Assembly: GCF_023093535.1 (NCBI RefSeq)
Contig: NZ_CP095757.1
Location: 2,914,001 to 2,978,000 of the forward strand
Source of the DNA: Halovivax limisalsi
GTDB lineage: Archaea > Halobacteriota > Halobacteria > Halobacteriales > Natrialbaceae
Length of the DNA stretch: 64,000 bases
Direction of reading: 5' to 3'
The notes under the pieces were generated by a model that saw only the letters and a program-made list of their open reading frames with translations, did not search any database and was not told the origin of the DNA. The position numbers were made by a program, and so were the translations under genes. The stretch's first letter is position 1. Each line of letters opens with the position of its first letter. Shown piece after piece: positions 1 through 64,000 of this stretch.

Positions 1-252
1 CAGGCCACGCTGAATTACGGTCTCGCGATCATCGACATCGCGGCGCTCTCGTTCCTCGGGTTCGGCGCGGCCCCGGGCGATCCCTCCTGGGGAATGATGC
101 TCTCCGAAGGCGTCGAGAAGGGGCTGTTCATGGGCGCGTGGTGGTGGTCGTTCTTCCCCGGCCTCTTCCTCGCCCTGACCGTGCTCGGGTTCAACCTCCT
201 CGGCGACGGCATGCGCGACGCACTCGACCCACGAATGCGCGACGCCGTGTGA
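1..252 (+). CDS. ABC transporter permease, DppC/OppC type (3' end only)
   Basis: The window opens inside this gene; the last 83 codons are present in frame 1. The visible part has the end of a BPD_transp_1 permease domain: a helix with LSFLGFGA, then a loop with DPSWGMML, a hydrophobic helix (FFPGLFLALTVLGFNLLGD) and the usual basic end (DALDPRMRD). This ending is typical of the second permease of di-/oligopeptide (PepT family) importers. The protein would sit in the cytoplasmic membrane. The partner permease, ATPases and binding protein are expected upstream, outside the window. The substrate cannot be told from this fragment. Confidence 0.88.
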   Translation, partial: QATLNYGLAIIDIAALSFLGFGAAPGDPSWGMMLSEGVEKGLFMGAWWWSFFPGLFLALTVLGFNLLGDGMRDALDPRMRDAV

Positions 253-261
253 GCATCACTC

Positions 262-648
262 ATGCGTGATTCGGGACCGGCCACGAACGATGATCGGGCC
301 TCGGACTTTCCGAGCTGGTCACGCCAGCTCGCGCTGGCAGCCTCGCGCTGGGTCGGCCTCGGGGCAGCGATCGGCGTCGCGCTCTCGCTCGGCCTGCTCG
401 TCGTGTTCTCACCTAAAGGTGCGACCGATACCGCCTTCGCCCTCGGGGCGCTCGTCTGCGGATTCGGGGTGACCGCCTGGTCGTCGACCGTCGGCTTGGG
501 CGAGACGATCGAAGGGCTCCAGCAACACCTCGGCAATAACTCGGGGTGGACGAACGCCGGAGCGCGTCGGGCGTTTTTCGTCCTCTCCTGGACCGGCGCG
601 GGGTGGATGATCGCGGCTGCACTCACATCCATCCTCCTCGACGTGTAG
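262..648 (+). CDS. Small haloarchaeal membrane protein, unknown function
   Basis: 128 residues, starting 9 bp after the permease stop, so it may be co-transcribed with it. The N-terminus (about 25 residues) is acidic and soluble. Three hydrophobic segments follow: about residues 30-52 (WVGLGAAIGVALSLGLLVVF), about 57-80, and the C-terminal 104-128. No catalytic motif is visible. Codon use matches the neighbours (G/C third positions), which supports it as a real gene. I do not recognise a characterised family and make no functional claim; a role tied to the upstream transporter is possible but unsupported. Confidence 0.65.
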   Translation: MRDSGPATNDDRASDFPSWSRQLALAASRWVGLGAAIGVALSLGLLVVFSPKGATDTAFALGALVCGFGVTAWSSTVGLGETIEGLQQHLGNNSGWTNAGARRAFFVLSWTGAGWMIAAALTSILLDV

Positions 649-777
649 TGCCGTCGGCCGTTTACCGATCGGTTTCCGATCCGATCGTGAACAGCGTCCG
701 GATTGGGAAACGCCCGCGTACGGCCCGCAATGATAAACGCCCGTACGCTTAAGTCAATCGAACACCGACCGGTAGAT

Positions 778-1401
778 ATGGCCTTCCACGGCCGTCCCGC
801 CCTTCGGGATCTCTTCGACGAGTCGCCGACACCGCACATCGCACATCCGCCTCGAACCCACCACCGCGACTTCTACGTGGCCACAGACGGCTCCTATCGA
901 GCGTCAGGTGGCGGGCTGGGTGCGGTGATCGAAACCCGCGACGGCACGGTCGTCGCCAGGCTCGCCCACGCCGATACGCCGCCGGATAACAACGTCGCGG
1001 AGGTTCGGGCGCTCCACCTGGGGCTCGACGTCCTCGCCGCGCGAGCGCCGCCGGAGGCGAGCGTGGGTGTTCTCGTCGACCACGACACGCTCGCGAGTAG
1101 CCTCAACGCGGCCGTCCTCGCGCGTCGGCACCCGGACCGACGGCCACCGCACCCCGTCGACGTCCCCGCTGCGAGCGCGAATCACTGGCGGGGAATCCGC
1201 GCCCGACTCACCGGGTTCGGCGACGTCCGTGCCGCCCGGATCGACAGTCGAGAGAATCCCGCGCACCCGCTCGCGAACACGCCCGACCAGTACGAACACC
1301 TGCGTCGGGAATCACCGCGGTGCGTGCGGCCAACTCCCGTCGAACCGCCATCTCGCGGCTACCTGCCACCCTCGCGAGCCGACCGCAACGCGAGCGACTG
1401 A
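778..1401 (+). CDS. RNase H-like (RNase HI family) protein
   Basis: 207 residues. The start at 778 is chosen because a TATA-like CTTAAGT lies at about 748-754, giving a nearly leaderless transcript; an upstream in-frame ATG at 703 would precede that promoter. After a roughly 27-residue leader come the RNase HI signatures: YVATDGSYRASGGGLGAV (first catalytic Asp), NNVAEVRAL (Glu), a strand with LVDHDTLA (Asp), and NPAHPLAN where the family usually has an Asp-containing 'AD.LAN'. The expected role is cleavage of RNA in RNA/DNA hybrids in the cytoplasm. The last acidic ligand appears to be His, so activity is not assured. The C-terminal 50 residues are Pro/Arg-rich and look disordered. Confidence 0.75.
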   Translation: MAFHGRPALRDLFDESPTPHIAHPPRTHHRDFYVATDGSYRASGGGLGAVIETRDGTVVARLAHADTPPDNNVAEVRALHLGLDVLAARAPPEASVGVLVDHDTLASSLNAAVLARRHPDRRPPHPVDVPAASANHWRGIRARLTGFGDVRAARIDSRENPAHPLANTPDQYEHLRRESPRCVRPTPVEPPSRGYLPPSRADRNASD

Positions 1402-1526
1402 CGGTCGGCCATCCAAAACGGATGTGGGCACCGCGTCCGGCAACCGAATCCGGTCCACCCATCTGGTGCTTCGGTGGATAGAGGCACGGTCACAGGCCCA
1501 GCCTTCGTCCCGACTACGTACAACCG

Positions 1527-3050
1527 TCAGGGAATCCACGTCGGCAGGAGGACTCCGAGCGTGAGTACGGCGAGCGCGTAACACAGGAGAATCGTCGACA
1601 CGGAGAGGACCGAGCCGAGCGTCGACGCGATCCGGCCGGGATCGCCGTGTCGATACGAACCGACGGTCGATCGGCGTACCCACACCGCCGCGGCGATGTA
1701 GCGACGTTTCCAGCGCGCGTGGAATCGACAGTGCGCATCCCGGATCCGACCGTACGTGTAGACGATCAACTGGGCGATCTCCCAGAGCGGGTCGTACTCG
1801 TCAGGGCCCTCGACCGGCGGCGCCCCGCCAGTTCGCTGCTGACCACCGGCCGCCTCCGGGGTCGTGACGGCGGGCGCCGTTGATTCGGTCGAGTCGTTCG
1901 AGGCCGGCAGCGATCGGGTCGCACTGCCGCTCGACTCGGCCGGACGACCGCCCTCGAGGGTCGGTTGTCGCGGTTCGATGTCGACGTCGTCCAGATCCCA
2001 GTTACTCGCCCGGGACTGGTTCGATCCGGGCTGGGGTGCCGGCCGGTTCTGCTCCGAGACGGTCGAGTCTTCGGCGTCCGACACCGATCCGCTCGTCCCG
2101 TCCGCGTCGGATTCCGACCCGGTCGAATCGCCGGCGGCCGCCTCCGCACCGTCGGCGTCCGTCGCCGATCCGCCCGACTCCGCGGAGTCCCCGGTTTGCT
2201 CCGCCTCGTCGACGGGTTGCGTGACGTGGTCCTCGCGATCCGACGGCGGGCCGTAGGCCTCCTGTAACGTCGGCGTGGACCCCTTGTCGACGGTCTTCTT
2301 CCGCCGGAACTGCACCCGCGAGAGCTTCTCGTCCCAGTCGGTCATCACGAGCGCCTCGCCGTCGTCAAGCGACTGCACGCTCTCGGCCGCGTCGCCGCCG
2401 AGGATCCGGCCGGCCACCTTCGTGTCGTTCTCCCAGGTGAGCCGATGCCAGACCAGCCAGTCACACTGCGTGATGTAGTCCTTCGCGACCGCGGCGGGCC
2501 GCTGGGACATCGCGACGATGCCGAGTCCGCGCTTGCGGCCGCGCTTTGCCACGCGGACGAGCATCTTGTGGATGTCGTCGCCACCGCCGCGCTCGGGAAT
2601 GAACTCGTGGGCCTCCTCGACGAACAGCAGGAACGGCTTCTGGTGTTGCTTCTCCGCGACGAACAGTTCGCGCACGACCGCGTGGATCACGTCGTCCGCG
2701 ACCTCCTCGTCCATGTACCCCGAGACGTCGAGGATGATCGGGACGTTCTCCTCCAGGGCGAGATCCGCGATCAACGGCGCGTCCTCGGCCGTGATCTCCC
2801 GGTCGCAGGCGTCGTCACCGCCGACCTGCAGGAGTTCGTAGCGCTCTTTCAGCGCCGCGTACTCCCCGTCCGTGTCGATGATCATCAGGCCGAGGCCGCG
2901 ATCGAGTAACTCCTCGGCGACGACGCTCGCCGTGTTGGACTTCCCGCTCCCGGACTTGCCGGTCACGAACCCGCGACCGGTCAACACGTCGTTGATCGGC
3001 AGCGAGTACCCCTTCTCGGAGACGGCGAAGCGCTCGATCGATTCGGCCAT
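1527..3050 (-). CDS. HerA-like (DUF87) ATPase with disordered linker and C-terminal membrane helix
   Basis: 507 residues. The N-terminal ~265 residues form an FtsK/HerA-type P-loop ATPase core: Walker A GKSGSGKSNT (31-40), Walker B FLLFVEEAHEF (140-150), and MSQRPA (181-186), the sensor region of HerA/VirB4-like enzymes. This is followed by about 150 residues of acidic Ser/Asp/Glu/Gly-rich disorder, a basic Arg-rich stretch and a single hydrophobic C-terminal helix (about 480-504). Classical HerA works with NurA nuclease in end resection, but no nurA is adjacent. The tail would place this ATPase on the membrane, so a DNA-translocation role at the envelope is an inference only. It is divergent from the membrane protein at 3174. 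Confidence 0.85.
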   Translation of the reverse strand: MAESIERFAVSEKGYSLPINDVLTGRGFVTGKSGSGKSNTASVVAEELLDRGLGLMIIDTDGEYAALKERYELLQVGGDDACDREITAEDAPLIADLALEENVPIILDVSGYMDEEVADDVIHAVVRELFVAEKQHQKPFLLFVEEAHEFIPERGGGDDIHKMLVRVAKRGRKRGLGIVAMSQRPAAVAKDYITQCDWLVWHRLTWENDTKVAGRILGGDAAESVQSLDDGEALVMTDWDEKLSRVQFRRKKTVDKGSTPTLQEAYGPPSDREDHVTQPVDEAEQTGDSAESGGSATDADGAEAAAGDSTGSESDADGTSGSVSDAEDSTVSEQNRPAPQPGSNQSRASNWDLDDVDIEPRQPTLEGGRPAESSGSATRSLPASNDSTESTAPAVTTPEAAGGQQRTGGAPPVEGPDEYDPLWEIAQLIVYTYGRIRDAHCRFHARWKRRYIAAAVWVRRSTVGSYRHGDPGRIASTLGSVLSVSTILLCYALAVLTLGVLLPTWIP

Positions 3051-3173
3051 ATCGCTCGCTCCCCGCTACGAAGTCAGTCCATAAATGCTTCCTGTCCGAG
3101 GATCGATCGGTCGGCTGTCACGAACGTCACGAACCCCTCAACGTTTTTGTCGGAGCGGTGCAGTGGGTAGCGC

Positions 3174-3647
3174 ATGAACCGAGAGCGCATCGTCGAGCGG
3201 CTCAGCAGCCGCGTCTTTCTCACCGTCGCCGGCTCGACCGTGCTGCTGACGTTCGCCTTCGTCGGCCTCGCCGTCCTCTGGGAGGGCCGCATCGTCGCGA
3301 ACGTGACGTCGCGACTCCCGTTCTACGTCCTCGTGTTCGCGATCGCGTTCATCTTCGCGCTGCTCAAACTCGATAACCGCGAACGCGACGGCACGCAGAT
3401 CCTCGTCGCCACCGCCGGGATCGGCCTCGTCGCCGCGATCATCTTCGGCCTGGCGATCGAAGGCGCCGCCTACACCCTCTACGAGCCCTACGAGGTCTTC
3501 CAGACCGGCCTCGTCGTCGTCTTCCTCGCCGCCGGCATCATCTGTACCGGCCTCGGCATCTGGGGGGTGCGCCACTGGCGCGAGTTCGTCGCCACCGGCG
3601 GCCCCGCGTCGACCGACGCGGAAATGGAGCGGCTCGAGGGCGGGTAG
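3174..3647 (+). CDS. Four-helix membrane protein, unknown function
   Basis: 157 residues, starting with ATG and divergent from the HerA-like gene. Four hydrophobic segments are visible at about residues 16-36, 48-64, 77-97 and 111-131. They are separated by short charged loops, with a soluble acidic C-terminal tail. No motif for transport or catalysis is visible and I do not recognise a characterised family. Sharing a 120-bp divergent intergenic region with a membrane-anchored ATPase is suggestive but not evidence of a joint function. Confidence 0.7.
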   Translation: MNRERIVERLSSRVFLTVAGSTVLLTFAFVGLAVLWEGRIVANVTSRLPFYVLVFAIAFIFALLKLDNRERDGTQILVATAGIGLVAAIIFGLAIEGAAYTLYEPYEVFQTGLVVVFLAAGIICTGLGIWGVRHWREFVATGGPASTDAEMERLEGG

Positions 3648-3779
3648 GGCAGCATCCTTTCCACGTGATCTCGCGGGGAACGCGGAATCGGTCACCGCGC
3701 ACAACGACCCTGTCGGTCCGGTCAAAGCGATGTTTTAGCTTCCCGATCCGCTTTATCCCTGGATAGTTTCGTGTTACTC

Positions 3780-4370
3780 ATGAACCGGCGCACCCTCATC
3801 GCACACATCGAATTCGGGTCAATCGTCGGTATCGCTGGTTGCCTAGGAGATGGCGAGACGCATTCTAACCAGGAAGCCAGCGGTGAATCAGATTGGAGAG
3901 CAGATGCGAAAAACCCCGATATTGGTGATCAGCCCTGCCCCCCGTACGAAACCGAACGCGATAGTGCCGTCTGTTCTCACACGGTCGGCTCAGACGAGGT
4001 ATCAGTGTATATCGAGCCGCATACAGAGCACAGCACCCTCGATGACGGAACGCCGGTCGAAGAGATCCTACTTTCCATCTATAATCAGTCCGCTACTGAA
4101 CTCACGTTCAATCCATATAGTTGGAGCGTATGGTACAATTCGGGAAATGGATGGGAGGAGCTCCAGCAGGAACTATCGGTTACCGGACACCTGACTATAT
4201 CGCCAGACGAGACACATTCGTGGTCGTTTACGGAGGTGGTGGACTCCATTCAGGAGGAACCGACACTTGAGCCGGCGCTATATGCGGCGGAACTCGGCGT
4301 TCCTGACCCCGAAAACGGCGACAATTGGATCGGTTGTATTGCCCTCGTTCAGCTGGTCGCAGCCGACTGA
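3780..4370 (+). CDS. Secreted lipoprotein, unknown function
   Basis: 196 residues from the ATG at 3780 (an in-frame ATG also lies at 3771). MNRRTLI then a hydrophobic stretch ends in a lipobox, GIAGC, followed by GDGE: a haloarchaeal lipoprotein signal, although the twin-Arg motif is weak. The mature part is mostly beta-type sequence with several Cys and Trp and hydrophilic loops. It resembles the small Ig-like lipoproteins seen singly in many haloarchaea, but I cannot name a family. Base composition is visibly more AT-rich than both neighbours, a hint of recent acquisition. Its 3' end faces the hairpin array. Confidence 0.65.
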   Translation: MNRRTLIAHIEFGSIVGIAGCLGDGETHSNQEASGESDWRADAKNPDIGDQPCPPYETERDSAVCSHTVGSDEVSVYIEPHTEHSTLDDGTPVEEILLSIYNQSATELTFNPYSWSVWYNSGNGWEELQQELSVTGHLTISPDETHSWSFTEVVDSIQEEPTLEPALYAAELGVPDPENGDNWIGCIALVQLVAAD

Positions 4371-4484
4371 CGTACATCCGTTATCGCCGGTTCGGTAGCC
4401 CACTACCCTGACCGATACCTGCTCCATCCGCGGGTCGTTCACTATCTGCTCTACGTACGCCGAGCGATGCGAGGCGTTTTGCTA

Positions 4485-4729
4485 CGAGAGAGCTCGCTCT
4501 CTCGGCATCTCGGAAGACCGTTGGTCTTCCGATGACTCGTCGAAGTGTCCGGCACTTCGAGATGACGAAAGAGCGCTTGCGCTCTTTCGAACCACACCGC
4601 CGGAGCGGGCTTCGCCCGCGGAGGCGGCCCTTTTTCATCGAAGTTTTTGCGCAAGCGAGTTGCGGGCAAAAGGCCCGCAACTGAATGCCGTGGCGGCTTC
4701 GCCGCCACGCGGTTCGCCTGCGGCGAACC
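4485..4729. repeat. Array of eight consecutive perfect hairpins
   Basis: The gap between the lipoprotein and the malic enzyme gene (4371-4751) has no credible gene. It holds eight different inverted repeats with perfect stems and very short loops: 4485-4504 (stem 8, loop CTCG), 4511-4531 (9, GTT), 4540-4560 (8, TCCGG), 4566-4589 (10, CTTG), 4605-4619 (6, TTC), 4658-4682 (10, AAAAG), 4689-4709 (9, TTC) and 4711-4729 (8, TGC). The stems differ in sequence, so this is not one repeat copied. Both flanking genes end here (convergent), so it may act as a bidirectional 3'-end or RNA-structure element. Confidence 0.9.
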
Positions 4730-4751
4730 CGCCGCGCAAAAAGTTCGGTGC

Positions 4752-6998
4752 TTACTCTTGTGCGTCCACGACCGCGACGCCCGCCAGGTTGACGATGTCC
4801 TTCACTTCGTCGCCGCGCTGGAGGACGTGGACGGGTTTGTCCATGCCGACGAGCATCGGGCCGATCGCGTCCGCGCCGCCGAGGCGCTGGAGCAGCTTGT
4901 ACCCGATGTTGCCGGCTTCCAGATTGGGGAAGACGAGCACGTTCGCGGGTTCTGCGAGGTCGGAGAACTCGTAGGTGCCCTGGAGGATGTCCTCGACGAC
5001 GGCCGTGTCGGCCTGCATCTCGCCGTCGACCGGGAAGTCGACGTCGGGGTCGGTCCGCAAGGCTCGCGCGGCGCGGCGGGGCTTGCGCGTTCCCTCGTTG
5101 TCGACGCTACCGAAGTTGGAGTACGATAGCAGGGCCGCGCGGGGTTCGACGTTGAACCGGCGGGCCAGCCCGGCCGTCTGCTTGGTCACCTCGGCGAGGA
5201 CCTCTTCGTCCGGTTCCATGTTGACCGTCGCGTCGGCGACGAAGATGACCCGGTTCTTGAAGGCCAGGAGATAGACGCCGGCGACGTAGTCGGCGTCCTC
5301 GGCCGTGCCGATGACCTGCAGGGGCGGTCGGAGCGCGGACGGGTAGTGGTGGGTCAGGCCCGTCAGGAGCGCGTCCGCGTCGCCCTGTTCGACCATCACG
5401 CTGCCGAAGTAGTTGGTGTCGCGCTCGATGCGATCCGCGGCCTCCGAACGGGTCAGTCCCTTGCGTTTGCGAAGCTCGTAGAGGCGGTCCGCGTACGCGT
5501 CGTAATCTGCGGTGTCCGGGTCGGCGATCTCCGGCTCGAAGTCGAGGCCCAGATCCGCCGCGGTGGCGGTGATCTCCGCGCGCTCGCCGATCAGGACCGG
5601 CTCGGCGATGCCCTGCTCTTCGAGCTGGTAGGCCGCCCGGATCATCTTCTCGTCGTCGCCCTCCGCGAGCGCGATGCGCTTGGGGTCGCTCTTGGCTTTG
5701 TTTAGCACGACACGCATCATCTCGCGGGACTTGCCGAGGCGGGCCTCGAGTTGCGCTTCGTAGGCGTCGAGGTCGAGCGAAACGCGAGAGGCGCCCGAGT
5801 CGATCGCCGCCTCCGCGACGGCGGGCGCGACGCGGAACAGGACGCGCGGATCGACGGGTTTGGGGATGATGTACTCCGGCCCGTACTGGATCGGCTGGTC
5901 GCCGTAGGCCTTGACGACCGCGTCGGGGACGTCCTCGCGGGCGAGTTTCGCGAGCGCGCGAGCGGCCGCGACCTTCATGTCCTCGTTGATGTCCGTCGCG
6001 CGGACGTCGAGCGCCCCGCGGAAGATGAACGGGAAGCCGAGAACGTTGTTGACCTGGTTCGGGTAGTCCGACCGCCCCGTCGCCATGATGACGGTGTCCT
6101 CGCGGGCGTCCTTCGCGTCCGGATAGGTGATCTCGGGGTCGGGATTCGCCATCGCGAAGATGATCGGGTTCGACGCCATCGAGCGGACCATCTCCTGGCT
6201 CACGATACCGCCGACGGAGAGGCCGACGAAGACGTCCGCACCCGCCATCGCGTCCGCGAGATCGCCCTCGGGGACGTCGCGGGCGAACTCCTGCTTGTAG
6301 GAGTTGAGCTCCTCGGCGCGGGAGTCGGTGATGATTCCCGTCGAATCGCACATCGTGATGTTCTCGCGCTCGCAGCCGAGCGAGACGTAAAACCGGGCGG
6401 TCGCGATCGCGCTCGCGCCGGCGCCGGAGAAGACGATCTCGAGTTCGTCGAGCGACTTGCCCGCGACGTCCGCGGCGTTGAGCAGCGCCGCGCCGGAGAT
6501 GATGGCGGTCCCGTGCTGGTCGTCGTGGAAGACGGGAACGTCCATCTCCTCGCGCAGGCGCTCCTCGATCGTAAAGCACTCCGGCGCGGCGATGTCCTCG
6601 AGGTTGATCCCGCCGAACGTCGGTTCCATCATGGAGACGGCGTCGACGAACCGGTCCGGGTCGTCGGTGTCGAGCTCGACGTCGAAGACGTCGATGTCGG
6701 CGAAGCGCTTGAAGAGAACGCCCTTGCCCTCCATGACGGGTTTCGACGCCTGGGCTCCGATGTCACCGAGGCCGAGCACGGCCGAGCCGTTCGAGACGAC
6801 GCCGACGAGGTTGCCCTTGGCCGTGTAGGTGTAGGCGTCGGTTTCGTCCTCGTGGATCTCCATGCAGGGGGCCGCGACGCCCGGCGAGTACGCCAGGGAG
6901 AGATCTCGCTGCGTGTTCGTCGGCTTCGTCGTCGAGATCTCGATCTTCCCCGGGGGGTCGGTTCGGTGATAGTCGAGTGCGTCCTCGTCCAGTCCCAT
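4752..6998 (-). CDS. maeB: NADP-dependent malic enzyme with C-terminal phosphotransacetylase-like domain
   Basis: 748 residues, the usual length of MaeB-type fusions. The start at 6998 ([11 protein letters not shown]) fits the family N-terminus; longer in-frame extensions run into the divergent coaD promoter region. The N-terminal half (to about residue 420) is the malic enzyme: [10 protein letters not shown], the metal/substrate region [12 protein letters not shown], and the nucleotide-binding [10 protein letters not shown]. The C-terminal half resembles phosphate acetyltransferase ([17 protein letters not shown] onward); in MaeB proteins this part is usually regulatory rather than catalytic. 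It converts malate to pyruvate with NADPH production in the cytoplasm. It is divergent from coaD. Confidence 0.95.
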
Positions 6999-7138
6999 AC
7001 CGCCACAGTCGCGTGTACACCTACAAAGGTTGTGGACGGCGACGGGAGTGGCCGTCCCGAAAGAGCGCCCGCCTCCGACGCCGGAACGAAGTCCCTGATT
7101 CGACTCTTTTATGCCGACCCGGGCGTGAGGCACAAGAC

Positions 7139-7621
7139 ATGCAGGTCGCGCTCGGTGGCACGTTCGACCCCATCCACGACGGCCACCGGCGGCTGTTCGA
7201 ACGCGCCTTCGAACTCGGCGACGTGACGGTCGGGCTCACGAGCGACGAACTCGCGCCGGCGACGCGCCACGTCGATCGATACGTCCGCCCCTTCGACGAG
7301 CGCGCCGCGGATCTGCGCGACGAACTCGCCGCGATCGCCGAGGCCCGCGATCGCTCGTTCGAAGTTCGAACGCTCGAGGAACCCACCGGGATCGCGACCG
7401 AACCGCAGTTCGACGCCCTCGTCGTCTCGCCGGAGACCGTCGACGGCGGCAAGCGGATCAACGAGATCAGGCGCGAGCGCGGCCACGACGCGCTCGAACT
7501 CGTCGTCGTCCCCCACGCCCGGGCCGAAGACGGCGATATCATCTCCAGCACCCGGATCGTCAACGGCGAGATCGACGAACACGGAAATCTCGTTGCCGAC
7601 GAAACCGACCACTCCGCCTGA
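7139..7621 (+). CDS. coaD: Phosphopantetheine adenylyltransferase, archaeal type
   Basis: 160 residues. The N-terminus has the nucleotidyltransferase signature GGTFDPIHDGHRRLF (residues 6-20, with the T/HxGH motif), and the C-terminal part has ISSTRI, matching the ISSS/TxxR motif that binds ATP. Archaeal PPAT joins ATP and 4'-phosphopantetheine to dephospho-CoA in coenzyme A synthesis. The ATG at 7139 is chosen because the family starts directly with the beta strand MQVALGGTFDP. It shares a short divergent promoter region with the malic enzyme gene. Confidence 0.93.
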   Translation: MQVALGGTFDPIHDGHRRLFERAFELGDVTVGLTSDELAPATRHVDRYVRPFDERAADLRDELAAIAEARDRSFEVRTLEEPTGIATEPQFDALVVSPETVDGGKRINEIRRERGHDALELVVVPHARAEDGDIISSTRIVNGEIDEHGNLVADETDHSA

Positions 7622-7647
7622 GCCACCGAGCGTCGAACCGGGCCGAG

Positions 7648-7956
7648 TCACCAGCTCGGCGGTTCGAGTCCCGCGGCTTCGAGTCTGTCCTTCCACCGCG
7701 ACTGGATCGAGAGCCGTGAGACCGAGAGCGCGTCGGCGACCTCCCCTTGCGTTCGGCCGTCGCCGGCGATCAGCGAGCCCGCGTAGAGACTGGCGGCGAG
7801 GACGGCGCGCTTCGAACGCGGTTCCGAGGGGACGTCGGAGAGAAAGAGGTCGGTCGCCGTCGACCGGGCGTCGCTCGACAGGTCGAGCGCGTCGGCCGCG
7901 GCCGCCAACTCGTCGAGCCACTCCTCGTTGGCGAGCCGTTCCCGGGCGTTGTACAT
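7648..7956 (-). CDS. Short TFIIB-like (single cyclin-fold) protein
   Basis: 102 residues. The sequence resembles one cyclin repeat of archaeal TFB: an LxxLxxAADALDLSS helix pair, RSKRAVLAASLYAGSLIAG, then TQGEVADALSVSRLSIQSRWKDRL, which matches the helix-turn-helix at the end of a TFB repeat. It lacks the zinc ribbon and B-finger of a full TFB, so it cannot act as a normal initiation factor. Haloarchaea have several such short TFB-like proteins whose role is unclear. It converges on coaD. Confidence 0.75.
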   Translation of the reverse strand: MYNARERLANEEWLDELAAAADALDLSSDARSTATDLFLSDVPSEPRSKRAVLAASLYAGSLIAGDGRTQGEVADALSVSRLSIQSRWKDRLEAAGLEPPSW

Positions 7957-8150
7957 CTACGTCACGAAAGCGCGTCAGGGCGCATAAATCCATCCCCACC
8001 TGACGGAAATCGAAGCGAAGGGCGCGGGTTCAGGGACACCGTCATCGCTCCCGCGGGTGGCACGGGGCCGAACCGGGCATCGGGGCGCGATCGGGTGCTC
8101 CGGTTCTGACCGACAGGTTCTTACTCGCTACCCGAGGTAGTTGCCACTGC

Positions 8151-8233
8151 GCGCGGGTAACCAAGCGGCCAACGGTGCAGCGCTTAGGACGCTGTGGTGT
8201 AGACCTCCGCAGGTTCGAATCCTGTCCCGCGCA
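8151..8233 (+). tRNA. tRNA-Leu (anticodon UAG)
   Basis: An 83-nt type II tRNA. The acceptor strand GCGCGGG (8151-8157) pairs with CCCGCGC (8226-8232), with A as discriminator. The anticodon arm AGCG-CTTAGGA-CGCT gives anticodon TAG. There is a long variable arm after the anticodon stem, as required for tRNA-Leu, and the T arm is CAGG-TTCGAAT-CCTG. CCA is not encoded. There is no intron in the anticodon loop. Its 3' 20 nt are repeated downstream (see the repeat entry). Confidence 0.96.
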
Positions 8234-8675
8234 TGCGAGACGCGAACGAAGTGAGCGTCTCGGTGTTGCGAACGGTGAGCGGAGCGAACCGTGAGCGCCG
8301 TCACGAACGAACGTGAGTGGCGTGGATGCGTCGCGAAGGATTCGAATTATACCGAGGTTCTGCGCGAAGCGCAGGTTCTCGGGAGTAGTTCGAAATCCTG
8401 TCCCGCGCATGCGAGACGCGAACGAAGTGAGCGTCTCGGTGTTGCGAACGGTGAGCGGAGCGAACCGTGAGCGCCGTCACGAACGAACGTGAGTGGCGTG
8501 GATGCGTCGCGAAGGATTCGAATTATACCGAGGTTCTGCGCGAAGCGCAGGTTCTCGGGAGTAGTTCGAATCCTGTCCCGCGCATGCGAGACGCGAACGA
8601 AGTGAGCGTCTCGGTGTTGCGAACGGTGAGCGGAGCGAACCGTGAGCGCCGTCACGAACGAACGTGAGTGGCGTG
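8214..8675 (+). repeat. Tandem direct repeat (2.6 copies of ~175 bp) seeded by the tRNA-Leu 3' end
   Basis: Copies lie at 8214-8388, 8389-8564 and 8565-8675 (last one truncated). Each begins with the last 20 nt of the tRNA (TTCGAATCCTGTCCCGCGCA); copy 2 carries one extra A within it. The rest of each unit holds short hairpins, such as stem CGAGACGC/GCGTCTCG (8236-8243/8255-8262), AACGGT/ACCGT, CACG/CGTG and CTGCGC-GAA-GCGCAG. The copies are otherwise nearly identical, which indicates recent duplication. Duplicated tRNA 3' ends are what tyrosine-recombinase integration at a tRNA leaves behind, but no integrase is nearby. The rest of the gap to 8816 shows nothing else I can name. Confidence 0.92.
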
Positions 8676-8816
8676 TATGAGCGCCACCATTCGAGGAGCC
8701 GGGCGGTGTCGAATCGGCGACCGTTTACGACCGAAGACGCGCCCTTTTGGGCCCCAGTTTCACCCCCAGCGACGCAGAGCAGAACGGCTTTACGTCGGGC
8801 GACACTTCCGTTGCGT

Positions 8817-9428
8817 ATGGATTACGAATCGAGTCTCGACCGAGCGATGGAGAACGTGCCGGACATCGGCGGCGAGGACGAGCGCCTCGACATCCCGGAC
8901 CCGCAGCCCCAGAAGGACGGCGCGTTCACCCGGTTTACGAACATGAGCGAGATCGCGGACGTGCTGGGGCGAGAGCCGGAGCACTTACACCGGTTCATCC
9001 AGCGCGAGCTCGGGACCAGCGGGAAGTTCGAGGACGGCCGCGGGCGCTACAACGGGAACTTCTCGCAGACGGATCTCGACGCGGCGATCGACGCCTACGT
9101 CGACGAGTACGTCCTCTGCTCGGAGTGCGGCCTGCCGGACACGCGACTGGTGCGCGAGGATCGGACGCCGATGCTCCGGTGTGACGCCTGTGGCGCGTTC
9201 CGGCCGGTCACGAAGCGCTCCCAGAGTCAGACCCAGCAGCAGGATCGCGACGAGGTCGAGGAGGGCCAGACCTACACCGTCGAGATCACCGGCACGGGCC
9301 GAAAGGGCGACGGCGTCGCCGAGAAGGGCAAGTACACCATCTTCGTCCCCGGCGCCGAGGAGGGCGACGTGGTCGAGATTTACATCGAAAACATCTCCGG
9401 CAACCTCGCGTTCGCCCGAAAAGCCTGA
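8817..9428 (+). CDS. Translation initiation factor aIF2 subunit beta with C-terminal TRAM domain
   Basis: 203 residues from the ATG at 8817 (upstream in-frame sequence runs into the tRNA repeats). The N-terminal part matches aIF2-beta/eIF5: FTRFTNMSEIADVLGREPEHLHRF and a GRYNGNF turn. A zinc ribbon follows (CSECGLPDTR...CDACGAFRPV), then a linker rich in Gln/Asp and a TRAM domain (VEITGTGRKGDGVAEKGKY) ending in ENISGNLAFARKA. The beta subunit helps deliver initiator tRNA as part of aIF2; TRAM domains bind RNA. This fused arrangement occurs in haloarchaea. Confidence 0.92.
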   Translation: MDYESSLDRAMENVPDIGGEDERLDIPDPQPQKDGAFTRFTNMSEIADVLGREPEHLHRFIQRELGTSGKFEDGRGRYNGNFSQTDLDAAIDAYVDEYVLCSECGLPDTRLVREDRTPMLRCDACGAFRPVTKRSQSQTQQQDRDEVEEGQTYTVEITGTGRKGDGVAEKGKYTIFVPGAEEGDVVEIYIENISGNLAFARKA

Positions 9429-9573
9429 TCGCCGCCGAGGTGACGTCTGCATTCGATGGCCGGCCTGGGTTTATTCTCGTGGCAACGGCTGCTGCAGTAA
9501 GTCAGGCGACTCCGTCCTGGCGAATACAGTTCAAATCCGAGCAATCAAGAGCGGGACCGTACTACGACGGGGT

Positions 9574-10716
9574 ATGGCGAATTCAGTACGGAAGGGGCTG
9601 GACGGCGTCGTCGCGGACGAGACGCGCCTGAGCGCGATCGACGGGGACGCGGGCGAGTTGACGATCGCCGGCTTCCCGCTGTCCGAGCTGGCGGGGAACG
9701 CGACGTACGAGGAGACGCTCTTTCTGCTGTACGAGGATCGGTTGCCGACCGCCGAGGAACTCGAGGATTTCGAGAGTGATCTCGCCGCGAACCGCGCACT
9801 CGCGCCGGCTACCCGGGCGGTCGTGCAGGCGGCCGGCGAGAACGGCCAGTCCGCGATGGACGCGGCCCGCATGGGTCTCGCGAGCGCGTCGCTGGCCCGG
9901 ACCGACGAGGGCGAGGATCCAGAGCGCGACGCGCTGCTCGCGGTCGCCCAGTTGCCGACCATCGTGGCGACGTACTGGCGCTCGCGGACGGGAGCGGACC
10001 CGATCGAGCCCAGAACGGATCTCTCGCACGCGGGCAACTACCTCTACATGCTCACCGGGGACGAGCCCACACAGAGCGAGGTCAGGGGACTCGAGACCTA
10101 CCTCGACACGGTCGTCGATCACGGCTTCAACGCCTCGGCGTTCACCGGGCGCGCGATCGCATCGACCGAATCGGACGTTATCTCCGCGGTGACCGGCGCC
10201 GTCGGCGCGCTGAAGGGACCGCTCCACGGCGGTGCACCGGGCCCCGTCCTCGACATGCTCGAAGAGACCCACGACGCCGATGACGTCCGGCGCGTCCTGG
10301 AGGCCAAGCTCGACGCCGGCGAGCGACTGATGGGCTTCGGCCACCGGGTGTACAACGTGCGCGATCCCCGGGCGGCCGTCCTCTCCGAGGCCGCCGAGAC
10401 GTTCTATCGGGCGTCGGACGGCGGCGACGAGGCCTTCTACGAATCGGCCGTCGAGACCGAGCGGGTCGCCCGCGACTTGCTGTCGGACCGCCGCCCGGAC
10501 CTGGATCTGGATACCAACGTCGAGTTCTACACCGCGCTCGTCCTGCGCGGGGTCGGCATCCCGCAGGCGCTGTTCAGCGCGACGTTCGCCGTCTCCCGAA
10601 TCGGCGGCTGGACCGCCCACGCGCTCGAACAACTGGCCGACAACCGGATCGTTCGGCCCCGGTCGGCCTACGTCGGCGAATTCGATCGCACCTGGACGCC
10701 GATCGACGACCGATAG
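9574..10716 (+). CDS. citZ: Citrate synthase
   Basis: 380 residues, normal for an archaeal type II citrate synthase. The ATG at 9574 (MANSVRKGLDGVV) fits the family start; the longer in-frame reading overlaps the aIF2-beta gene. Active-site regions are visible: LKGPLHGGAPGPVLDML (His, substrate), GFGHRVYNVRDPRA (His and Arg) and the C-terminal FAVSRIGGWTAHALEQ (CoA/citrate binding). It condenses oxaloacetate with acetyl-CoA in the first TCA-cycle step. The malic enzyme gene lies 2.6 kb away, though not in the same operon. Confidence 0.95.
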   Translation: MANSVRKGLDGVVADETRLSAIDGDAGELTIAGFPLSELAGNATYEETLFLLYEDRLPTAEELEDFESDLAANRALAPATRAVVQAAGENGQSAMDAARMGLASASLARTDEGEDPERDALLAVAQLPTIVATYWRSRTGADPIEPRTDLSHAGNYLYMLTGDEPTQSEVRGLETYLDTVVDHGFNASAFTGRAIASTESDVISAVTGAVGALKGPLHGGAPGPVLDMLEETHDADDVRRVLEAKLDAGERLMGFGHRVYNVRDPRAAVLSEAAETFYRASDGGDEAFYESAVETERVARDLLSDRRPDLDLDTNVEFYTALVLRGVGIPQALFSATFAVSRIGGWTAHALEQLADNRIVRPRSAYVGEFDRTWTPIDDR

Positions 10717-10914
10717 CGACGCGGCGACCACGAACACGGCGGCAGCGCCGGCGACGCACGGGACCGGCGTCGGCCGCCGAAAACCGAGACTGGCCTCCGT
10801 CGACGATAGCCGGGACCGGCGCCGTGTGACGTGGTCGTAATCGACCGGCGCGACGAGACCGGTCGATCGCGGCGCCACCTGAACGTTTTTTACCCCCGGC
10901 GAACAGCGTCATCT

Positions 10915-12120
10915 ATGGCTACCCGCCTCCCGGCGTCCGAGTACGAGCGCCGTCTCGATCTGGTTCGCGATCGGATCGCGGCGGCCGACGCCGACGCCGG
11001 CGTCTGGTTCGGCGCGACGAGCATCGAGTACCTGACCGGGTTCGACCACATCCAGACGGAGCGGCCGGTCTGTCTGGCCGTGACGCCCGACCAAAACGCG
11101 GTCGCGGTCCCGCGACTCGAAGTCGAGCGGGTCGACACGAATCCGCGAATCGACGCGGTGCATCACTACCGCGACTATCCCGGCGGCCGGCCGATCGAGA
11201 CTGCGGCTGAGATGCTCGCCGAACTCGACGTCGAGGCCGTGGCGGCCGACGCAGACGGCGCCCCGGGGACGATGGGCTACCAGGGGCCGGCCCTGTCCGA
11301 GTTCGTCTCCGTCACAGAGCAATCGTGGGTGGCGCGCATGAGATGGGAGAAGTCCGACGCCGAGATCGACCTAATCCGCGAATCCGCGCGCTGGGCCAAC
11401 CTGGCCCACCGCTACCTCGCGGACGACACCGAGGTCGGAGCGCACCCGGTCACCGTGAGCCAGCGCGCGTCGACGGACGGTTCCCGGGCGATGCTCGACG
11501 CGCTCGGTGACGAGTACGTCCCCAGAACGCGCGGGACCGGGCCCGTCCACGCGGGCTACATCACCGGTCCCCAGACCCGCCTGCCGCACGGCCACACCGC
11601 CAATCGCCGGCTGGAGGCGGGCGACGTGCTCGTCACCGGCGCGTCCGCGACCGTCGACGGCTACCACTCGGAACTCGAGCGAACCATGTTCCTCGGCGAG
11701 CCGACCGACGAGCAGGTCCACTACTTCGAGCTGATGGTGGCGGCCCAGGACGTCGCGATCGACGCGCTGGGCCCCGGGGTGCCCATCGCCGACGTCGACG
11801 AGGCGGTGCAGGCCTACGCCGAGGAGCAGGGGATCGACGACCTGCTCCAGCACCACGTCGGCCACAACATCGGCCTCGACGGGCACGAACCACCCTACAT
11901 CGACCGCGGCTGGGGCGAGCACTGCGAGGCCGGGTACACCAGCTACGACGCCGCGGACGCCGTGATGGAACCCGGCACCGTCTGGACGATCGAACCCGGC
12001 CTCTACACGGACGAGTACGGCTACCGCCACTCCGATACGATCGCCGTCACCGAGGACGGGATCGAGTGGCTCACCTACTTCCCGCGGGATCTCGAGTCGA
12101 ACACCGTTCCGGTGCGGTAG
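10915..12120 (+). CDS. M24 (aminopeptidase P/creatinase-fold) protein with altered metal ligands
   Basis: 401 residues: a creatinase-like N-terminal domain (about 1-140) and a pita-bread C-terminal domain. A T-rich TATA-like stretch precedes the ATG by about 26 nt. Of the five usual metal ligands, His (HHVGHNIGLDGHE) and one Glu (TIEPGLY) are present. The usual first Asp is Thr in VLVTGASATVDGY, the second Asp is Glu in SELERT, and the final Glu is replaced in YRHSDTIAVTEDG. Annotation as 'Xaa-Pro peptidase' is therefore uncertain. Creatinase itself shows that this fold can work without metals on non-peptide substrates. Confidence 0.85.
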   Translation: MATRLPASEYERRLDLVRDRIAAADADAGVWFGATSIEYLTGFDHIQTERPVCLAVTPDQNAVAVPRLEVERVDTNPRIDAVHHYRDYPGGRPIETAAEMLAELDVEAVAADADGAPGTMGYQGPALSEFVSVTEQSWVARMRWEKSDAEIDLIRESARWANLAHRYLADDTEVGAHPVTVSQRASTDGSRAMLDALGDEYVPRTRGTGPVHAGYITGPQTRLPHGHTANRRLEAGDVLVTGASATVDGYHSELERTMFLGEPTDEQVHYFELMVAAQDVAIDALGPGVPIADVDEAVQAYAEEQGIDDLLQHHVGHNIGLDGHEPPYIDRGWGEHCEAGYTSYDAADAVMEPGTVWTIEPGLYTDEYGYRHSDTIAVTEDGIEWLTYFPRDLESNTVPVR

Positions 12121-12256
12121 CGGTCGAAGCGCCGCTTCGACCCGTCGACGGGTACGATGCCGACTCGACAACCCGCAGTACCGGGCGAATCTGGCCGGTC
12201 CGACCGCGCCGCGTGCCACCGACCGATTCAAGTCAGTTTGGAATAGTCACAGCGAT

Positions 12257-12883
12257 ATGGCGGTATCGTTCGACTGCTTCGGGACCCTGGTCACCGTCGA
12301 CCGGCCGGAGACGCCGGCCGACGCGGTCTCGGAGGAACTCGCAGCACGGGACGTCTCGATCCCGTCGGACTGGGCGGCGGCCTACGCCGAGCGCCACGTC
12401 GACGCGCCCGAAACCGCCGAGGTTCCGCTCCCGGCCCACGTCGGTGCCGCGCTGGCGAGCCGTGGCGTCTCCTGGTCGGACAACGCGGTGCGGCGGGCCG
12501 TGATCGCGGCGTTCGATCCCGAGGTCGAGACGCGAGCGGGCGCCGTCGAGGCGATCGAGGCGGCGCGCCGGCGGGGACCGGTCGCGATCTGTTCGAACTG
12601 CGCCGTGCCGGAGCTGGTCGCGAAGACGCTGCTCCGGGCCGAGTTCGATCGGTCGGCGTTCGACGCGATCGTCACCAGCGCGAGCTGTGGCTGGCGGAAA
12701 CCCGCCCCGGAGATCTTCGGAGCCACCGCAGACGCGCTCGACGTCGACCCGGCCGCGCTCGTCCACGTCGGCGACGACCCGACGACGGACGGCGGTGTCG
12801 AGGCCGTCGGCGGCACGCCCATCCTTCTCTCGGAGACGCCGCTCTCACACCTTCCGGATCGACTCGCGGAGGTGGCCGTGTGA
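12257..12883 (+). CDS. HAD-superfamily hydrolase, first gene of the cobalamin operon
   Basis: 208 residues. HAD motif I is FDCFGTLV (Asp nucleophile at residue 6; the second position of DxD is Cys, as in some subfamilies). Motif II is CSNCA, motif III lies around GWRKPAPEIF, and motif IV is VHVGDDPTTD. These make it a phosphatase-like enzyme. It is followed after 34 bp by cbiB and the rest of the cobalamin genes on the same strand. The nearby operon lacks a recognisable CobC/CobZ alpha-ribazole-phosphate phosphatase, so this HAD protein is a candidate for that step; that is inference from position. Confidence 0.8.
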   Translation: MAVSFDCFGTLVTVDRPETPADAVSEELAARDVSIPSDWAAAYAERHVDAPETAEVPLPAHVGAALASRGVSWSDNAVRRAVIAAFDPEVETRAGAVEAIEAARRRGPVAICSNCAVPELVAKTLLRAEFDRSAFDAIVTSASCGWRKPAPEIFGATADALDVDPAALVHVGDDPTTDGGVEAVGGTPILLSETPLSHLPDRLAEVAV

Positions 12884-12917
12884 GCGCGTTCGCTCGACGC
12901 ACCGCTCGGTGGAGACG

Positions 12918-13874
12918 ATGACGGCGACGACACTCGCTATCGTCGGGGTCGCCGTCGGGCTCGACCGGCTGATCGGCGAACCGCCGACGCGCGTCCACCC
13001 GGTCGCCTGGCTCGGCCGGCTCGTCGCCCACCTCGATCGGGACTGGCCGCTCGGTCCGACCGGACACCGACGGGTCGGTCTCGCCGTTGCGCTCTGCGTG
13101 CCGGTCGCCGCAGCGGGTGTCGTCGGCGGACTCGTCGCCCTCGCGGCCTCGCTTCACCCGGTCGCCGCCGCCGCGCTCGCCGCGTTCGCCCTCTTTCTGA
13201 CGACGAGCCTGCGCGCGTTGCTCGACCTGACGGAAACCGTCGTCGACCGGAGCGAGACGGCGCCCGACGCGGCCCGCGAGTCGGTCCGCGGCCTCGTCGG
13301 GCGGGACCCGAGCGACCTGACGCCCGGGGACCTTCGCAGCGCCGCGATCGAGAGCGCCACGGAGAACCTCGCGGACGGCTTCGTCGCCGCCTTCGTCCCG
13401 TTCGTCCTGCTCACCCCGCACTCGCTTCCGGTCGCGGCGGCGGTCGCGACGTGGATCAAGGCCGTCAACACGCTCGACTCGATGCTCGGCTACCCGTCGA
13501 AACCGATCGGCACGGCGAGCGCCCGGCTCGACGACCTCGTGATGTGGCTCCCCGCACGAGTGAGTGCCGGCGCGATCGCGCTCGCCGCGGGCGACCCCGC
13601 CTCGCTCGGCCGGGCCCGGCGGTGGGCCCGCGCGACGCCGTCGCCCAACGCCGGCTGGCCGATGGCGGTCGGCGCGGCCGTCCTCGACGTTCGCCTCGAG
13701 AAGCCCGGCGTCTACACGCTGCACCCGTCGGGCGAGACGCCGACCCGCGCGGCGGGCGAGCGGGCCGTCGCACTCGTCGGGCGCGCGGCGGCGATCGTGA
13801 TCGCGACGACGCTCGTCGTCTCGATCGGCCTCGACGTCGGGCTGGAGGCCGTCGCCGCGGGGGGATCAACGTGA
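12918..13874 (+). CDS. cbiB: Adenosylcobinamide-phosphate synthase CbiB
   Basis: 318 residues, membrane-embedded. The N-terminus shows the CbiB/CobD_Cbib signature LDRLIGEPPTRVHPVAWLGR; later regions include AIESATENLADGFVAAF and TWIKAVNTLDSMLGY, both characteristic of the family. Several hydrophobic helices are present (about residues 55-90, 150-180, 295-315). It attaches aminopropanol phosphate to adenosylcobyric acid. It precedes cobS in the operon; the ATG at 12918 follows the HAD stop by 34 bp. Confidence 0.93.
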   Translation: MTATTLAIVGVAVGLDRLIGEPPTRVHPVAWLGRLVAHLDRDWPLGPTGHRRVGLAVALCVPVAAAGVVGGLVALAASLHPVAAAALAAFALFLTTSLRALLDLTETVVDRSETAPDAARESVRGLVGRDPSDLTPGDLRSAAIESATENLADGFVAAFVPFVLLTPHSLPVAAAVATWIKAVNTLDSMLGYPSKPIGTASARLDDLVMWLPARVSAGAIALAAGDPASLGRARRWARATPSPNAGWPMAVGAAVLDVRLEKPGVYTLHPSGETPTRAAGERAVALVGRAAAIVIATTLVVSIGLDVGLEAVAAGGST

Positions 13875-13935
13875 TCGCGGCGCCCGCGATCGGTGGAGCC
13901 GACGCGATCGCAGCGTTCGGCGCGGAGGGATCGCC

Positions 13936-14748
13936 GTGATCGTCGACTTCCTGCGGGCGCTTCGCGGCGGCGTCGCCTTCCTCACGCGCCTGCCGACGGG
14001 GACCGCCTCCGACGACGACTGGCGGGCGTTGACGAAAACGCCGGCCGCGTTCCCGGTCGTCGGGGTCGGCCTCGGGTTGCTCGCCGCCCTCCCGCTGCTC
14101 GCGAGCGAGATCCTGCCGGCGCCCACCGTCGCGTTCGGCTACCTCGTCGGGGTCTACCTCCTGACCGGCGTCCACCACCTCGACGGCGCGGCGGACCTGG
14201 GCGACGCGGTCGTCGTCCACGGCGATCGGGAACGTCGACGAGCGGTGCTGAAAGACACGACGACCGGCGTCGGGGGCCTCCTGGCCGTCGCGCTCGTCGT
14301 GGCGGGGCTCGGACTCGGCGCGCTGGCCCTCGCCGGCCTGCCCGTCGCCGTCGCGTTCACCGTCGCGGTCGCCGCGGAGGTCGGCGCGAAACTCGGGATG
14401 GCGGCGATGGCGGCCCTCGCCACGGCGAGTCACGAGGGGTTCGGCTCCCGGTTTACCGAACCCGCCTCGCCGCGGTCGGTCGTCGCCCCGCTGGGACTAT
14501 CGATCGTCGCCGTCCTCTCCGTCGCGGTCCTCGCGACCGCCGCCGCGCCGCCGTGGGCCGATAGCCGGTCGCGACTGGTGCTCGTGGCGCTCGCCACGCT
14601 CGCCGGCGCGCTCGTCGGGGCGGCCGCTCCCTGGCGCTGGGCGCGTCGATCCCTCGGCGGGGTCAGCGGCGACGTCTTCGGCGCGTCGAACGAACTGAGC
14701 CGTGTCGCGGGCGTGCACGCGGGGGTGATCGCGTGGACGCTCTCCTGA
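13936..14748 (+). CDS. cobS: Adenosylcobinamide-GDP ribazoletransferase (cobalamin 5'-phosphate synthase)
   Basis: 270 residues with a GTG start. Family hallmarks: RGGVAFLTRLPTG near the N-terminus, AAFPVVGVGLGLLAALP, and the acidic catalytic-site region GVHHLDGAADLGDA in a membrane loop. About six hydrophobic helices follow. It joins AdoCbi-GDP and alpha-ribazole(-phosphate) to make adenosylcobalamin (phosphate) at the membrane. Its 3' end overlaps the cobY start by 16 bp, indicating translational coupling. Confidence 0.93.
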   Translation: MIVDFLRALRGGVAFLTRLPTGTASDDDWRALTKTPAAFPVVGVGLGLLAALPLLASEILPAPTVAFGYLVGVYLLTGVHHLDGAADLGDAVVVHGDRERRRAVLKDTTTGVGGLLAVALVVAGLGLGALALAGLPVAVAFTVAVAAEVGAKLGMAAMAALATASHEGFGSRFTEPASPRSVVAPLGLSIVAVLSVAVLATAAAPPWADSRSRLVLVALATLAGALVGAAAPWRWARRSLGGVSGDVFGASNELSRVAGVHAGVIAWTLS

Positions 14749-15425
14749 TGTGCGGCGGCGAGGGGAGTCGCCTCGACGCCGAGACCGAGAAGCCGCTGTA
14801 CCCGATCGCCGGCGAACCGATGGTCGATCGGGTCCGGCGAGCGCTCGCGGAGAGCTCCCTCGATCGAATCTACGCGGTCGTCTCGCCGAACGCTCCCGAG
14901 ACCCGTCGCCACCTGCGGGCGGCGGACTGTCGGACGATTCGGACGTCCGGCGAGGGGTACGTCGCCGACCTCGCGACCGCGCTCGTCGACGACCGCATCG
15001 CGCCGCCGGTGGTGTCCGTCGCGGCCGACCTCCCGCTGCTCTCGGCGGGAATTGTCGACGAGATCTGCCGCGAGTATCGAGAACAGACCGACACGGCAAC
15101 CGACGATGGACGCGGCGCCCCCCTGGCGACCGACTCACCGAATTGCCCGGCAGCGCCGTCGATGACGGTCTGCGTTCCGCGCTCGCTGAAGCGACGCCTC
15201 GGCGTCAGCGTCGACGAATCGCCGGTCGGCGCCGACGACCTCGTCCCGACGGGGCTCAACGTCGTCGGCGCCGATCCCGCTCACGCTCCGGACGGGATCG
15301 AATCGGACGGCTCGGCCGCGGCGACGGAGCCGCGGGTGCACGTAGCCACCGATCGCGGTCTGGCGATCAACGTCAACCGCGTCGACGATGCCCGAATTGC
15401 CCAGCACTTCATTGCTAACCAATGA
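14733..15425 (+). CDS. cobY: Adenosylcobinamide-phosphate guanylyltransferase, archaeal CobY type
   Basis: 230 residues, GTG start inside the end of cobS. A nucleotidyltransferase fold is shown by LLMCGGEGSRLD (GTP-binding loop), EKPLYPIAGEPMVDRV and SVAADLPLLSAGIV. This is the archaeal non-orthologous replacement of bacterial CobU: it transfers GMP to AdoCbi-phosphate but lacks the kinase activity. The middle (about residues 125-150) and the stretch near 180-200 are longer and more variable than in methanogen CobY, with a haloarchaeal acidic insert. Confidence 0.9.
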   Translation: MDALLMCGGEGSRLDAETEKPLYPIAGEPMVDRVRRALAESSLDRIYAVVSPNAPETRRHLRAADCRTIRTSGEGYVADLATALVDDRIAPPVVSVAADLPLLSAGIVDEICREYREQTDTATDDGRGAPLATDSPNCPAAPSMTVCVPRSLKRRLGVSVDESPVGADDLVPTGLNVVGADPAHAPDGIESDGSAAATEPRVHVATDRGLAINVNRVDDARIAQHFIANQ

Positions 15426-15531
15426 CATTCCAACGCTCCCCGACCGCCGATCGATCGCGATCACCGAATCTACCAACAAATCGACCTCGACGGCGCGTGA
15501 CAGGCGTACGCCGGCCACCGGAGGGACGACC

Positions 15532-16566
15532 GTGCGCCTGATCCTCGCCGCGGGAACGACCGAGACGGCCCGCGTCGACGGCATCAGCGCGGCCGGCGCG
15601 ACCCCGTCGCTCGCAATGTACACCCCCGCGGCCGACGCCGAGATTCTGGTCTACGGCGAACCGGTCGCGTCGCCGGTGACGCCGGTCTCGCCGTCGGGGG
15701 CCGTGACGCCGGCCGCCGTGACGCGCGCGGTCCGCGACGTCCGCGACTTCCCCGTGACGATCGTCGACGCGGGCCTCGCCGTCGACACCGCCGCACCGAC
15801 CGTCGACCTCGGCGTCGACCCCGGCGCGGATCTCAGGAGCGAGGGGGCCGTTCCCGACGCGGCGGAGATCTTCGATCGCGCACGTCGGTACGGTGCCGCG
15901 ATTCCGGACGACGAGCTCGTGATCGGCGAGACGATCCCCGGGGGGACGACCACGGCCCTGGGCGCGCTGCGGGCGCTCGGCGAACCGTTCGGCGTCTCCT
16001 CATCGCTCGCGTCGAATCCGCTGGAACGAAAGCGAGCCGTCGTCCGAAAGGGCCTCTCCGCGAGCGGACTCGAGCCGGGCGACTGCGAGGGTGCGCCGCT
16101 GGCCGCGATCGAGGCGGTGGGCGATCCCGTCCAGGCGGTCGTCGCCGGCATCGCGGCCGGCGGCCTGGCGTCCGGCACCGACGTCACGCTCGCGGGCGGC
16201 ACGCAACAGCTCGCGATCGCCGCCCTGTTGCGCCGCGCCGGCGTCGACGGCGCGCTGACGATCGCGACGACCTCCTTCGTCGCGGATGACCGCGGGGACG
16301 AGCTCTCGAACGCGGCGAACCGGTTCGACTGCGATCTCGTGGTCGCGGATCCCGGCTTCGACGCGGGAGAGCACGTCGCGATGGCGCGGTACTGCGCGGG
16401 CGAGGTCAAGGAGGGCGTCGCGATGGGCGCCGCCCTGTCGCTCGTCAACGAGCGCGACCTCCCGGCCGTCCGCGAGCGATTCGTGGGCCTCTGCGATCGA
16501 CTCGGGGTCGACGAATCGGCGGGCGAAGAACTCGCGCCGCCGGAATCGCCCTCGGAGGTGTCCTGA
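15532..16566 (+). CDS. cobT: Nicotinate mononucleotide-dependent phosphoribosyltransferase CobT (archaeal form)
   Basis: 344 residues from the GTG at 15532 (VRLILAAGTTETARVDGIS). This start is preferred over in-frame upstream codons because the archaeal family begins with this strand. Conserved stretches include GISAAGATPSLAMYTPAADAE, TIPGGTTTALGALRALG, and a later GGLASGTDVTLAGGTQQLAIAA. It activates the lower ligand base as alpha-ribazole phosphate. It lies in the operon between cobY (106 bp gap) and cobD (GTG 3 bp after its stop). Confidence 0.88.
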   Translation: MRLILAAGTTETARVDGISAAGATPSLAMYTPAADAEILVYGEPVASPVTPVSPSGAVTPAAVTRAVRDVRDFPVTIVDAGLAVDTAAPTVDLGVDPGADLRSEGAVPDAAEIFDRARRYGAAIPDDELVIGETIPGGTTTALGALRALGEPFGVSSSLASNPLERKRAVVRKGLSASGLEPGDCEGAPLAAIEAVGDPVQAVVAGIAAGGLASGTDVTLAGGTQQLAIAALLRRAGVDGALTIATTSFVADDRGDELSNAANRFDCDLVVADPGFDAGEHVAMARYCAGEVKEGVAMGAALSLVNERDLPAVRERFVGLCDRLGVDESAGEELAPPESPSEVS

Positions 16567-16569
16567 CCC

Positions 16570-17589
16570 GTGGACCCCGCGAGCGTCCGCGAGACCGACC
16601 GCGTTCCCCACGGCGGGACGTCCGATCCGAGCGTCCTCGACTGTAGCGCGAACGTCAATCCCGAAACGCCGGATGGTGTGGACGGCGTCTACCGCGAGGC
16701 GCTCGAGGAGGCCCGCCGCTACCCGGACGATTCCTACGCGGACTTTCGCGCCGCGGCGGCGAGTTACGTCGGCTGCGATCCCGGCGACGTGATCCCGACG
16801 GCGGGCGGCCTCGCGGCGATTCGACTCGCCCTCGAGGTGTCGGTCCAGCCGGGCGACGAGGTTCTGGTCCCGGCGCCGAGTTTCGGCGAGTACGCCCGCG
16901 AAGTCCGCCTCCAGGGCGCTTCGCCCCGATTCGTCCCGCACGACGAACTGACGGCGGCCGATCCGGGCGACGCGGCGCTGGCGGTGGCCTGCACGCCGAA
17001 CAACCCGACCGGCGAGACGATCGAGCCGGCCGAACTCGCCGACTTCGCCCGCCGCTGCGAGGCGGCGGGAACCGCGCTCCTCGTGGACGAGGCCTTCCTC
17101 GGGTTCACCGGCGTCGAATCGATGGCGGAACGCGACCGGGCGAACGTGGTGGTCGCCCGATCGCTCACGAAGTTGTTCGGACTGCCCGGCCTGCGAGCGG
17201 GCTTCGCAGTCGCATCGGGGGACCTCGGCGATGCGCTCGAACGGGCGCGTCCGACGTGGAGTCTGGGAACGCCGGCCGCGCGCGTCGGCGCCCACTGTAT
17301 GCGCGACGAGGCGTTCGTCGCGGAGACCCGAGATCGAGTTCGTCGGGAGCGTCGTCGACTTCGGAACGGTCTCGAAAGGGCCGGGTTCGCCGTGTTCCAG
17401 TCGGACGCGCCGTTCCTCCTGGTCGAGCCCCTCGATCGCGACGCGTCGACCGTCCTCGAGGACGCGAGCGAGGCTGGCATCGCACTGCGCGACGCCCGGA
17501 CGTTCCGCGGGCTGGACGATCACGTCCGGATCGCCGTCCGCGACCGCGAGACGACCGATCGCGTGCTGGAGGGCCTGGCCGATGCGTGA
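16570..17589 (+). CDS. cobD: CobD-like threonine-phosphate decarboxylase (class I/II PLP enzyme)
   Basis: 339 residues, GTG start 3 bp after cobT. It has the HisC/CobD fold type I features: a SANVNPETPDGV start, AGGLAAIRLAL, ACTPNNPTGETI, LVDEAFLGF, and the PLP lysine in RSLTKLFGLPGLRAGF. The GFAVASGDLG and substrate Arg regions follow. In this operon its likely job is making aminopropanol phosphate for CbiB from threonine phosphate. HisC and CobD are hard to separate by sequence, so the assignment rests largely on context. The stop overlaps the cbiZ start. Confidence 0.87.
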   Translation: MDPASVRETDRVPHGGTSDPSVLDCSANVNPETPDGVDGVYREALEEARRYPDDSYADFRAAAASYVGCDPGDVIPTAGGLAAIRLALEVSVQPGDEVLVPAPSFGEYAREVRLQGASPRFVPHDELTAADPGDAALAVACTPNNPTGETIEPAELADFARRCEAAGTALLVDEAFLGFTGVESMAERDRANVVVARSLTKLFGLPGLRAGFAVASGDLGDALERARPTWSLGTPAARVGAHCMRDEAFVAETRDRVRRERRRLRNGLERAGFAVFQSDAPFLLVEPLDRDASTVLEDASEAGIALRDARTFRGLDDHVRIAVRDRETTDRVLEGLADA

Positions 17590-18343
17590 GCCGTCGGCGT
17601 CGGCGGCCGAGGGTTCGACCCGAATCGCGGAGGCGAGGCGGTCCGACGGCGTGCTTCGAGCGGCGCGTTCGGGAACCGAGTGGCTCCACACCGGCTGGAA
17701 CGGCGGTCGCGTCGACGCCGACGTCGCGTACAACGTAACCGTCCCGGATGGGTGGGACCCGGACGACCTGGCGGCGTACGTCGAGGACCGTCTCGCGAAC
17801 GCTGGGTTCGAGGCGCCCGGCCCGACCCTCCTGACCGGCGTGTCGATGCGTCACGCTCGCGGCGCGTCCTGCGGCCCCGTGACGGTCGTCGCGACGGCCG
17901 GCTTCTCCAACCCGGCCGCGTTACCGGCGACGCCGTCGGGTGGAGACCTCCCCGATGCCGGCGACCACACGGACCCGGAGCCGGGCACCGTCAACCTGAT
18001 CGTCGTCACCGATCGCGCGCTGGCCGACGGCGCGCTGGCCAACCTGGTCGCCGTCGCCGCCGAAGCCAAGGCCGCGACGCTGCTCGACGCGACGGGTTTT
18101 CCGGGAACGACGACCGACGCGATCACCGTCGGCCACGACCCGAACGGTCCGGAGACCGCGTTCTCCGGCAGCGCGACGGCCGTCGGGGCGGCGACGCGCG
18201 CGGCCGTTCGCGGCGCCCTCCGCGCGACGCTACGATCTCGGTACGCGGAGGAGTCGCCGCCGGACTCCGTCGCGGAGGCCAGACACGGCGTCTCGACCGA
18301 CGCGCGAGCGACCGTCTTCGCCGTCGACCCTGACGACGCGTGA
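17582..18343 (+). CDS. cbiZ: Adenosylcobinamide amidohydrolase CbiZ
   Basis: 253 residues; the ATG at 17582 overlaps the cobD stop by 8 bp. The conserved CbiZ core is visible: WNGGRVDADVAYNVTVP, LLTGVSMRHARGASCGPVTVVATAG, VNLIVVTDRALADGALANLVAVAAEAKAA and TTTDAITVGH. CbiZ cleaves the nucleotide-loop precursor of salvaged corrinoids to give cobyric acid, which CbiB then rebuilds. It is established in archaeal corrinoid salvage. It closes the operon; a gap of about 170 bp follows. Confidence 0.92.
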   Translation: MREPSASAAEGSTRIAEARRSDGVLRAARSGTEWLHTGWNGGRVDADVAYNVTVPDGWDPDDLAAYVEDRLANAGFEAPGPTLLTGVSMRHARGASCGPVTVVATAGFSNPAALPATPSGGDLPDAGDHTDPEPGTVNLIVVTDRALADGALANLVAVAAEAKAATLLDATGFPGTTTDAITVGHDPNGPETAFSGSATAVGAATRAAVRGALRATLRSRYAEESPPDSVAEARHGVSTDARATVFAVDPDDA

Positions 18344-18482
18344 AGAGCGACTCCTCGATCGACGCTTGAGGACGGGTGAGCGAGAGCGAACCGATGTGAC
18401 CGACCGTGATGCTGCTGAGCGAAATTCGTGGCGGCGAACCCGTCGCATGCCCGCACTTTCACTTTCACCCCGCCTGGCTCGC

Positions 18483-18488
18483 TTATAC
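18483..18488 (+). promoter_or_regulatory. TATA box (TTATAC) of the small gene at 18514
   Basis: TTATAC sits 26-31 nt before the ATG at 18514, the spacing of archaeal TATA boxes, so the transcript would be almost leaderless. The same hexamer occurs before crtD and, on the other strand, near 47781. Confidence 0.6.
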
Positions 18489-18513
18489 GTACGGTCCGTT
18501 CGAACGTGGAGGT

Positions 18514-18744
18514 ATGAGCACGAACGCGATCGTCATCGACGCCGACACGGCCGACCAGTCGCCGCCGTCGAACGAGACCGCCGTCGACGACTTCGAGCAA
18601 AGGGTCGCGCGCACCGAACGCCGTCGGGTCGACGTCACCGACCTGTCGGCCGACGCGCTCGAGACCTTCCTGGACGAGAACGTCGGCACGCACCTCGTCT
18701 CGCTCGAACGACGCGGCGGGCGGACGTACCTCGTCCTGGAGTGA
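18514..18744 (+). CDS. Small conserved-looking haloarchaeal protein, unknown function
   Basis: 76 residues, with a well-placed TATA box and haloarchaeal codon use. The N-terminal 30 residues are acidic and flexible. The second half (RVARTERRRVDVTDLSADAL, then a short helix and two strands ending GRTYLVLE) could form a tiny alpha/beta domain. There is no cysteine, membrane segment or known catalytic motif. It stands alone between cbiZ and the GNAT gene, with its own promoter, so it need not belong to the cobalamin operon. Confidence 0.65.
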   Translation: MSTNAIVIDADTADQSPPSNETAVDDFEQRVARTERRRVDVTDLSADALETFLDENVGTHLVSLERRGGRTYLVLE

Positions 18745-18849
18745 GACGACCGGCGAGCCACCGTCCGATAGCGGACCGACGACCATCCGTTCCGGGTCGG
18801 ACTGCCAGCTATCCAAACGGCTATCAGGAGCGAAACGGAATCGACTGCC

Positions 18850-19431
18850 ATGCCAGGTTCGGTCTTTCTCTCGGACGATCGGGTGTCGCTGCACCCGATC
18901 GAAACCGACGACGAGGCCTTCTGTCGAGCGCTGTTGAACGAGCCGCGTGTCAGGACGTCGATCGGCAGCACGGATCCGATCACGGCCCACGACGAGCGGG
19001 AGTGGATCGAATCACAGGGCGAACGCGACGGCTGGCACTTCCTCGTCTGCGAGCGCCCCGACGCCGGGACGGACGGGGCCGATGACGCGGACGCCGTGCG
19101 ACTCGGGACGATCGGCGTGACGCCGACGAACGACGTCTGGGGGACGGCCGAGATCGGCTACTCCATCCACCCCGACCACTGGAACGAGGGCCACGCCACC
19201 GCCGCCGTGGAGCTGGTCTGTCGGTACGCGTTCGACGAGCGACGGCTGGCGAAGCTGTTCGCGAAGACCTACGCGACGAATCCGGCGTCGGGTCGCGTCC
19301 TCGAGAAGAACGGGTTCGAACGGGAGGGCACACTGCGCGAGGAGGCGTTCGTCGCGGGCGAGCGCGTGGACGTCGTCCGGTACGGGCTGCTGGCGGGGGC
19401 GTGGCGCGAACAAGGCGGCCAGAGCGATTGA
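18850..19431 (+). CDS. GNAT-family N-acetyltransferase (RimJ/RimL-like)
   Basis: 193 residues. An N-terminal VSLHPIETDDEAFCRALLNEP is followed by the GNAT core: IGYSIHPDHWNEGHATAAVELV (acetyl-CoA loop region), FAKTYATNPASGRVLEKNGFEREGTLREEAFV. This pattern, with 'N.aS.rvLeKnGF..EG.lr', is typical of ribosomal-protein/small-molecule acetyltransferases of the RimJ group. The substrate is not predictable from the sequence. Confidence 0.88.
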   Translation: MPGSVFLSDDRVSLHPIETDDEAFCRALLNEPRVRTSIGSTDPITAHDEREWIESQGERDGWHFLVCERPDAGTDGADDADAVRLGTIGVTPTNDVWGTAEIGYSIHPDHWNEGHATAAVELVCRYAFDERRLAKLFAKTYATNPASGRVLEKNGFEREGTLREEAFVAGERVDVVRYGLLAGAWREQGGQSD

Positions 19432-19483
19432 GGCGTCCTGCGGAGTGAAAAGACCCATCTACCGGCGGCGAGTGGGAACGAAC

Positions 19484-20164
19484 GTGTCCGACCGCGCACT
19501 CGGCCCCGGATCGAACGAGACGACAGATTCGACTGGAAGCGACGCCGAGAACGCCGACGTCGGGCGGGCGAGTGGTGACGTCGGCCAGCGAATGAGCGAC
19601 GATGGCGACTCCGACCGGGACGCGGACGATGGTGACTCCGGCCGAGACGCAGACGACCGCGGGCGTCGCGTGGAGGTCTACCCCGGCAAGGAGGTGACCG
19701 TCGACTTCGACCCCGACCTCACCTTCGAGTGCGTCTCCGAGTGTACCTGGTGTTGTCAGCACGGCGTTCTCCTTTACGGGGCCGATCTAATCGAACTCGC
19801 CGACCGGGCGAATCTGGCGGAGACGACGACGAGCTTTCGGGGCGAGACGTTCGTCACCCGGGAGGAGAAGGACCGCGACGACCACGTCGCCGACGACGGC
19901 CAGGCCTGCGCCTTCCTCGGCGAGGACGGCCTCTGTCGGCCCCAGCGCGACGACGAGCACGACTGGAAGCCGACCCGGTGTTCGGTCTTCCCGCTCGCGG
20001 TCAGCCGGGAGCCCGACGGCCTCCACGTCGATATCCGCGACTCCGCACACGAGCACTGCGAGGGCCTGGGCGTCTCGGAGCGGCGCGTGATCGAGGAACT
20101 CCCGGCGTTCCTGCCGGAACTGCTCTGGGAGCTCGAGAACCCGGACTCGGAGCGGGTCCTGTGA
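19484..20164 (+). CDS. YkgJ-family cysteine-cluster protein
   Basis: About 226 residues from the GTG at 19484 (VSDRALGPG); an ATG at 19445 is an alternative. The first ~60 residues are a Ser/Asp/Gly-rich, low-complexity acidic leader. The domain follows with FECVSECTWCCQHGVLL, then later GQACAFLGEDGLCRPQ and PTRCSVFPLAV. This Cys spacing is that of the UPF0153/YkgJ family, which binds Zn or an Fe-S cluster and whose role is unclear. The C-terminus (ELLWELENPDSERVL) ends 113 bp before crtD. Confidence 0.82.
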   Translation: MSDRALGPGSNETTDSTGSDAENADVGRASGDVGQRMSDDGDSDRDADDGDSGRDADDRGRRVEVYPGKEVTVDFDPDLTFECVSECTWCCQHGVLLYGADLIELADRANLAETTTSFRGETFVTREEKDRDDHVADDGQACAFLGEDGLCRPQRDDEHDWKPTRCSVFPLAVSREPDGLHVDIRDSAHEHCEGLGVSERRVIEELPAFLPELLWELENPDSERVL

Positions 20165-20247
20165 CTGATCGGCCGACGCGTCGGTGCAACCGAACACGCT
20201 CGACCGGGCGTGGCTGACCGAAACGCCGACTCGCCGTCGAGCGGAGG

Positions 20248-20254
20248 TTTATAC
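20248..20254 (+). promoter_or_regulatory. TATA box (TTTATAC) of the carotenoid operon
   Basis: TTTATAC lies 24-30 nt before the crtD ATG at 20278, consistent with transcription starting at or very near the start codon, as is common in haloarchaea. Confidence 0.65.
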
Positions 20255-20277
20255 GGCCTCGCGAAGGAGGGCGCTAT

Positions 20278-21882
20278 ATGCAGACGCTCGACGGGTCGTC
20301 GATCGTCGTCGTGGGCGGCGGCGTCGGCGGCCTCTCGGCGGCGTGTCACCTGGCGGACGCCGGCGCAGACGTCACCGTCGTGGAGCAGAACGACCAGCTC
20401 GGCGGACGGGCGAGCGTCCTCGAGGCCGAGGGGTTTCGATTCGACATGGGCCCGTCGTGGTACCTGATGCCCGACGTCTTCGAGCGCTTCTTCGGGCACT
20501 TCGACCGGGAGCCGGGCGACTACTACGACCTGACCCACCTCGATCCCCACTACCGCGTGTTCTACAAGGACGGGGACCGGATCGACGTGACCGGCGACCT
20601 GGAGCGGACGAAAGGGCAGTTCGAATCCTACGAGCCGGGCGCCGGCGAGGCGTTCGAGCGCTACCTCGAACAGGCGCGACGGAACTACGAGGTCGGCATG
20701 GAACACTTCGTCTACGAGGATCGACCGCGACTGCGCGACTGGCTCGACCTCGACGTCGCGCGTAACGCCCGCGGGCTGACCCTGCTCGGGTCGATGCAGG
20801 GACACGTCGAGGAGTACTTCGACCACCCGAAACTCCAGCAGCTCGTCCAGTACTCGCTGGTCTTTCTCGGCGGCTCGCCGCAGAACACGCCCGCGCTGTA
20901 CAACCTGATGAGCCACGTCGACTTCAACCTCGGCGTCTGGTATCCCGAGGGTGGGCTCGGCCGGGTGATGGACGCGTTCGTCGAGCTCGGACGGGAACTC
21001 GGCGTCACCTACGAGACCGGACGGCCGGTGACCGCCATCGAGGGCGAGGCGGCCACCGGAGGGGACGCGGCGGCCGAGGGGGCGTCGGGCGGGTTTCGCG
21101 TCCGGACGGAGTCGGGGTCGATCGGAGCGGACCTGGTCGTCTCGAACGCCGACTACGCCCACACCGAGACCGAGTTGCTCGCACCCGATCGGCGAAGCTA
21201 CGACGAAGACTACTGGGAGTCGCGGACCTACGCCCCCTCCGCGTTCTTGCTGTATCTCGGCGTCGAGGGCGACCTCGACGAGCTGGCCCATCACACGCTG
21301 ATCCTGCCGACCGACTGGGACCCACACTTCGAGCGGATCTTCGACGACCCCGCCTGGCCAGCGGATCCCGCCTACTACGTCTGCTCGCCCTCCCGGACCG
21401 ACGACACCGTCGCGCCGGCCGGCCACAGCGCGTGTTTCGTCCTCGTCCCGATCGCACCCGGACTCGCGGACGACGATTCGGCGAGAGACGCGTTCCGCGA
21501 GTCGATCCTCGCGGATATCGCCGAGAACGCCGGCGCGGACCTGCGCGATCGGATCGTCTTCGAGCGCTCGTTCTGCGTCAGCGACTTCGCCGACCGGTAC
21601 AACAGCTACGACGGAACCGCGCTCGGGCTGGCTCACACGCTGCGCCAGACGGCGATCTTCCGGCCGAGCCAGCGCTCGGACGCCGTCGACGGGCTCTACT
21701 ACACGGGGTCGTACACCTCGCCCGGGATCGGCGTGCCGATGTGTCTCATCAGCGGCGAGCACGTCGCCGAGAAGGTGCTGGCCGATTACGGTCGAGACCG
21801 ACCGTCGACGAGCGGGGCCGAGCGTCGGTCGACGCGAGCCCCGCGTCCGGAATCGAGCGCCGAGCCCGACGGCGGGCGGTGA
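20278..21882 (+). CDS. crtD: Carotenoid 3,4-desaturase / CrtI-type FAD desaturase
   Basis: 534 residues. The FAD-binding motif is VVGGGVGGLSAACHLADAGA (residues 11-30), followed by GGRASVLEAEGFRFDMGPSW, the CrtI/CrtD signature. The C-terminus has YYTGSYTSPGIGVPMCLISG, the carotenoid-desaturase end motif. The gene order crtD-lyeJ-cruF is that shown in Haloarcula japonica for bacterioruberin synthesis, so 3,4-desaturation is the likely reaction rather than phytoene desaturation. Sequence alone does not exclude a CrtI role. A short Gly/Glu/Ala-rich insert (about residues 256-270) is a haloarchaeal loop. Confidence 0.88.
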   Translation: MQTLDGSSIVVVGGGVGGLSAACHLADAGADVTVVEQNDQLGGRASVLEAEGFRFDMGPSWYLMPDVFERFFGHFDREPGDYYDLTHLDPHYRVFYKDGDRIDVTGDLERTKGQFESYEPGAGEAFERYLEQARRNYEVGMEHFVYEDRPRLRDWLDLDVARNARGLTLLGSMQGHVEEYFDHPKLQQLVQYSLVFLGGSPQNTPALYNLMSHVDFNLGVWYPEGGLGRVMDAFVELGRELGVTYETGRPVTAIEGEAATGGDAAAEGASGGFRVRTESGSIGADLVVSNADYAHTETELLAPDRRSYDEDYWESRTYAPSAFLLYLGVEGDLDELAHHTLILPTDWDPHFERIFDDPAWPADPAYYVCSPSRTDDTVAPAGHSACFVLVPIAPGLADDDSARDAFRESILADIAENAGADLRDRIVFERSFCVSDFADRYNSYDGTALGLAHTLRQTAIFRPSQRSDAVDGLYYTGSYTSPGIGVPMCLISGEHVAEKVLADYGRDRPSTSGAERRSTRAPRPESSAEPDGGR

Positions 21883-21887
21883 CCAGC

Positions 21888-22775
21888 GTGTCTGAGTCGC
21901 CGGTCGACGGCCGAGCACGAACCGCTGGTGATGGAACGGTGTTCCAGCAAGCCCGGTACCTGCTCGTCCTCTCGCGGCCGCGGTTCTGGCTCTACCTCGC
22001 GGGGCCGGTCCTCGTCGGCGTCGCCTACGGCGCCTCGGCGGTCGACGATCTCGTCACCCCGGCGACGGTCGTCCTGTTCGGCGCCTTCCTCCTCCCGGCG
22101 AACGTCTACCTCTACGGGATCAACGACGTCTACGACCGGGACGCCGACGCCCGGAATCCGAAGAAGGACGATCGAGAAGTGCGGTATCGGGGCCAGCGGA
22201 TCGTCCCGATCGCCGTCGGGTCGTCCGCGCTCCTCGTGGCGGCGGTCGCGACCGTCGTCCCGCCCGGCGCGTGGCCGTGGCTCGCCGGCTTCCTGCTCCT
22301 GGGTGGCGCCTACAGCGCGCCGCCGCTCCGGTTGAAGACGTCGCCGCCGCTGGATTCGCTCTCGAACGGACTCTACGTGCTGCCCGGCGGAGCGGCGTTC
22401 GTCACCGTCGCCGGGGGTCAGCCGCCGGCGCTCGCCGTCCTCGCCGGCTGGCTCTGGGCGATGGGGATGCACACGTTCTCGGCCATCCCTGACATCGAGC
22501 CGGACCGACTCGCCGGCCTTCGAACGACCGCGACGGTCCTCGGCGAGCAACGCGCCTACGCCTACTGCGCGGCGTGCTGGATCGCTGCGGCCGTCGCCTT
22601 CGGCCTCGTCGATCCCCGCTTCGGTCTCCTGTTGGCCGTCTATCCCGTGCTCGTCGCGGTCGTCGCGACGCGGTCGGTGACCGTCGAGCGGGCCTACTGG
22701 TGGTTCCCCGCGATCAACACCGCCGTCGGAGCTGCCCTGACGATCGGGGGGTGCTGGACGGTGGTACACGGATGA
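21888..22775 (+). CDS. lyeJ: Lycopene elongase/1,2-hydratase, UbiA-type prenyltransferase
   Basis: 295 residues with a GTG start at 21888 (a GTG at 21879 overlapping the crtD stop is also possible). It is a membrane protein with about eight helices. The two UbiA aspartate motifs are visible: NDVYDRDADARNPKKDD and DIEPDRLAGLRTTATVLG. It adds C5 isoprene units to lycopene and hydrates it on the route from C40 to C50 bacterioruberin. It is in an operon with crtD upstream; a small ORF bridges it to cruF. Confidence 0.9.
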   Translation: MSESPVDGRARTAGDGTVFQQARYLLVLSRPRFWLYLAGPVLVGVAYGASAVDDLVTPATVVLFGAFLLPANVYLYGINDVYDRDADARNPKKDDREVRYRGQRIVPIAVGSSALLVAAVATVVPPGAWPWLAGFLLLGGAYSAPPLRLKTSPPLDSLSNGLYVLPGGAAFVTVAGGQPPALAVLAGWLWAMGMHTFSAIPDIEPDRLAGLRTTATVLGEQRAYAYCAACWIAAAVAFGLVDPRFGLLLAVYPVLVAVVATRSVTVERAYWWFPAINTAVGAALTIGGCWTVVHG

Positions 22776-22915
22776 GCGGCGCACGCGGGCCGACGACAAC
22801 AACACGCACCGGGACGGTGAGCACGATCGACAGCGTGACGGTGACCACGATCCGCCGTGGAGCGGTGACCGCGATCGCTCGCGGCGGAATCGACGGCACC
22901 TCCATCCATGTCTGA
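22772..22915 (+). CDS. Possible 47-codon bridging ORF between lyeJ and cruF
   Basis: The ATG at 22772 overlaps the lyeJ stop in an ATGA arrangement, and the stop at 22913-22915 overlaps the first codons of cruF (ATG 22908). The predicted peptide is Thr/Val/Ile/Arg-rich with repeated TV(T/S)TI elements. It may simply keep ribosomes moving through the gap rather than make a functional peptide. It could equally be chance in GC-rich DNA. Confidence 0.25.
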   Translation: MSGARGPTTTTRTGTVSTIDSVTVTTIRRGAVTAIARGGIDGTSIHV

Positions 22916-23780
22916 TAGCGGCGAGCGCGATCCGACGCGAACGGAGTTGCAGGCGCGACTGGATCGGCTCGTCGCCGAGAACCGGCTGACGATCGCGGGT
23001 CTCTTCCCTGCCATCGGAGCGATCACCCTGGTCGCGAGTGCGGAAGGACTGTTGCCGCCGGCACTCGCCTTCCAGCCGCTGCTGTTGCTCTTTGGGACGG
23101 CCGTCATGCGCTCGCCGTTGCTCGTCGGCCTCGCGCCGGCCGTCGACCGGCGCGCGCTGGCCCTGCTCGCCGCGCTCTGTGGGTTCACCTGGGCGATCGA
23201 ACTCGTGGGCGTGGTGACCGGGTGGCCCTACGGCGCCTTCGAGTACGGCGTCAGCCTCGGGCCGATGCTGTTCGACGCGGTGCCGGTCGCCCTCCCGCTC
23301 TTTTTCGTCCCGCTCGTCCTGAACGCCTACGCGCTCGCGATCTCGCTGCTCGACGGGCGGACCGACGCGACGATCGCTCGCCCGGCGATCGCGCTCGCGA
23401 CGGTCGTCTCGATCGACCTCGTGCTCGATCCGGCCGCCGTCGCGATCGGCTTCTGGTCGTTCGACGCCGGCGGCTGGTACCACGGCGTCCCCGCGTCGAA
23501 CTACGTCGGCTGGCTGCTCTCGGGGACCGTGGCCGTCGCGCTGGTCGAGTTGGGCTTCGACCACCGGGCCGTTCGCGACCGGCTCGAATCCTGCGCGTTC
23601 GTCCTCGACGATCTGGTGAGTTTCGTCCTGCTCTGGGGGCTGATCAACGCGCTCTACGGCAACGTTCTGCCGGTGATCGTCGCTGTCGGCATCGGTCTCG
23701 CGCTGTGCTCGACCGATCGGTATCGGGTCCGGTTCGACCGGCCGCGGTGGCTCGCTCGGCTGGTGTTCGAGCGCGAGTGA
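22908..23780 (+). CDS. cruF: Bisanhydrobacterioruberin hydratase CruF
   Basis: 290 residues with about seven membrane helices. Family features include TWAIELVGVVTGWPYGAFEYG (conserved GWPYGxYEY region), FDAVPVALPLFFVPLVL, and DLVLDPAAVAIGFWSF with GGWYHGVPASNYVGW. It hydrates the two ends of bisanhydrobacterioruberin to give bacterioruberin. It is the last gene of crtD-lyeJ-cruF, and crtB converges on it from the other strand. Confidence 0.92.
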   Translation: MSDSGERDPTRTELQARLDRLVAENRLTIAGLFPAIGAITLVASAEGLLPPALAFQPLLLLFGTAVMRSPLLVGLAPAVDRRALALLAALCGFTWAIELVGVVTGWPYGAFEYGVSLGPMLFDAVPVALPLFFVPLVLNAYALAISLLDGRTDATIARPAIALATVVSIDLVLDPAAVAIGFWSFDAGGWYHGVPASNYVGWLLSGTVAVALVELGFDHRAVRDRLESCAFVLDDLVSFVLLWGLINALYGNVLPVIVAVGIGLALCSTDRYRVRFDRPRWLARLVFERE

Positions 23781-23897
23781 TCAGGACCGAGTCGGCGACG
23801 GACGGACGGTCCGATGACGGGCGACGAGCGAACGACGGCGGACGGTCGATCCGGCGACGAGCGACGGCCGAGCGCCGCCGGCGACCGCCCCGCGAGT

Positions 23898-24845
23898 TCA
23901 CCGACTGGGTAGCAGCCGGCGCCAGCCGGTCGCGGACTCGACGGACGCCGTCGGGACCGCACTGGCTCGCTCGAAGACCGCGACCGGATCGCGCTGCAGG
24001 GTCCAGTACCACCAGGTGCGGACCAGACAGCGGAGCTTGTCGCGCCGCGAGAGCGACGGTCGCCGCGAGAGGACGTCGTAGTCCCGCGCGCGAATGTGAC
24101 GGTGGTGCTCGGCGTACAGCACCGCGGCGAGAAGGACGGGAAACTGGCAATCCCGCGGGAGGTACCGGATGCCCCGAACGCCGGCGCGGTAGCGCTCCTC
24201 GGTTCGCGCGAGTTCCGCGGCGACGGCCGCTCGAACGCCGGGCGTCGGCGTCAGGCGTTCGACGTCCGAGACGGACGCGCCGTGGGCCGAGAGCGTCTCC
24301 GCCGGGAGGTAGATGCGGTCGCGTTCGCGGACGTCCTCGGCGACGTCGCGCAGAAAGTTGGTGAGCTGGAACGCCTCACCGAGGCGGTGGGCGTGCGGCC
24401 TCGCGAGGTCCGGGTCGTCCGGCTCCATGATGGCCGTCATCATGGCGCCGACGGCGGCCGCGGACCCCCGCATGTACGCGTCGAGTTCGTCGCGGGTGGC
24501 GTAGCGATCGGTCCGCGTGTCGCGCTGCATCGCGTCGACGAAGGCCTCGACTTCGCGGTCCGGAACGTCGTACTCCCGGCGCAGTTCGCAGAAGGCGGAC
24601 ACGACCGGCTCGTCCGTCGGCTCGCGCCCGAGCGCCTGTGCACGGAGTCGGTCGAGCCGCTCTCGCTGGGCCGACGGCGACGCGCCCCCCGGGTCGTCGA
24701 CGACCTCGTCCGCGATCCGGAAGAACCCGTAGAGGACGTACGTCGGGCGGCGAACCCGCTCGGGCAGGAGTCGCGTCGCGAGGTGGAACGTCCGCCCCGT
24801 CGCGCGCTGGATCGCGCGCCCGGTCGCGACCTGGTGGGTCTCCAT
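23898..24845 (-). CDS. crtB: Phytoene synthase
   Basis: 315 residues; the start METHQVATG at 24845 suits the family length. The two Asp-rich diphosphate/Mg sites are present: RIADEVVDDPG and NFLRDVAEDVRERDRIYLP. AYMRGSAAAVGAMM and the C-terminal RARDYDVLSRRPSLSRRDKL are also typical of CrtB. It condenses two geranylgeranyl diphosphates to phytoene, the first committed step towards the bacterioruberin made by the neighbouring operon. Confidence 0.93.
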   Translation of the reverse strand: METHQVATGRAIQRATGRTFHLATRLLPERVRRPTYVLYGFFRIADEVVDDPGGASPSAQRERLDRLRAQALGREPTDEPVVSAFCELRREYDVPDREVEAFVDAMQRDTRTDRYATRDELDAYMRGSAAAVGAMMTAIMEPDDPDLARPHAHRLGEAFQLTNFLRDVAEDVRERDRIYLPAETLSAHGASVSDVERLTPTPGVRAAVAAELARTEERYRAGVRGIRYLPRDCQFPVLLAAVLYAEHHRHIRARDYDVLSRRPSLSRRDKLRCLVRTWWYWTLQRDPVAVFERASAVPTASVESATGWRRLLPSR

Positions 24846-25080
24846 GCGAATACTGACTCCCCGACCCCCCATGCTACCACGAACTGCCGTATAATCCCCC
24901 GCGTCGATGTGCGGCCAGTGAACCGGACGGAGGAGCCAGCCGCGGGCCCGTACGTGGCGCCGATGATCCGCAGCCGGTAGCCTCGCGGAGCCGAAGTCAG
25001 CCGGTGACACCGGTCGCCCGGCGTGACTCTCGCTGCGAACCAGGGAAAACCATTACTCGATTCACGCAGTACCCCAGATC

Positions 25081-25251
25081 ATGGCTAGCACGACACAGCA
25101 CCGGCCCCGATCGCGCTGCGTGAACTGCGGGTTCAGTGCTCCCGACGGGAGTGACGAGTGGAATCGGATCGACGTCCCCGGCCTCGGACGCATGAGCCAG
25201 TGCCCGGAGTGTACGAGTACGAACCTCGTCACCGGTATTTCGATCAGTTGA
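25081..25251 (+). CDS. Small double-CxxC zinc-ribbon protein
   Basis: 56 residues. It contains CVNCGF and CPECTS, two CxxC knuckles about 28 residues apart, with a hydrophobic/acidic middle (EWNRIDVPGLGRMSQ). This is the layout of the many single-domain zinc ribbons of haloarchaea. A TATA-like ATTACT at 25051-25056 lies about 25-30 nt before the ATG. Base use at third positions is consistent with a gene. The function is unknown; a nucleic-acid or protein-binding role is only a class expectation. Confidence 0.75.
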   Translation: MASTTQHRPRSRCVNCGFSAPDGSDEWNRIDVPGLGRMSQCPECTSTNLVTGISIS

Positions 25252-25341
25252 ACGGCTGTCCGCGTGCCGATCGGCCCCGGCAGGGCCGATCACGTCGGTG
25301 GGAGAGACAGACACTTGCGTCTCCCGCGCGTTGATCGAGAT

Positions 25342-25746
25342 ATGAGTCAGCAATCGAGCGACCTCCCGGAAACCGAGGCCGAGTGGCGCGAGCGCCTCAG
25401 CGACGAGGAGTACGAGATCCTCCGCGAGGCCGGCACTGAAGCGCCCTTCAGCGGCGAGTACGTCGACCACGACGGCGACGGAACGTTCGCGTGTGCAGGC
25501 TGCGGCGCGACCCTCTTCGACGCCAACACCAAGTACGACTCGGGTTGCGGCTGGCCGAGTTTCTACGACGTCCCCGACGACCGCATCGAGACGCGTCTCG
25601 ACACGAGTAACGGCATGCGACGCACCGAAGTACTGTGCGCGAACTGCGGCGGACACCTGGGCCACGTCTTCGAGGACGGCCCCGAACCGACCGGACAGCG
25701 ATTCTGCATCAACTCGGCGGCGCTGGACTACGAGGACGAGGACTGA
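25342..25746 (+). CDS. msrB: Peptide-methionine (R)-S-oxide reductase MsrB
   Basis: 134 residues, full length. Two structural CxxC zinc pairs (CAGCG and CANCG), the substrate region KYDSGCGWPSFYD, LGHVFEDGPEPTGQRFCINSAAL with the catalytic Cys in RFCIN. It reduces methionine-R-sulfoxide in oxidised proteins in the cytoplasm. The ATG at 25342 follows a run of in-frame low-confidence sequence and matches the family start. Confidence 0.95.
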   Translation: MSQQSSDLPETEAEWRERLSDEEYEILREAGTEAPFSGEYVDHDGDGTFACAGCGATLFDANTKYDSGCGWPSFYDVPDDRIETRLDTSNGMRRTEVLCANCGGHLGHVFEDGPEPTGQRFCINSAALDYEDED

Positions 25747-25840
25747 AGCGACCGGCGCGTCGGTCGTCGCCCGATCCGCCGGCGGCCGGCACGCGACTGC
25801 AGGCACGAGACGTTTTTCTCGGACCCACACACGTCCGCCC

Positions 25841-26047
25841 ATGTCCAGCGACCGACCCCGCGCCGAAGAGTTGCGACAGGGCATGACCGTCAGGCTCGTC
25901 CAGGGCGATCAGGATCCGCGGTCGGAAGATCGCGAGCCGATCGTCGGCGAGGTCGTCTCCGTGCTCGGCGAGGACCCGAACGGTCCGGAGGTCGAGCTCC
26001 AGAGCGGTGCCGTCGGCCACGTGCTCGAGGTCGTCACCGACGCCTGA
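25841..26047 (+). CDS. YwbE-like (DUF2196) small protein
   Basis: 68 residues. RQGMTVRLVQGDQDPRSEDR, then IVGEVVSVLGEDPNGPEVEL and GAVGHVLEV match the pattern of the YwbE family (a short beta-barrel with 'G..V.IV...Q..G....G.V..IL....HP.GI.V.L..G..GRV'). No function is established for the family. A T-rich stretch (CGTTTTTCTC) precedes the ATG by about 30 bases. Its 3' end converges on the acidic operon. Confidence 0.78.
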   Translation: MSSDRPRAEELRQGMTVRLVQGDQDPRSEDREPIVGEVVSVLGEDPNGPEVELQSGAVGHVLEVVTDA

Positions 26048-26092
26048 ACCGTCCCGCCGAATCGCTTCTGACACCTGAACGCCCGGCGCTCG

Positions 26093-27142
26093 TCACCGGT
26101 CGGGCATCGTCGAGTAGCGCCGGACGCCCGTCATGTCCGGTCGATCCCTCGACGGTATCGTCGAGTGCGTCCCGCGAGCGAAGCCGCTCACCGACTTGCG
26201 GTCGCCATCGTCCGGACCGCCGAGTAGGCCGTCTTGCCCGTCACCGAGCCCGAAGGGACCGCCGTCATCGTCGTCCCCACCGGCGTCGGGGCGGCCGGAC
26301 TTCGCTTCGTCCGCCGCTCGGTCGTCGTCACCGTCGGCGCCGTCCGCGTCAGCGCCGAGCGCCGCGTCGAGACGGACGCCGGCTTCGTCGACGACGTCGC
26401 CCGCAACGTCGGCGAGTCCGCCGTCCGCACCGTCTGCTTGACTCTCCGCGTCAGCCTCGCCGTCGCCGAGGGTCTCGCTCACCACCTCCATCGCGGCGTC
26501 GACGTCCAGTCCGTCCGCGTCGAGCACGTCGTCCACGTCGGTCCGAACGGCGTCGAGTGCCTCCTGCAGGGCCGACGCGATTTCGTCCCGGTCGTCCCCG
26601 CCGTCGCCCTGGTCGTCCGCCGTTGCAGACGCTGCACCGCGTTCCGTTCCGTCGGCCTCCTCGTCGTCGGTCTCCGCGGCGGCGTCGAGGAGGTCGGCGA
26701 TCGTCGCCACCGCGTCGCGTTCGTCCGCCCCGAAGGAGTCGACGGATTCCGGGTCCGGTTCGTCCGCGTCCTCGTCGACTTCGGACGGAGCGAGTTGCGA
26801 GAGGGACAGCAGGACCCGGAGTTCGGCCACGTCGTCCGGATCGCCCGCCAGAATGGCTGCAGGCACCGATCCGGAATCGTCCGCACCGCCGAGGCCGAGC
26901 GCCGCGAGCAGGGACGCCGGATCGGTCTCCGACAGGATTGTCCACGCTTCGGTCCCGAGAGTTCCCAGCGCTTCTCGCCGATCGTCGTCGATATCGTCGG
27001 CAAGATATCCGTCGGCGGACGCGTCGGGTTCGAGCGTCGCCGCCGCCTCCGAGAGGAGGTCTCGGATCCGTGCGGCGAGGTCGTCCGTGGTTTGGGATGC
27101 GTCGCTCACGGGGTGATCACCGTCGTTATGATTCGTCGCCAT
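26093..27142 (-). CDS. Acidic-operon protein D: long acidic protein with basic tail
   Basis: 349 residues, last gene of a four-gene minus-strand operon. The ATG at 27142 overlaps the end of the preceding gene by 17 bp; a GTG at 27109 is an alternative. The body is overwhelmingly Asp/Glu/Ala with a few helical patches (DDLAARIRDLLSEAAATLE; TEAWTILSETDPASLLAALGLG; VAELRVLLSLSQLAP). The last ~35 residues switch to Arg/Ser/Thr and are basic. No known enzyme motif is present. The pattern of short helices in acidic disorder suggests a scaffold or binding partner for proteins A-C; that is inference. Confidence 0.7.
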   Translation of the reverse strand: MATNHNDGDHPVSDASQTTDDLAARIRDLLSEAAATLEPDASADGYLADDIDDDRREALGTLGTEAWTILSETDPASLLAALGLGGADDSGSVPAAILAGDPDDVAELRVLLSLSQLAPSEVDEDADEPDPESVDSFGADERDAVATIADLLDAAAETDDEEADGTERGAASATADDQGDGGDDRDEIASALQEALDAVRTDVDDVLDADGLDVDAAMEVVSETLGDGEADAESQADGADGGLADVAGDVVDEAGVRLDAALGADADGADGDDDRAADEAKSGRPDAGGDDDDGGPFGLGDGQDGLLGGPDDGDRKSVSGFARGTHSTIPSRDRPDMTGVRRYSTMPDR

Positions 27143-27896
27143 CGCCGGCGGTCTCGAGAATCCGATCGGTCATCTCGTCGCGGGCCAGGTTCGCTTTGAC
27201 GTCGAGATCCTTCGCGATCGACTGGAGGTCGCGGTAGGAGATCGTCTCCAGGTAGGCCCGCAGGGTGTCCGTCTGAAACGATTCGAGGTCGTCGACCTCC
27301 ACGTCCTCGGCGTCGATCTCGTCGACCTCGTCTTCGACGGGTTCGCCGTCAGAGTCGGTCTCCTCACCCTCGGACGCTCCGGTATCCGTCTTCGCCTGCT
27401 CGGCCTCCCCGGAATCCAGCTCGTCGGTCTCCCCGTGGGAGTCCGGCTCCTGGCCCTCCGGCTCGGATTCCGTCTCGTCCGGTTTCGATGCCTCTGTCTC
27501 CGACTCGCCGGGTTCACCCTCGAGGAGTTCGGCGAGCGCCGACCCGAGGCCGGCGTCGCGGGCCGAGTCGACCAGGGTCGCGAGCGCGGAGCCGCGTTCG
27601 CGAGACGTCGAGACCGCGTCCGAGACGCCGCCCCTGACGGCCCCCGCTAGCCCGCGACCGAGGTCGCGCGGGTTCGTCTCCCGATCGACGTCCGCCAGCG
27701 TCTCGTGGACGCGTCGGCCGACCGCGGCTCCGAGTTGGCGCCCGGCCGCCTCACCGAGTCGGGCACCGACCGCCCGTCCGACGCGGGCGGAATCGACCTG
27801 GTCCTGGAGCGACTCGCCGTCGACCAGGCCCCGGACGTCGAGCCGTTCCGTCGCCTCCTCGACGACGACCTCCGTCATCGTATCGTTCTCGCTCAT
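27126..27896 (-). CDS. Acidic-operon protein C: glycine-zipper segment and SAP/HeH-like C-terminus
   Basis: 256 residues. Residues about 36-66 carry regularly spaced small residues (VGRAVGARLGEAAGRQLGAA), a glycine-zipper-like helix. A second helix-rich region follows (to about 130), then an ~80-residue Glu/Asp/Ser-rich disordered linker. The C-terminal 45 residues (LRAYLETISYRDLQSIAKDL, DVKANLARDEMTDRIL) resemble a SAP/HeH-type helix-extension-helix motif, a fold often used to bind nucleic acids. It sits 24 bp after gene B and overlaps gene D. Confidence 0.72.
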   Translation of the reverse strand: MSENDTMTEVVVEEATERLDVRGLVDGESLQDQVDSARVGRAVGARLGEAAGRQLGAAVGRRVHETLADVDRETNPRDLGRGLAGAVRGGVSDAVSTSRERGSALATLVDSARDAGLGSALAELLEGEPGESETEASKPDETESEPEGQEPDSHGETDELDSGEAEQAKTDTGASEGEETDSDGEPVEDEVDEIDAEDVEVDDLESFQTDTLRAYLETISYRDLQSIAKDLDVKANLARDEMTDRILETAGDGDES

Positions 27897-27920
27897 CGTC
27901 TCACCCGTGCACCGCGGACC

Positions 27921-28430
27921 TCAGGACTCGACACTGGCCGCCTCCTCCTCGCTCGACGCGTCCGATTCGTCGTCCGGCGCGTCCTCACCGGACGCCTCGT
28001 CTCGGTCGGTCTCCGCCGATCCCTCCTCGCCCTCTGCGTCGCCGGCGGCTTCCTCGTCGCCGGATTCGTCGCCGGTACGCGCGTCCGAATCATCCTCCGT
28101 CGACTCGCTCTCGCCGGCCGCCTCGTCGCCCTCGCTCTCCGCCTCGTCCTCGCCTTCCGTCTCATCCTCGCTTTCCGTCTCGCTCCCGGCCTCGCCGGAG
28201 TCGTCCGTCGAGAGGAGGTCGTCGACGACGACGGTCCCGATCGTCGCGCCGAGCACCGCGCCGATTTTCTGGCCGGCCATCGCGCCGATGGCCCCGCCGA
28301 GGGCCTCCCCGAGCGGTTCGTCCTCGTCGATCGCGCCCTCCCACTGGGTGCCCTCGAGCAGTTCCTCGATATCGATGCTGTCGGCGATCGATCCGATGTC
28401 GACGCGGTCGGTGAGACTGGATTCACTCAT
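27921..28430 (-). CDS. Acidic-operon protein B: glycine-zipper helix with acidic tail
   Basis: 169 residues. Residues 38-72 form a strongly hydrophobic, Gly/Ala-spaced segment (PLGEALGGAIGAMAGQKIGA, then VLGATIGTVVVDDLL), the classic glycine-zipper pattern for membrane insertion or tight helix packing. The last ~95 residues are almost only Glu, Asp, Ser, Ala and Gly. The start codon overlaps the stop region of gene A by 8 bp, so A and B are translationally coupled. No homologous function can be named. Confidence 0.72.
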   Translation of the reverse strand: MSESSLTDRVDIGSIADSIDIEELLEGTQWEGAIDEDEPLGEALGGAIGAMAGQKIGAVLGATIGTVVVDDLLSTDDSGEAGSETESEDETEGEDEAESEGDEAAGESESTEDDSDARTGDESGDEEAAGDAEGEEGSAETDRDEASGEDAPDDESDASSEEEAASVES

Positions 28431-29490
28431 CGTACTCCTCCGCGGTGGCGCAGTTGTTCGCAGCGCGGTTCGACTCGACGGATCGGCCGCCGTCCGTGGC
28501 CGTCGCCTGCTCCGCTCGCTCGTCCCCGCTCGACGACCCGTCCGCGCCGCCAGCGCGCCGGTCGGCCGCCCGTATCAGGCGCTTCAGGCCCGTCTCGACG
28601 AGCCATGTGACGGCCCGTTCGATCGGCAGCGAAGGCAACAGGCTGCCGACGGCGGATCGGAGTCGGGACCCGATCGAACCGAGGATGCCGGAACCGGGCG
28701 TCTCGCCGTTCGACTCCGCGTCGTCGGAGTCGGCCGCTCCCTGGTCACCCTCGGTACCGGCGTCCGTCTCCTCGTCGCCGGACGACTCGTCGCTCGATCC
28801 CCCGGTATCGGATTCGTCGTCAGCTCCTTCGTCGCCGGTTGCCTCCTCGCCCTCGCTCGACTCGCCCGAACCGCCGACGAACGGGAGCATGCCGAGGACC
28901 CTGTTTTTCAGCCCACCGAGGAGCGATCGGGGAGAGAGTTTCCCGAGGATCGATCCCGGCGATAATTTGCCGAGCAGCCCCGACGAAAGTCCGTCACCGC
29001 CGCCGTCCAGGAGTCCCGCGACCCGCGAGAGGAGGTTCCCCAGGAGCCGCCCCTCGCCGGGAACGGCGGAGACGTCCAGGTCGAGTTCCGGCAGGTGGAT
29101 TTCCAGGCCCAGCAGGTTCACGTGCAGTCCTTCGAGAAGGACGGACAGCACGGTCGATCCCTCGTCGGGGCCGGCCTCCGACGCCTCCTCGATGGTCACT
29201 TCCTGGGCCGCCTGGATTTCGACCGACCCCATGTCGGCGTCCCCGTCGCTCGCCGACTCCTGGTCACCCGCTTGCCCCGCCGATTCACCCCGCTGATCGT
29301 CCGTCTCTCGGTCTCCCGACTGGGGCTCCTGGTCGTGCCCGGATTCCCCGTCGGCCGACTCGGCCGGTTCCGCACCGTCGGACGCTTCTCGCTCCGCGGC
29401 GTCTCTCGCTCCCCGGCGTGATGACGATTCCTGAAGTTGCTCGCCGGCGCTGGATTCGTCTTCCCGTTGTGCGTTCGATGGCGGACCCAT
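28423..29490 (-). CDS. Acidic-operon protein A: conserved LLGL/PGxGxLLGNLL motif and amphipathic repeats
   Basis: 355 residues, first gene of the operon. An acidic disordered leader (1-110) is followed by a compact hydrophobic domain at about 113-162 that includes VNLLGLEIHLPELDLDVSAV and PGEGRLLGNLLSRVAGLLD. As far as I recall, this pattern recurs in uncharacterised, often secreted, actinobacterial proteins ('LNLLGL...LDITAxxGxGNLLGNLLCAVAGLLD'). Then come near-repeats LLGKLSPGS and LLGGL (170-200), another acidic linker, and a C-terminal amphipathic stretch (ILGSIGSRLRSAVGSLLPSL). There is no clear signal peptide. Confidence 0.75.
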   Translation of the reverse strand: MGPPSNAQREDESSAGEQLQESSSRRGARDAAEREASDGAEPAESADGESGHDQEPQSGDRETDDQRGESAGQAGDQESASDGDADMGSVEIQAAQEVTIEEASEAGPDEGSTVLSVLLEGLHVNLLGLEIHLPELDLDVSAVPGEGRLLGNLLSRVAGLLDGGGDGLSSGLLGKLSPGSILGKLSPRSLLGGLKNRVLGMLPFVGGSGESSEGEEATGDEGADDESDTGGSSDESSGDEETDAGTEGDQGAADSDDAESNGETPGSGILGSIGSRLRSAVGSLLPSLPIERAVTWLVETGLKRLIRAADRRAGGADGSSSGDERAEQATATDGGRSVESNRAANNCATAEEYDE

Positions 29491-29781
29491 GTGAGCGAAT
29501 CATCTGGGACAAGAACGCCTGCGGGTCAGGTTCTTGGCCTTGCACGTGCGACGCGCCCGTTTACTCGACGCCGTGGGCCGTCGCAGACGGCCCCGGCCAG
29601 TCCCCGGCGCCACCAACCGAACGCCCACCGTCACCCGGCCAAAGATTCCAAAGTGTAGTTGCACCTATCTCAATTTCTATAAATATAATCGCCCATCAAT
29701 ATTTTGAAGGGGTAAATTACTGGGACTATACTTTAGAAATGCTCGACAAACTATGTTCGTGACGGGTGCGGACCACCAACC
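29491..29781. promoter_or_regulatory. Divergent AT-rich intergenic region between the acidic operon and the ComEC-like gene
   Basis: The part from about 29655 to 29760 is far more AT-rich than its surroundings. On the plus strand TATACTTTAG (about 29738-29747) lies some 35-45 nt before the ATG at 29782. On the minus strand a TATA-like TTTATAG (within CTATAAATATAATC, about 29672-29685) could serve the acidic operon, leaving a leader of roughly 180 nt before 29490. No gene is supported in between. Confidence 0.5.
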
Positions 29782-30975
29782 ATGGTTCGCCGCCTGCTAT
29801 TGCTGGTCGCCGTCGTTTCGTTCGTCCTGCTCGGGGGCTGTCTCTCGGACGGGATCGAGAACGGCCCGTCGATGGAAGGCGAAGCCGACCCCGCCGGTGA
29901 CGGGGGCGACGACTCGACCGGCGGCGCTACGGATTCGGCGGACGGATCGACCGCGCCGGTCGTCGACGAACTCGACGGCGAGGTGCTCGAAATCCACCAC
30001 CTCGACGTCGGCCAGGGGGACGCGACGGTGGTGGTCGAACCCGGCGGGGAGACGATGGTCGTCGATTCGGGCGACTGGCACGACGAGGGCGAAGCGGTCA
30101 TCGACTTCCTCGACGCCCGCGGGATCGACCGCGTCGACCACCTCGTCTCCACCCACGCCCACTCCGACCACATCGGCGGCCACGCCGACCTCATCGAGTA
30201 CCTCGAGACGGAGGGCGACGGCGTCGGCGCGGTCTACGACTCCGGCGTCGCTCACACCACGGAGACCTACGAGAACTACCTCGACGCGATCGAGTCCCAC
30301 GACGTCACCCTCTACGAGGTGCAGGACGGCGATACGATCGACGTCGGCGACGCGAACGTCGAATTTCTGAACCCGCCGGCGGACGCATCGTCGGACGACA
30401 TCGACTACAACAGCGTCGCACTGCGGCTCGCCTACGGCGACGTCACGTACCTGACCACCGGGGACGCCGGCGAGGCCGCGGAGTCTCGCATGGTCGACGA
30501 CCGCGGTGAGGCGCTCGACGTCGACGTCTACCAGGCGGGCCACCACGGCTCGTCGACGAGTTCGACGCCCCCGTTCCTCGACGCCGTCGACCCGTCGATC
30601 GCCGTCGTCTCCAGCGCGTACGACAGTCAGTACGGCCACCCGCACGACGAGGTCCTCCAGGCCTTTGACGATCGCGAGATCGAGACCTACTGGACCGGCG
30701 TCCACGGCGACGTCGTCGTCGCCACCGACGGAACCTCGATCGCGGTGGAGCCGGCGACCGACGGCCCGACGGACGCCGGGGAGTTGCTCGAGGAGAAACC
30801 GGCCGACGAGTCGGCCGCTCCGATGCGCGTCGGCGGGGCTGGCGACCGACCGAGCGTCCACGGGCTGGCCGGTGACGGCGTCTCGGTTCGAACGGACGTC
30901 GACAGCAGCGCGGTACGGATGGGTGTCGGGGGTGGTCCGGTTCGGGCGGGGATTCTTCACGCCGCGAGCGCGTAA
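29782..30975 (+). CDS. Secreted ComEC-like metallo-beta-lactamase-fold lipoprotein
   Basis: 397 residues. A lipoprotein signal (MVRRLLLLVAVVSFVLLGGC) is followed by a Gly/Asp/Ser-rich linker. The MBL domain is of the ComEC type: HHLDVGQGDATVVV, the metal site STHAHSDHIGGH, TGDAGEAAESRM, and VYQAGHHGSSTSS with a final HPHDE. ComEC-type domains are thought to act as nucleases in DNA uptake, but this is the soluble domain alone, anchored outside the cell. The last ~80 residues are low complexity. The DUF3006 gene follows 9 bp downstream, a common pairing. Confidence 0.9.
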   Translation: MVRRLLLLVAVVSFVLLGGCLSDGIENGPSMEGEADPAGDGGDDSTGGATDSADGSTAPVVDELDGEVLEIHHLDVGQGDATVVVEPGGETMVVDSGDWHDEGEAVIDFLDARGIDRVDHLVSTHAHSDHIGGHADLIEYLETEGDGVGAVYDSGVAHTTETYENYLDAIESHDVTLYEVQDGDTIDVGDANVEFLNPPADASSDDIDYNSVALRLAYGDVTYLTTGDAGEAAESRMVDDRGEALDVDVYQAGHHGSSTSSTPPFLDAVDPSIAVVSSAYDSQYGHPHDEVLQAFDDREIETYWTGVHGDVVVATDGTSIAVEPATDGPTDAGELLEEKPADESAAPMRVGGAGDRPSVHGLAGDGVSVRTDVDSSAVRMGVGGGPVRAGILHAASA

Positions 30976-30984
30976 GACTGCACG

Positions 30985-31257
30985 ATGACCGACGAACGAA
31001 CGGCCGTGGTCGATCGGATCGTCGACGGCGAGACGGCGGTGCTGCTCCTCGAAGCCGACAATGAGGTCGTCGACGAGATCACGCTCCCAGTCGATCGGCT
31101 GCCGGAGGCCGGCCGACACGACGGCGCCGTCTACGGCGTCGAGGAGAACGACGGCGAGAGACGAACGCTCTCGTACCGGCCCGAGGAGTCTCGCGATCGG
31201 CGCGAGAGGGCGCAGGATCGATTCGACCAGTTATCCGATCGACTCGGCGAGGAGTGA
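30985..31257 (+). CDS. DUF3006-family small protein
   Basis: 90 residues. The N-terminal half (AVVDRIVDGETAVLLLE, then IPL-type region ITLPVDRLPEAGRHDGAVYGV) fits DUF3006, a small beta-barrel often encoded next to ComEC-like metallohydrolases, as here. The C-terminal 35 residues are a charged helix (ESRDRRERAQDRFDQLSDRL). The ATG at 30985 lies 9 bp after the upstream stop, so the pair forms an operon. Function unknown. Confidence 0.82.
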   Translation: MTDERTAVVDRIVDGETAVLLLEADNEVVDEITLPVDRLPEAGRHDGAVYGVEENDGERRTLSYRPEESRDRRERAQDRFDQLSDRLGEE

Positions 31258-31302
31258 CAGGTCGAGGAAGTTCGACAGGGCGGCGGATTGCCGAGACGAA
31301 CG

Positions 31303-32259
31303 TCACTCGTCCGCGTCGTCACCGGTCGATTCGTCGGTCGCCGACGCGTCGGCGGCCTCGGAGCCGACGTCGTCGGTGGTCGGTTCCGCGTCCATCTCGT
31401 CGAGATCGTCGACCGCTGTCGGCCGGTCGTGCGACTCGCCGGGGTCGGCGAGCGTCGTCGGCTCCTCGGCGGGTTCGTCGATCTCGCCCGTTTCGTCGGG
31501 CCGGTCGGCCGCGTCGCGGAACTCCGCGAGTTCGGCGGGACGACGGGACGGATCGTCGGTCGCGCGCGACGGCCCGGATGAATCGGCGGCGTCGCGGGTC
31601 GAACTGGCGTCGACGCTGTCCGGATCGGGTTCGAGTTCGGGTTCGTCCTGCCGCGGCGTCCCCTCGGAGGTGACCGCGGCGTCCGTTCGACGCGGCTCCG
31701 TGACCGGTTCGATATCGGCGTCGGCGGTCGTGGATTCGTCGGTCGGACCGGCGGCGTCGGTTCGCGACCCGACGTCCTCCGTCCGCCGAATTTCGGCTTC
31801 GGGATCGCCGCCCGTCGCCTCGGTCGGATCGACGGCGAGATCGGCGGCCGGTTCGTCGACCGCTGCCGACGGGTCCGGTTCGTCGTTCGACGATGGACCC
31901 GCCGAGTCGTTCGACGACCGACTCGTTTGGTCGTTCGACGGCGGTTCCGTCGGGTCGCGCTCGTCGCCGACGTCCGGCGACGTCCCGCTCGCGGTCCCGA
32001 CCGTCCCACCTTGCACGGCGAGGTCCGCGTCGAGTCGGATCGCCTCGTCCGTGACCGAGGCGATCACCTCGTGGCGAACGGGGACGGCCGCGTCGTCGCC
32101 CGGCGCCCACCCGACGGCCGCAGCGATCGAGTCGAGCGCGTCCGGGTCCGGATCGACGAAGACGGTCTCGTCCGCGACGTCCGTGACCACGCCGATCGGA
32201 TCGCCCGTGTGGCGTTCGACGCGCTTGCCGACGTCCGCCTCGGTGAGCTGTGGAACCAT
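31303..32259 (-). CDS. PRC-barrel-like protein with ~240-residue disordered acidic tail
   Basis: 318 residues from the ATG at 32259 (MVPQLTEADVGKRV). The first ~80 residues look like a PRC-barrel: VGKRVERHTGDPIGVVTDVADETVF, then a second half with VRHEVIASVTDEAIRL. The remainder is Asp/Glu/Pro/Ser/Thr-rich and almost certainly disordered, as in the acidic operon nearby. PRC-barrels bind RNA-processing or photosynthetic-complex proteins in other systems; nothing specific can be said here. It converges on the DUF3006 gene. Confidence 0.75.
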   Translation of the reverse strand: MVPQLTEADVGKRVERHTGDPIGVVTDVADETVFVDPDPDALDSIAAAVGWAPGDDAAVPVRHEVIASVTDEAIRLDADLAVQGGTVGTASGTSPDVGDERDPTEPPSNDQTSRSSNDSAGPSSNDEPDPSAAVDEPAADLAVDPTEATGGDPEAEIRRTEDVGSRTDAAGPTDESTTADADIEPVTEPRRTDAAVTSEGTPRQDEPELEPDPDSVDASSTRDAADSSGPSRATDDPSRRPAELAEFRDAADRPDETGEIDEPAEEPTTLADPGESHDRPTAVDDLDEMDAEPTTDDVGSEAADASATDESTGDDADE

Positions 32260-32354
32260 GTGGGGGCCGACGGTCGGTTCCGGGAAGCCGATGCTGCCTG
32301 CAGCAGACGGCGGTGGCCGGTCAGGTAGCGTCGGCCGGTGACGCCGGTGCCAGA

Positions 32355-33050
32355 TCACGCGTCTTTCCACTCGCCGTGCTCGCCGTCGCGAAACTCCTCT
32401 TTGGCCTGGCGCTCCCGCGGCCACGCGAGGACGCCGATGACCGTCGCGTAGAACGCCACAATAGCGGCGACGACCGCGATGCCCGGAATCGTCCCGACGG
32501 CGGCCGCGTCGAGGCCCACTTCGCCGGGTGCGAACGCCGTGATCCGGACGAGCCAGGCGACGAGCAGGACGAACAGGAGCGGGGCGTAGATCCGCCGGAG
32601 CCGATTTGAAACCGCCTCGTGGATCGACACCTTCCGCGTGGGCCGCCGGTAGTCGTCGCCGAGTTCGACGCGCCAGTCGTCGTGGGTCACCCCGCTCTCC
32701 GGATCGAGCGCGTCGGCGAGCAGGTTCTGCTGGAAGAGGCGAACCCGAGCGCGGTAGACGTCGTAATCCCGATACCGCCTGGCCTCGACGAGGAGGAAAA
32801 CGGCCGCGACGACCATCGCCACGAGCAACACGTAGTGGGGATTATCCGGGCTCGAGAAGGCCCACGTGAGGATCGCCGCGATCACCGTCACCGTCCAGGT
32901 CGTCGTCTGGTCGAGGCGCGACCGCCAGGTCGTCTCCCGGTCCAGTTCGCCGCGGTAGGCGTCGCCCAGGACGCCGATCATCGGCGTGAGCTCCGCGTCG
33001 ATCTCCGCGCCCAGTTCCGCGTCTCCCGCGTCGCTCGAGTCATCGCTCAT
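32355..33050 (-). CDS. DUF2270-family membrane protein
   Basis: 231 residues. The DUF2270 pattern is clear: MIGVLGDAYRGELDRETTWR, then RLDQTTTWTVTVIAAILTWAFS and HYVLLVAMVVAAVFLLVEARRYRDYDVYRARVRLF in sequence. Two C-terminal helices follow (about 165-180 and 195-215). The N-terminus and the loop after helix 2 (about residues 90-150) are cytoplasmic and charged. The function of the family is not known. Confidence 0.88.
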   Translation of the reverse strand: MSDDSSDAGDAELGAEIDAELTPMIGVLGDAYRGELDRETTWRSRLDQTTTWTVTVIAAILTWAFSSPDNPHYVLLVAMVVAAVFLLVEARRYRDYDVYRARVRLFQQNLLADALDPESGVTHDDWRVELGDDYRRPTRKVSIHEAVSNRLRRIYAPLLFVLLVAWLVRITAFAPGEVGLDAAAVGTIPGIAVVAAIVAFYATVIGVLAWPRERQAKEEFRDGEHGEWKDA

Positions 33051-33136
33051 ACGCGCTCACGATCGAACCACGCCGCCGACGGTCAAGTAGCTGCGAGGAC
33101 GACCGGCCGATCGCATCGCGAACGACCGTGAGCAGG

Positions 33137-33577
33137 TCAGCCGTCGTCGGTCACCCGCACGGCGTCACCGATCGACGCCTCGACGACGTCGACATCGTTC
33201 TGCATGGAGACGCGGCCAGCGTCCGGACGGTACTCGAGGACGCCCCGGTCCGCGAGGTTCGGGAGGTGGTCGTGGTGGAGAGCGATGGAGAGGCGATCGA
33301 TCGCGTCCGCGGGGAACTCGGGGCGGTGAGCGGCGACATCTCCGGAGTCCGGGTCGTGGCGGCGAGCGGCGTCTCCAGTATCCGGATCGTCCCCGGCGCG
33401 TCGAGCAGCGGCGTCCCCGCCAGCGGCGAAGTTCTCGGCGCGTCGATCCGCGAGACGTCGGGCGAGCGCCGGGATGCGGATCGAGCCCTCCTCGTCCAGG
33501 ATCCGGCAGATGCCGCTGCGGACGCGGTTGAGCACGAGCGATCGGTCGTCGACGGTCGCGTCGATTGCGTGGGCCAT
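33137..33577 (-). CDS. Winged-helix domain protein (DUF7344-like)
   Basis: 146 residues. Two helix-rich halves flank a low-complexity Ala/Asp/Arg linker (about residues 50-85). The N-terminal part (RSGICRILDEEGSIRIPALARRLADR) and the C-terminal part (RLSIALHHDHLPNLADRGVLEY) together give the winged-helix pattern 'LHH.HLP.L...G.v.y' found in many haloarchaeal putative regulators. The linker interrupting the domain is unusual in length. Targets are unknown. Confidence 0.75.
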   Translation of the reverse strand: MAHAIDATVDDRSLVLNRVRSGICRILDEEGSIRIPALARRLADRRAENFAAGGDAAARRAGDDPDTGDAARRHDPDSGDVAAHRPEFPADAIDRLSIALHHDHLPNLADRGVLEYRPDAGRVSMQNDVDVVEASIGDAVRVTDDG

Positions 33578-33629
33578 CGTGGCGTATCGTACGTGACCAC
33601 CGACACCCCTGAGGACCCCGGCTGTACTA

Positions 33630-34319
33630 TCAGTGCGTTAAATCGGGGTCGGGAGAATCGGGAGCCGCGTACGCCGAGGAGACGACGAGCGTGTTGCCGA
33701 TCAGCGACTGGTGACCCCGCTGGATGCGTTTGCCGAGCGATTGTTGCGTGATGTCCAGTTCAGCGGCGATCTCCGCGAGCGAGGACTGCCGCGGCGTCTC
33801 GAAGTAGCCGTGTTCCCAGGCGGTTACCAGCGCTTCCTGCTGTTTCGGGGTGAGCCCGTACTGTCCGCCGGTCTTCGGCTGGGAGAGTTCCGACAGTTGT
33901 TGGAGGGAGAAGGCGATCCGATTCTCCTGACAGTACTCCTGGAAGACCTGGAGCTGGTCGCGCTCGTCGAAGCGGATGCGAAGCTCCCAGCGTTCGTCGG
34001 TGCCGACGGCCTCGAGGATGACCGCGTCGAGGTCGGTGTAGACGTACAGGACCGACTGGACCCGATTCGTCCACGACGCCCGGTACAGCGCGGAGTCCTG
34101 GAACTCGTCGAGCTTGTCGACGTCCTCGATCGTCGGGTCCTCGCCGGCCGCGCGTTCGAACTGCGACGGTCGCACCCCGGAGACCCAGAAATACGGCGTC
34201 AGCACCTCGTCGGTGACGACGACGCGCTCGATCTCGATCGCCATCTCCGGGAGAGCCGTCAGCGTCTTGTGCAGCGCGAACGCGGCGGAGGGGACGTGGA
34301 ATTCGCCGAAGAGACTCAC
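33630..34319 (-). CDS. HTH-10 (bacterio-opsin activator type) transcriptional regulator
   Basis: 229 residues from the GTG at 34319 (VSLFGEFHVPSAAFAL), the usual start of this family. The N-terminal 160 residues form the Bat-type sensory/oligomer domain. The HTH-10 domain follows: GGQYGLTPKQQEALVTAWEHGYFETPRQSSLAEIAAELDITQQSLGKRIQRG is spread over about residues 150-205 and contains the family's 'LT..Q.e.l..A...GYfe.PR..tl.elA..lgis'. It is likely a DNA-binding regulator. Not obviously linked to the divergent DUF502 gene. Confidence 0.9.
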   Translation of the reverse strand: MSLFGEFHVPSAAFALHKTLTALPEMAIEIERVVVTDEVLTPYFWVSGVRPSQFERAAGEDPTIEDVDKLDEFQDSALYRASWTNRVQSVLYVYTDLDAVILEAVGTDERWELRIRFDERDQLQVFQEYCQENRIAFSLQQLSELSQPKTGGQYGLTPKQQEALVTAWEHGYFETPRQSSLAEIAAELDITQQSLGKRIQRGHQSLIGNTLVVSSAYAAPDSPDPDLTH

Positions 34320-34507
34320 ATCCGCCTCTGGGAGGCTACCCCCATAAACGGTGAGATCGATCCGTGTGGCGGACAGTCGCGCCGATCTCACCCGTCGGAC
34401 GCCGTGCGATCGGCTCCCGCTCGTTGCCGGCGAGTGGCCGTGTCGGAGTCGTGGTCGGGCCGCGCGGTTCCCCGAAGGCTTTCGAGCCGGCGACGGATAC
34501 AGGTACC

Positions 34508-35155
34508 ATGGTCGACGTCACGAAGACGATCAGGCGGTGGTTCGTCAACGGGATCGCCATCACGATTCCGCTCGTCGTCACCCTGATCGTGTTGCTCGTC
34601 GTGTTCGATTTCGTCCTCGGGATCCTGTCGCCCGTCATCGACGGCGTCGAGCTGCTGTGGAACGACGAACCGCCGCGGGCGGTGGTCCAGCTGCTGACGC
34701 TCGGGTCGCTCGTGGGGTTCTTCTTGCTCGTCGGCGCGGTCGCGTCCCACACGCCCGGCGAGCGGTTCTCGAGCGCGCTCCACCGGACGGTCGAGACGAT
34801 TCCCGGGGTGAGCACGGTCTATCTGACGATCCGCCGGGCGAGCGAGGTCCTCCTCGAGGACGACGCCGACCAGTTCAAGGACGTCAAACTCGTGGCCTTT
34901 CCCCACGAGAACGCCTACATGCTTGGCTTTCTGACGGCCGAGACGCCGGACGAAATCGCCGGCGCCGTCGGCGCTGATCGGATGCAGACGATCATGATCC
35001 CCCTCGGGCCGAATCCGACGACGAACGGGTTCGTCATGCACGTGCCCGAGGACAACGTCCACGAGGTCGACGTGACGGTCGAAGCGGCCATCCAGGCGAT
35101 CGCCACGCTCGGCGTCGCCACGGAAACGAGCGAGTTCGCTGATTCGGCGGCGTGA
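34508..35155 (+). CDS. DUF502-family membrane protein
   Basis: 215 residues. Family features: a short basic N-terminus before ITIPLVVTLIVLLVVFDFVL (helix 1), a second helix LLTLGSLVGFFLLVGAVAS, then the conserved TVETIPGVSTVYLTIRRASEVLL and KDVKLVAFPHENAYMLGFLT. A PLGPNPTTNGFVMHVPEDNV segment matches 'PT.PNPtsG....vp'. The C-terminal soluble domain is the most conserved part. No function is firmly established. Confidence 0.9.
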   Translation: MVDVTKTIRRWFVNGIAITIPLVVTLIVLLVVFDFVLGILSPVIDGVELLWNDEPPRAVVQLLTLGSLVGFFLLVGAVASHTPGERFSSALHRTVETIPGVSTVYLTIRRASEVLLEDDADQFKDVKLVAFPHENAYMLGFLTAETPDEIAGAVGADRMQTIMIPLGPNPTTNGFVMHVPEDNVHEVDVTVEAAIQAIATLGVATETSEFADSAA

Positions 35156-35240
35156 TCGCGCCTCCCGCCGAGATCGACGCGTCGCACCAGAGGTGCGGTC
35201 TACCGGGACCGTCCGATCGAGAGAACTAGCACGCGTCGGG

Positions 35241-35247
35241 TTTTACG
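35241..35247 (+). promoter_or_regulatory. TATA-like element (TTTTACG) before the glycosyltransferase
   Basis: Located 26-32 nt before the ATG at 35273. This spacing is the reason for preferring 35273 over the in-frame GTG at 35252, which would lie within the promoter-start interval. Confidence 0.5.
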
Positions 35248-35272
35248 TGCGGTGGACCGTAGCCACCTCGTG

Positions 35273-35986
35273 ATGGGCGAGTCGGAACGCAGCGCACAGC
35301 CCCGCACATCCGGCCAGCAGCACCGTGAGCCGCAGGTCTCCATCGTCGTCCCGGCGCGGAACGAGGCGGCCTACCTTCCGGCGACGCTCTCGAGCGTCGC
35401 CGGGCTCGAGACCGACCGGTCGTACGAGGTCATCGTCGTCGACGGCGACTCCGCGGACGAGACGGCGGCGATCGCGCGCGAGTACGGCGCGACCGTCCTC
35501 GAGGGGCCGGGGACGTCGATCGCGGCCGGCCGCAATCGCGGCGCCGAGCGCGCTCGCGGCGAGTGGCTCGCGTTCGTCGACGCCGACACGGTCGTCCGCC
35601 AGCACTACCTCGACACCCTCGTCGGGTACGCCGAGCGCAACGACCTCGCGGCGGCGAGTTCGCGCTGTCGGATCACCGGGCCGCGGCGGGCGAAGCTGAT
35701 GGAAGCGACGATCAATCACGTCTTCTCGCGCCTCTCGCGGCCGATTCTCCCGGGGTTCAACTTCCTCATTCGGAGGGAGACGTTCGACGCGCACGGCGGT
35801 TTTCCGGCCGTGTCGAACGAGGACACCGCGTTCAGCCGCCGCCTCGCGCGCACCGAGCGCACGGGGTACTGCCCCGCCGTGCTCGTCGAGAGTTCCGGTC
35901 GCCGCATCGCCGAGCGCGGCCTGACCGGGACGCTCGTCCACTACGCGCGACTCGACTGGGGGCGCATCCGTTCGACGAACGGGTGA
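35273..35986 (+). CDS. Family 2 glycosyltransferase
   Basis: 237 residues. The GT-A fold starts at VSIVVPARNEAAYLPATLSS, with the nucleotide-sugar site YEVIVVDGDSADETAAIA and the metal-binding FVDADT (DxD). GFNFLIRRETFDAHGGF and SNEDTAFSRRLAR match the acceptor-side motif 'NEDtd...R'. A short hydrophobic stretch after about residue 160 may touch the membrane but there is no clear TM anchor. It transfers a sugar to an unknown acceptor. It stands alone, with its own promoter. Confidence 0.88.
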   Translation: MGESERSAQPRTSGQQHREPQVSIVVPARNEAAYLPATLSSVAGLETDRSYEVIVVDGDSADETAAIAREYGATVLEGPGTSIAAGRNRGAERARGEWLAFVDADTVVRQHYLDTLVGYAERNDLAAASSRCRITGPRRAKLMEATINHVFSRLSRPILPGFNFLIRRETFDAHGGFPAVSNEDTAFSRRLARTERTGYCPAVLVESSGRRIAERGLTGTLVHYARLDWGRIRSTNG

Positions 35987-36042
35987 ATCCGGGGGCTGGC
36001 CCCGTCGCGCTCGGCGGTGACGAGGCGAAAATCGCCCGCCGG

Positions 36043-36363
36043 TCAGTGGCCACCGGAGACGGCGTGGAGGCCGACGATCCCGACCACGATGAGGCCGATG
36101 AACCCCGCCCGCGCGAGCGTCGCGGGTTCGTCGAAGAGGACGACGCCGAGCGTGGCCGTCCCGACCGCGCCGATCCCCGTCCACACGGCGTAGGCCGTCC
36201 CGACCGGGAGCTCCTGGACGGCGCGAGCGAGCAGGAACATGCTGATCGCCAGCGCGATCACGGTGGCGATCGACGCGCGGGGGTTCGTAAAGCCGTCCGA
36301 GTAGGACAGCCCGATCGCCCAGGCGATCTCGAACAGGCCGGCGAGGACGAGCACGTGCCACAT
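36043..36363 (-). CDS. SMR-family small multidrug/guanidinium exporter
   Basis: 106 residues with four helices. The essential membrane Glu is in GLFEIAWAIGLSYSDGF (residue 12, the E14 equivalent). AVQELPVGTAYAVWTGIGAVGTA and VVLFDEPATLARAGFIGLIVVGIVGL are typical of the family. The opening GLFEIAWAIGL sits closer to the SugE/Gdx branch than to EmrE. It acts as a dimer; a second copy would be elsewhere or it homodimerises. Confidence 0.92.
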   Translation of the reverse strand: MWHVLVLAGLFEIAWAIGLSYSDGFTNPRASIATVIALAISMFLLARAVQELPVGTAYAVWTGIGAVGTATLGVVLFDEPATLARAGFIGLIVVGIVGLHAVSGGH

Positions 36364-36429
36364 CTGTTCGACGACAGCGGCCGACGGGCCAAAGCGGTTT
36401 CCGATTCGTCGCGGCGCCGAGGGCCGAAC

Positions 36430-37509
36430 TCACGTCCGCGCCGGTCGGACCCCGAGGTCGACCTCGACGGTGTCTTCGCGTCCCTCGCGCAGGATCGAGA
36501 GCGAGACGGCGTCGCCCGGTCGCGTTCGGAGGGCGAGGTAACTGCCGAGATCCTCGCTCGTCGCGACCTCGGTGCCGTCGATCGCGCGGATCACGTCGCC
36601 GCCGACCGGTACCCGCTCGCCGTCGACGACGCGGACGTTCGAACTCGGCCGGAGCGCCCCGTCGGCCGGGCCGCCGGAGACCGTCTCGACGACGAGTAAT
36701 CCGGTCGACTCCTCGAGTCCGTTCGCCTCGGCGACGGCGGGAGAGACGGTATCGAACGAGACCCCGAGGTACGAGTGATCGTAGTCGCCCGTCTCGATCA
36801 GCGAGGGGACGACCCGTCGCGTCAGCGCCCCGGAGATCCCGAACGCGATGTTGTCGCCCCCGCCGGAGTTGATCACGGCGACGACGTTGCCCGAGAGCGA
36901 CATCAGGGGCCCGCCGCTGTTGCCCGGGTTGACGGGCGCGTCGGTCTGGATTGCGTCCGGAATCGAGAAGCCGGTGGGCGCGGGGATCGAGCGGTCGATG
37001 CCGCTGACGATCCCCGTCGTGACCGTCCCGTCCAGGCTGTAGGGGTTGCCGATCGCGACGACCTCCTGGCCGACCGTCGCGTCGCCGTCGATCAGCGGGA
37101 GCGGCGTCGCGTTCGCCGGCGCGTCGTCGACGGCGATCGCCGCGAGATCGCTGTGCGGGTCGCGACCGAGGACGTCGCCGCCCGCCCACCGGCCCTCCGA
37201 GAACCGCACGTCGACCGTCGACGCCTGGCCGACGACGTGCGCGTTCGTCACGAGGTACGAGTCGTCGTAGACGAAGCCCGTCCCCCGTCCGGAACCGGTC
37301 TCGATCAGCACGACCGACGGGAGCGCGTCGCGGTAGAGTCTGGTGTACTCCGTTTCCGGATCCGACGCGTTCGGCTCCGGCGGGTCGGCCGCCGGGCGCG
37401 CCGCGTTCGTGTTCCCGAGGGTACTCAGGCTGCAGCCGGCCAGCGCCGTCGATACGGCCGTCCCACCCAGTGCGAGGATGTCTCTCCGTTGGAGGCTACG
37501 GTCTGACAT
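36430..37509 (-). CDS. HtrA/DegP-type serine protease, Tat lipoprotein
   Basis: 359 residues. The signal sequence has the twin-Arg motif LQRRDILALGG and a lipobox ALAGC. The trypsin-like triad is visible: TNAHVV (His), HSDLAAI (Asp) and NPGNSGGPLMSL (Ser). A single C-terminal PDZ domain follows (YLGVSFDTVSPAV to the end, with GLLVVETVSGGPA and GGDVIRAIDGTEV). It should be exported folded and anchored outside the membrane, degrading or refolding damaged secreted proteins. Confidence 0.93.
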   Translation of the reverse strand: MSDRSLQRRDILALGGTAVSTALAGCSLSTLGNTNAARPAADPPEPNASDPETEYTRLYRDALPSVVLIETGSGRGTGFVYDDSYLVTNAHVVGQASTVDVRFSEGRWAGGDVLGRDPHSDLAAIAVDDAPANATPLPLIDGDATVGQEVVAIGNPYSLDGTVTTGIVSGIDRSIPAPTGFSIPDAIQTDAPVNPGNSGGPLMSLSGNVVAVINSGGGDNIAFGISGALTRRVVPSLIETGDYDHSYLGVSFDTVSPAVAEANGLEESTGLLVVETVSGGPADGALRPSSNVRVVDGERVPVGGDVIRAIDGTEVATSEDLGSYLALRTRPGDAVSLSILREGREDTVEVDLGVRPART

Positions 37510-37656
37510 TTCACCGAAGAAGTTGGTCGCGATCGCTTGTATGTTTTCCGTCGGCGTTCCTCGGAGTCGTCGGTATGGACAGTCGGTCCGCCGAGAAGCC
37601 GGGTCGAACGATAGGGGTCCTGGCGGGACATCGTGGCCGGCAAGGTTCGGACGGCT

Positions 37657-38289
37657 TCACTCACCCTCGACGAGACGTTCGAGCTGGGCCGGCGGTACGG
37701 CGCCCCGGGCGGCACGGCCCTCGTAAACGAACGTCGGGACGCCGGTGACCCCCTGCCGCCGGGCGGCGTCGAATCGATCCTCGATCGCCGCCCGCCGGTC
37801 CTCGTCTGCGACCGCCTCGCGAACGGCCGCTTCGTCGAGTCCGACGGACGACGCGATATCCGCCAGCACGTCGACGTCGCCGATGTCGCGACCGTCGACC
37901 CACAGCGCCGACAGAATCGCGTCGTCGAACGCGCGCCAGTCGCCGGGCGAGGACTCCGCGACGAAGCGCGAGGCGACCTGTGCGGGCAACGAGTCGACCT
38001 CCGGGACGTCGTCCAGATTCAGCATCTCCGCCACGCCGTACTCCGCCCGCAACCGTTCGACGTTCCGTCGGGCCTGCTCGTAGTAGGCCTCGTCCTTTCC
38101 ATCTTCGACGGTGTGGTCGATCTCGCCGTCGGGGCCCCGCTTGTCCCGACGGAGATCGAACGGGTGCCACACGAGTTCGAGGGGCGCCTCGCGCGAGGCC
38201 TCGTAGGCCTCGAGCGAGCGCCGGCCGAGATAACAGAACGGACAGACGTGATCGGAGTAGACGGTGAGCTGATCGACGTCGGGAGTCAT
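37657..38289 (-). CDS. DsbA-family (FrnE-like) thiol oxidoreductase
   Basis: 210 residues. The thioredoxin-fold start VYSDHVCPFCYLGRRSLEAY has a CPFC active site. The helical insert (residues 50-150) and VTGVPTFVYEGRAARGA (cis-Pro loop) are those of the FrnE/2-hydroxychromene isomerase-like DsbA group. No signal peptide, so it acts in the cytoplasm, perhaps in redox homeostasis. Divergently placed from no obvious partner. Confidence 0.9.
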   Translation of the reverse strand: MTPDVDQLTVYSDHVCPFCYLGRRSLEAYEASREAPLELVWHPFDLRRDKRGPDGEIDHTVEDGKDEAYYEQARRNVERLRAEYGVAEMLNLDDVPEVDSLPAQVASRFVAESSPGDWRAFDDAILSALWVDGRDIGDVDVLADIASSVGLDEAAVREAVADEDRRAAIEDRFDAARRQGVTGVPTFVYEGRAARGAVPPAQLERLVEGE

Positions 38290-38387
38290 ACGCGGACGCA
38301 GGGCCCTCGCGCGGAAAAGACGTCGGGTTGGGGCAGACCGGGGTCCGATCGTGCCGGACCGACCGCTCGAGCGCCGGGCTCGCGCTC

Positions 38388-39821
38388 TCAGTCGTCGTCG
38401 GCGGGGATCGGGTCGGCGTCCTCGCCCGTCTCCGCGGCCGAGGGAGCGGACGCGTCGGTCGGTGGGGCGGATGTGCCGGCCGATTCAGCGCGCGGGAAGT
38501 TGCCGATCGTCGCGTCCTCGAAGGCCCCGACGTCGAAGTCGTAGTCGCCGTCGAGGAACTCGAGGACCCGGCGAGCGTCGCGTCGGGCGTTCTTCAGGCA
38601 GGTCGAGGCGCCGGGCGAGGGCGTGACGTTGAAGATGATGCCGTCGCCAGTGATCGTCGCCTCGCCCATATCGAGCGACTTCGTCCGGGTGTCGACGATC
38701 TGCGGGCGGACGCCGCCATATCCGTCCGCGCGCTCGATGTCGTCGAGTTCGACCGTCGGGACGACCTTCTGGACGTGCGGGAGGAAGGCTCGCGGACCGA
38801 CGGCGGGGAGGTCGTACAGCAGGTTCTTGACCACGTAGGGAAAGAGCACGCGGTCGGCGAGGATGTTCCCGTAACTCAGGACCGAGCTCGGGCTGAGCCC
38901 GAAGACGTCGAGGAAGTCCGGGACCGTCGAGAGCCGCCCGCGTTCGAGGGCGGGGACGACCTTGGCGGTCGGCCCGAAGCGGGTGAGGTCGCCGTCGTGG
39001 ACCTCGGCGTCGCCGTGGACCGCGGCGAAGGGCAGCTTCTTCATCTGCAGGGTGTAGACCTTGCCGTTGAGCAGACCCTCGTCGGCGACGAAGAAGCTGC
39101 CCGCGACCGGGAGCAGGGAGAGGTGCTCGCCGTAGCCCATCTGCTGGGCGATCTGGAGGCTGTGTGAACCAGCGGCGACCACGGTCGCGTCGGCCTCGAA
39201 GTGCCCCTCGTCGGTGTCGAGGACGAACCCGTCGTCCTCGTCCGAGATCTCCGTCACCGCCGTGCCCGTGTGGACGTCGACGCCGTCATCGTCGCGGACG
39301 TCCTCGACGAACGCCGTCGCGAGTCGACCGTAGTCGACGGTGTAACCGTCGGGCGTCTGCAGCGCGAGCAAGTCCTCGTCGGGGTCGCGCCCCTCGACGA
39401 CCTTCGGTTCGATCTCGGCGATCTCCTCGCGACCGATGGCCTCGAGTTTCGGGAACAGGTCGCCGAACCCCTCCTCGTGGTACCGGCGTTCGAGCGACGC
39501 GACCTCCTCGTCGCCCGCCGCGAGCACCATCTTCGAGCGCTTGGAGTGCAGCTCGCGCTCGGGGTCGTTCGCCTCGAGATAGCCCGCGACCATCTCGGCG
39601 CCCTCCTTGACCGATTCGGCCTTCTCGAGGGTGTAGTTCGTCTCGATATCGCCGAAGTGAAGCGTCTGGGAGTTGTTCGTGTGGTGGGAGTTGATCGCGG
39701 CGATCTCGTCTTCCTTCTCGACGAGTGCGACGCGGTCGACGTCCGTGAAGTTCGCGACCGTGTATAGCAACGATGCCCCGCTGATTCCGCCGCCGACGAT
39801 GACCAGGTCGTATTCCTTCAT
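38388..39821 (-). CDS. FAD-dependent oxidoreductase, malate:quinone-oxidoreductase-like
   Basis: 477 residues from MKEYDLVIVGGGISGASLLY (start at 39821; an ATG four codons earlier is also possible). The N-terminal Rossmann motif GGGISGASL and the following EKEDEIAAINSHHTNNSQTLH fit the DAO/Mqo superfamily. A C-terminal FNVTPSPGASTCLKNARRD resembles Mqo's substrate/FAD region. Malate oxidation to the quinone pool is plausible, but 2-hydroxyacid substrates of other kinds are possible. The last ~40 residues are a disordered acidic tail. Confidence 0.78.
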   Translation of the reverse strand: MKEYDLVIVGGGISGASLLYTVANFTDVDRVALVEKEDEIAAINSHHTNNSQTLHFGDIETNYTLEKAESVKEGAEMVAGYLEANDPERELHSKRSKMVLAAGDEEVASLERRYHEEGFGDLFPKLEAIGREEIAEIEPKVVEGRDPDEDLLALQTPDGYTVDYGRLATAFVEDVRDDDGVDVHTGTAVTEISDEDDGFVLDTDEGHFEADATVVAAGSHSLQIAQQMGYGEHLSLLPVAGSFFVADEGLLNGKVYTLQMKKLPFAAVHGDAEVHDGDLTRFGPTAKVVPALERGRLSTVPDFLDVFGLSPSSVLSYGNILADRVLFPYVVKNLLYDLPAVGPRAFLPHVQKVVPTVELDDIERADGYGGVRPQIVDTRTKSLDMGEATITGDGIIFNVTPSPGASTCLKNARRDARRVLEFLDGDYDFDVGAFEDATIGNFPRAESAGTSAPPTDASAPSAAETGEDADPIPADDD

Positions 39822-39996
39822 GCGTAGTTTCACCGGGCCGATAGTCCGTCTTCAGTGACAGTCCGCACTCGACCTACAAATAACGTCCCAGTTCGCCGAC
39901 GGCGTGGGAATGGGAGCCGTGTGACGAGTGTACACTACTCACGGGAACGACGCGGGAGGTCCGCATCGGAGGAACCCGACCGACCGCAGTCGGCGG

Positions 39997-40500
39997 TTAC
40001 CAGTCCCGGTCGGCGGTTCGCTCGGTGCGCGACCGCGATCGGTGGTCCGTCGACGAGTCGTCCATGAGTCGCTCCATCTCCCGTTCGAACTCCGCCTCGC
40101 TGATCTCGTCGTCGACGTATCGCTCTTTGAGTTCGGCTTTCCGATCCTCGGTCGTGGGTTCGACCGTCGAGGCGACGTCGAACTGCCGGAGGGCCGGGTA
40201 CTCGCGCTCGAGTCTGTCGACGATCGTGACGAGCCGGTCGTCCCGGTGGAGCAACGTGTTTCGGAGGACGGAGACGACGGTCGCGGCGAGAAAGATGACC
40301 GCGAGGACGCCGAAGACGGACAGGGCGACGAGCCACTCGATGGCCTCGCCGAGCATCGCCAGGAGGACGAACTCCTCGCCCGCGTACACGCCACTCGAGA
40401 GGACGGAAAGTGCGTCCACGACGCCGAGCAGGCCGACGGCGACCGTCGCGAGACCGCAGAGGACGGCTCCGGCGAAGTACAGCCAGTGTCGGGATGCCAT
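39997..40500 (-). CDS. Membrane protein with SHOCT domain
   Basis: 167 residues from MASRHWLYFAG (40500; an upstream ATG at 40527 is possible). Two hydrophobic hairpin helices lie in the first ~85 residues. The C-terminal DRKAELKERYVDDEISEAEF segment and EREMERLMDD fit a SHOCT domain ('L..L..lyd.G.IteeEFe..K..lL'), found in many short membrane-associated proteins and thought to mediate oligomerisation. Function unknown. Confidence 0.82.
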   Translation of the reverse strand: MASRHWLYFAGAVLCGLATVAVGLLGVVDALSVLSSGVYAGEEFVLLAMLGEAIEWLVALSVFGVLAVIFLAATVVSVLRNTLLHRDDRLVTIVDRLEREYPALRQFDVASTVEPTTEDRKAELKERYVDDEISEAEFEREMERLMDDSSTDHRSRSRTERTADRDW

Positions 40501-40594
40501 GCTCGGCGGTTTGGAACCGATATCCATTAAATCCGCTGGACGGACTCCGAGCGGCGATCCGATCGGACGCTGCGATAGCGAGTCGACTGTCCGC

Positions 40595-40945
40595 TCAGAC
40601 CGGCTCGGTCTCGTGCAAGAACGTCTGGAACTCGACGGTCCGTCCGTCCGGATCCGGGGCGAAGAACTGGTAGATCCGGTAGCGTTCGTTTTCCACGGGC
40701 GCGGCTTCGGCGCGATCCCGGAGGTCGTCGTACGCCACGTCGACGTCGGCCCTCGAATCGACGACGAACGTGATGGTCCCGTCCGTCTCGGCGTCGTCGC
40801 GGTCGCAGAACCCGAACAGCATGTTGTCGTACTGCAGGATCGTACAATCGGGTTGCTCCAGCCAGCGCTCGGCGCCGACCCGATCGACGTAGAACTCGAC
40901 GACGGCTTCGAGCGATTCGGTGCCGAAGAACACGATTCCGGACAT
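40595..40945 (-). CDS. VOC (glyoxalase/dioxygenase fold) family protein
   Basis: 116 residues. The beta-alpha-beta-beta-beta pattern of a VOC domain is visible: VFFGTESLEAVVEFYVDRVG, ERWLEQPDCTILQYDNMLFGF, ITFVVDSRADVDVAYDDLRD, and YQFFAPDPDGRTVEFQTF with the C-terminal metal Glu position. Substrate unknown; many such haloarchaeal proteins remain unassigned. Confidence 0.88.
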   Translation of the reverse strand: MSGIVFFGTESLEAVVEFYVDRVGAERWLEQPDCTILQYDNMLFGFCDRDDAETDGTITFVVDSRADVDVAYDDLRDRAEAAPVENERYRIYQFFAPDPDGRTVEFQTFLHETEPV

Positions 40946-41100
40946 GCGAGAGGAATCGGTTCACGGATCCTAACCGCTTCGGGTTTCGAGCGACGACCCG
41001 CTCGAATTCGGGCGGCCGGGTCCCGATTCGAATTCTGCTAGTCAGTATCACACGCTCCGCGGATCCGAGCGTTGAACACGTCCCTCCAGAACACATCCGT

Positions 41101-42000
41101 ATGGACGAGACGTTCGTCTCCGGCGAGACGATCAGGACGGAAGGCGCGTGCGGGCAGCTCCGTTCCGGGCTCGGCGACGGACCGCACCCGGGCGTTTTGG
41201 TCCTGCACGGCGCCGGCGGGGCTCGCGGGTACGAACAGACCTATGCGGCCATGCTCGCCGAGCACGGCTATACCGTCTGCTGCGTGGAGTACTTCGGTGC
41301 GCCCGGGACGCGCGACGCCCTGGTCGACGTTCCCCTGGAGGAGTTCCGCGACGCCGCCCACTGGCTGCTGGACCGACCGGACGTCGCCGGCGATCGCGTC
41401 GGCGTCGTCGGCTTCTCGCGGGGCGGCGAGGCCTCGCTCGTCGTCGGCGCGCAGTTCGACGCCGTCGGTTGCGTTGTCGCCTACGTCCCCAGTTGCTACC
41501 GCTGGCCCGCGCCGTCGTGGATGGACGGCGTCGGCGAGGACCAGCCGACGTGGACCCTCGACGGCGAGGCCCTCCCCCACCTGCCGATCGACAAATACGT
41601 CCGGGAAGAGGATGGGATCGACGAACCCCTCGGCGTTCCGGAACCCAACGCGGCCTCGCTGGCGATCGAGCGCTCGACGGCAGCGGAACGAAACCGCGCC
41701 GCGATTCCGGTCGAGGAGATCGACGGGCCGGTGCTGTTGGTCTCCGGCGGCCAAGATACCATCTGGCCGTGCGCGGAGATGGCCGATCGCGCGGCCGCCC
41801 GACTCGCCGATCACGATCACCCCAGGCAGTTCGAGCACCTCGAAAATCCCGATGCGGGGCACGCGATCCGGGTGCCGTATCGATTCGACGGGGAAACGGA
41901 TCCCGGGGAGACCCACGAGTACGGCGGGACGTACGAAGCGAACTCGCTGGCGGCCGCACGGGCCTGGCATCGGACGCTCTCGTATCTCGATCACCTCTAG
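41101..42000 (+). CDS. Alpha/beta hydrolase, BAAT/dienelactone-hydrolase type
   Basis: 299 residues. GVLVLHGAGGARGYEQTYA is the oxyanion region; VGVVGFSRGGEASLVVG holds the nucleophile (Ser in GFSRGGE). LLVSGGQDTIWPCAEMADRA supplies the Asp and NPDAGHAIRVPY the His. The nucleophile context and C-terminal layout match the acyl-CoA:amino-acid N-acyltransferase/thioesterase (BAAT C) group, but the typical N-terminal thioester-hydrolase domain is missing. The natural substrate is unknown. Confidence 0.85.
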   Translation: MDETFVSGETIRTEGACGQLRSGLGDGPHPGVLVLHGAGGARGYEQTYAAMLAEHGYTVCCVEYFGAPGTRDALVDVPLEEFRDAAHWLLDRPDVAGDRVGVVGFSRGGEASLVVGAQFDAVGCVVAYVPSCYRWPAPSWMDGVGEDQPTWTLDGEALPHLPIDKYVREEDGIDEPLGVPEPNAASLAIERSTAAERNRAAIPVEEIDGPVLLVSGGQDTIWPCAEMADRAAARLADHDHPRQFEHLENPDAGHAIRVPYRFDGETDPGETHEYGGTYEANSLAAARAWHRTLSYLDHL

Positions 42001-42033
42001 GAAATCACGATTTCAGCCGGCGCGGCGATCGGG

Positions 42034-42786
42034 TTAGCTCGCCGGTCGAACGACGAGCGCCGCCAGCGCGACCGCCGCGACGGCGAATCCGATGAGTATC
42101 GCCGAGGAAACCCGGAACTCGCCGGCGTCGCCCCCGAGAACGACGTACTCCATGGCCCCGACGAGGTGGGTGATCGGCATAGCCAGCGCGACGTACTCGA
42201 GGGCGGTCGGGAGTTCCGAGACCGGCCGGAAGGTCCCGCCGAGGATGACCTGGGGCGTGATCACGACGGGGATGAACTGGATGGCCTGGAACTCGCTGTC
42301 GGCGAACAGCGAGAGGACGATGCCGGTACCGAGTGCGGCGAACGCACCCAGTAACTCGACGCCGACGAACCGGAGGATGCCGTTTGCGAACGATACGTCC
42401 AGGAACGCTACCGCCGCGAGCAGGAGGACGACGGACTGAACCGCCGCCAAGACGCCGTAACCGAGGACGTACCCCACGACGAGACCGGTTCGCGACACCG
42501 GCGCGACGAGCACGCGGTCGAGCGTCCCCGACGTGCGTTCCCGGAGGAACCCGATGGCCGTCAGGATGTAGGTGAGGAAGAACACGATCACCGCGAGGAC
42601 GACGTGGGCGACCGGTTCCGGTCGCGCGAACACCTCCCCGAGCAGGGAGACGATCAGGGCGGGCGCGACGAACACGAGCGCGAGCGTCCGGCGGTCGCCG
42701 CGCATCGTCCGCAGGATGCGCCCCGCGACCGGCAGCGATCCCCGCAAGGGTCGTCGGGTGCGTCCGAGCGGGCTGGCCACGCTCAT
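42034..42786 (-). CDS. ABC-2 type transporter permease
   Basis: 250 residues, six hydrophobic helices. After an N-terminal LAGRILRTMRGDRRTLAL-type cytoplasmic start (here PVAGRILRTMRGDRRTLALV) come ILTAIGFLRERTSGTLDRVLVAPVSRTGLV, the ABC-2 permease signature, and QFIPVVITPQVILGGTFRPVSELPTAL. It works with the ATPase encoded just upstream; their reading frames overlap by 4 bp, so the pair is translationally coupled. Likely an exporter of a small molecule or peptide. Confidence 0.92.
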   Translation of the reverse strand: MSVASPLGRTRRPLRGSLPVAGRILRTMRGDRRTLALVFVAPALIVSLLGEVFARPEPVAHVVLAVIVFFLTYILTAIGFLRERTSGTLDRVLVAPVSRTGLVVGYVLGYGVLAAVQSVVLLLAAVAFLDVSFANGILRFVGVELLGAFAALGTGIVLSLFADSEFQAIQFIPVVITPQVILGGTFRPVSELPTALEYVALAMPITHLVGAMEYVVLGGDAGEFRVSSAILIGFAVAAVALAALVVRPAS

Positions 42787-43628
42787 CGGCGCTCACCCCC
42801 GCGGTCACGGGGGCTTCGGGCGGCCGTCGATGTTGCTTTCGAGTCCCGTCCGTCTCCGTTCGGGACCGCACCACCGCCCGCCGCCGTCCGTCTATCGGTC
42901 CCGGTCGCTGCCGTGCCGTCGAGAAGATCGAGAAAAACGGCTTCCATGTCCTCCGCCCCGGTCCGGTCGCGGAACCCGGCCGGCGAGTCAATCGCGAGAA
43001 CCCGCCCGTCCCGAAGGAAGAGGACGCGGTCACACCGAGACGCTTCGCCGAGGTAGTGGGTTGAAACGAACACGAGCACCCCGTCGTCGCGGCGGTCGCG
43101 GAACTCCTCCCACATGCTCGCCCGCAGTTTCGGGTCCAGGCCGATCGTCGGCTCGTCGAGAAAGAGCACGTCGGGATCGTGCACGAGCGAGCACGCGAGA
43201 CTCGTCCGTCGGACCATCCCGCCGGAGAGTTCGCCGATGCGCGCGCCCTCACGGTCGGTGAGGTCGACGACGGAGAGCGCCTCGTCGACCGCCGTCTCCC
43301 GCCGTTCGACGTCGTAGAGCGAGGCGAAGAAGGAGACGTTCTCGCGAACACTCAGGTCGTCGTAGATCGCTCGGTCCTGGGGCATGTACCCGATCCGCCG
43401 GCGCTCGGCGGCCGTGAACGATCCCGACGACGTCCCGTTGATGGTCCCCTCGCCGGCCGTCGGCCGGATCAACCCGAGCAGACACTCGATGAGCGTCGTC
43501 TTTCCGGAGCCGTTCGGCCCGGCCACGCCGACGATGGTCGACCCCGACACGTCCAGGTCGATCCCGTCCAGCGCCGTGACGGCGCCGAATTCCTTCGTCA
43601 GATCTGTCGTCGATATCGTCTGCGACAT
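42783..43628 (-). CDS. ABC transporter ATP-binding protein (export type)
   Basis: 281 residues from MSQTISTTDLTKEFG (43628). Walker A is GPNGSGKTTL, the Q-loop is MPQDRAIYDDLS, the signature is LSGGMVRR, and Walker B is VLFLDEPTIGLD. The C-terminal ~30 residues are basic and low complexity. It is the first gene of the exporter pair with the permease at 42034 and is divergent from the HTH-10 regulator at 43722, 93 bp away. That arrangement suggests the regulator controls the exporter. Confidence 0.93.
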   Translation of the reverse strand: MSQTISTTDLTKEFGAVTALDGIDLDVSGSTIVGVAGPNGSGKTTLIECLLGLIRPTAGEGTINGTSSGSFTAAERRRIGYMPQDRAIYDDLSVRENVSFFASLYDVERRETAVDEALSVVDLTDREGARIGELSGGMVRRTSLACSLVHDPDVLFLDEPTIGLDPKLRASMWEEFRDRRDDGVLVFVSTHYLGEASRCDRVLFLRDGRVLAIDSPAGFRDRTGAEDMEAVFLDLLDGTAATGTDRRTAAGGGAVPNGDGRDSKATSTAARSPRDRGGERR

Positions 43629-43721
43629 AATCGGAGGGAGGTGGAGAGGACGCGTAGCTGTTCTGCGCCGCATGAACAGGGGGTTTAAACGGTGGGGACG
43701 CCCTTGACACGACCGTCCACG

Positions 43722-44429
43722 ATGCGGTACCTCCGGATGACGGTCGAACCCGACCCGTCAATCGCGCCCGAGGCCTTCCGAATAATCGCCGACTCCGACT
43801 CCGTCCGGGAGGCGCGCCTCGAGGAGTGGAACGTCGGCGGGGACGACGTCACCCTCTTCTACGCGATCGAGGGTGACGTCGGCGGCGTTCGCGAGTCGCT
43901 GGCGGAGACGGCCGAGGTCGAGGCGGTCAACGCGACCGCGATCGGCGAGGCGACCGGCTCCCTGCTGGTTCGTCTGGATCCCTCGAAGACGCGCATCGGC
44001 GAACGGATCTTCGACCTGATGGGGTCGCAGGGACTGATCGTCCGCAAGCCCGTCATCTATCGCGAGGGAACCGTCCACGCGGGCCTGGTCGGCGAGGACG
44101 ACGCGATACAGGTCGTGATCGATCACCTCCCGCCGGGCGCCGACGTCGACGTCAAGGAGATCCGCGGGACGGTTCCGCGCCCGGACACGGTGATCGAGCG
44201 GTTGAGCGAGCGGCAGCGGGAGGCGCTGCGCATCGCGCTGGAGATCGGGTACTACGACAAGCCCCGCCGGGCCACGCACGAGACCGTCGCCGAGCGCATG
44301 GGCTGCGCCCCGAGTACGGCCACCGAACACCTCCAGAAAGCCGAGGCCACGCTCGTCCGGGAGACGATGGGCGAATTCGGCCTGCAATCAACTGACGGAA
44401 GAGATGCAACCGAGGGTGAATCAGAATAG
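43722..44429 (+). CDS. HTH-10 (Bat-like) transcriptional regulator next to the ABC exporter
   Basis: 235 residues from MRYLRMTVEPDPSIAP (43722). The N-terminal domain (to about 160) is the sensory half typical of the family, with VVIDHLPPGADVDVKEIRG. The C-terminal HTH-10 is clear: LSERQREALRIALEIGYYDK, PRRATHETVAERMGCAPSTA and TEHLQKAEATLV. Its position divergent from the ABC genes suggests local control of export, for example in response to an exported compound; this is inference. Confidence 0.9.
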   Translation: MRYLRMTVEPDPSIAPEAFRIIADSDSVREARLEEWNVGGDDVTLFYAIEGDVGGVRESLAETAEVEAVNATAIGEATGSLLVRLDPSKTRIGERIFDLMGSQGLIVRKPVIYREGTVHAGLVGEDDAIQVVIDHLPPGADVDVKEIRGTVPRPDTVIERLSERQREALRIALEIGYYDKPRRATHETVAERMGCAPSTATEHLQKAEATLVRETMGEFGLQSTDGRDATEGESE

Positions 44430-44522
44430 CCCGGCCAGCACCACCTCGTGCCCCCTGAAACCACCTCACACGCCAGCTCGCGCCTCGAAACCCGTATAGG
44501 GCCCGGCTCCCTCGACCCGCCA

Positions 44523-45713
44523 ATGAGTTACCGGATCGGTCTGGTCGGCAAGCCCTCCGTGGGCAAGTCGACGCTGTTCAACGCGGCGACGATGAACGAC
44601 GTGCCCGAAGGGGCCTACCCGTTCACGACGATCGACCCCAGCATCGGCGAGGCGTACGTCCGAACGCCCTGCGCCGCGCCGGAATTCGACGAGACCTGCC
44701 AGCCCTCGGTCGGCGTCTGCGAGGACGGCACCCGGTTCGTCCCGGTCAAGCTGGTCGACGTCGCCGGGCTCGTTCCCGGCGCCCACGAGGGTCGCGGCCT
44801 CGGCAACCAGTTCCTCACCGACCTGAACGAGACCGACGTGCTAGTCCACGTGGTCGACTTCTCGGGGACGACCGATAGCGAGGGCGAGGCGACCGAGGGC
44901 CACGACCCGCGCGAGGACATCGACTTCCTCGAGGACGAGCTCGACGCGTGGTACCTGGCCATCCTGGAGAAGGGGATCCAGCGATACGGAGACAGACACG
45001 TCGAGGACGTCGATCCCGAGGACGTCCTCGGCGAGCAGCTCTCTGCCTTCGGCATCTCGCCGGCCGAGATCAAGCAGACCATCCTCGCGGTCGATCTGCC
45101 GGTCGCACCGCTCAAGTGGGACGAAGCGGAGCGGGCGGCCCTCGCCAGCGAGATCCGCAAGCGAACGAAGCCGATGACCATCGCGGCCAACAAGATGGAC
45201 ACCCCCGCCGCACAGGAAAACTGGGACGCGGTCACGACCGATCCCGCATACGACCACCTCGAATTCGTCCCCGTCTCCGCCCACGCCGAGAAGGCGCTGA
45301 AGAACGCGAACGAGCAGGGCGTCGTCGAGTACACGCCGGGCGAGGGCGACTTTTCGATCGTGGCGGACGACCTTCCCGCCGACCAGGAGGCCGGGCTCGA
45401 ACGGATCCGCGAGTTCGTCGACGCCTTCGGCGGCACCGGCGTCCAGCAGGCGCTCGAAACCGCGATCTTCGACGTCCTCGACCTGAAAGCCGTCTTCCCG
45501 GGTACGGCGTCGGGCACCTGGACGAAGGGCCCGTTCCGCGACTGCTTCCTCCTGCCCGAGGACGCGACCGCGGAGGACTTCGCGTACCACCTCCACTCCG
45601 ACATCGGCGACGGGTTCCTCCACGGCATCGACTGCCGCGACGACCGACAGGTCGGCGCCGATACGGTGCTGAACCACCGCGACGTCGTGGAAGTCGTCTC
45701 GACGAATCAGTGA
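44523..45713 (+). CDS. ychF: YchF/Obg-family GTPase (redox-regulated ATPase type)
   Basis: 396 residues. The P-loop is GKPSVGKSTLFNAAT; switch regions include AYPFTTIDPSIG and VDVAGLVPGAHEGRGLGNQF; the specificity motif is NKMD in TIAANKMDTPAAQ. A helical insert follows and the C-terminus is a TGS domain (VFPGTASGTW...HSDIGDGFLHGIDCRDDRQV). It is the archaeal/eukaryotic Ola1/YchF relative that binds ribosomes and hydrolyses ATP or GTP. The ATG at 44523 starts directly at the G domain. Confidence 0.93.
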   Translation: MSYRIGLVGKPSVGKSTLFNAATMNDVPEGAYPFTTIDPSIGEAYVRTPCAAPEFDETCQPSVGVCEDGTRFVPVKLVDVAGLVPGAHEGRGLGNQFLTDLNETDVLVHVVDFSGTTDSEGEATEGHDPREDIDFLEDELDAWYLAILEKGIQRYGDRHVEDVDPEDVLGEQLSAFGISPAEIKQTILAVDLPVAPLKWDEAERAALASEIRKRTKPMTIAANKMDTPAAQENWDAVTTDPAYDHLEFVPVSAHAEKALKNANEQGVVEYTPGEGDFSIVADDLPADQEAGLERIREFVDAFGGTGVQQALETAIFDVLDLKAVFPGTASGTWTKGPFRDCFLLPEDATAEDFAYHLHSDIGDGFLHGIDCRDDRQVGADTVLNHRDVVEVVSTNQ

Positions 45714-46157
45714 GGGCCCGAGAGCACCAGTGGAAACACCGCACGTCAGTTCCGACGGCGTCGCCACCGGCAGCTAGCGGCCCGCCGCGTTTCGGACCGC
45801 GCGCCGCGATCGGTGGTCGCGTGACTGACACACTCACTGGACAATCCGACGTCGAGTACGGGTGTCCGAGGGCCGAAATAGGGGATTTCGACCCGTAACC
45901 CCCGTGTACGGATATCCACTTCGGGACCGATCAGACGGACTGTGGTACCGGACGTGGTGGCTTTCTCGTCGTTCGACGGTAGTTGTATCAATGACTGTCA
46001 CTCGCGGGGTGAATGGGGCTTTATCACCGACAGCGGAATAGGGGAAACTCCCAAGGTGGGCTTACGTCCGGAAGCGCGCGGCTCGTCAACGACGCCGATC
46101 GGGTGCGACGAGCGCCATCGCGCGTAAGGTAGGCCTACCGCGGGGGAGCAAGATACC
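45714..46157. other. 444-bp gap upstream of the prion-like Hsp20 gene
   Basis: No convincing gene is present in the gap. It holds a TTTATC TATA-like element around 46019-46025 and the GGTAGGCCTACC palindrome described separately. If transcription starts near 46045, the Hsp20 leader would be about 110 nt, long for a haloarchaeal mRNA. Confidence 0.45.
46128..46139. promoter_or_regulatory. 12-bp perfect palindrome before the Hsp20-fusion gene
   Basis: GGTAGGCCTACC is a perfect palindrome ending 18 nt before the ATG at 46158. It could be an operator or part of an mRNA hairpin that masks the start at low temperature. Either role is inference from position. Confidence 0.4.
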
Positions 46158-47378
46158 ATGAGGGACGACGACACGTCCGGAGCTCAGCAGCCGTACTCGC
46201 AACGTGGACAGCCAGCACCGCAGTTCCAACAGGGACAGCCACCACAGCAGTTCCAACAGGGACAGCCACCACACCAGTTCCAGCCACCACAGCAATTCCA
46301 ACAGGGAGAGCCAACACAGCAGTTCCAGCAAGGCCAATCGCCCCAGCAAATCCCGCAGGGACAACCGTCGCAACAGTCCCAGCAGGTCCCAACACCGCAG
46401 CAGTCCTCACCACAGCCAACAGGCGGCCACACAACCGGGAATCAGCCGGTCCAGCATTCGCCACGGCAGGGCGGTCAGTCGGCACAGCAGCAGCCGTCGC
46501 AGGCAATTCCACCCCAGTCGTTCGAGCTCGGTCCACGACCCGCGTCGCAATCAGCCCCACAGTACGGGTCCCCCCAGATCGCTCCACAGGGTCACCGATC
46601 GCCCCAAGAAGGACCACAGATGGGACAGCAGAGCCCACAGACGATACAACAGCGCCCGCAGACGGGAGGCCAACAGTCATCCCAGCAAATGGAATTCCCC
46701 CGTCGTCAGTTCGGCGGATCGTCGCCGTCGCAGCTGTCTCGACCCGACGTCCGAGCGCAGTCCACACAACCGATTCCGTCGCAGCAATCGACCGGAACGG
46801 GGATCCGGCGGGAGCCGACTCAGGGGGAACAGGTCCCGCACACGGGCGTCCAGCAGACTCCATGGCAGGGCTACCAGTCGGGTATCGAAGGATCGATGCC
46901 GTCGAGCCAGTCGATCCCGGGCCAGACGCAATCGTACGCCCCGCAACAACGGTCGACTCCGCCCCACGCAGGAGGAGCCGGGCAGGGGACACTCTACCAG
47001 CCCGGACAATCGGCACTCGGTGAACGGACGACGGCCTCGCAGCTCGAAGGGAGCCAATCGAGTACGGGAGCGGTCGTCGACATGTTCGATTCCCCCGAAG
47101 AACTCACGATATTGGCGGATCTGCCGGGCTGCACCGGCGAGGACGTGAAGGTTCGTACCTCGAACAACACCCTCTACATCACGGCCGAGCGATCGGCGGA
47201 CATCGACGGCGATTCCCAGCCCGTGATGCACGAACGCGCGGACAGGATCGAACGATCCATCCCCTTACCCGCCGACATCGAGGCGGAGGAGGCAGACGCC
47301 TCTTGCGAGAACGGCGTCTGTCGCATCACGCTCCCGAAGAAAGAGGAATCCAAGCAGCGCGAGATCGGGATCCACTGA
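46158..47378 (+). CDS. Small heat-shock protein (Hsp20) with ~300-residue Gln-rich prion-like N-terminal domain
   Basis: 406 residues. Residues 1 to about 300 are dominated by Gln, Pro, Ser and Gly and contain a nine-residue tandem repeat, consensus QFQQGQPPQ (46221-46400, seven units, one short). Hydrophobic residues are few and acidic ones rare, which is odd for this acidic proteome. The alpha-crystallin domain follows from about 306: VVDMFDSPEELTILADLPGC, EDVKVRTSNNTLYITAERS, SIPLPADIEAEEADASCENG, VCRITLPKK. The normal sHsp N-terminal arm is here replaced by a prion-like domain, so it may coassemble with aggregates or condensates. Confidence 0.88.
   Translation: MRDDDTSGAQQPYSQRGQPAPQFQQGQPPQQFQQGQPPHQFQPPQQFQQGEPTQQFQQGQSPQQIPQGQPSQQSQQVPTPQQSSPQPTGGHTTGNQPVQHSPRQGGQSAQQQPSQAIPPQSFELGPRPASQSAPQYGSPQIAPQGHRSPQEGPQMGQQSPQTIQQRPQTGGQQSSQQMEFPRRQFGGSSPSQLSRPDVRAQSTQPIPSQQSTGTGIRREPTQGEQVPHTGVQQTPWQGYQSGIEGSMPSSQSIPGQTQSYAPQQRSTPPHAGGAGQGTLYQPGQSALGERTTASQLEGSQSSTGAVVDMFDSPEELTILADLPGCTGEDVKVRTSNNTLYITAERSADIDGDSQPVMHERADRIERSIPLPADIEAEEADASCENGVCRITLPKKEESKQREIGIH
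46221..46400 (+). repeat. 27-bp tandem repeat coding for QFQQGQPPQ units
   Basis: Seven in-frame units within the Hsp20-fusion gene: 46221-46247, 46248-46274, a short 18-bp unit 46275-46292, then 46293-46319, 46320-46346, 46347-46373 and 46374-46400. The first two are nearly identical at DNA level; later ones drift. Such arrays change length by slippage. Confidence 0.85.
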
Positions 47379-47510
47379 CCGCGACGCCGTCGATCGGCCC
47401 AGCTGTGAGTATCGTCGGTCGGAGATCGAGGGACCGCGATCCGACGGGTCTCGTTCGGGCCGGGGCTCGCGCCCCGTCGCGGCCCGTCCCGACGATCGTC
47501 TCGCGTCCGA

Positions 47511-47756
47511 TCAGCGAATGTATCGATCTGGCGGCGTCTCGCCCTCGGCGGGCGAACTCACGGGTAGATCGACGAGCGGCTGCAGGTAAGTGATCCGGAC
47601 GAGGTTCGGCCGACCGGTCGGTTCGACGACCGGATCGGTCGCCCGTTCGGGTACAGAAAGCGTCTCGCCCGCGTGAACGACCTGCGAGACGACTTCGTAC
47701 CGCCTATCGGTCCGACAATCTGCTGCCACCTTGGAACACATGCTAATGAAACGCAC
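47511..47756 (-). CDS. Possible small protein with TATA-matched start
   Basis: About 76-81 residues, starting at a GTG at 47756 or an ATG at 47741. A TTATAC TATA box on the minus strand (47781-47786) lies 25 nt before the GTG. Codons favour G/C at third positions. The sequence (YEVVSQVVHAGETLSVPE, RPNLVRITYLQPLVDLPV) looks like beta strands but matches no family I know. The gap 47757-47984 shares the racemase promoter side. Confidence 0.4.
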   Translation of the reverse strand: MRFISMCSKVAADCRTDRRYEVVSQVVHAGETLSVPERATDPVVEPTGRPNLVRITYLQPLVDLPVSSPAEGETPPDRYIR

Positions 47757-47780
47757 TCACGTGGTGAAGCGTGAGATCGC

Positions 47781-47786
47781 GTATAA
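47781..47786 (-). promoter_or_regulatory. TATA box (TTATAC on the minus strand)
   Basis: Plus-strand GTATAA reads TTATAC on the minus strand, 25 nt from the GTG at 47756. The same hexamer is used before 18514 and 20278. Confidence 0.45.
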
Positions 47787-47984
47787 GTTTTGCGTCCAGG
47801 ATCGGACCGCGCCGGATCGCCGGCCGCGACGGCTTCGAAAGCCACGATCGAACGATCCCGTCGACTGGAAGAAAATTTCCACCAGGTCGCTCCCGCGGCG
47901 TCGATGGCAGCGATCGGGGTGGTCGAGACTCGAAATCCGTTCTGAGATATATGGTGGCGCAGGTGAAACGGAACGGAGACGACG

Positions 47985-48719
47985 ATGAGTTACGATCGAG
48001 CGCCTCCGGACGACCTGGCCACGGTTGGAATCCTCGGGGGCATGAGCAGCGAGTCGACGCGCGAGTACTACCGGGGAATCGACGAGGGGATCACCGACGA
48101 GCTCGGCGGCCACAACGCGGGCGACCTCGTCATCCGCAGCATCAACTTCGCCGAGATCGAACGCTGCATTCGGACCGACCGGTGGGACCGGGCCGGCGAC
48201 CTCCTCGTCGACGCGGCGCTCGACCTCGAGGCCGCCGGCGCCGATTTCGTCGTCATGGCGACGAACACGATGCACCGCGTCGCGCCCCGACTGGTCGAGG
48301 CCCTCTCGATCCCGTTCGTCCACATCGTCGACGTCGCCGCCGAGGCGATCCGGGCCGACGGGCTCGAGACGGTCGGCGTCCTGGGAACCGCGGCCGTGAT
48401 GGACGGGGACTTCTACCACGACCGATTCGCCGACCGCGGCATCGAGACGCTGGTTCCCGACGCGGACGACAGGGTCGCAGTCAACCGGATCATCTTCGAC
48501 GAACTGACCCACGGCGAGGTGGTGGCCGACTCCCGTGAGCGCTATCTGGAGAGCATCGATCGGCTGGTCGATCGAGGCGCCGAGGGTGTCGTCCTGGGCT
48601 GTACGGAGATCGAACTGCTCGTCTCGCAGGCCGACCGGCCCGGGACGCCGATGTACGATACGACGGCGTTGCACGTCGAACGGGCGGTCGAACGAAGTCT
48701 GGACGGTCGGGGGAACTGA
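47985..48719 (+). CDS. Aspartate/glutamate racemase family protein (YgeA-like)
   Basis: 244 residues. Two Asp/Glu-racemase halves are visible: TVGILGGMSSESTREYYRG, FVVMATNTMHRVAPRLVE, FVHIVDVAAEAIRADG, and GAEGVVLGCTEIELLVSQ. The second catalytic Cys (LGCTE) is present, while the first is Thr (ATNTMH). This Thr/Cys pair is that of the E. coli YgeA L-Asp/Glu-specific racemase rather than the two-Cys aspartate racemases. A TATATA lies at about 47946-47951. D-amino acid supply for an unknown use. Confidence 0.85.
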   Translation: MSYDRAPPDDLATVGILGGMSSESTREYYRGIDEGITDELGGHNAGDLVIRSINFAEIERCIRTDRWDRAGDLLVDAALDLEAAGADFVVMATNTMHRVAPRLVEALSIPFVHIVDVAAEAIRADGLETVGVLGTAAVMDGDFYHDRFADRGIETLVPDADDRVAVNRIIFDELTHGEVVADSRERYLESIDRLVDRGAEGVVLGCTEIELLVSQADRPGTPMYDTTALHVERAVERSLDGRGN

Positions 48720-49168
48720 CTGGCCCACCGGAACGACGCTTCCGGTCGGCTCGACTGCGGGAACCCATCGTGACAGCTTTTTTCGCCCTCCGGCTGAGAG
48801 CTGCGACCGAATCGAGGACGACGAACTTCCGCAGGCTCCGGGACGAAGCCGACGTCGAGAGCGCCCGCGTGAGCCGACGGTTCCGATCCGTCTCGCCACC
48901 GCTCGGCCGGACGACTCCCCGTGGCTCGCCACGGCGTGGAACTGAGGAACGGATCGACCGGACACGGGGACGAGACACGGTCGCTGGCCGGACTATTCGA
49001 TCGGAACCGTCACTCACGCCATTCGCGACCCGGGTGACGCGAGAAACCCGGTCCGCGCGCGACCACCGACCGGGTCTCGATCGAGCGTCGCGTCGCGGCG
49101 CTCGTCTCGAAGGTCATCGGTTGAAGCGGCGACGAGACGCCGTCGGCGCCGTCGGATGGACCGTCACG
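48720..49168. other. 449-bp gap between racemase and tyrosinase genes
   Basis: No gene is supported. A run of six T (48779-48784), about 60 nt after the racemase stop, could be an archaeal oligo-T terminator. The rest is GC-rich DNA in which every frame is open by chance. The tyrosinase-family gene ends at 49169 on the other strand. Confidence 0.35.
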
Positions 49169-50548
49169 TCAGTACTCGACGACGGCACCGTCTATCCGCG
49201 ACCGGGTCACCTCGAGGGTGATGCGCTCGATCGGCGTCGACGGGGTGTCTTCGCCATCGCCTCGCATGCGATCGCCGGCGATCGCGATCTCGACGGAGTC
49301 CTCGAGGTCGCCGTCACGATGGCGTGCCCGAAGCGTGTCTGTGACGTCGACGAACTGGTTCTGCGGCGGGTGTGCCGGCGGCGCGATCCAGAAGTGAAAA
49401 CAGCCGGCGCAGCGGTCGGACCCCGGATCGGGGTGTGACGACGGCGGATCGACGAAGACCCGGCCGTGAAACCACCCCGTCTCCGGCATCGCGATGTCCC
49501 GGGCCGCGACCACCACGCGGCCCGGCGCCTCGCCGGTGAGATACGGTTCGACCGTGGCCAGATCGACCGTACCCGAGAGGGTTGTGTCGGCGCCGAACGT
49601 CACGTCCTCCCCGAACGCGACCGTCGTCGGCGTTTCGAGGGACACGCTGGCCGTCCGGCGATGGGTCGACGGGTCGACCGCTGCCGGCGCCCCGTCGATT
49701 CGCGTCGGGTACGTGTACGATCGATCGGGCAGCTCGAGTACGTCCCGGACCGACACCGCGTCGACGACGGTCCCGTGCCTGTCGACCAGGTGCTCCTCGA
49801 AGGTCCAGTCGAGCCACGCCTCGTCGTCGGGATTCGGATGGCCGCGCGCGTTCCACTCCCACCACAGCCGGTCCACCATGCCGTGGTGGGCCCAGAACGC
49901 CGGATCGTTCGGGGACAGGCCCGTCGCCATGTCGCCGCCGACCCGGATGTGGACGTAGTCGTGGGCGGGCGACTCGAACGCCCCGGCGCCCGCACGGACG
50001 GATTCCCGCCTGTCTTCCGTCCCGGCCCAGCCCCCGATCGCGCGGAGGAAGTTGGGATCCTCGAGCCGGGGCGCGACTCGCTCGCGACCCGAGATCGTCG
50101 CGTCGAGCGCATTGTTCGGCGTCCGGCTGGCGTTCGTGAACGGCTCGCGTCGGAACAGCGCCGGCAAGGCCTGGTGGTCGAGCCAGTTCCAGTACGGGAG
50201 CGCGAAGGCCTCGGTGCCGGTCACCTCGCGGATGATCTCCTCGTGGTAGTGGAGGTACGCCCGGTGCCACGCGAGGAACAGCCAGTTGCCGTGCTCGCAG
50301 TTGCGAAAGCGCTTCAAATTCCCGTGGATGCGCACCTGATTGTCCCAGTTACGAGGGTCGCTCTCCGGCAGCGATCGCAGCGTCTCGATCCCCTCGGCCC
50401 ACGTCCCCAAGATGTCGTTCGGGTCCGCGTCGGCAAGCGACCGCACCGGTCGCCGTTTCGGGACGGTCCCCGCCTCAGCCAGCCCCGTCCCCAGTACGCC
50501 CAGTCCAGCAATCGCTCCGCCCGTCTCGAGAAACGTCCGTCGTCTCAT
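49169..50548 (-). CDS. Tyrosinase-family type 3 copper oxidase, Tat-exported
   Basis: 459 residues. A Tat signal (MRRRTFLETGGAIAGLGVLG) opens the protein. CuA ligands are apparent as H75 (RIHG), H86 (CEHGNW) and H95 (LAWHRAYLHYHEE). CuB ligands are H196 and H200 (SPAHDYVH) and a His of WAHHGMVDRLWWEW. The CxH pair (C84/H86) fits the thioether seen in fungal tyrosinases. The C-terminal ~150 residues form a beta-rich domain like that covering the active site in plant/fungal enzymes, with a CAGC pair. It should oxidise phenols or diphenols outside the cell. Confidence 0.9.
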   Translation of the reverse strand: MRRRTFLETGGAIAGLGVLGTGLAEAGTVPKRRPVRSLADADPNDILGTWAEGIETLRSLPESDPRNWDNQVRIHGNLKRFRNCEHGNWLFLAWHRAYLHYHEEIIREVTGTEAFALPYWNWLDHQALPALFRREPFTNASRTPNNALDATISGRERVAPRLEDPNFLRAIGGWAGTEDRRESVRAGAGAFESPAHDYVHIRVGGDMATGLSPNDPAFWAHHGMVDRLWWEWNARGHPNPDDEAWLDWTFEEHLVDRHGTVVDAVSVRDVLELPDRSYTYPTRIDGAPAAVDPSTHRRTASVSLETPTTVAFGEDVTFGADTTLSGTVDLATVEPYLTGEAPGRVVVAARDIAMPETGWFHGRVFVDPPSSHPDPGSDRCAGCFHFWIAPPAHPPQNQFVDVTDTLRARHRDGDLEDSVEIAIAGDRMRGDGEDTPSTPIERITLEVTRSRIDGAVVEY

Positions 50549-50576
50549 CTGGTGTGGCCACTATTTTTACCGTTAC

Positions 50577-50591
50577 GTCTTAAATATTTAT
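50577..50591 (-). promoter_or_regulatory. AT-rich TATA region of the tyrosinase-family gene
   Basis: On the minus strand this reads ATAAATATTTAAGA-like sequence centred about 36 nt before the ATG at 50548, a strong TATA box in otherwise GC-rich DNA. Confidence 0.55.
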
Positions 50592-50738
50592 AGTGGAAAT
50601 GGAGGAGAGTTATCGGCAGGTCGGTCGCCCGACGGGCAATCGAGCGCCTTCTGATCACCTGATCGAACTGCCCTACCCGCTGCGCCCGAATGCGCGAAGG
50701 AACCGTGCGACGAACCCGGGAAGTGATCGAGGCACGCG

Positions 50739-51023
50739 ATGCGATCGAGGGGCGAAGCTGGTGAATCGCCAAACCACCGTGAGTGTTACCGGTGTGAACG
50801 CGGCGTGGGGCCGTCGTCGTGCTTCGCGGTCGAGGTCGAACCTCCTGCCGCGCTTTCGGAGAAATACGAAAATCGGGTGCGGTACTGCTGTGGGCAGTGT
50901 GCGGCCGGGATGAACCTGCCCGACGTCTCCCGGCGGTGGAAGGCAGGTGCTCGACGGAGGGGAGTCGCCGGACGGGTAATTCCGGTCTCCATCACTGCGA
51001 TAGCTGACAGAGAACGTGGTTAG
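50739..51023 (+). CDS. Cysteine-rich mini-protein (CxxC...CCxxC), copy 1
   Basis: 94 residues. ECYRCERGVGPSSCFAVEV is followed by PPAALSEKYENRVRYCCGQC and AAGMNLPDVSRRWKAG: two Cys pairs that would bind one zinc, plus a helix. It is clearly paralogous to the protein at 52053 (same ECYRC, LSEKY, VRYCC, CAAGMNL and SRxW). The family resembles small zinc-binding proteins common in haloarchaea (DUF7576-like); function unknown. The C-terminal 20 residues are unlike copy 2. Confidence 0.72.
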   Translation: MRSRGEAGESPNHRECYRCERGVGPSSCFAVEVEPPAALSEKYENRVRYCCGQCAAGMNLPDVSRRWKAGARRRGVAGRVIPVSITAIADRERG

Positions 51024-51101
51024 GCGCAGTATTAGAGCGTCAACACGGCCAGGACTGACCGAGTACTTGTCCTATTAGAGTAGCTCAAAACGGGGGTAGA
51101 A

Positions 51102-51617
51102 CTACCGGAGTTCGTCCCGAAGCCGCGTCAGGGCCTGTCGCGCGGTTCGCGTGACGATCGACTTGCGCGTGTACTCGACGTCCCACGTCTCGAGCACCCG
51201 CCGCATCGCCGCGACGCCGGTCGATCGCCGGATCGCCTCCTGTTCGGCGTGTTTGAGCGGGTGACGGAGCCAGCTGTACTCGGCGTGGGCGTAGACGTCG
51301 GTCCGATCGCCCCGCCGCTCGAAGAGGACGACGTGGAGCTGGCGATCGGCGAGCCACGACGATCGGTACGTCCAGCTGCCGTCCGAATCGTTGCCGACCG
51401 GCGTGTAGTGGTACAGGCTCACCGGGTCCCAGGCGAAGCCGGCGTCGCGGAGTCGCTCCTCCACCGCCGCGATCGGGAGCGAGACCGTCGCGACGTAGCC
51501 CTTCGGCCAGACGTGGTACTCCGGCTGGCCGATCCGCTTTGCGACCCTGTCGATCGCGGGCCCGAGCCGCCGACGGAGTCGGCGAGCCATCGTCGGTCGA
51601 ACGTCGGTCCCGAGCAT
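51102..51617 (-). CDS. Conserved-looking haloarchaeal protein, unknown function
   Basis: 171 residues. A basic N-terminus (MARRLRRRLGPAIDRVAKRI) precedes a mixed alpha/beta domain: YVATVSLPIAAVEERLRDAG, FAWDPVSLYHYTP, GSWTYRSSWLADRQLHVVLF, TDVYAHAEYSWLRHPLKHAE. Aromatic-rich strands and a conserved-looking YSWLRHP stand out. No Cys cluster or membrane segment. It lies between the two mini-protein paralogues on the opposite strand. I do not recognise a family. Confidence 0.65.
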   Translation of the reverse strand: MLGTDVRPTMARRLRRRLGPAIDRVAKRIGQPEYHVWPKGYVATVSLPIAAVEERLRDAGFAWDPVSLYHYTPVGNDSDGSWTYRSSWLADRQLHVVLFERRGDRTDVYAHAEYSWLRHPLKHAEQEAIRRSTGVAAMRRVLETWDVEYTRKSIVTRTARQALTRLRDELR

Positions 51618-52052
51618 CGATGCGAGCTACGCGACAGCGGGTGAAAAGAACCACTCAGCAGTTGCACCGTTCTGAAAGGGGTTCGCCGCAGGGACGACCA
51701 CATTTTGTCATCGGGAGACTCGTAGCGACGGGTGCCCGACGGCAGTCGTGGCGCGGTTGATTCCGAGCGCTATCAGTAATTATATTACCCATCACGTCAA
51801 CTATCAGCACGGAAGTCACGCGCTCCCCTGGGGGTAGAAATGCCCCGGGTGCTGGCACACCCGAGACGTGGCTTCCAAATCCCTAGCGGGGGATTTAGTC
51901 GCCATGTTACGCAACACACTTCCGAGACAAAAAGGTCTCGCACGCCTGTGGTACGGAGAGTCGAATCGCTATTCGTCGCTGACTTCGGAAGCCGGGGATT
52001 GGGTGTCGAGGTTCACCAACTGGCCTGGGGAACTGTACCGCGGTGGTCTCGG
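51618..52052. other. 435-bp gap with two adjacent hairpins, possible mobile-element remnant
   Basis: No gene is supported. Two hairpins stand out: CGGGTG/CACCCG (51846-51863, 6-nt loop) and AAATCCC/GGGATTT (51877-51896, 6-nt loop). Paired hairpins like this occur at the ends of IS200/IS605-type elements, but no transposase remnant is visible. The DNA begins to become AT-richer here towards the island. Confidence 0.45.
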
Positions 52053-52298
52053 ATGAAACCCGCCGAGGGATCGGGCGGTGGAGTCGGAGAGACGTCTTGC
52101 AATCGCGAGTGTTATCGGTGTGATCGCACCGTGGCACCGACGTCCCTGTTCACGATCGAGGTAGTGCCACCAGACACGCTTTCGGAGAAATACGCAGACT
52201 CCGTGCGATACTGTTGTGAGCATTGTGCAGCCGGGATGAATTTGTCCGACTTTTCTCGGCAGTGGGCAGCGACCTCCCGACAAACTGGCGAACCGTAG
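52053..52298 (+). CDS. Cysteine-rich mini-protein (CxxC...CCxxC), copy 2
   Basis: 81 residues. It shares ECYRCDR, F(T/A)IEV-type strand, PPDTLSEKYADSVRYCC and CAAGMNLSDFSRQW with the protein at 50739. The start MKPAEGSGGGVGETSC at 52053 is chosen because similarity begins shortly after. The Cys spacing (CxxC, about 33 residues, CCxxC) suggests one zinc site. Duplicated copies 1 kb apart hint at a recent local duplication with the intervening gene inserted or inverted. Function unknown. Confidence 0.72.
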   Translation: MKPAEGSGGGVGETSCNRECYRCDRTVAPTSLFTIEVVPPDTLSEKYADSVRYCCEHCAAGMNLSDFSRQWAATSRQTGEP

Positions 52299-52372
52299 GA
52301 CGGGTGATGCCCGTCATCGCTACAACCACATCCGGTTGAGAACATTGTTCATCTAATATAGAAGGTAACTAG

Positions 52373-53080
52373 CTAAGATCCCGACATCGACCAACTAGTT
52401 TTGATATCGTGGTAGTCAAGTGCGAATTTGATTCCGAGGAACAATCCGATAAAGGCACCGAAGAAGTGTGTAACGTCATCAGCACCATCCATCCTACTGA
52501 GGATAGCAACCGCTTCTTGAGTTTTGACGAGGCCAAAGAAGACGGCGGCAGAGTGGAAGGTTCTCAAGTCAATTGCACCGCCATATCCCATTTCTAGCAG
52601 ACGGCTGATTGAATGGACAAGTAGCCACGACGTGAGGCCGAATGTAACTCCGCTTGCTCCAACCGATCCTACTGATCCCATGGCAAGCGGTGCCCAGGCT
52701 GCGACATAGCCGACTCCGAGGTAGAATATGTAGAGACGGCTACGATCGTACTGGTATTCCAAGTAGGCACCAGCGACAAGCAGGACGCCAAGGTTGTCGG
52801 TCAGGTGTCTTGGTCCTTGGTGGATGAACGGTCCGATCGTTGCCGCGAGAAAGATTTTCGCCTCTCTGGAGAGCGATTCCAATAGCGCCCGCGATGTTGA
52901 GAACTCCAAAGCGTTGGCAACGAAGACTTCTGCTTGGAAGATTGCCACGAGCAGCGATAGTAGGGTGAGCGTCGCTATGACCTGATTCCGTAACCGACTG
53001 GCTATACCGAGGAATTCTATAGATGAAGAAAGTACAGCGTTCTGAAAATAGGTTGTTACTTTTGACCGATTCCCAGACAT
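52373..53080 (-). CDS. Rhomboid-family intramembrane serine protease
   Basis: 235 residues with about six membrane helices. The first loop carries GPFIHQGPRHLTDNLGVLL (the rhomboid 'H..w.Hl..N' region, with N). The catalytic Ser is in SVGASGVTFGLTSW (GxSG) and the catalytic His in DDVTHFFGAFIGLFLGI. It would cleave membrane proteins within the bilayer. It is more AT-rich than the backbone and lies just outside the 13-bp direct repeats that bracket the island. Confidence 0.88.
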   Translation of the reverse strand: MSGNRSKVTTYFQNAVLSSSIEFLGIASRLRNQVIATLTLLSLLVAIFQAEVFVANALEFSTSRALLESLSREAKIFLAATIGPFIHQGPRHLTDNLGVLLVAGAYLEYQYDRSRLYIFYLGVGYVAAWAPLAMGSVGSVGASGVTFGLTSWLLVHSISRLLEMGYGGAIDLRTFHSAAVFFGLVKTQEAVAILSRMDGADDVTHFFGAFIGLFLGIKFALDYHDIKTSWSMSGS

Positions 53081-53155
53081 TCTCAGTTATGTGGAAGACA
53101 CGGCCATACATATAAAATAACCATCCGATGGAGGTCGGATTCTCGGTATTAGTTC

Positions 53156-53168
53156 GGCCTCGGCACTC
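53156..53168 (+). repeat. 13-bp direct repeat, left copy (possible island boundary)
   Basis: GGCCTCGGCACTC also occurs at 58042-58054, same orientation. The pair encloses exactly the three AT-rich genes 53387-57935. Confidence 0.55.
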
Positions 53169-53352
53169 GAACAGGAATGACTTACCAGTACTACGTTATT
53201 ATTTAAGAAGAATCGACACCAATGAGCTACTTACCAGTATCATTATTATCTGATATAGAGTCTATCTATATGGTGTTTTCGCATTTCCGAAGTCCATCAA
53301 CACTACGGCGAGCAAGTTGATTTGTAAAACACTCTCTTGACCATCTACGAGA

Positions 53353-53360
53353 TTTTATAA
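53353..53360 (+). promoter_or_regulatory. TATA box (TTTTATAA) of the HEPN-like gene
   Basis: Located 27-34 nt before the ATG at 53387. Confidence 0.65.
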
Positions 53361-53386
53361 CGAATTCTCGCTAGCGTTTCAGTTGA

Positions 53387-54706
53387 ATGTCAGGCCAGAA
53401 GATCAAGGATATACCTCAGATCCAAGAGTTGTTGACGCAGGCTCAGTATTTTTCACGATTCGAGAAATTGTATCCTGTCTTGAAGCCGTTTCTGGGCTTG
53501 CTGGGTGTTGATGTAGCGAGTATTGAGGAGGCTTTGGACGATGCAGATATTGAGGAGTTGAAGCGGAAGGCGGAGGGTCTGGGATCGATTCCTGATCAAT
53601 TTAATGATTTGTTTGCTGATCGGGGTTGGATCATTTATGCGGATATGAATTTGGAGGAGGCGAAGGAGGCTGTTGAGAAGGCGGAAGCCGAAGGTATAGA
53701 AGCTGGTGAGGAGGTGCTGATTTCGCATTATGATCCGGATACGGTTGAGTTTAATTTGAGACGGATGCGGGCTGTTGACGCTTTTCGGCCTCGAATGGAT
53801 CTTGCGGAGAAGGCCTTAGATGATTATAGAGAGGGCCGTTATCATGCTTGTGTGCCTGTTGTTCTGGCTTTGATGGATGGGTTCGTGCAGGAGGTCTATA
53901 TGGAGGCTTATGGGTATGGCCGGAACTGGTCGAGTAAAGAGGCCCAGTTAGAGGCCTGGAATTCTCTGGTGGGCCACAGTAAGGGTTTGGAGCGGTTGCA
54001 GGAACTGCATTTGGAGTCACGCTTCAAGACTCGGACGGAGAAGATCGATGTTCCGTATCGGAATGGTATCATGCACGGGATGGACCTTGGTTATGACAAC
54101 AAGGCTGTTGCAGCGAAGGCGTGGGTTGCACTCTTTGCGTTACGCGAATGGGCGTTGAAGGCTGAAAGAAATGAACTGGAAGCCCCTGATGGAGAGGATC
54201 AGACCTTATGGGAGATGATTCAGGAGACCTATGGAACTATTCAGCGGACTGAGGAAATTAAGCAGGGAATTGATGAATGGCAGCCGCGTGAAGTGGTTGT
54301 CGGAGAGGATGTGCCTTCCAGTGGTGAGCCCGAGGACTATCCGGAAGGATCACCAGAGCAGGCCTTAGTAGAGTTTTTAACGTACTGGAAGAAGGCCAAC
54401 TATGGGTTTATGGCCCAGTCCTTAATAAAGCCGAAAAGCGGTGATTGTGAGGAGGCAGGGGAGATCCGTCGAGAGTTTGAGGACTGGAATTTGCAGTCGT
54501 TCCAATTGAAAGAGATTGACGATGTTGGTGCTGCTCGAACTGATATTACGGTAAATATCGATCTTGATGCACTTGGTCATGAATCCGGGGGCGAGGCCTG
54601 TGTGACTTTGATTCGGCTTGATAGCGAAGGCGATTCAGCAATTAGAGATAGGGGTAAGGGAACATGGACGGTTACCAATAGAATTGTGCTTAGGACGCCA
54701 GATTAA
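53387..54706 (+). CDS. HEPN-like domain protein, possible defence RNase
   Basis: 439 residues, AT-richer and with codon choice unlike the backbone. The middle domain (about residues 135-265) looks HEPN-like: MDLAEKALDDYREGRYHAC, then LALMDGFVQEVYMEAYG, and a final helix entry with PYRNGIMHGMDLG. The R225-x4-H230 motif there is the catalytic signature of HEPN ribonucleases. The N-terminal ~130 residues are helical; the C-terminal ~110 (from about 325) look like an NTF2-like/beta domain (SPEQALVEFLTYWKKANYGF). No toxin partner is adjacent. The function is inferred only. Confidence 0.7.
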   Translation: MSGQKIKDIPQIQELLTQAQYFSRFEKLYPVLKPFLGLLGVDVASIEEALDDADIEELKRKAEGLGSIPDQFNDLFADRGWIIYADMNLEEAKEAVEKAEAEGIEAGEEVLISHYDPDTVEFNLRRMRAVDAFRPRMDLAEKALDDYREGRYHACVPVVLALMDGFVQEVYMEAYGYGRNWSSKEAQLEAWNSLVGHSKGLERLQELHLESRFKTRTEKIDVPYRNGIMHGMDLGYDNKAVAAKAWVALFALREWALKAERNELEAPDGEDQTLWEMIQETYGTIQRTEEIKQGIDEWQPREVVVGEDVPSSGEPEDYPEGSPEQALVEFLTYWKKANYGFMAQSLIKPKSGDCEEAGEIRREFEDWNLQSFQLKEIDDVGAARTDITVNIDLDALGHESGGEACVTLIRLDSEGDSAIRDRGKGTWTVTNRIVLRTPD

Positions 54707-54805
54707 TTATTTGATAAAAATGGCATCATTACGGGTTCTGTAGTGGTCTACGTGGACGAACAGGAACAACTTACATGTACCATGGACGCTGTGTATAGCG
54801 TCGTT

Positions 54806-56548
54806 CTATTTGTCATCAGAGTCAAGGAGGCTATAGTACCTGTCGTTAGTTTGCTCTTCAAAGTTTGCTACCCATTCACTGAACCCGAGCGGACTCCCCC
54901 CTGTAAAACTCTCACACACCTTTTGATACTTAGCCTTACCTTCATCCACTTTTTGACTTGGCAGGCCGTGACCTTCCCGTGTTACTACTCCAGTCCGTCC
55001 CTCACTCTGTAATCTCTCAAATGCCTTTTGTACGACGATTGGATCACTGTTCCACATAACTCTAGCAAGCCTGTCTGGCCAGAGCCACTTTGTGTCTTGA
55101 TTGATCAAATAGTCCTCATAAGCTGTCTCAATAAATGCCTGACAAAGGAGAACAGCGTATTCCTCGGCAGGCGTTTTCGCGGCATCAAGACAAACCCTCT
55201 TCCAACTGGATGAATAGTTTGCAACAGCAATTGGATACTCACCGTTCTCCTTTCGGTATTTGAGTATCTGATTTGATGTTTTAACATAGCTGTTCCTCCA
55301 CTCTAAAAAGGCTCTTACCAGCTCCTCATTTGCTCGATCATGAGGAGTGAACTGCCAAGTCCAGTCGACATCCAATTCTGGTAGGTGACTTCCGTAGTAG
55401 TCTAATATATTTGAGTGGATATCCTTGAGAGTTCCATCGAAGTATCTGAGCATGAAATCATCCATCGCCCATTTGTCAAGGTTGCGGCGGAAAATCAGAT
55501 CTTTTTGATGGTCCGCCGCTGACAAGACCCGATTCAAATTTCTTGGATCTGGTTGTTTACTGGTGGCTTTCAACAGCTTAGCGAATGCACTGAAACCCTC
55601 TTTTCGAAAAGAATTCCCCTCAGTGTCGTTAGGCGCCTCACGGATTGCATTTGATACCCCCCAAGCTGCATCAGCTGCAATGAAACTCCGGTAATTATCT
55701 ACTCCAGTAACACCGATTTCAGTAATTACTGAAATCGCCTCTTTGAGCAGTTCATTCTCTCCATGTTCAAACGCGTGAATAGCGATTTCCGGAAGAAACT
55801 CGTCTAAAGGCTTCTTGACAAGTTCTTTTGACTCTTGAGTACTCCCTCTAAGTTGAAGATCACCAGTCCCACTTAATTCGGAGATAGTCCTCGTTGCCAC
55901 GTGTTCAAACCGATTGAGCCCCCGCTCTGCAGTTGTCCACTCACTAGATGAGATTGCAGACATAATAAGTGAGTACAGCGGATGGAGGGGATGGACAGTA
56001 CCGACTCCATCCTCTATCATAGCTTCAACCTGTGCATAGTACTTTTTTGGCTGTAAGTCTGCAGCAAAGGCCTTGAGAATTCCTTCAGGGGTACTCCTTT
56101 CTAGAATCTCGGTGATGAACACGTACAACGATCCAACGGCAACTATCGCAAGTCCTCCCGCAAAATAGACTCCCACTGTAAATGACGACGCTGATTCTGG
56201 GACATTGTACAGCAAGAGAAGATCGACGCCAATAGAGAAGACAAACACCACAAATGTATATCTGAAAACCGAGGCGTCAGTGAACAGGTGAATCATTCTA
56301 GGAGAATATCGCTGAGCGATTAGCTGAATGCCTAAGACAGTTACAGAGAAGACAATTGCAAGAACACCCGCTTGAGTAGTGGCAAGCGCATTCAGGACGG
56401 ATCTGGTATTCTCCTCAGAAAAACCAAACCGGAGAAGCAAACCAAGCAGTGCAAACAGAACCGGGACGATCACAGAAAACCAGAGCAATTTGTTAGGGAG
56501 CTCTCCGAAAAACCGTTTCCAGTACTGAAGTGAGAGGATCTGCGTCAT
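54806..56548 (-). CDS. DUF2254-like membrane protein with large soluble domain
   Basis: 580 residues. Four N-terminal helices (about 20-40, 58-78, 97-115, 125-147) contain the DUF2254-like core ATTQAGVLAIVFSVTVLGIQ and AQRYSPRMIHLFTDASVF. The remaining ~430 residues are a helical cytoplasmic domain rich in Glu/Lys/Trp (for example SSEWTTAERGLNRFEHVATR) with no recognisable catalytic motif. It converges on the HEPN-like gene and belongs to the same AT-rich segment. It could be a membrane effector or sensor, but this is not shown. Confidence 0.75.
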   Translation of the reverse strand: MTQILSLQYWKRFFGELPNKLLWFSVIVPVLFALLGLLLRFGFSEENTRSVLNALATTQAGVLAIVFSVTVLGIQLIAQRYSPRMIHLFTDASVFRYTFVVFVFSIGVDLLLLYNVPESASSFTVGVYFAGGLAIVAVGSLYVFITEILERSTPEGILKAFAADLQPKKYYAQVEAMIEDGVGTVHPLHPLYSLIMSAISSSEWTTAERGLNRFEHVATRTISELSGTGDLQLRGSTQESKELVKKPLDEFLPEIAIHAFEHGENELLKEAISVITEIGVTGVDNYRSFIAADAAWGVSNAIREAPNDTEGNSFRKEGFSAFAKLLKATSKQPDPRNLNRVLSAADHQKDLIFRRNLDKWAMDDFMLRYFDGTLKDIHSNILDYYGSHLPELDVDWTWQFTPHDRANEELVRAFLEWRNSYVKTSNQILKYRKENGEYPIAVANYSSSWKRVCLDAAKTPAEEYAVLLCQAFIETAYEDYLINQDTKWLWPDRLARVMWNSDPIVVQKAFERLQSEGRTGVVTREGHGLPSQKVDEGKAKYQKVCESFTGGSPLGFSEWVANFEEQTNDRYYSLLDSDDK

Positions 56549-56894
56549 GATTTGGGTGGTTTTTCTAGAATTTCCATCCGGTGGACTTGTATTTTGCTAC
56601 CTCGGGTTCAATAGAGAAATCTACTGGAGAACACGACGAGTACCGATTCTTAGTAGGTGTGATTATGTGTTTGGTCGCTAGAACCCGTATTAACGATGGC
56701 AGATAGGATTTAAACGGCGACAGCGCGGGAATTGATGACTCATAATCCGGAGGGGAAATCGATCGACGGTCGACAATAAATATATCCTACGTACTCATGG
56801 GCCTCTGATCCACCCGTAAAAACCTGGAATTCATCTTCAAAAACTGGCATCTGAGGGCGGTCCACTGTGTCTCGTTTCACCTACGAACATTAGT
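56549..56894. other. 346-bp AT-rich gap inside the island
   Basis: No gene supported. It contains AATAAATATATCC (about 56777-56789) and GATTTAAACG (about 56707-56716), both TATA-like; the DUF2254-like gene would be read to the left from here. The nuclease-like gene ends at 56895. Confidence 0.4.
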
Positions 56895-57935
56895 TCAGTA
56901 CTGGTGCTCGAAACGGATCTCACTATATTTATATGAGTATGACTTGATACCTTCTTCTTCGCACTGCGACTGGAGATCGGCGGGTGCCACATACGTCTGA
57001 TCGCCCCATTCCTTTTCGAGGTGTTTGAGGAATGCAATGGAGATTTCACGCTCGTCCTCTCCATCTTGAGCGGCTTCAAGAACGACTGCCAGATCGGGAT
57101 CATCGTAATCTGGCTTGATGACGTAATCTCCTGGTGTGAACGGGTTCTCTGGGTACTCGAGGTTTGTGTGCTTGTAGGTGTAGAGTTTGATATTCTGATC
57201 ATCACAATAGGAAGCTAACTTCGCCGGGTGGATTTCGCGCCAGTTGCCAGGACCCTCATCAAGCATATCCGGGAACGCGACATTGACCGCTTCACCGTCC
57301 ATCTCCTGCCCGTAAGCGGTGGTGTTTTTCTCGGGCGGTAACACCTCAACGACGACCGCGACCGACCCATCATCGTCGCCTTTCTTCACAACCCGGTCAC
57401 CGGGCGTGAACGGATTCTCGGGTTTCTGGTTCAGATGAGCGGTATTCGGTCCCAGATCGTGTAACTCGTTCATCGGACGAGCCGCCAGGTGGGCCAGTTT
57501 CTCAGGTTCCTCACCAGAGTACGCTTCCTGCGTCTTCACTTTCGACTTGAGCGTTTCAGTCCGTTCCCAGCCGAGGAGGATAAGAGCATCCTCGTTGTCT
57601 CGATGCCAGACCATCACTATGATGTCGTCGTCCGGGTCGTTTTCCAGAAGGGCAGCAGGACGGAACGCAGAGACATCGCGCGACGTTTTCACGTCGATTT
57701 CGTAGCCGAAGACTTCGAAGTCGTGCCCGGAGAAGCTTTCAGGATTGCACCGACGAATAGCCTCTTCGTTTTGCCACTCCCACATTTCCACCGGAAGGTA
57801 CTCGCGACAGAACTGCTCGAACGCAAGTTCACCGAGGTTTCCGATACGTTTGACGTCACGATCGTCTGCGCCTTGAATAACCGCCTGATGATGTGCCCGC
57901 GCTCGGTCGATTTCTTCCGGTGTGTAGAGATACAT
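56895..57935 (-). CDS. PD-(D/E)XK nuclease-like protein with two C-terminal repeat domains
   Basis: 346 residues. The N-terminal domain shows GNLGELAFEQFCREYL (Glu36), then GHDFEVFGYEIDVKTSRD with D72, D81 and K83 in the spacing of a PD-(D/E)XK active site. Residues about 172-250 and 265-346 are two related domains, each opening with PENPFTPGDxVxK and ending in a YxYK strand (LYTYKHTN; SYSYKYSE). Restriction-like or Mrr-like DNA cleavage is plausible. It is the last of three AT-rich genes and lies inside the direct repeats. Confidence 0.72.
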   Translation of the reverse strand: MYLYTPEEIDRARAHHQAVIQGADDRDVKRIGNLGELAFEQFCREYLPVEMWEWQNEEAIRRCNPESFSGHDFEVFGYEIDVKTSRDVSAFRPAALLENDPDDDIIVMVWHRDNEDALILLGWERTETLKSKVKTQEAYSGEEPEKLAHLAARPMNELHDLGPNTAHLNQKPENPFTPGDRVVKKGDDDGSVAVVVEVLPPEKNTTAYGQEMDGEAVNVAFPDMLDEGPGNWREIHPAKLASYCDDQNIKLYTYKHTNLEYPENPFTPGDYVIKPDYDDPDLAVVLEAAQDGEDEREISIAFLKHLEKEWGDQTYVAPADLQSQCEEEGIKSYSYKYSEIRFEHQY

Positions 57936-58041
57936 TATACTTTGATTATCTGTTAGTCAAATGTATCTTACCCACTGACGGGCCTCGGAGGAATTTTAGT
58001 AAATAGTTCTCGCACAGAGAGGTTCGTACATGTAAATCGGT

Positions 58042-58054
58042 GGCCTCGGCACTC
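58042..58054 (+). repeat. 13-bp direct repeat, right copy (possible island boundary)
   Basis: Second copy of GGCCTCGGCACTC, 4886 bp from the first. GC content rises sharply just after it. Confidence 0.55.
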
Positions 58055-58161
58055 ATAGGGCTCCTCATCACCGGTTGCCGAGACCGGTTCGGCCCGGGTG
58101 CGTCGTCATCGGCCGGTCGCGACTTCGCCCGAAGTCCCTAAGTCTCTGTCGCCGTCTGCGA

Positions 58162-60432
58162 TCAGTCCTCGACGAACCGTACGCCCGAGATGTCGAACCG
58201 GGCCCCACCCTGATCGCTTTCGCCCGCTTCGATCGACCAGTCGTGGGCGTCGACGATCCGCGAGACGATACCCAGTCCGAAGCCGGTCCCGTCGCTCGCG
58301 GTGGTGTAGCCCACGTCGAAGACGGTCTCGCGCTCGTCGGGCGGGATCCCCGGTCCCGAATCCGCGACGAAGAACCCGTCGTCGGTCTCGCCGACGGTGA
58401 CGGTCAGCTCCGCCGTGGACCCGTCGTCGGGAACGCCGTGTTCGAGCGCGTTTCGAAAGAGGTTCTCGAAGCACTCCTGGAGGCGGTCGCGGTCGGCGCG
58501 GATGATTGTATCGACGGACAGGTCAAGTGTGGCGCCGTCGGTTTCGACCATCTCCCAGGCCGCCGCGGCGACGTGGCCGAGATCGACCGCTTCGGCGTCG
58601 GCGACGGATTCGCCCTGTCGAGCGAGCGCGAGCAGGTCGTCGATCATGGCTTCCATTCGGTCGAGGGCCGTCTCGCACTCGGCGAGCGGTTCGGCCGCGC
58701 CGTCGCCATCGGCGCGGGCGGTCTCGAGATAGCCGCGGGCCACGGTGAGCGGGTTTCGGAGGTCGTGACTGACGACCCCCGCGAACTCTTCGAGGCGCTC
58801 GTTCTGGCGCTCGAGTTCGCGCATCGTCCGCCGACGGGTCAGTTCGTAGCGCAGCCACTGGGCGAACAGTTTCACGAGCGTTCGTTCGGCGTCGGTGAAC
58901 GCCCGACCGCGGGGCTCCGTCGCGGCGAAACAGAGCGTTCCCCAGGTTTCGCCGTCGACGACGATGGTCGATCCGACGTAACTGCCGAGTTCGAACGCCT
59001 GGTAGGCGGGATCGTCCTCCCACCCCTCGGCGACGGCGTCGGCGACGGTGACGATCCCGTCACTCGCGACCGTCTTGCGACAGTAGGCTTCGGAGAGCGG
59101 GCAGCTCTCGCCGGGCTGGAGGCGGTCGTGATCGCTCTTCGCGTGCACGATCGACTGCGTGCCGTCCTCGATCCGGGTCACGAACCCGTACGGCAGGTCG
59201 AGGTGCTCGCGCCCGAGGTCGAGCAACGTGGTGATTTTCGCCTCGAAATCGGATGCCGTATCGGTCGCGACCTCGTACAGCCCCTCCAGGGCGGAGACGT
59301 TCGCCTCCAGATCCCGCTCGGCACGCCGCAGGTCGGTTACGTCCGACAGCGTAACCGAGAGGCCCGTTCGATCGGGGTAGATGCGGATCTCGAGCCACTG
59401 GTTCGACCCCGGGACGTACTCGGTCGTCCGGACGGCCGTCCCTCCGCTGCGGACGCGATCGAGGTCGGTGGCGAGGGAGCCGTCGTCGGTCGGCAGGATC
59501 GAGTCGATCGGATCACCGACCAGCTCTTCCACGGGGCGACCCAGCAGTTCCGCAGCGCGGTCGTTGGCGTGGTCGCATCGACCGTCCGAATCGACGGCGA
59601 GGTAGCCGTCGGCCACGCGATCGAGTATCTCGTCCCGTTCGTGTTCGAGCGCTTTCCGGTCGGAGATGTCGCGAATGACGCCGGTGAACTGGTGGGTCCC
59701 GCCCACCGTCGCCTCGCCGAAGGACACGGCGATCGGAACCTCGTGACCGTCGGCGTGGCGTGCGGGCAGCTCGACAAGCGACCAGTCGAGCGTCCGCTCG
59801 CCGGTTCGGAGGTAGGACGCGATCGCCTCGAAGTGTTCGTCCCGGTGTGAGTCGGGCATCAGCGTGGCGAGCGATTCGCCTTCGAGCGCCGACGCGTCGT
59901 ACCCGAGTATGTCACCGAGGGTCTCGTTCGCGTATCGGATCCGGCTCCGGTCGTCGATCGTCACCACGCCGAAGTCGCTATCCTCGGTGAATGCCCTGAA
60001 CCTGGCCCGGTCGCGCTCGAGGGCGTGTCGGTCCGTGAGGCGATCGATCGCCCGGCAGAGCTGTGACGCGAGTCGGCGGCCGTCGGCGGCCGCCTCCGTG
60101 CCGATGCACACGATCGCACCGGTATCGATCGCGGCCGCGGCCAGGGACTCATCGTCGGTGACGACGGCGACGGGGATTCGAGCGGGGACCGCAACGATTG
60201 CCTCGATTACGTCGATCGGATTCGCGAGGGAACTCGTCTCGAGGACGACGCAGTCGACCTCGCGAGCGCGGACGGCCTCGAGGACGGGTTCCGGGTCGGG
60301 TGCCCGCGAGACCGAGAGCCGGTCCGCGGCCCGTTCCAGTGCGAGGGGGAGTTCGTCGGAGGCGCCGACGTAGTGGACCGATACCGCCTCGTCCCGATTG
60401 GGAGCGGTTGTCGTAGTGGGGGTCTCAACCAT
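58162..60432 (-). CDS. PAS/GAF sensor histidine kinase
   Basis: 756 residues from MVETPTTTT (60432). This start is preferred because a TATTAAC-type TATA near 60466 is too close to an in-frame start at 60453. The layout is: receiver-like N-terminal domain (to about 140), PAS 1 (RFRAFTEDSDFGVVTIDDRS on), PAS 2 (ILDRVADGYLAVDSDGRC on), a GAF domain (about 390-540, LYEVATDTASDFEAK to ERTLVKLFAQ), HisKA with SHDLRNPLTVARGYLE, and HATPase with NLFRNALEHG and GTGFGLGI. Cytoplasmic, no membrane helices. Signal unknown; no response regulator adjacent. Confidence 0.92.
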   Translation of the reverse strand: MVETPTTTTAPNRDEAVSVHYVGASDELPLALERAADRLSVSRAPDPEPVLEAVRAREVDCVVLETSSLANPIDVIEAIVAVPARIPVAVVTDDESLAAAAIDTGAIVCIGTEAAADGRRLASQLCRAIDRLTDRHALERDRARFRAFTEDSDFGVVTIDDRSRIRYANETLGDILGYDASALEGESLATLMPDSHRDEHFEAIASYLRTGERTLDWSLVELPARHADGHEVPIAVSFGEATVGGTHQFTGVIRDISDRKALEHERDEILDRVADGYLAVDSDGRCDHANDRAAELLGRPVEELVGDPIDSILPTDDGSLATDLDRVRSGGTAVRTTEYVPGSNQWLEIRIYPDRTGLSVTLSDVTDLRRAERDLEANVSALEGLYEVATDTASDFEAKITTLLDLGREHLDLPYGFVTRIEDGTQSIVHAKSDHDRLQPGESCPLSEAYCRKTVASDGIVTVADAVAEGWEDDPAYQAFELGSYVGSTIVVDGETWGTLCFAATEPRGRAFTDAERTLVKLFAQWLRYELTRRRTMRELERQNERLEEFAGVVSHDLRNPLTVARGYLETARADGDGAAEPLAECETALDRMEAMIDDLLALARQGESVADAEAVDLGHVAAAAWEMVETDGATLDLSVDTIIRADRDRLQECFENLFRNALEHGVPDDGSTAELTVTVGETDDGFFVADSGPGIPPDERETVFDVGYTTASDGTGFGLGIVSRIVDAHDWSIEAGESDQGGARFDISGVRFVED

Positions 60433-60570
60433 CTCGATGGATACGGGGGTCACGTCGCGCCACGTTAATAGTCTCGTGGCCGAAGCGCGGTTTTTCGTCG
60501 GCGCCCCGTCCCAGGACCAGGATTCGCGAGTGTGAACGATCGGCTCCGAGCGAATCGGTCCGCCGTGTAC

Positions 60571-61338
60571 CTACAACCCCGTCGGCACGTCGAGGTACGT
60601 CGTCTCCAGTCCCCAGTCGTCGACCAGCGCTTGCAACGACCGCACGCCGAAGGTCTCCGTCGCGTAGTGCCCGGCGAGCACGACGTGAATCCCGGCCTCT
60701 CGGGCTTCGTGGTAGACCTTCCCCTTCCCCTCGCCCGTGATCAGCGCGTCGACCTCCGCAGCGACGGCCTCGTCGAGCCAGTCGGTGCCGCTGCCGGTCA
60801 GCACCGCCACGTTCTCGATCCGGTCGGGCCCGAAGTCGAGCAGCCGGACGCCTCCCGCACCGGTGTCCAGCTCGTCTGCGAGCGTGTCCCGAAGCTCCCC
60901 GGGCGCGAACGCATCTGTCGCGACGCCGCGCTGACCGACGTACTCCGGGCCGAGTTCGCCGAAGGGCTCCCGGTCGGTCAGCCCGAGAACGTCCGCCACC
61001 CCGGCGGCGTTGCCCAGTTCCTGGTGGCCGTCCAGCGGCAGGTGCGAGACGTACAGCGCGAGATCGTTCTCGATCAGCGGCGCGATGCGCCCGTACTGAC
61101 GGCCGGTGACGCGCTCGATGCCGCCCCACGAGAGGCCGTGGTGGGTGACGAGCAGGTCCGCATCCGCGTCGGCCGCCGCCGCGATCGTCTCGCGGACGCC
61201 GTCGACCGCGAACGCGACGCGCTCGATGTCGGCCTCCTCGGGCCCGACCTGCAGGCCGTTCGCGCTCGCGTCCAGGTCCGCGTAGTCGGCCGTTCGCAGC
61301 TCCTCGTCGAGTCGGTCGACGAGTTCGGTGAGGTGCAT
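60571..61338 (-). CDS. Nif3-like dinuclear metal-centre protein
   Basis: 255 residues. Metal-binding His are visible in LLVTHHGLSWGG, and SHLPLDGHQELGNAAGVADV is the conserved Nif3 region. Later GTDWLDEAVAAEVDALITGE and VVLAGHYATETFGV complete the second half-domain (the family's second metal-ligand set). The family forms hexamers with two metal ions per subunit. Its biological role is still debated (GTP cyclohydrolase I type 2-like in some cases). Confidence 0.9.
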   Translation of the reverse strand: MHLTELVDRLDEELRTADYADLDASANGLQVGPEEADIERVAFAVDGVRETIAAAADADADLLVTHHGLSWGGIERVTGRQYGRIAPLIENDLALYVSHLPLDGHQELGNAAGVADVLGLTDREPFGELGPEYVGQRGVATDAFAPGELRDTLADELDTGAGGVRLLDFGPDRIENVAVLTGSGTDWLDEAVAAEVDALITGEGKGKVYHEAREAGIHVVLAGHYATETFGVRSLQALVDDWGLETTYLDVPTGL

Positions 61339-61412
61339 GGGCGTGGATTGGGCGGCGGGCGTGTTAGTCGATTGGATCTGGGCCGATACGTGTCCTCACC
61401 AGAACGACCCTC

Positions 61413-61925
61413 CTATTCGGTTTCTTCCGTCCGATCATCTTCGAGCAGCGTTCGTGCACGGTGATAGATCGGTCGTCCGAGCCAATCGCGGTCTTCGGCG
61501 ATCCGTTCCAGTCGTCGATCCGCTTCGTCGGCTCGAAGCCGTCCTCGTTTGACCAGCGCGGAGAGGACGATGGGGGAGATCGCGACCCGCGCCTCGGTTA
61601 GTCGTTCGAGTTCCGGCAACGCACGGAAATCGTCGGTGACGAGAAACGAGGCGTCGAGTGCGTTACAGAGAGCGACGCAGGTGCCTTCTCCCCGGTCGAT
61701 TCGTGACGTCTCGACGACGGTACCTGTCGTGTCGTGTACCGTCACGCGCTCTACGTTCTCGGTCACAGCTGCCGCCGCTCGTCCGTGAGTATCGTCGTAC
61801 GCCGCCGTCGATTCGAGTTCATCCAGGACGCATCGACTCGTGTGGACATCGAATTCGTCGAGCCAGATCACGAGAACGTCACCACAGGACAGTGAGACGA
61901 GCGCGCTAGTGTCGGCGACGATCAT
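61413..61925 (-). CDS. PIN-domain toxin (VapC-like)
   Basis: 170 residues. PIN acidic residues: MIVADTSALVSL (Asp4), CVLDELEST (Glu), GEGTCVALCNALDASFLVTDDFRAL (Glu, then Asp-Asp). A metal-dependent RNase toxin fold. It starts 1 bp after the stop of the RHH antitoxin gene, so the pair is co-transcribed. The C-terminus is longer than the ~130-residue VapC norm and ends in acidic residues. Confidence 0.88.
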   Translation of the reverse strand: MIVADTSALVSLSCGDVLVIWLDEFDVHTSRCVLDELESTAAYDDTHGRAAAAVTENVERVTVHDTTGTVVETSRIDRGEGTCVALCNALDASFLVTDDFRALPELERLTEARVAISPIVLSALVKRGRLRADEADRRLERIAEDRDWLGRPIYHRARTLLEDDRTEETE

Positions 61926-61926
61926 C

Positions 61927-62229
61927 CTACAGGGAGGCCATCTCGTCAGCCAGCTCGTCACCCTGGTCGAGAATAGCCTTCGACGAGCGGACGGATTCGG
62001 CGTCCTGGCGACCGATAAACGTACTCAAGGTTTCGAATTGGATTTCATCGTCGAGGTAGAGTTCGACGACTGCTTCGTTGAACGATTCGTCGTCCTCGAT
62101 ATCCGAGAGATACTCGCGAAGCGCTTCCGTTACGATTTCCGTTCGGTTCCGGTGGGTAATCTCCGCGGCGATGTCGGCCTTTTCGAGGAGTTCCTCCGGA
62201 AGTCGGAAGTTAGCTCGTGTCGTTCCCAT
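61927..62229 (-). CDS. RHH (CopG-like) antitoxin
   Basis: 100 residues. The ribbon-helix-helix is at the N-terminus (TTRANFRLPEELLEKADIAA, then HRNRTEIVTEALREYLSD). The C-terminal half is acidic and probably wraps the toxin. It is first in the operon, with the PIN gene 1 bp behind. A candidate operator palindrome lies 13 bp before its ATG. Confidence 0.9.
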   Translation of the reverse strand: MGTTRANFRLPEELLEKADIAAEITHRNRTEIVTEALREYLSDIEDDESFNEAVVELYLDDEIQFETLSTFIGRQDAESVRSSKAILDQGDELADEMASL

Positions 62230-62241
62230 GGGTCGTTGTGG

Positions 62242-62256
62242 GTACGTTGTACGTAC
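62242..62256. promoter_or_regulatory. Candidate RHH operator (GTACGT-TGT-ACGTAC)
   Basis: A 6-bp perfect inverted repeat with a 3-bp centre, 13-27 bp upstream of the antitoxin ATG at 62229. Antitoxins of this fold usually bind such sites and repress their own operon. Confidence 0.55.
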
Positions 62257-62423
62257 AGGGAGAAAAAGCTAGGGTCGTTCGAGTACGTCTTCTCTGGAAA
62301 TCACTTGTTCGATTGCCGCTGACACAGAATCTGACCCGCTGTCGCCGCCAGTGTGATCCAAAACTGGCCGCTTCGACCTCCGCGAAACGACCACTTTTGA
62401 CACGCCGCGTCGAACCCTCGACC

Positions 62424-63368
62424 ATGCCACGCGAGACAGTCTCTCACGAGGAGGGCGCGATCTACGAGTTCACGCCGGATCTCGACCCGATCGCCACCGT
62501 CGACTCGGGCACCCAGATCACGATCGAGACGCGGGACAGCCTGGACGGGGCGGTCCAGACGGACGAGGATCTGATCGAATCGGTCCCCGAGGAGGTCAAC
62601 GCCGCGACGGGACCGATCGCGGTCTCGGGCGCCGAACCCGGGGACGTGCTGGCCGTCGAGATCGAGGCCGTCCGCCTCGCCGAGGATCGCGGTCGCGTCG
62701 TCACGATCGACGGCTTCGGCCTGCTCGACGGCCGCGAGGAGATCGAGGCGCCGCGGACGACCGTCACACCGGTCGCGGACGACACGTCACCCGACGCCGA
62801 GGCGGTCACCGATACGGTGATCGAGTTCGGCGATCACGAGGTCGCGGTCGATCCCTGCATCGGGACCATCGGCGTCGCGCCAGCGAGCGAGTCCTACACC
62901 ACGCTCGTGCCCCACGATCACGGCGGCAACCTCGACACGACCGACGTCTCGGCTGGCAACACGATCTACTTCCCCGTCTTCCAGGATGGCGCGATGCTCG
63001 CGATGGGCGACAGCAAAGCCGCGATGGCCGACGGCGAGATGTGCGGCACCGGCGCCGAGATCGCGACCGATATCGACGTCACCGTCGCGGTGATCGACGG
63101 CGACGACGTCGCGGTCGACCTCGACCGACCGCTGATCGAGACCGCCGAGACCTGGAAGACCGTCGCCAGCGCCGAGACGATGGAGGCGGCGTGTGAACTG
63201 GCAAACTTGGACGCGATCGACCTGCTCGCCGCCGAGCACGGCTTCGACCCGACGGAGGCCTACATGTTCTCGAGTCTCGTCGGCGGGCTGGAGATCAGCC
63301 AGGTCGTCGACCCGCTGGTCACCGTCCGCAACGCGATCCCGAAGACGCACTGTCGCGGGCCGTTCTGA
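62424..63368 (+). CDS. Acetamidase/formamidase family protein
   Basis: 314 residues. Family landmarks: EYTPDLDPIATVDSGTQI-like opening (YEFTPDLDPIATVDSGTQIT), GPIAVSGAEPGDVLAVEIEA, IGTIGVAPASE, NLDTTDVSAGNTIYFPVFQD, and GDSKAAMADGEMCGTGAEI where the metal site (GD.H..qGdGE.. in relatives) lies; note His is Lys here. SLVGGLEISQVVDP is also typical. It would hydrolyse short-chain amides to acid and ammonia, though haloarchaeal substrates are not known. Confidence 0.9.
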   Translation: MPRETVSHEEGAIYEFTPDLDPIATVDSGTQITIETRDSLDGAVQTDEDLIESVPEEVNAATGPIAVSGAEPGDVLAVEIEAVRLAEDRGRVVTIDGFGLLDGREEIEAPRTTVTPVADDTSPDAEAVTDTVIEFGDHEVAVDPCIGTIGVAPASESYTTLVPHDHGGNLDTTDVSAGNTIYFPVFQDGAMLAMGDSKAAMADGEMCGTGAEIATDIDVTVAVIDGDDVAVDLDRPLIETAETWKTVASAETMEAACELANLDAIDLLAAEHGFDPTEAYMFSSLVGGLEISQVVDPLVTVRNAIPKTHCRGPF

Positions 63369-63488
63369 GGCCGCCTCGGCGGGCCCCACGCGGTGTCGAC
63401 GTACGGGTCACGGCGCCGCGGCGAGACCAAACGGACTCGCCGACCGTCGACCACCACCGCTTTGAGGGCGCCCTGCGAAGACCTGCGC

Positions 63489-63929
63489 ATGAATGCGAGT
63501 CGGTTTCGTCGGCCCCCGCAGTTCAAGTTGGCCGACGTCGCCCAGCAGCTGGTCGGCGGCTTCCTTCTCGCCGGGCCGTTCGTCGTCACCGCTGAGGTCT
63601 GGGACCTCGCAGCGAGCATGAACGCGATCCAGGGACTCCTCACCGTCACCGTCGTCTTCGCCATCGGCTACGCCAGTCTGTACAAGGCCAATGACGAGCG
63701 GGATGCAGACGCAGAGCACGAAGTCGCCGGCATCCCGCTCCGGTTCATTTCGCTGATGGTCATCTCGTTCGGCTCCGTGACGATCCTGGCGCTGCTACTC
63801 GACGCCCCGGACGTCTTCGTCGGTGGCTCCCTCCTGTCCACCCCGACGCTCGAGACCACCGCGAAGGCGATCAGCGTCGGCTCGATCTTCAGCGTCGTCG
63901 GCGCATCGACGGCCGACTCGGTGCTATAG
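63489..63929 (+). CDS. DUF2391-like membrane protein
   Basis: 146 residues. About four hydrophobic segments: QQLVGGFLLAGPFVVTAEVW, NAIQGLLTVTVVFAIGYASL, the SLMVISFGSVTILALLLDAP helix, and TAKAISVGSIFSVVGASTAD. The layout and the TAEVW/IGSIFSVVGASTAD pieces fit a DUF2391-type family, which has no known function. The C-terminus is cytoplasmic and short; the last 71 bp of the window (63930-64000) hold nothing I can name. Confidence 0.72.
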   Translation: MNASRFRRPPQFKLADVAQQLVGGFLLAGPFVVTAEVWDLAASMNAIQGLLTVTVVFAIGYASLYKANDERDADAEHEVAGIPLRFISLMVISFGSVTILALLLDAPDVFVGGSLLSTPTLETTAKAISVGSIFSVVGASTADSVL

Positions 63930-64000
63930 GGGACAGCGTCCCACCGAGGACGGCCCGAGTGTGATCGCACCGCACCTGCTGCTGCGACCGACCCGTTACC

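Follow-up and report, generated by a model that had tools for sequence, protein, structure and literature searches.

Introduction

Prion-like arms on small heat-shock proteins (sHSPs) are best known from eukaryotes. Yeast Hsp42 cannot act as a sequestrase without its disordered PrLD (PMC6813348; PMC13287201), and the Dictyostelium sHSP HSP48 forms a condensate in vivo through a disordered arm (PMC6584373). Archaea are described as having far fewer glutamine-rich (Q-rich) low-complexity domains than eukaryotes (PMC11132505), and a review of archaeal sHSPs mentions neither glutamine nor condensates (PMC9133787). In the open-licence literature that we searched, no paper brings together haloarchaea, Q-rich sequence and sHSPs.

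Here we describe a gene that encodes a Q-rich arm and an sHSP as one protein (Table 1). It lies in the window, a stretch of 64,000 nucleotides (G000:C1:2914001-2978000) from a one-contig, 3.9 Mb haloarchaeal genome. The closest working analogue is yeast Hsp42, in which a long disordered low-complexity N-terminal region likewise stands ahead of a C-terminal alpha-crystallin domain (ACD). The window protein differs from Hsp42 in that its ACD is archaeal and its arm is nearly Asn-free and Pro-rich; moreover, the haloarchaeal arm is usually a separate gene, and an additional small beta protein accompanies it. HSP48 is similar in being an sHSP with a disordered arm, but that arm is C-terminal, strongly basic and partnered by polyphosphate, whereas the arm in the window is N-terminal, neutral and Q-rich. 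With the archaeal Hsp14/Hsp20 family (NCBIfam NF041799, NF041800) the protein shares the ACD and the I-x-I tail, although it has GVC in place of GVL and carries the Q-rich arm in addition, and it scores below both equivalog cut-offs (72 vs 100 and 56 vs 140, respectively).

Table 1. Positions in the window of the fused gene, its parts and its neighbors.
Feature	Position	Strand	Basis
YchF/Obg-type GTPase, left flank; conserved synteny marker outside the module	44529..45713	+	annotation, synteny
Q-rich disordered arm and small heat-shock protein, fused gene, 406 aa	46158..47378	+	ORF, Pfam
Q/P/S/G-rich low-complexity arm, residues 1-305	46158..47072	+	composition; counterpart in relatives is a separate upstream Q-rich gene
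27-nt tandem repeat (9-residue, QFQQGQPPQ-like)	46206..46327	+	TRF, lag-9 test
Alpha-crystallin (HSP20) domain and C-terminal tail	47073..47375	+	Pfam PF00011; operon-type HMM score
Cys388, GVC replacing GVL, diagnostic of the subfamily	47319..47321	+	motif comparison
C-terminal I-x-I motif, IGI, residues 403-405	47364..47372	+	motif comparison
Small beta protein, third module component, 81 aa from GTG 47756, possible ATG 47741	47511..47756	-	similarity, HMM
Asp/Glu racemase, right flank; conserved synteny marker outside the module	47985..48719	+	annotation, synteny

Results and Discussion

A Glutamine-Rich Arm and an Alpha-Crystallin Domain in One Frame

The gene is a single open frame of 406 codons. 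The original prediction, made from the letters of the window, had described about 300 Gln/Pro/Ser/Gly-rich residues followed by an ACD, and the ORF, its coordinates and both of its parts were confirmed. The arm consists of 26.9% Q, 14.8% P, 12.1% S, 12.1% G and 0.3% N, and Pfam PF00011 (HSP20) matches residues 310-405 with an E-value of 4.8e-14 (52.7 bits against a gathering threshold of 20.8). Nothing else in the window comes near the arm in Q content: it reaches 29 Q in 60 residues, compared to 11 in the next ORF in any frame. Its low acidity, also noted there, is borne out by a D+E content of 4.3%, whereas the ACD has 22.8% and five neighboring genes have 15-20%. The charge-hydropathy value of the 305 residues before the ACD (-0.193) predicts them to be disordered. 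The nine-residue tandem repeat is real but limited to the first ~80 residues, where identity at a lag of nine is 0.48 versus 0.21 in shuffled sequences (0 of 5000 as high; TRF period 27, 4.9 copies), and the same shuffle test gives no signal in residues 81-305.

The original prediction had further called the arm prion-like. Its maximum of 35 Q+N per 80 residues is indeed above the usual prion-domain criterion of 30. Little Asn and much Pro disfavor amyloid, however, and in both respects the arm departs from yeast prion domains. Despite passing the Q+N criterion, the arm is by composition a poor amyloid-prion candidate, and the term in its yeast sense is not supported.

The ACD belongs to a distinct sHSP subfamily. 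The A-x-x-x-n-G-v-L motif is present with its final Leu replaced by Cys, as across the subfamily; this Cys occurs in all 25 operon-type (split-gene) members, in the window, and in loci L113, L121 and L091, and in none of 27 control sHSPs, of which 17 match the motif pattern. The I-x-I tail is the usual sHSP oligomerization motif and is retained in the GVC subfamily as I-x-I/V/F. An HMM of operon-type ACDs from which the window was left out gives 115 bits for the window, 98-103 bits for L119 and the remaining fused forms, and no more than 87 bits for ordinary sHSPs. In a tree of the ACD (~100 columns), the operon-type members group together (support 97/91), the window groups with L113 (93/57), and a single clade of operon-type members plus the window is not rejected (p-AU 0.086). 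The branch points of the fused forms are not resolved by this tree, and neither is the proposal that they make up a single clade within the operon clade. Fusion from an operon and splitting of a fused gene are thus indistinguishable, and there may have been one fusion or several.

The Two Parts Are Neighboring Genes in Most Relatives

The nearest relatives of the ACD, in Halobiforma nitratireducens (G123, L052) and in G060 (L059), are shorter sHSPs with a separate Q-rich gene just upstream on the same strand. An HMM built from three ACDs, those of this nearest-relative set, was run on 391 genomes, a sample of the class; 28 genomes scored 98 bits or more, and one further true member (G010) scored 92. 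These carriers (~29 of 391) span 14 genera and five families. A Q-rich ORF stands directly upstream of the sHSP in 24 of the loci that we read from these genomes and, from plasmid records, in H. lipolyticum. Where complete, the split Q-rich ORFs encode about 220-460 aa with 20-52% Q; sequence and length vary greatly, and it is mainly composition that is kept. The split-type sHSPs themselves also carry short Q/P/G-rich arms. Spacing between the two genes is -4 to +17 nt where the ATG start is clear, with a 4-nt ATGA overlap being frequent, and such close spacing or overlap makes translational coupling probable.

We asked of every locus alike whether a Q-rich ORF lies upstream of the sHSP or a Q-rich arm in frame with it. 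Such an ORF or arm occurs at 29 of 31 subfamily loci and at none of 33 loci of ordinary haloarchaeal sHSPs. The control loci include repeats of one genome region (about 27 are distinct), and the raw control count was 1/34 until L022, which is the G123 module locus, was set aside. In Halorubrum sp. Atlit-26R (L091), the GVC sHSP is present and a Q-rich neighbor is absent at the locus. Besides the window, a Q-rich arm and an ACD share a single ORF in G347 (L113, with an arm of about 228 residues) and in Salinirubellus sp. SYNS196 (L121, with a Q/V-rich arm), and more distant sHSPs with shorter Q-rich arms occur in G297 and G357 (L117 and L118). The same fusion, which the original prediction had proposed to seek in other haloarchaea, therefore exists there. 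The refuting condition that it had set, that homologues always keep the two parts as separate genes, describes most relatives, in which they are separate neighbors, but fails for L113 and L121. At least three genera have the Q-rich region and the sHSP fused, and many more have them adjacent with the Q-rich gene upstream, which makes a joint function, such as recruitment to assemblies or their scaffolding, much likelier than it would be from a single sequence. In G170, the arm of a related sHSP (L119:4554-5786) is not Q-rich but a long Arg/Glu/Pro repeat.

The Q-rich frame of the split homologues is under purifying selection. Seven related split-gene pairs gave dN/dS values of 0.27, 0.21, 0.37, 0.27, 0.29, 0.34 and 0.66 for this frame, i.e., 0.2-0.4 in six of the seven, and in every pair (7/7) all other frames gave higher values. 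Public annotation does not always follow this frame. For Halobaculum limi (L122, NZ_CP120469.1), an antisense ORF of the Q-rich gene is called as a "hypothetical protein," and for Salinirubellus sp. SYNS196 (NZ_CP147842.1), an antisense ORF is annotated and the fused sHSP is missed altogether. The annotation of H. lipolyticum places the Q-rich gene correctly, with a one-base overlap with the Hsp20 gene. The module thereby exposes genes that public annotation has missed or called on the wrong strand.

Q-rich proteins are not exclusive to the module. Several stand-alone Q/G/R/H-rich proteins with up to 44% Q exist in haloarchaea (L134, L135, L136, L137, L143, L144 and a truncated one, L141), with no sHSP within ~3 kb of their genes, so that Q-richness alone needs no sHSP. 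Two of them, L136 and L137, share a similar terminal GQFT motif.

Eight of the split Q-rich proteins (L096, L097, L099, L105, L114, L115, L052 and L123) have a conserved helical domain of ~100 residues near the C-terminus, which is predicted as a four-helix bundle for seven of the eight (pLDDT 92). This domain is absent from the arm in the window and from the other fused forms. Its best structural match is to copper storage proteins (Csp3; TM 0.85, Foldseek E = 6e-3), at 14% identity and with 0-2 Cys per domain and no Cys cluster; the predicted fold is alike, but the Cys-lined bundle of a copper storage protein is missing, and we rejected that assignment. A phasin assignment was also rejected, with a match (E = 0.017) far below the cut-off.

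A Third Gene Encodes a Small Beta Protein

The original prediction included neither the split-gene arrangement of most relatives nor a third linked gene, which encodes a small protein of ~60 residues with the consensus YRLVSELxRPGDxLDxP...VRVTYLKPV. In the window, this gene is convergent with the sHSP gene; in relatives, it lies downstream on the same strand, as in the 16 loci that we read. The window's copy was first detected by pairwise similarity and matches an HMM of the protein with an E-value of 1.7e-23, its own sequence being among the model's 15 rows. Of the 391 genomes, 18 gave a match to the HMM; in 17 of these it was at E < 1e-22, each time beside a module sHSP, and the eighteenth, G185, gave a weak match (3.5e-6). 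Under a hypergeometric model, the probability that all 17 would lie by chance among 28 of 391 genomes is about 1e-22, a figure that ignores shared descent. The small protein is thus specific to the module, although the Halobaculum module loci do not have it, and a search of plasmids did not find it. G413 holds a second copy on another contig (L153:2686-2970), around which no sHSP or Q-rich gene was detected in the 6.5 kb read. The AlphaFold model of the small protein is a three-stranded sheet with a core pLDDT above 90, and a Foldseek search against the PDB returned nothing below E = 0.4.

A Candidate Scaffold for Chaperone and Clients

The window gene is the single-chain version of a three-part haloarchaeal module composed of a Q-rich disordered protein, a GVC sHSP and a ~60-residue beta protein. 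Of this module, the data establish the fusion, a gene pair conserved among relatives, a third gene specific to it and purifying selection on the Q-rich frame where the genes are split. As to mechanism, our best reading, to which we give about an even chance, is that the Q-rich arm acts by analogy to Hsp42 as a disordered scaffold that would concentrate the chaperone and its clients. The arm, with little charge, few hydrophobic residues and multivalent Q/P/S/G, would under stress self-associate or co-assemble with further Q-rich chains. The ACD, for its part, would oligomerize through its I-x-I tail and bind partly unfolded clients. The sHSP would be tied to the Q-rich scaffold in cis where the two are fused and in trans where they are split, and scaffold and sHSP together would gather clients into reversible assemblies. 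Self-association, client sequestration, induction by stress and the role of the small beta protein are steps that we infer. Of the original proposal that the chaperone is recruited to, or forms, assemblies, the part that gains is the tie itself, since the Q-rich region is recurrently linked to the sHSP; the wording "prion-like" does not stand, and condensation or reversible aggregation would be a further step.

On a more tentative note, and with the balance of probability somewhat against it, the module could form a haloarchaeal quality-control body in which the Q-rich scaffold, the GVC sHSP and the small beta protein as an adaptor make reversible stress condensates in near-saturated KCl, storing or sequestering proteins. 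If true, Hsp42-type sequestration would have a prokaryotic equivalent, encoded by an accessory module in which some lineages have joined scaffold and chaperone into a single chain. In this archaeal system, the putative low-complexity scaffold and the chaperone occur in nature both fused and split, so that simple deletions and swaps could show whether the two must act together. The setting is a cytoplasm with molar KCl, a medium in which the physics of condensates is little understood.

An alternative that we consider unlikely, but the strongest of the rivals, is a dedicated chaperone-client pair: the Q-rich protein would be an aggregation-prone structural or polymer-forming protein, the sHSP a private chaperone that would hold it in solution or steer its assembly, and fusion would do no more than fix a 1:1 pairing. 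The tight spacing with the Q-rich gene first would suit such a pair, and the predicted four-helix bundle of eight Q-rich proteins suggests that these are more than linkers. Alpha-crystallin proteins can serve structural assemblies, as in the example of CotM of the Bacillus spore coat that is cited in PMC6584373. The Q-rich proteins nevertheless give no sign of a defined structure that they form; little beyond composition is conserved among them, over their wide range of lengths, and the fused forms are missing the folded helical domain.

Somewhat less probable again is that the Q-rich region is nothing other than an entropic N-terminal arm, which would tune solubility or oligomer size with no condensate. 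The N-terminal regions of sHSPs vary widely in general (PMC9133787), and the short arms of the split-type sHSPs would fit this reading, but most carriers have the Q-rich part as a separate, long and selected gene, an arrangement that a simple arm would not call for. That the window gene is an artefact, with a frameshift or assembly error joining two overlapping genes in this genome, is very improbable even though relatives have two genes, often with a 4-nt overlap in another frame, because the frame is open over 416 codons with Q-rich composition continuing right up to the ACD, L113 and L121 are independent single-ORF versions, each from another genus, and the split frame is conserved; this possibility, which the original prediction had named as its refutation, is accordingly disfavored.

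A Variable Slot in the Genome

The fused gene occupies a slot between the GTPase and racemase genes. In four other genomes of the genus these flanking genes are still adjacent, with ~0.6-0.9 kb and unrelated cargo between them, which shows that the fused gene is an accessory gene and that the site is variable. The view that it is a conserved gene of the genus was rejected, as it is absent from the syntenic slot in 4/4 of these genomes. A virus-borne origin was also considered and rejected; a search of viral contigs gave no relative. In three of the siblings (L048, L049 and L050), the slot holds a minus-strand pair that is PIN-type toxin/antitoxin-like by eye, and in the fourth (L051) it holds a different ORF. 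Adjoining the racemase gene, a tyrosinase-domain protein with a twin-arginine-like leader is encoded at 49169-50548 on the minus strand. Elsewhere in the window (8151-8679), a tRNA-Leu precedes a tandem array in which a 176-bp unit, opening each time with the tRNA 3' end, is present in 2.7 copies; the array resembles what successive integrations or duplications leave behind when they occur at a tRNA attachment site.
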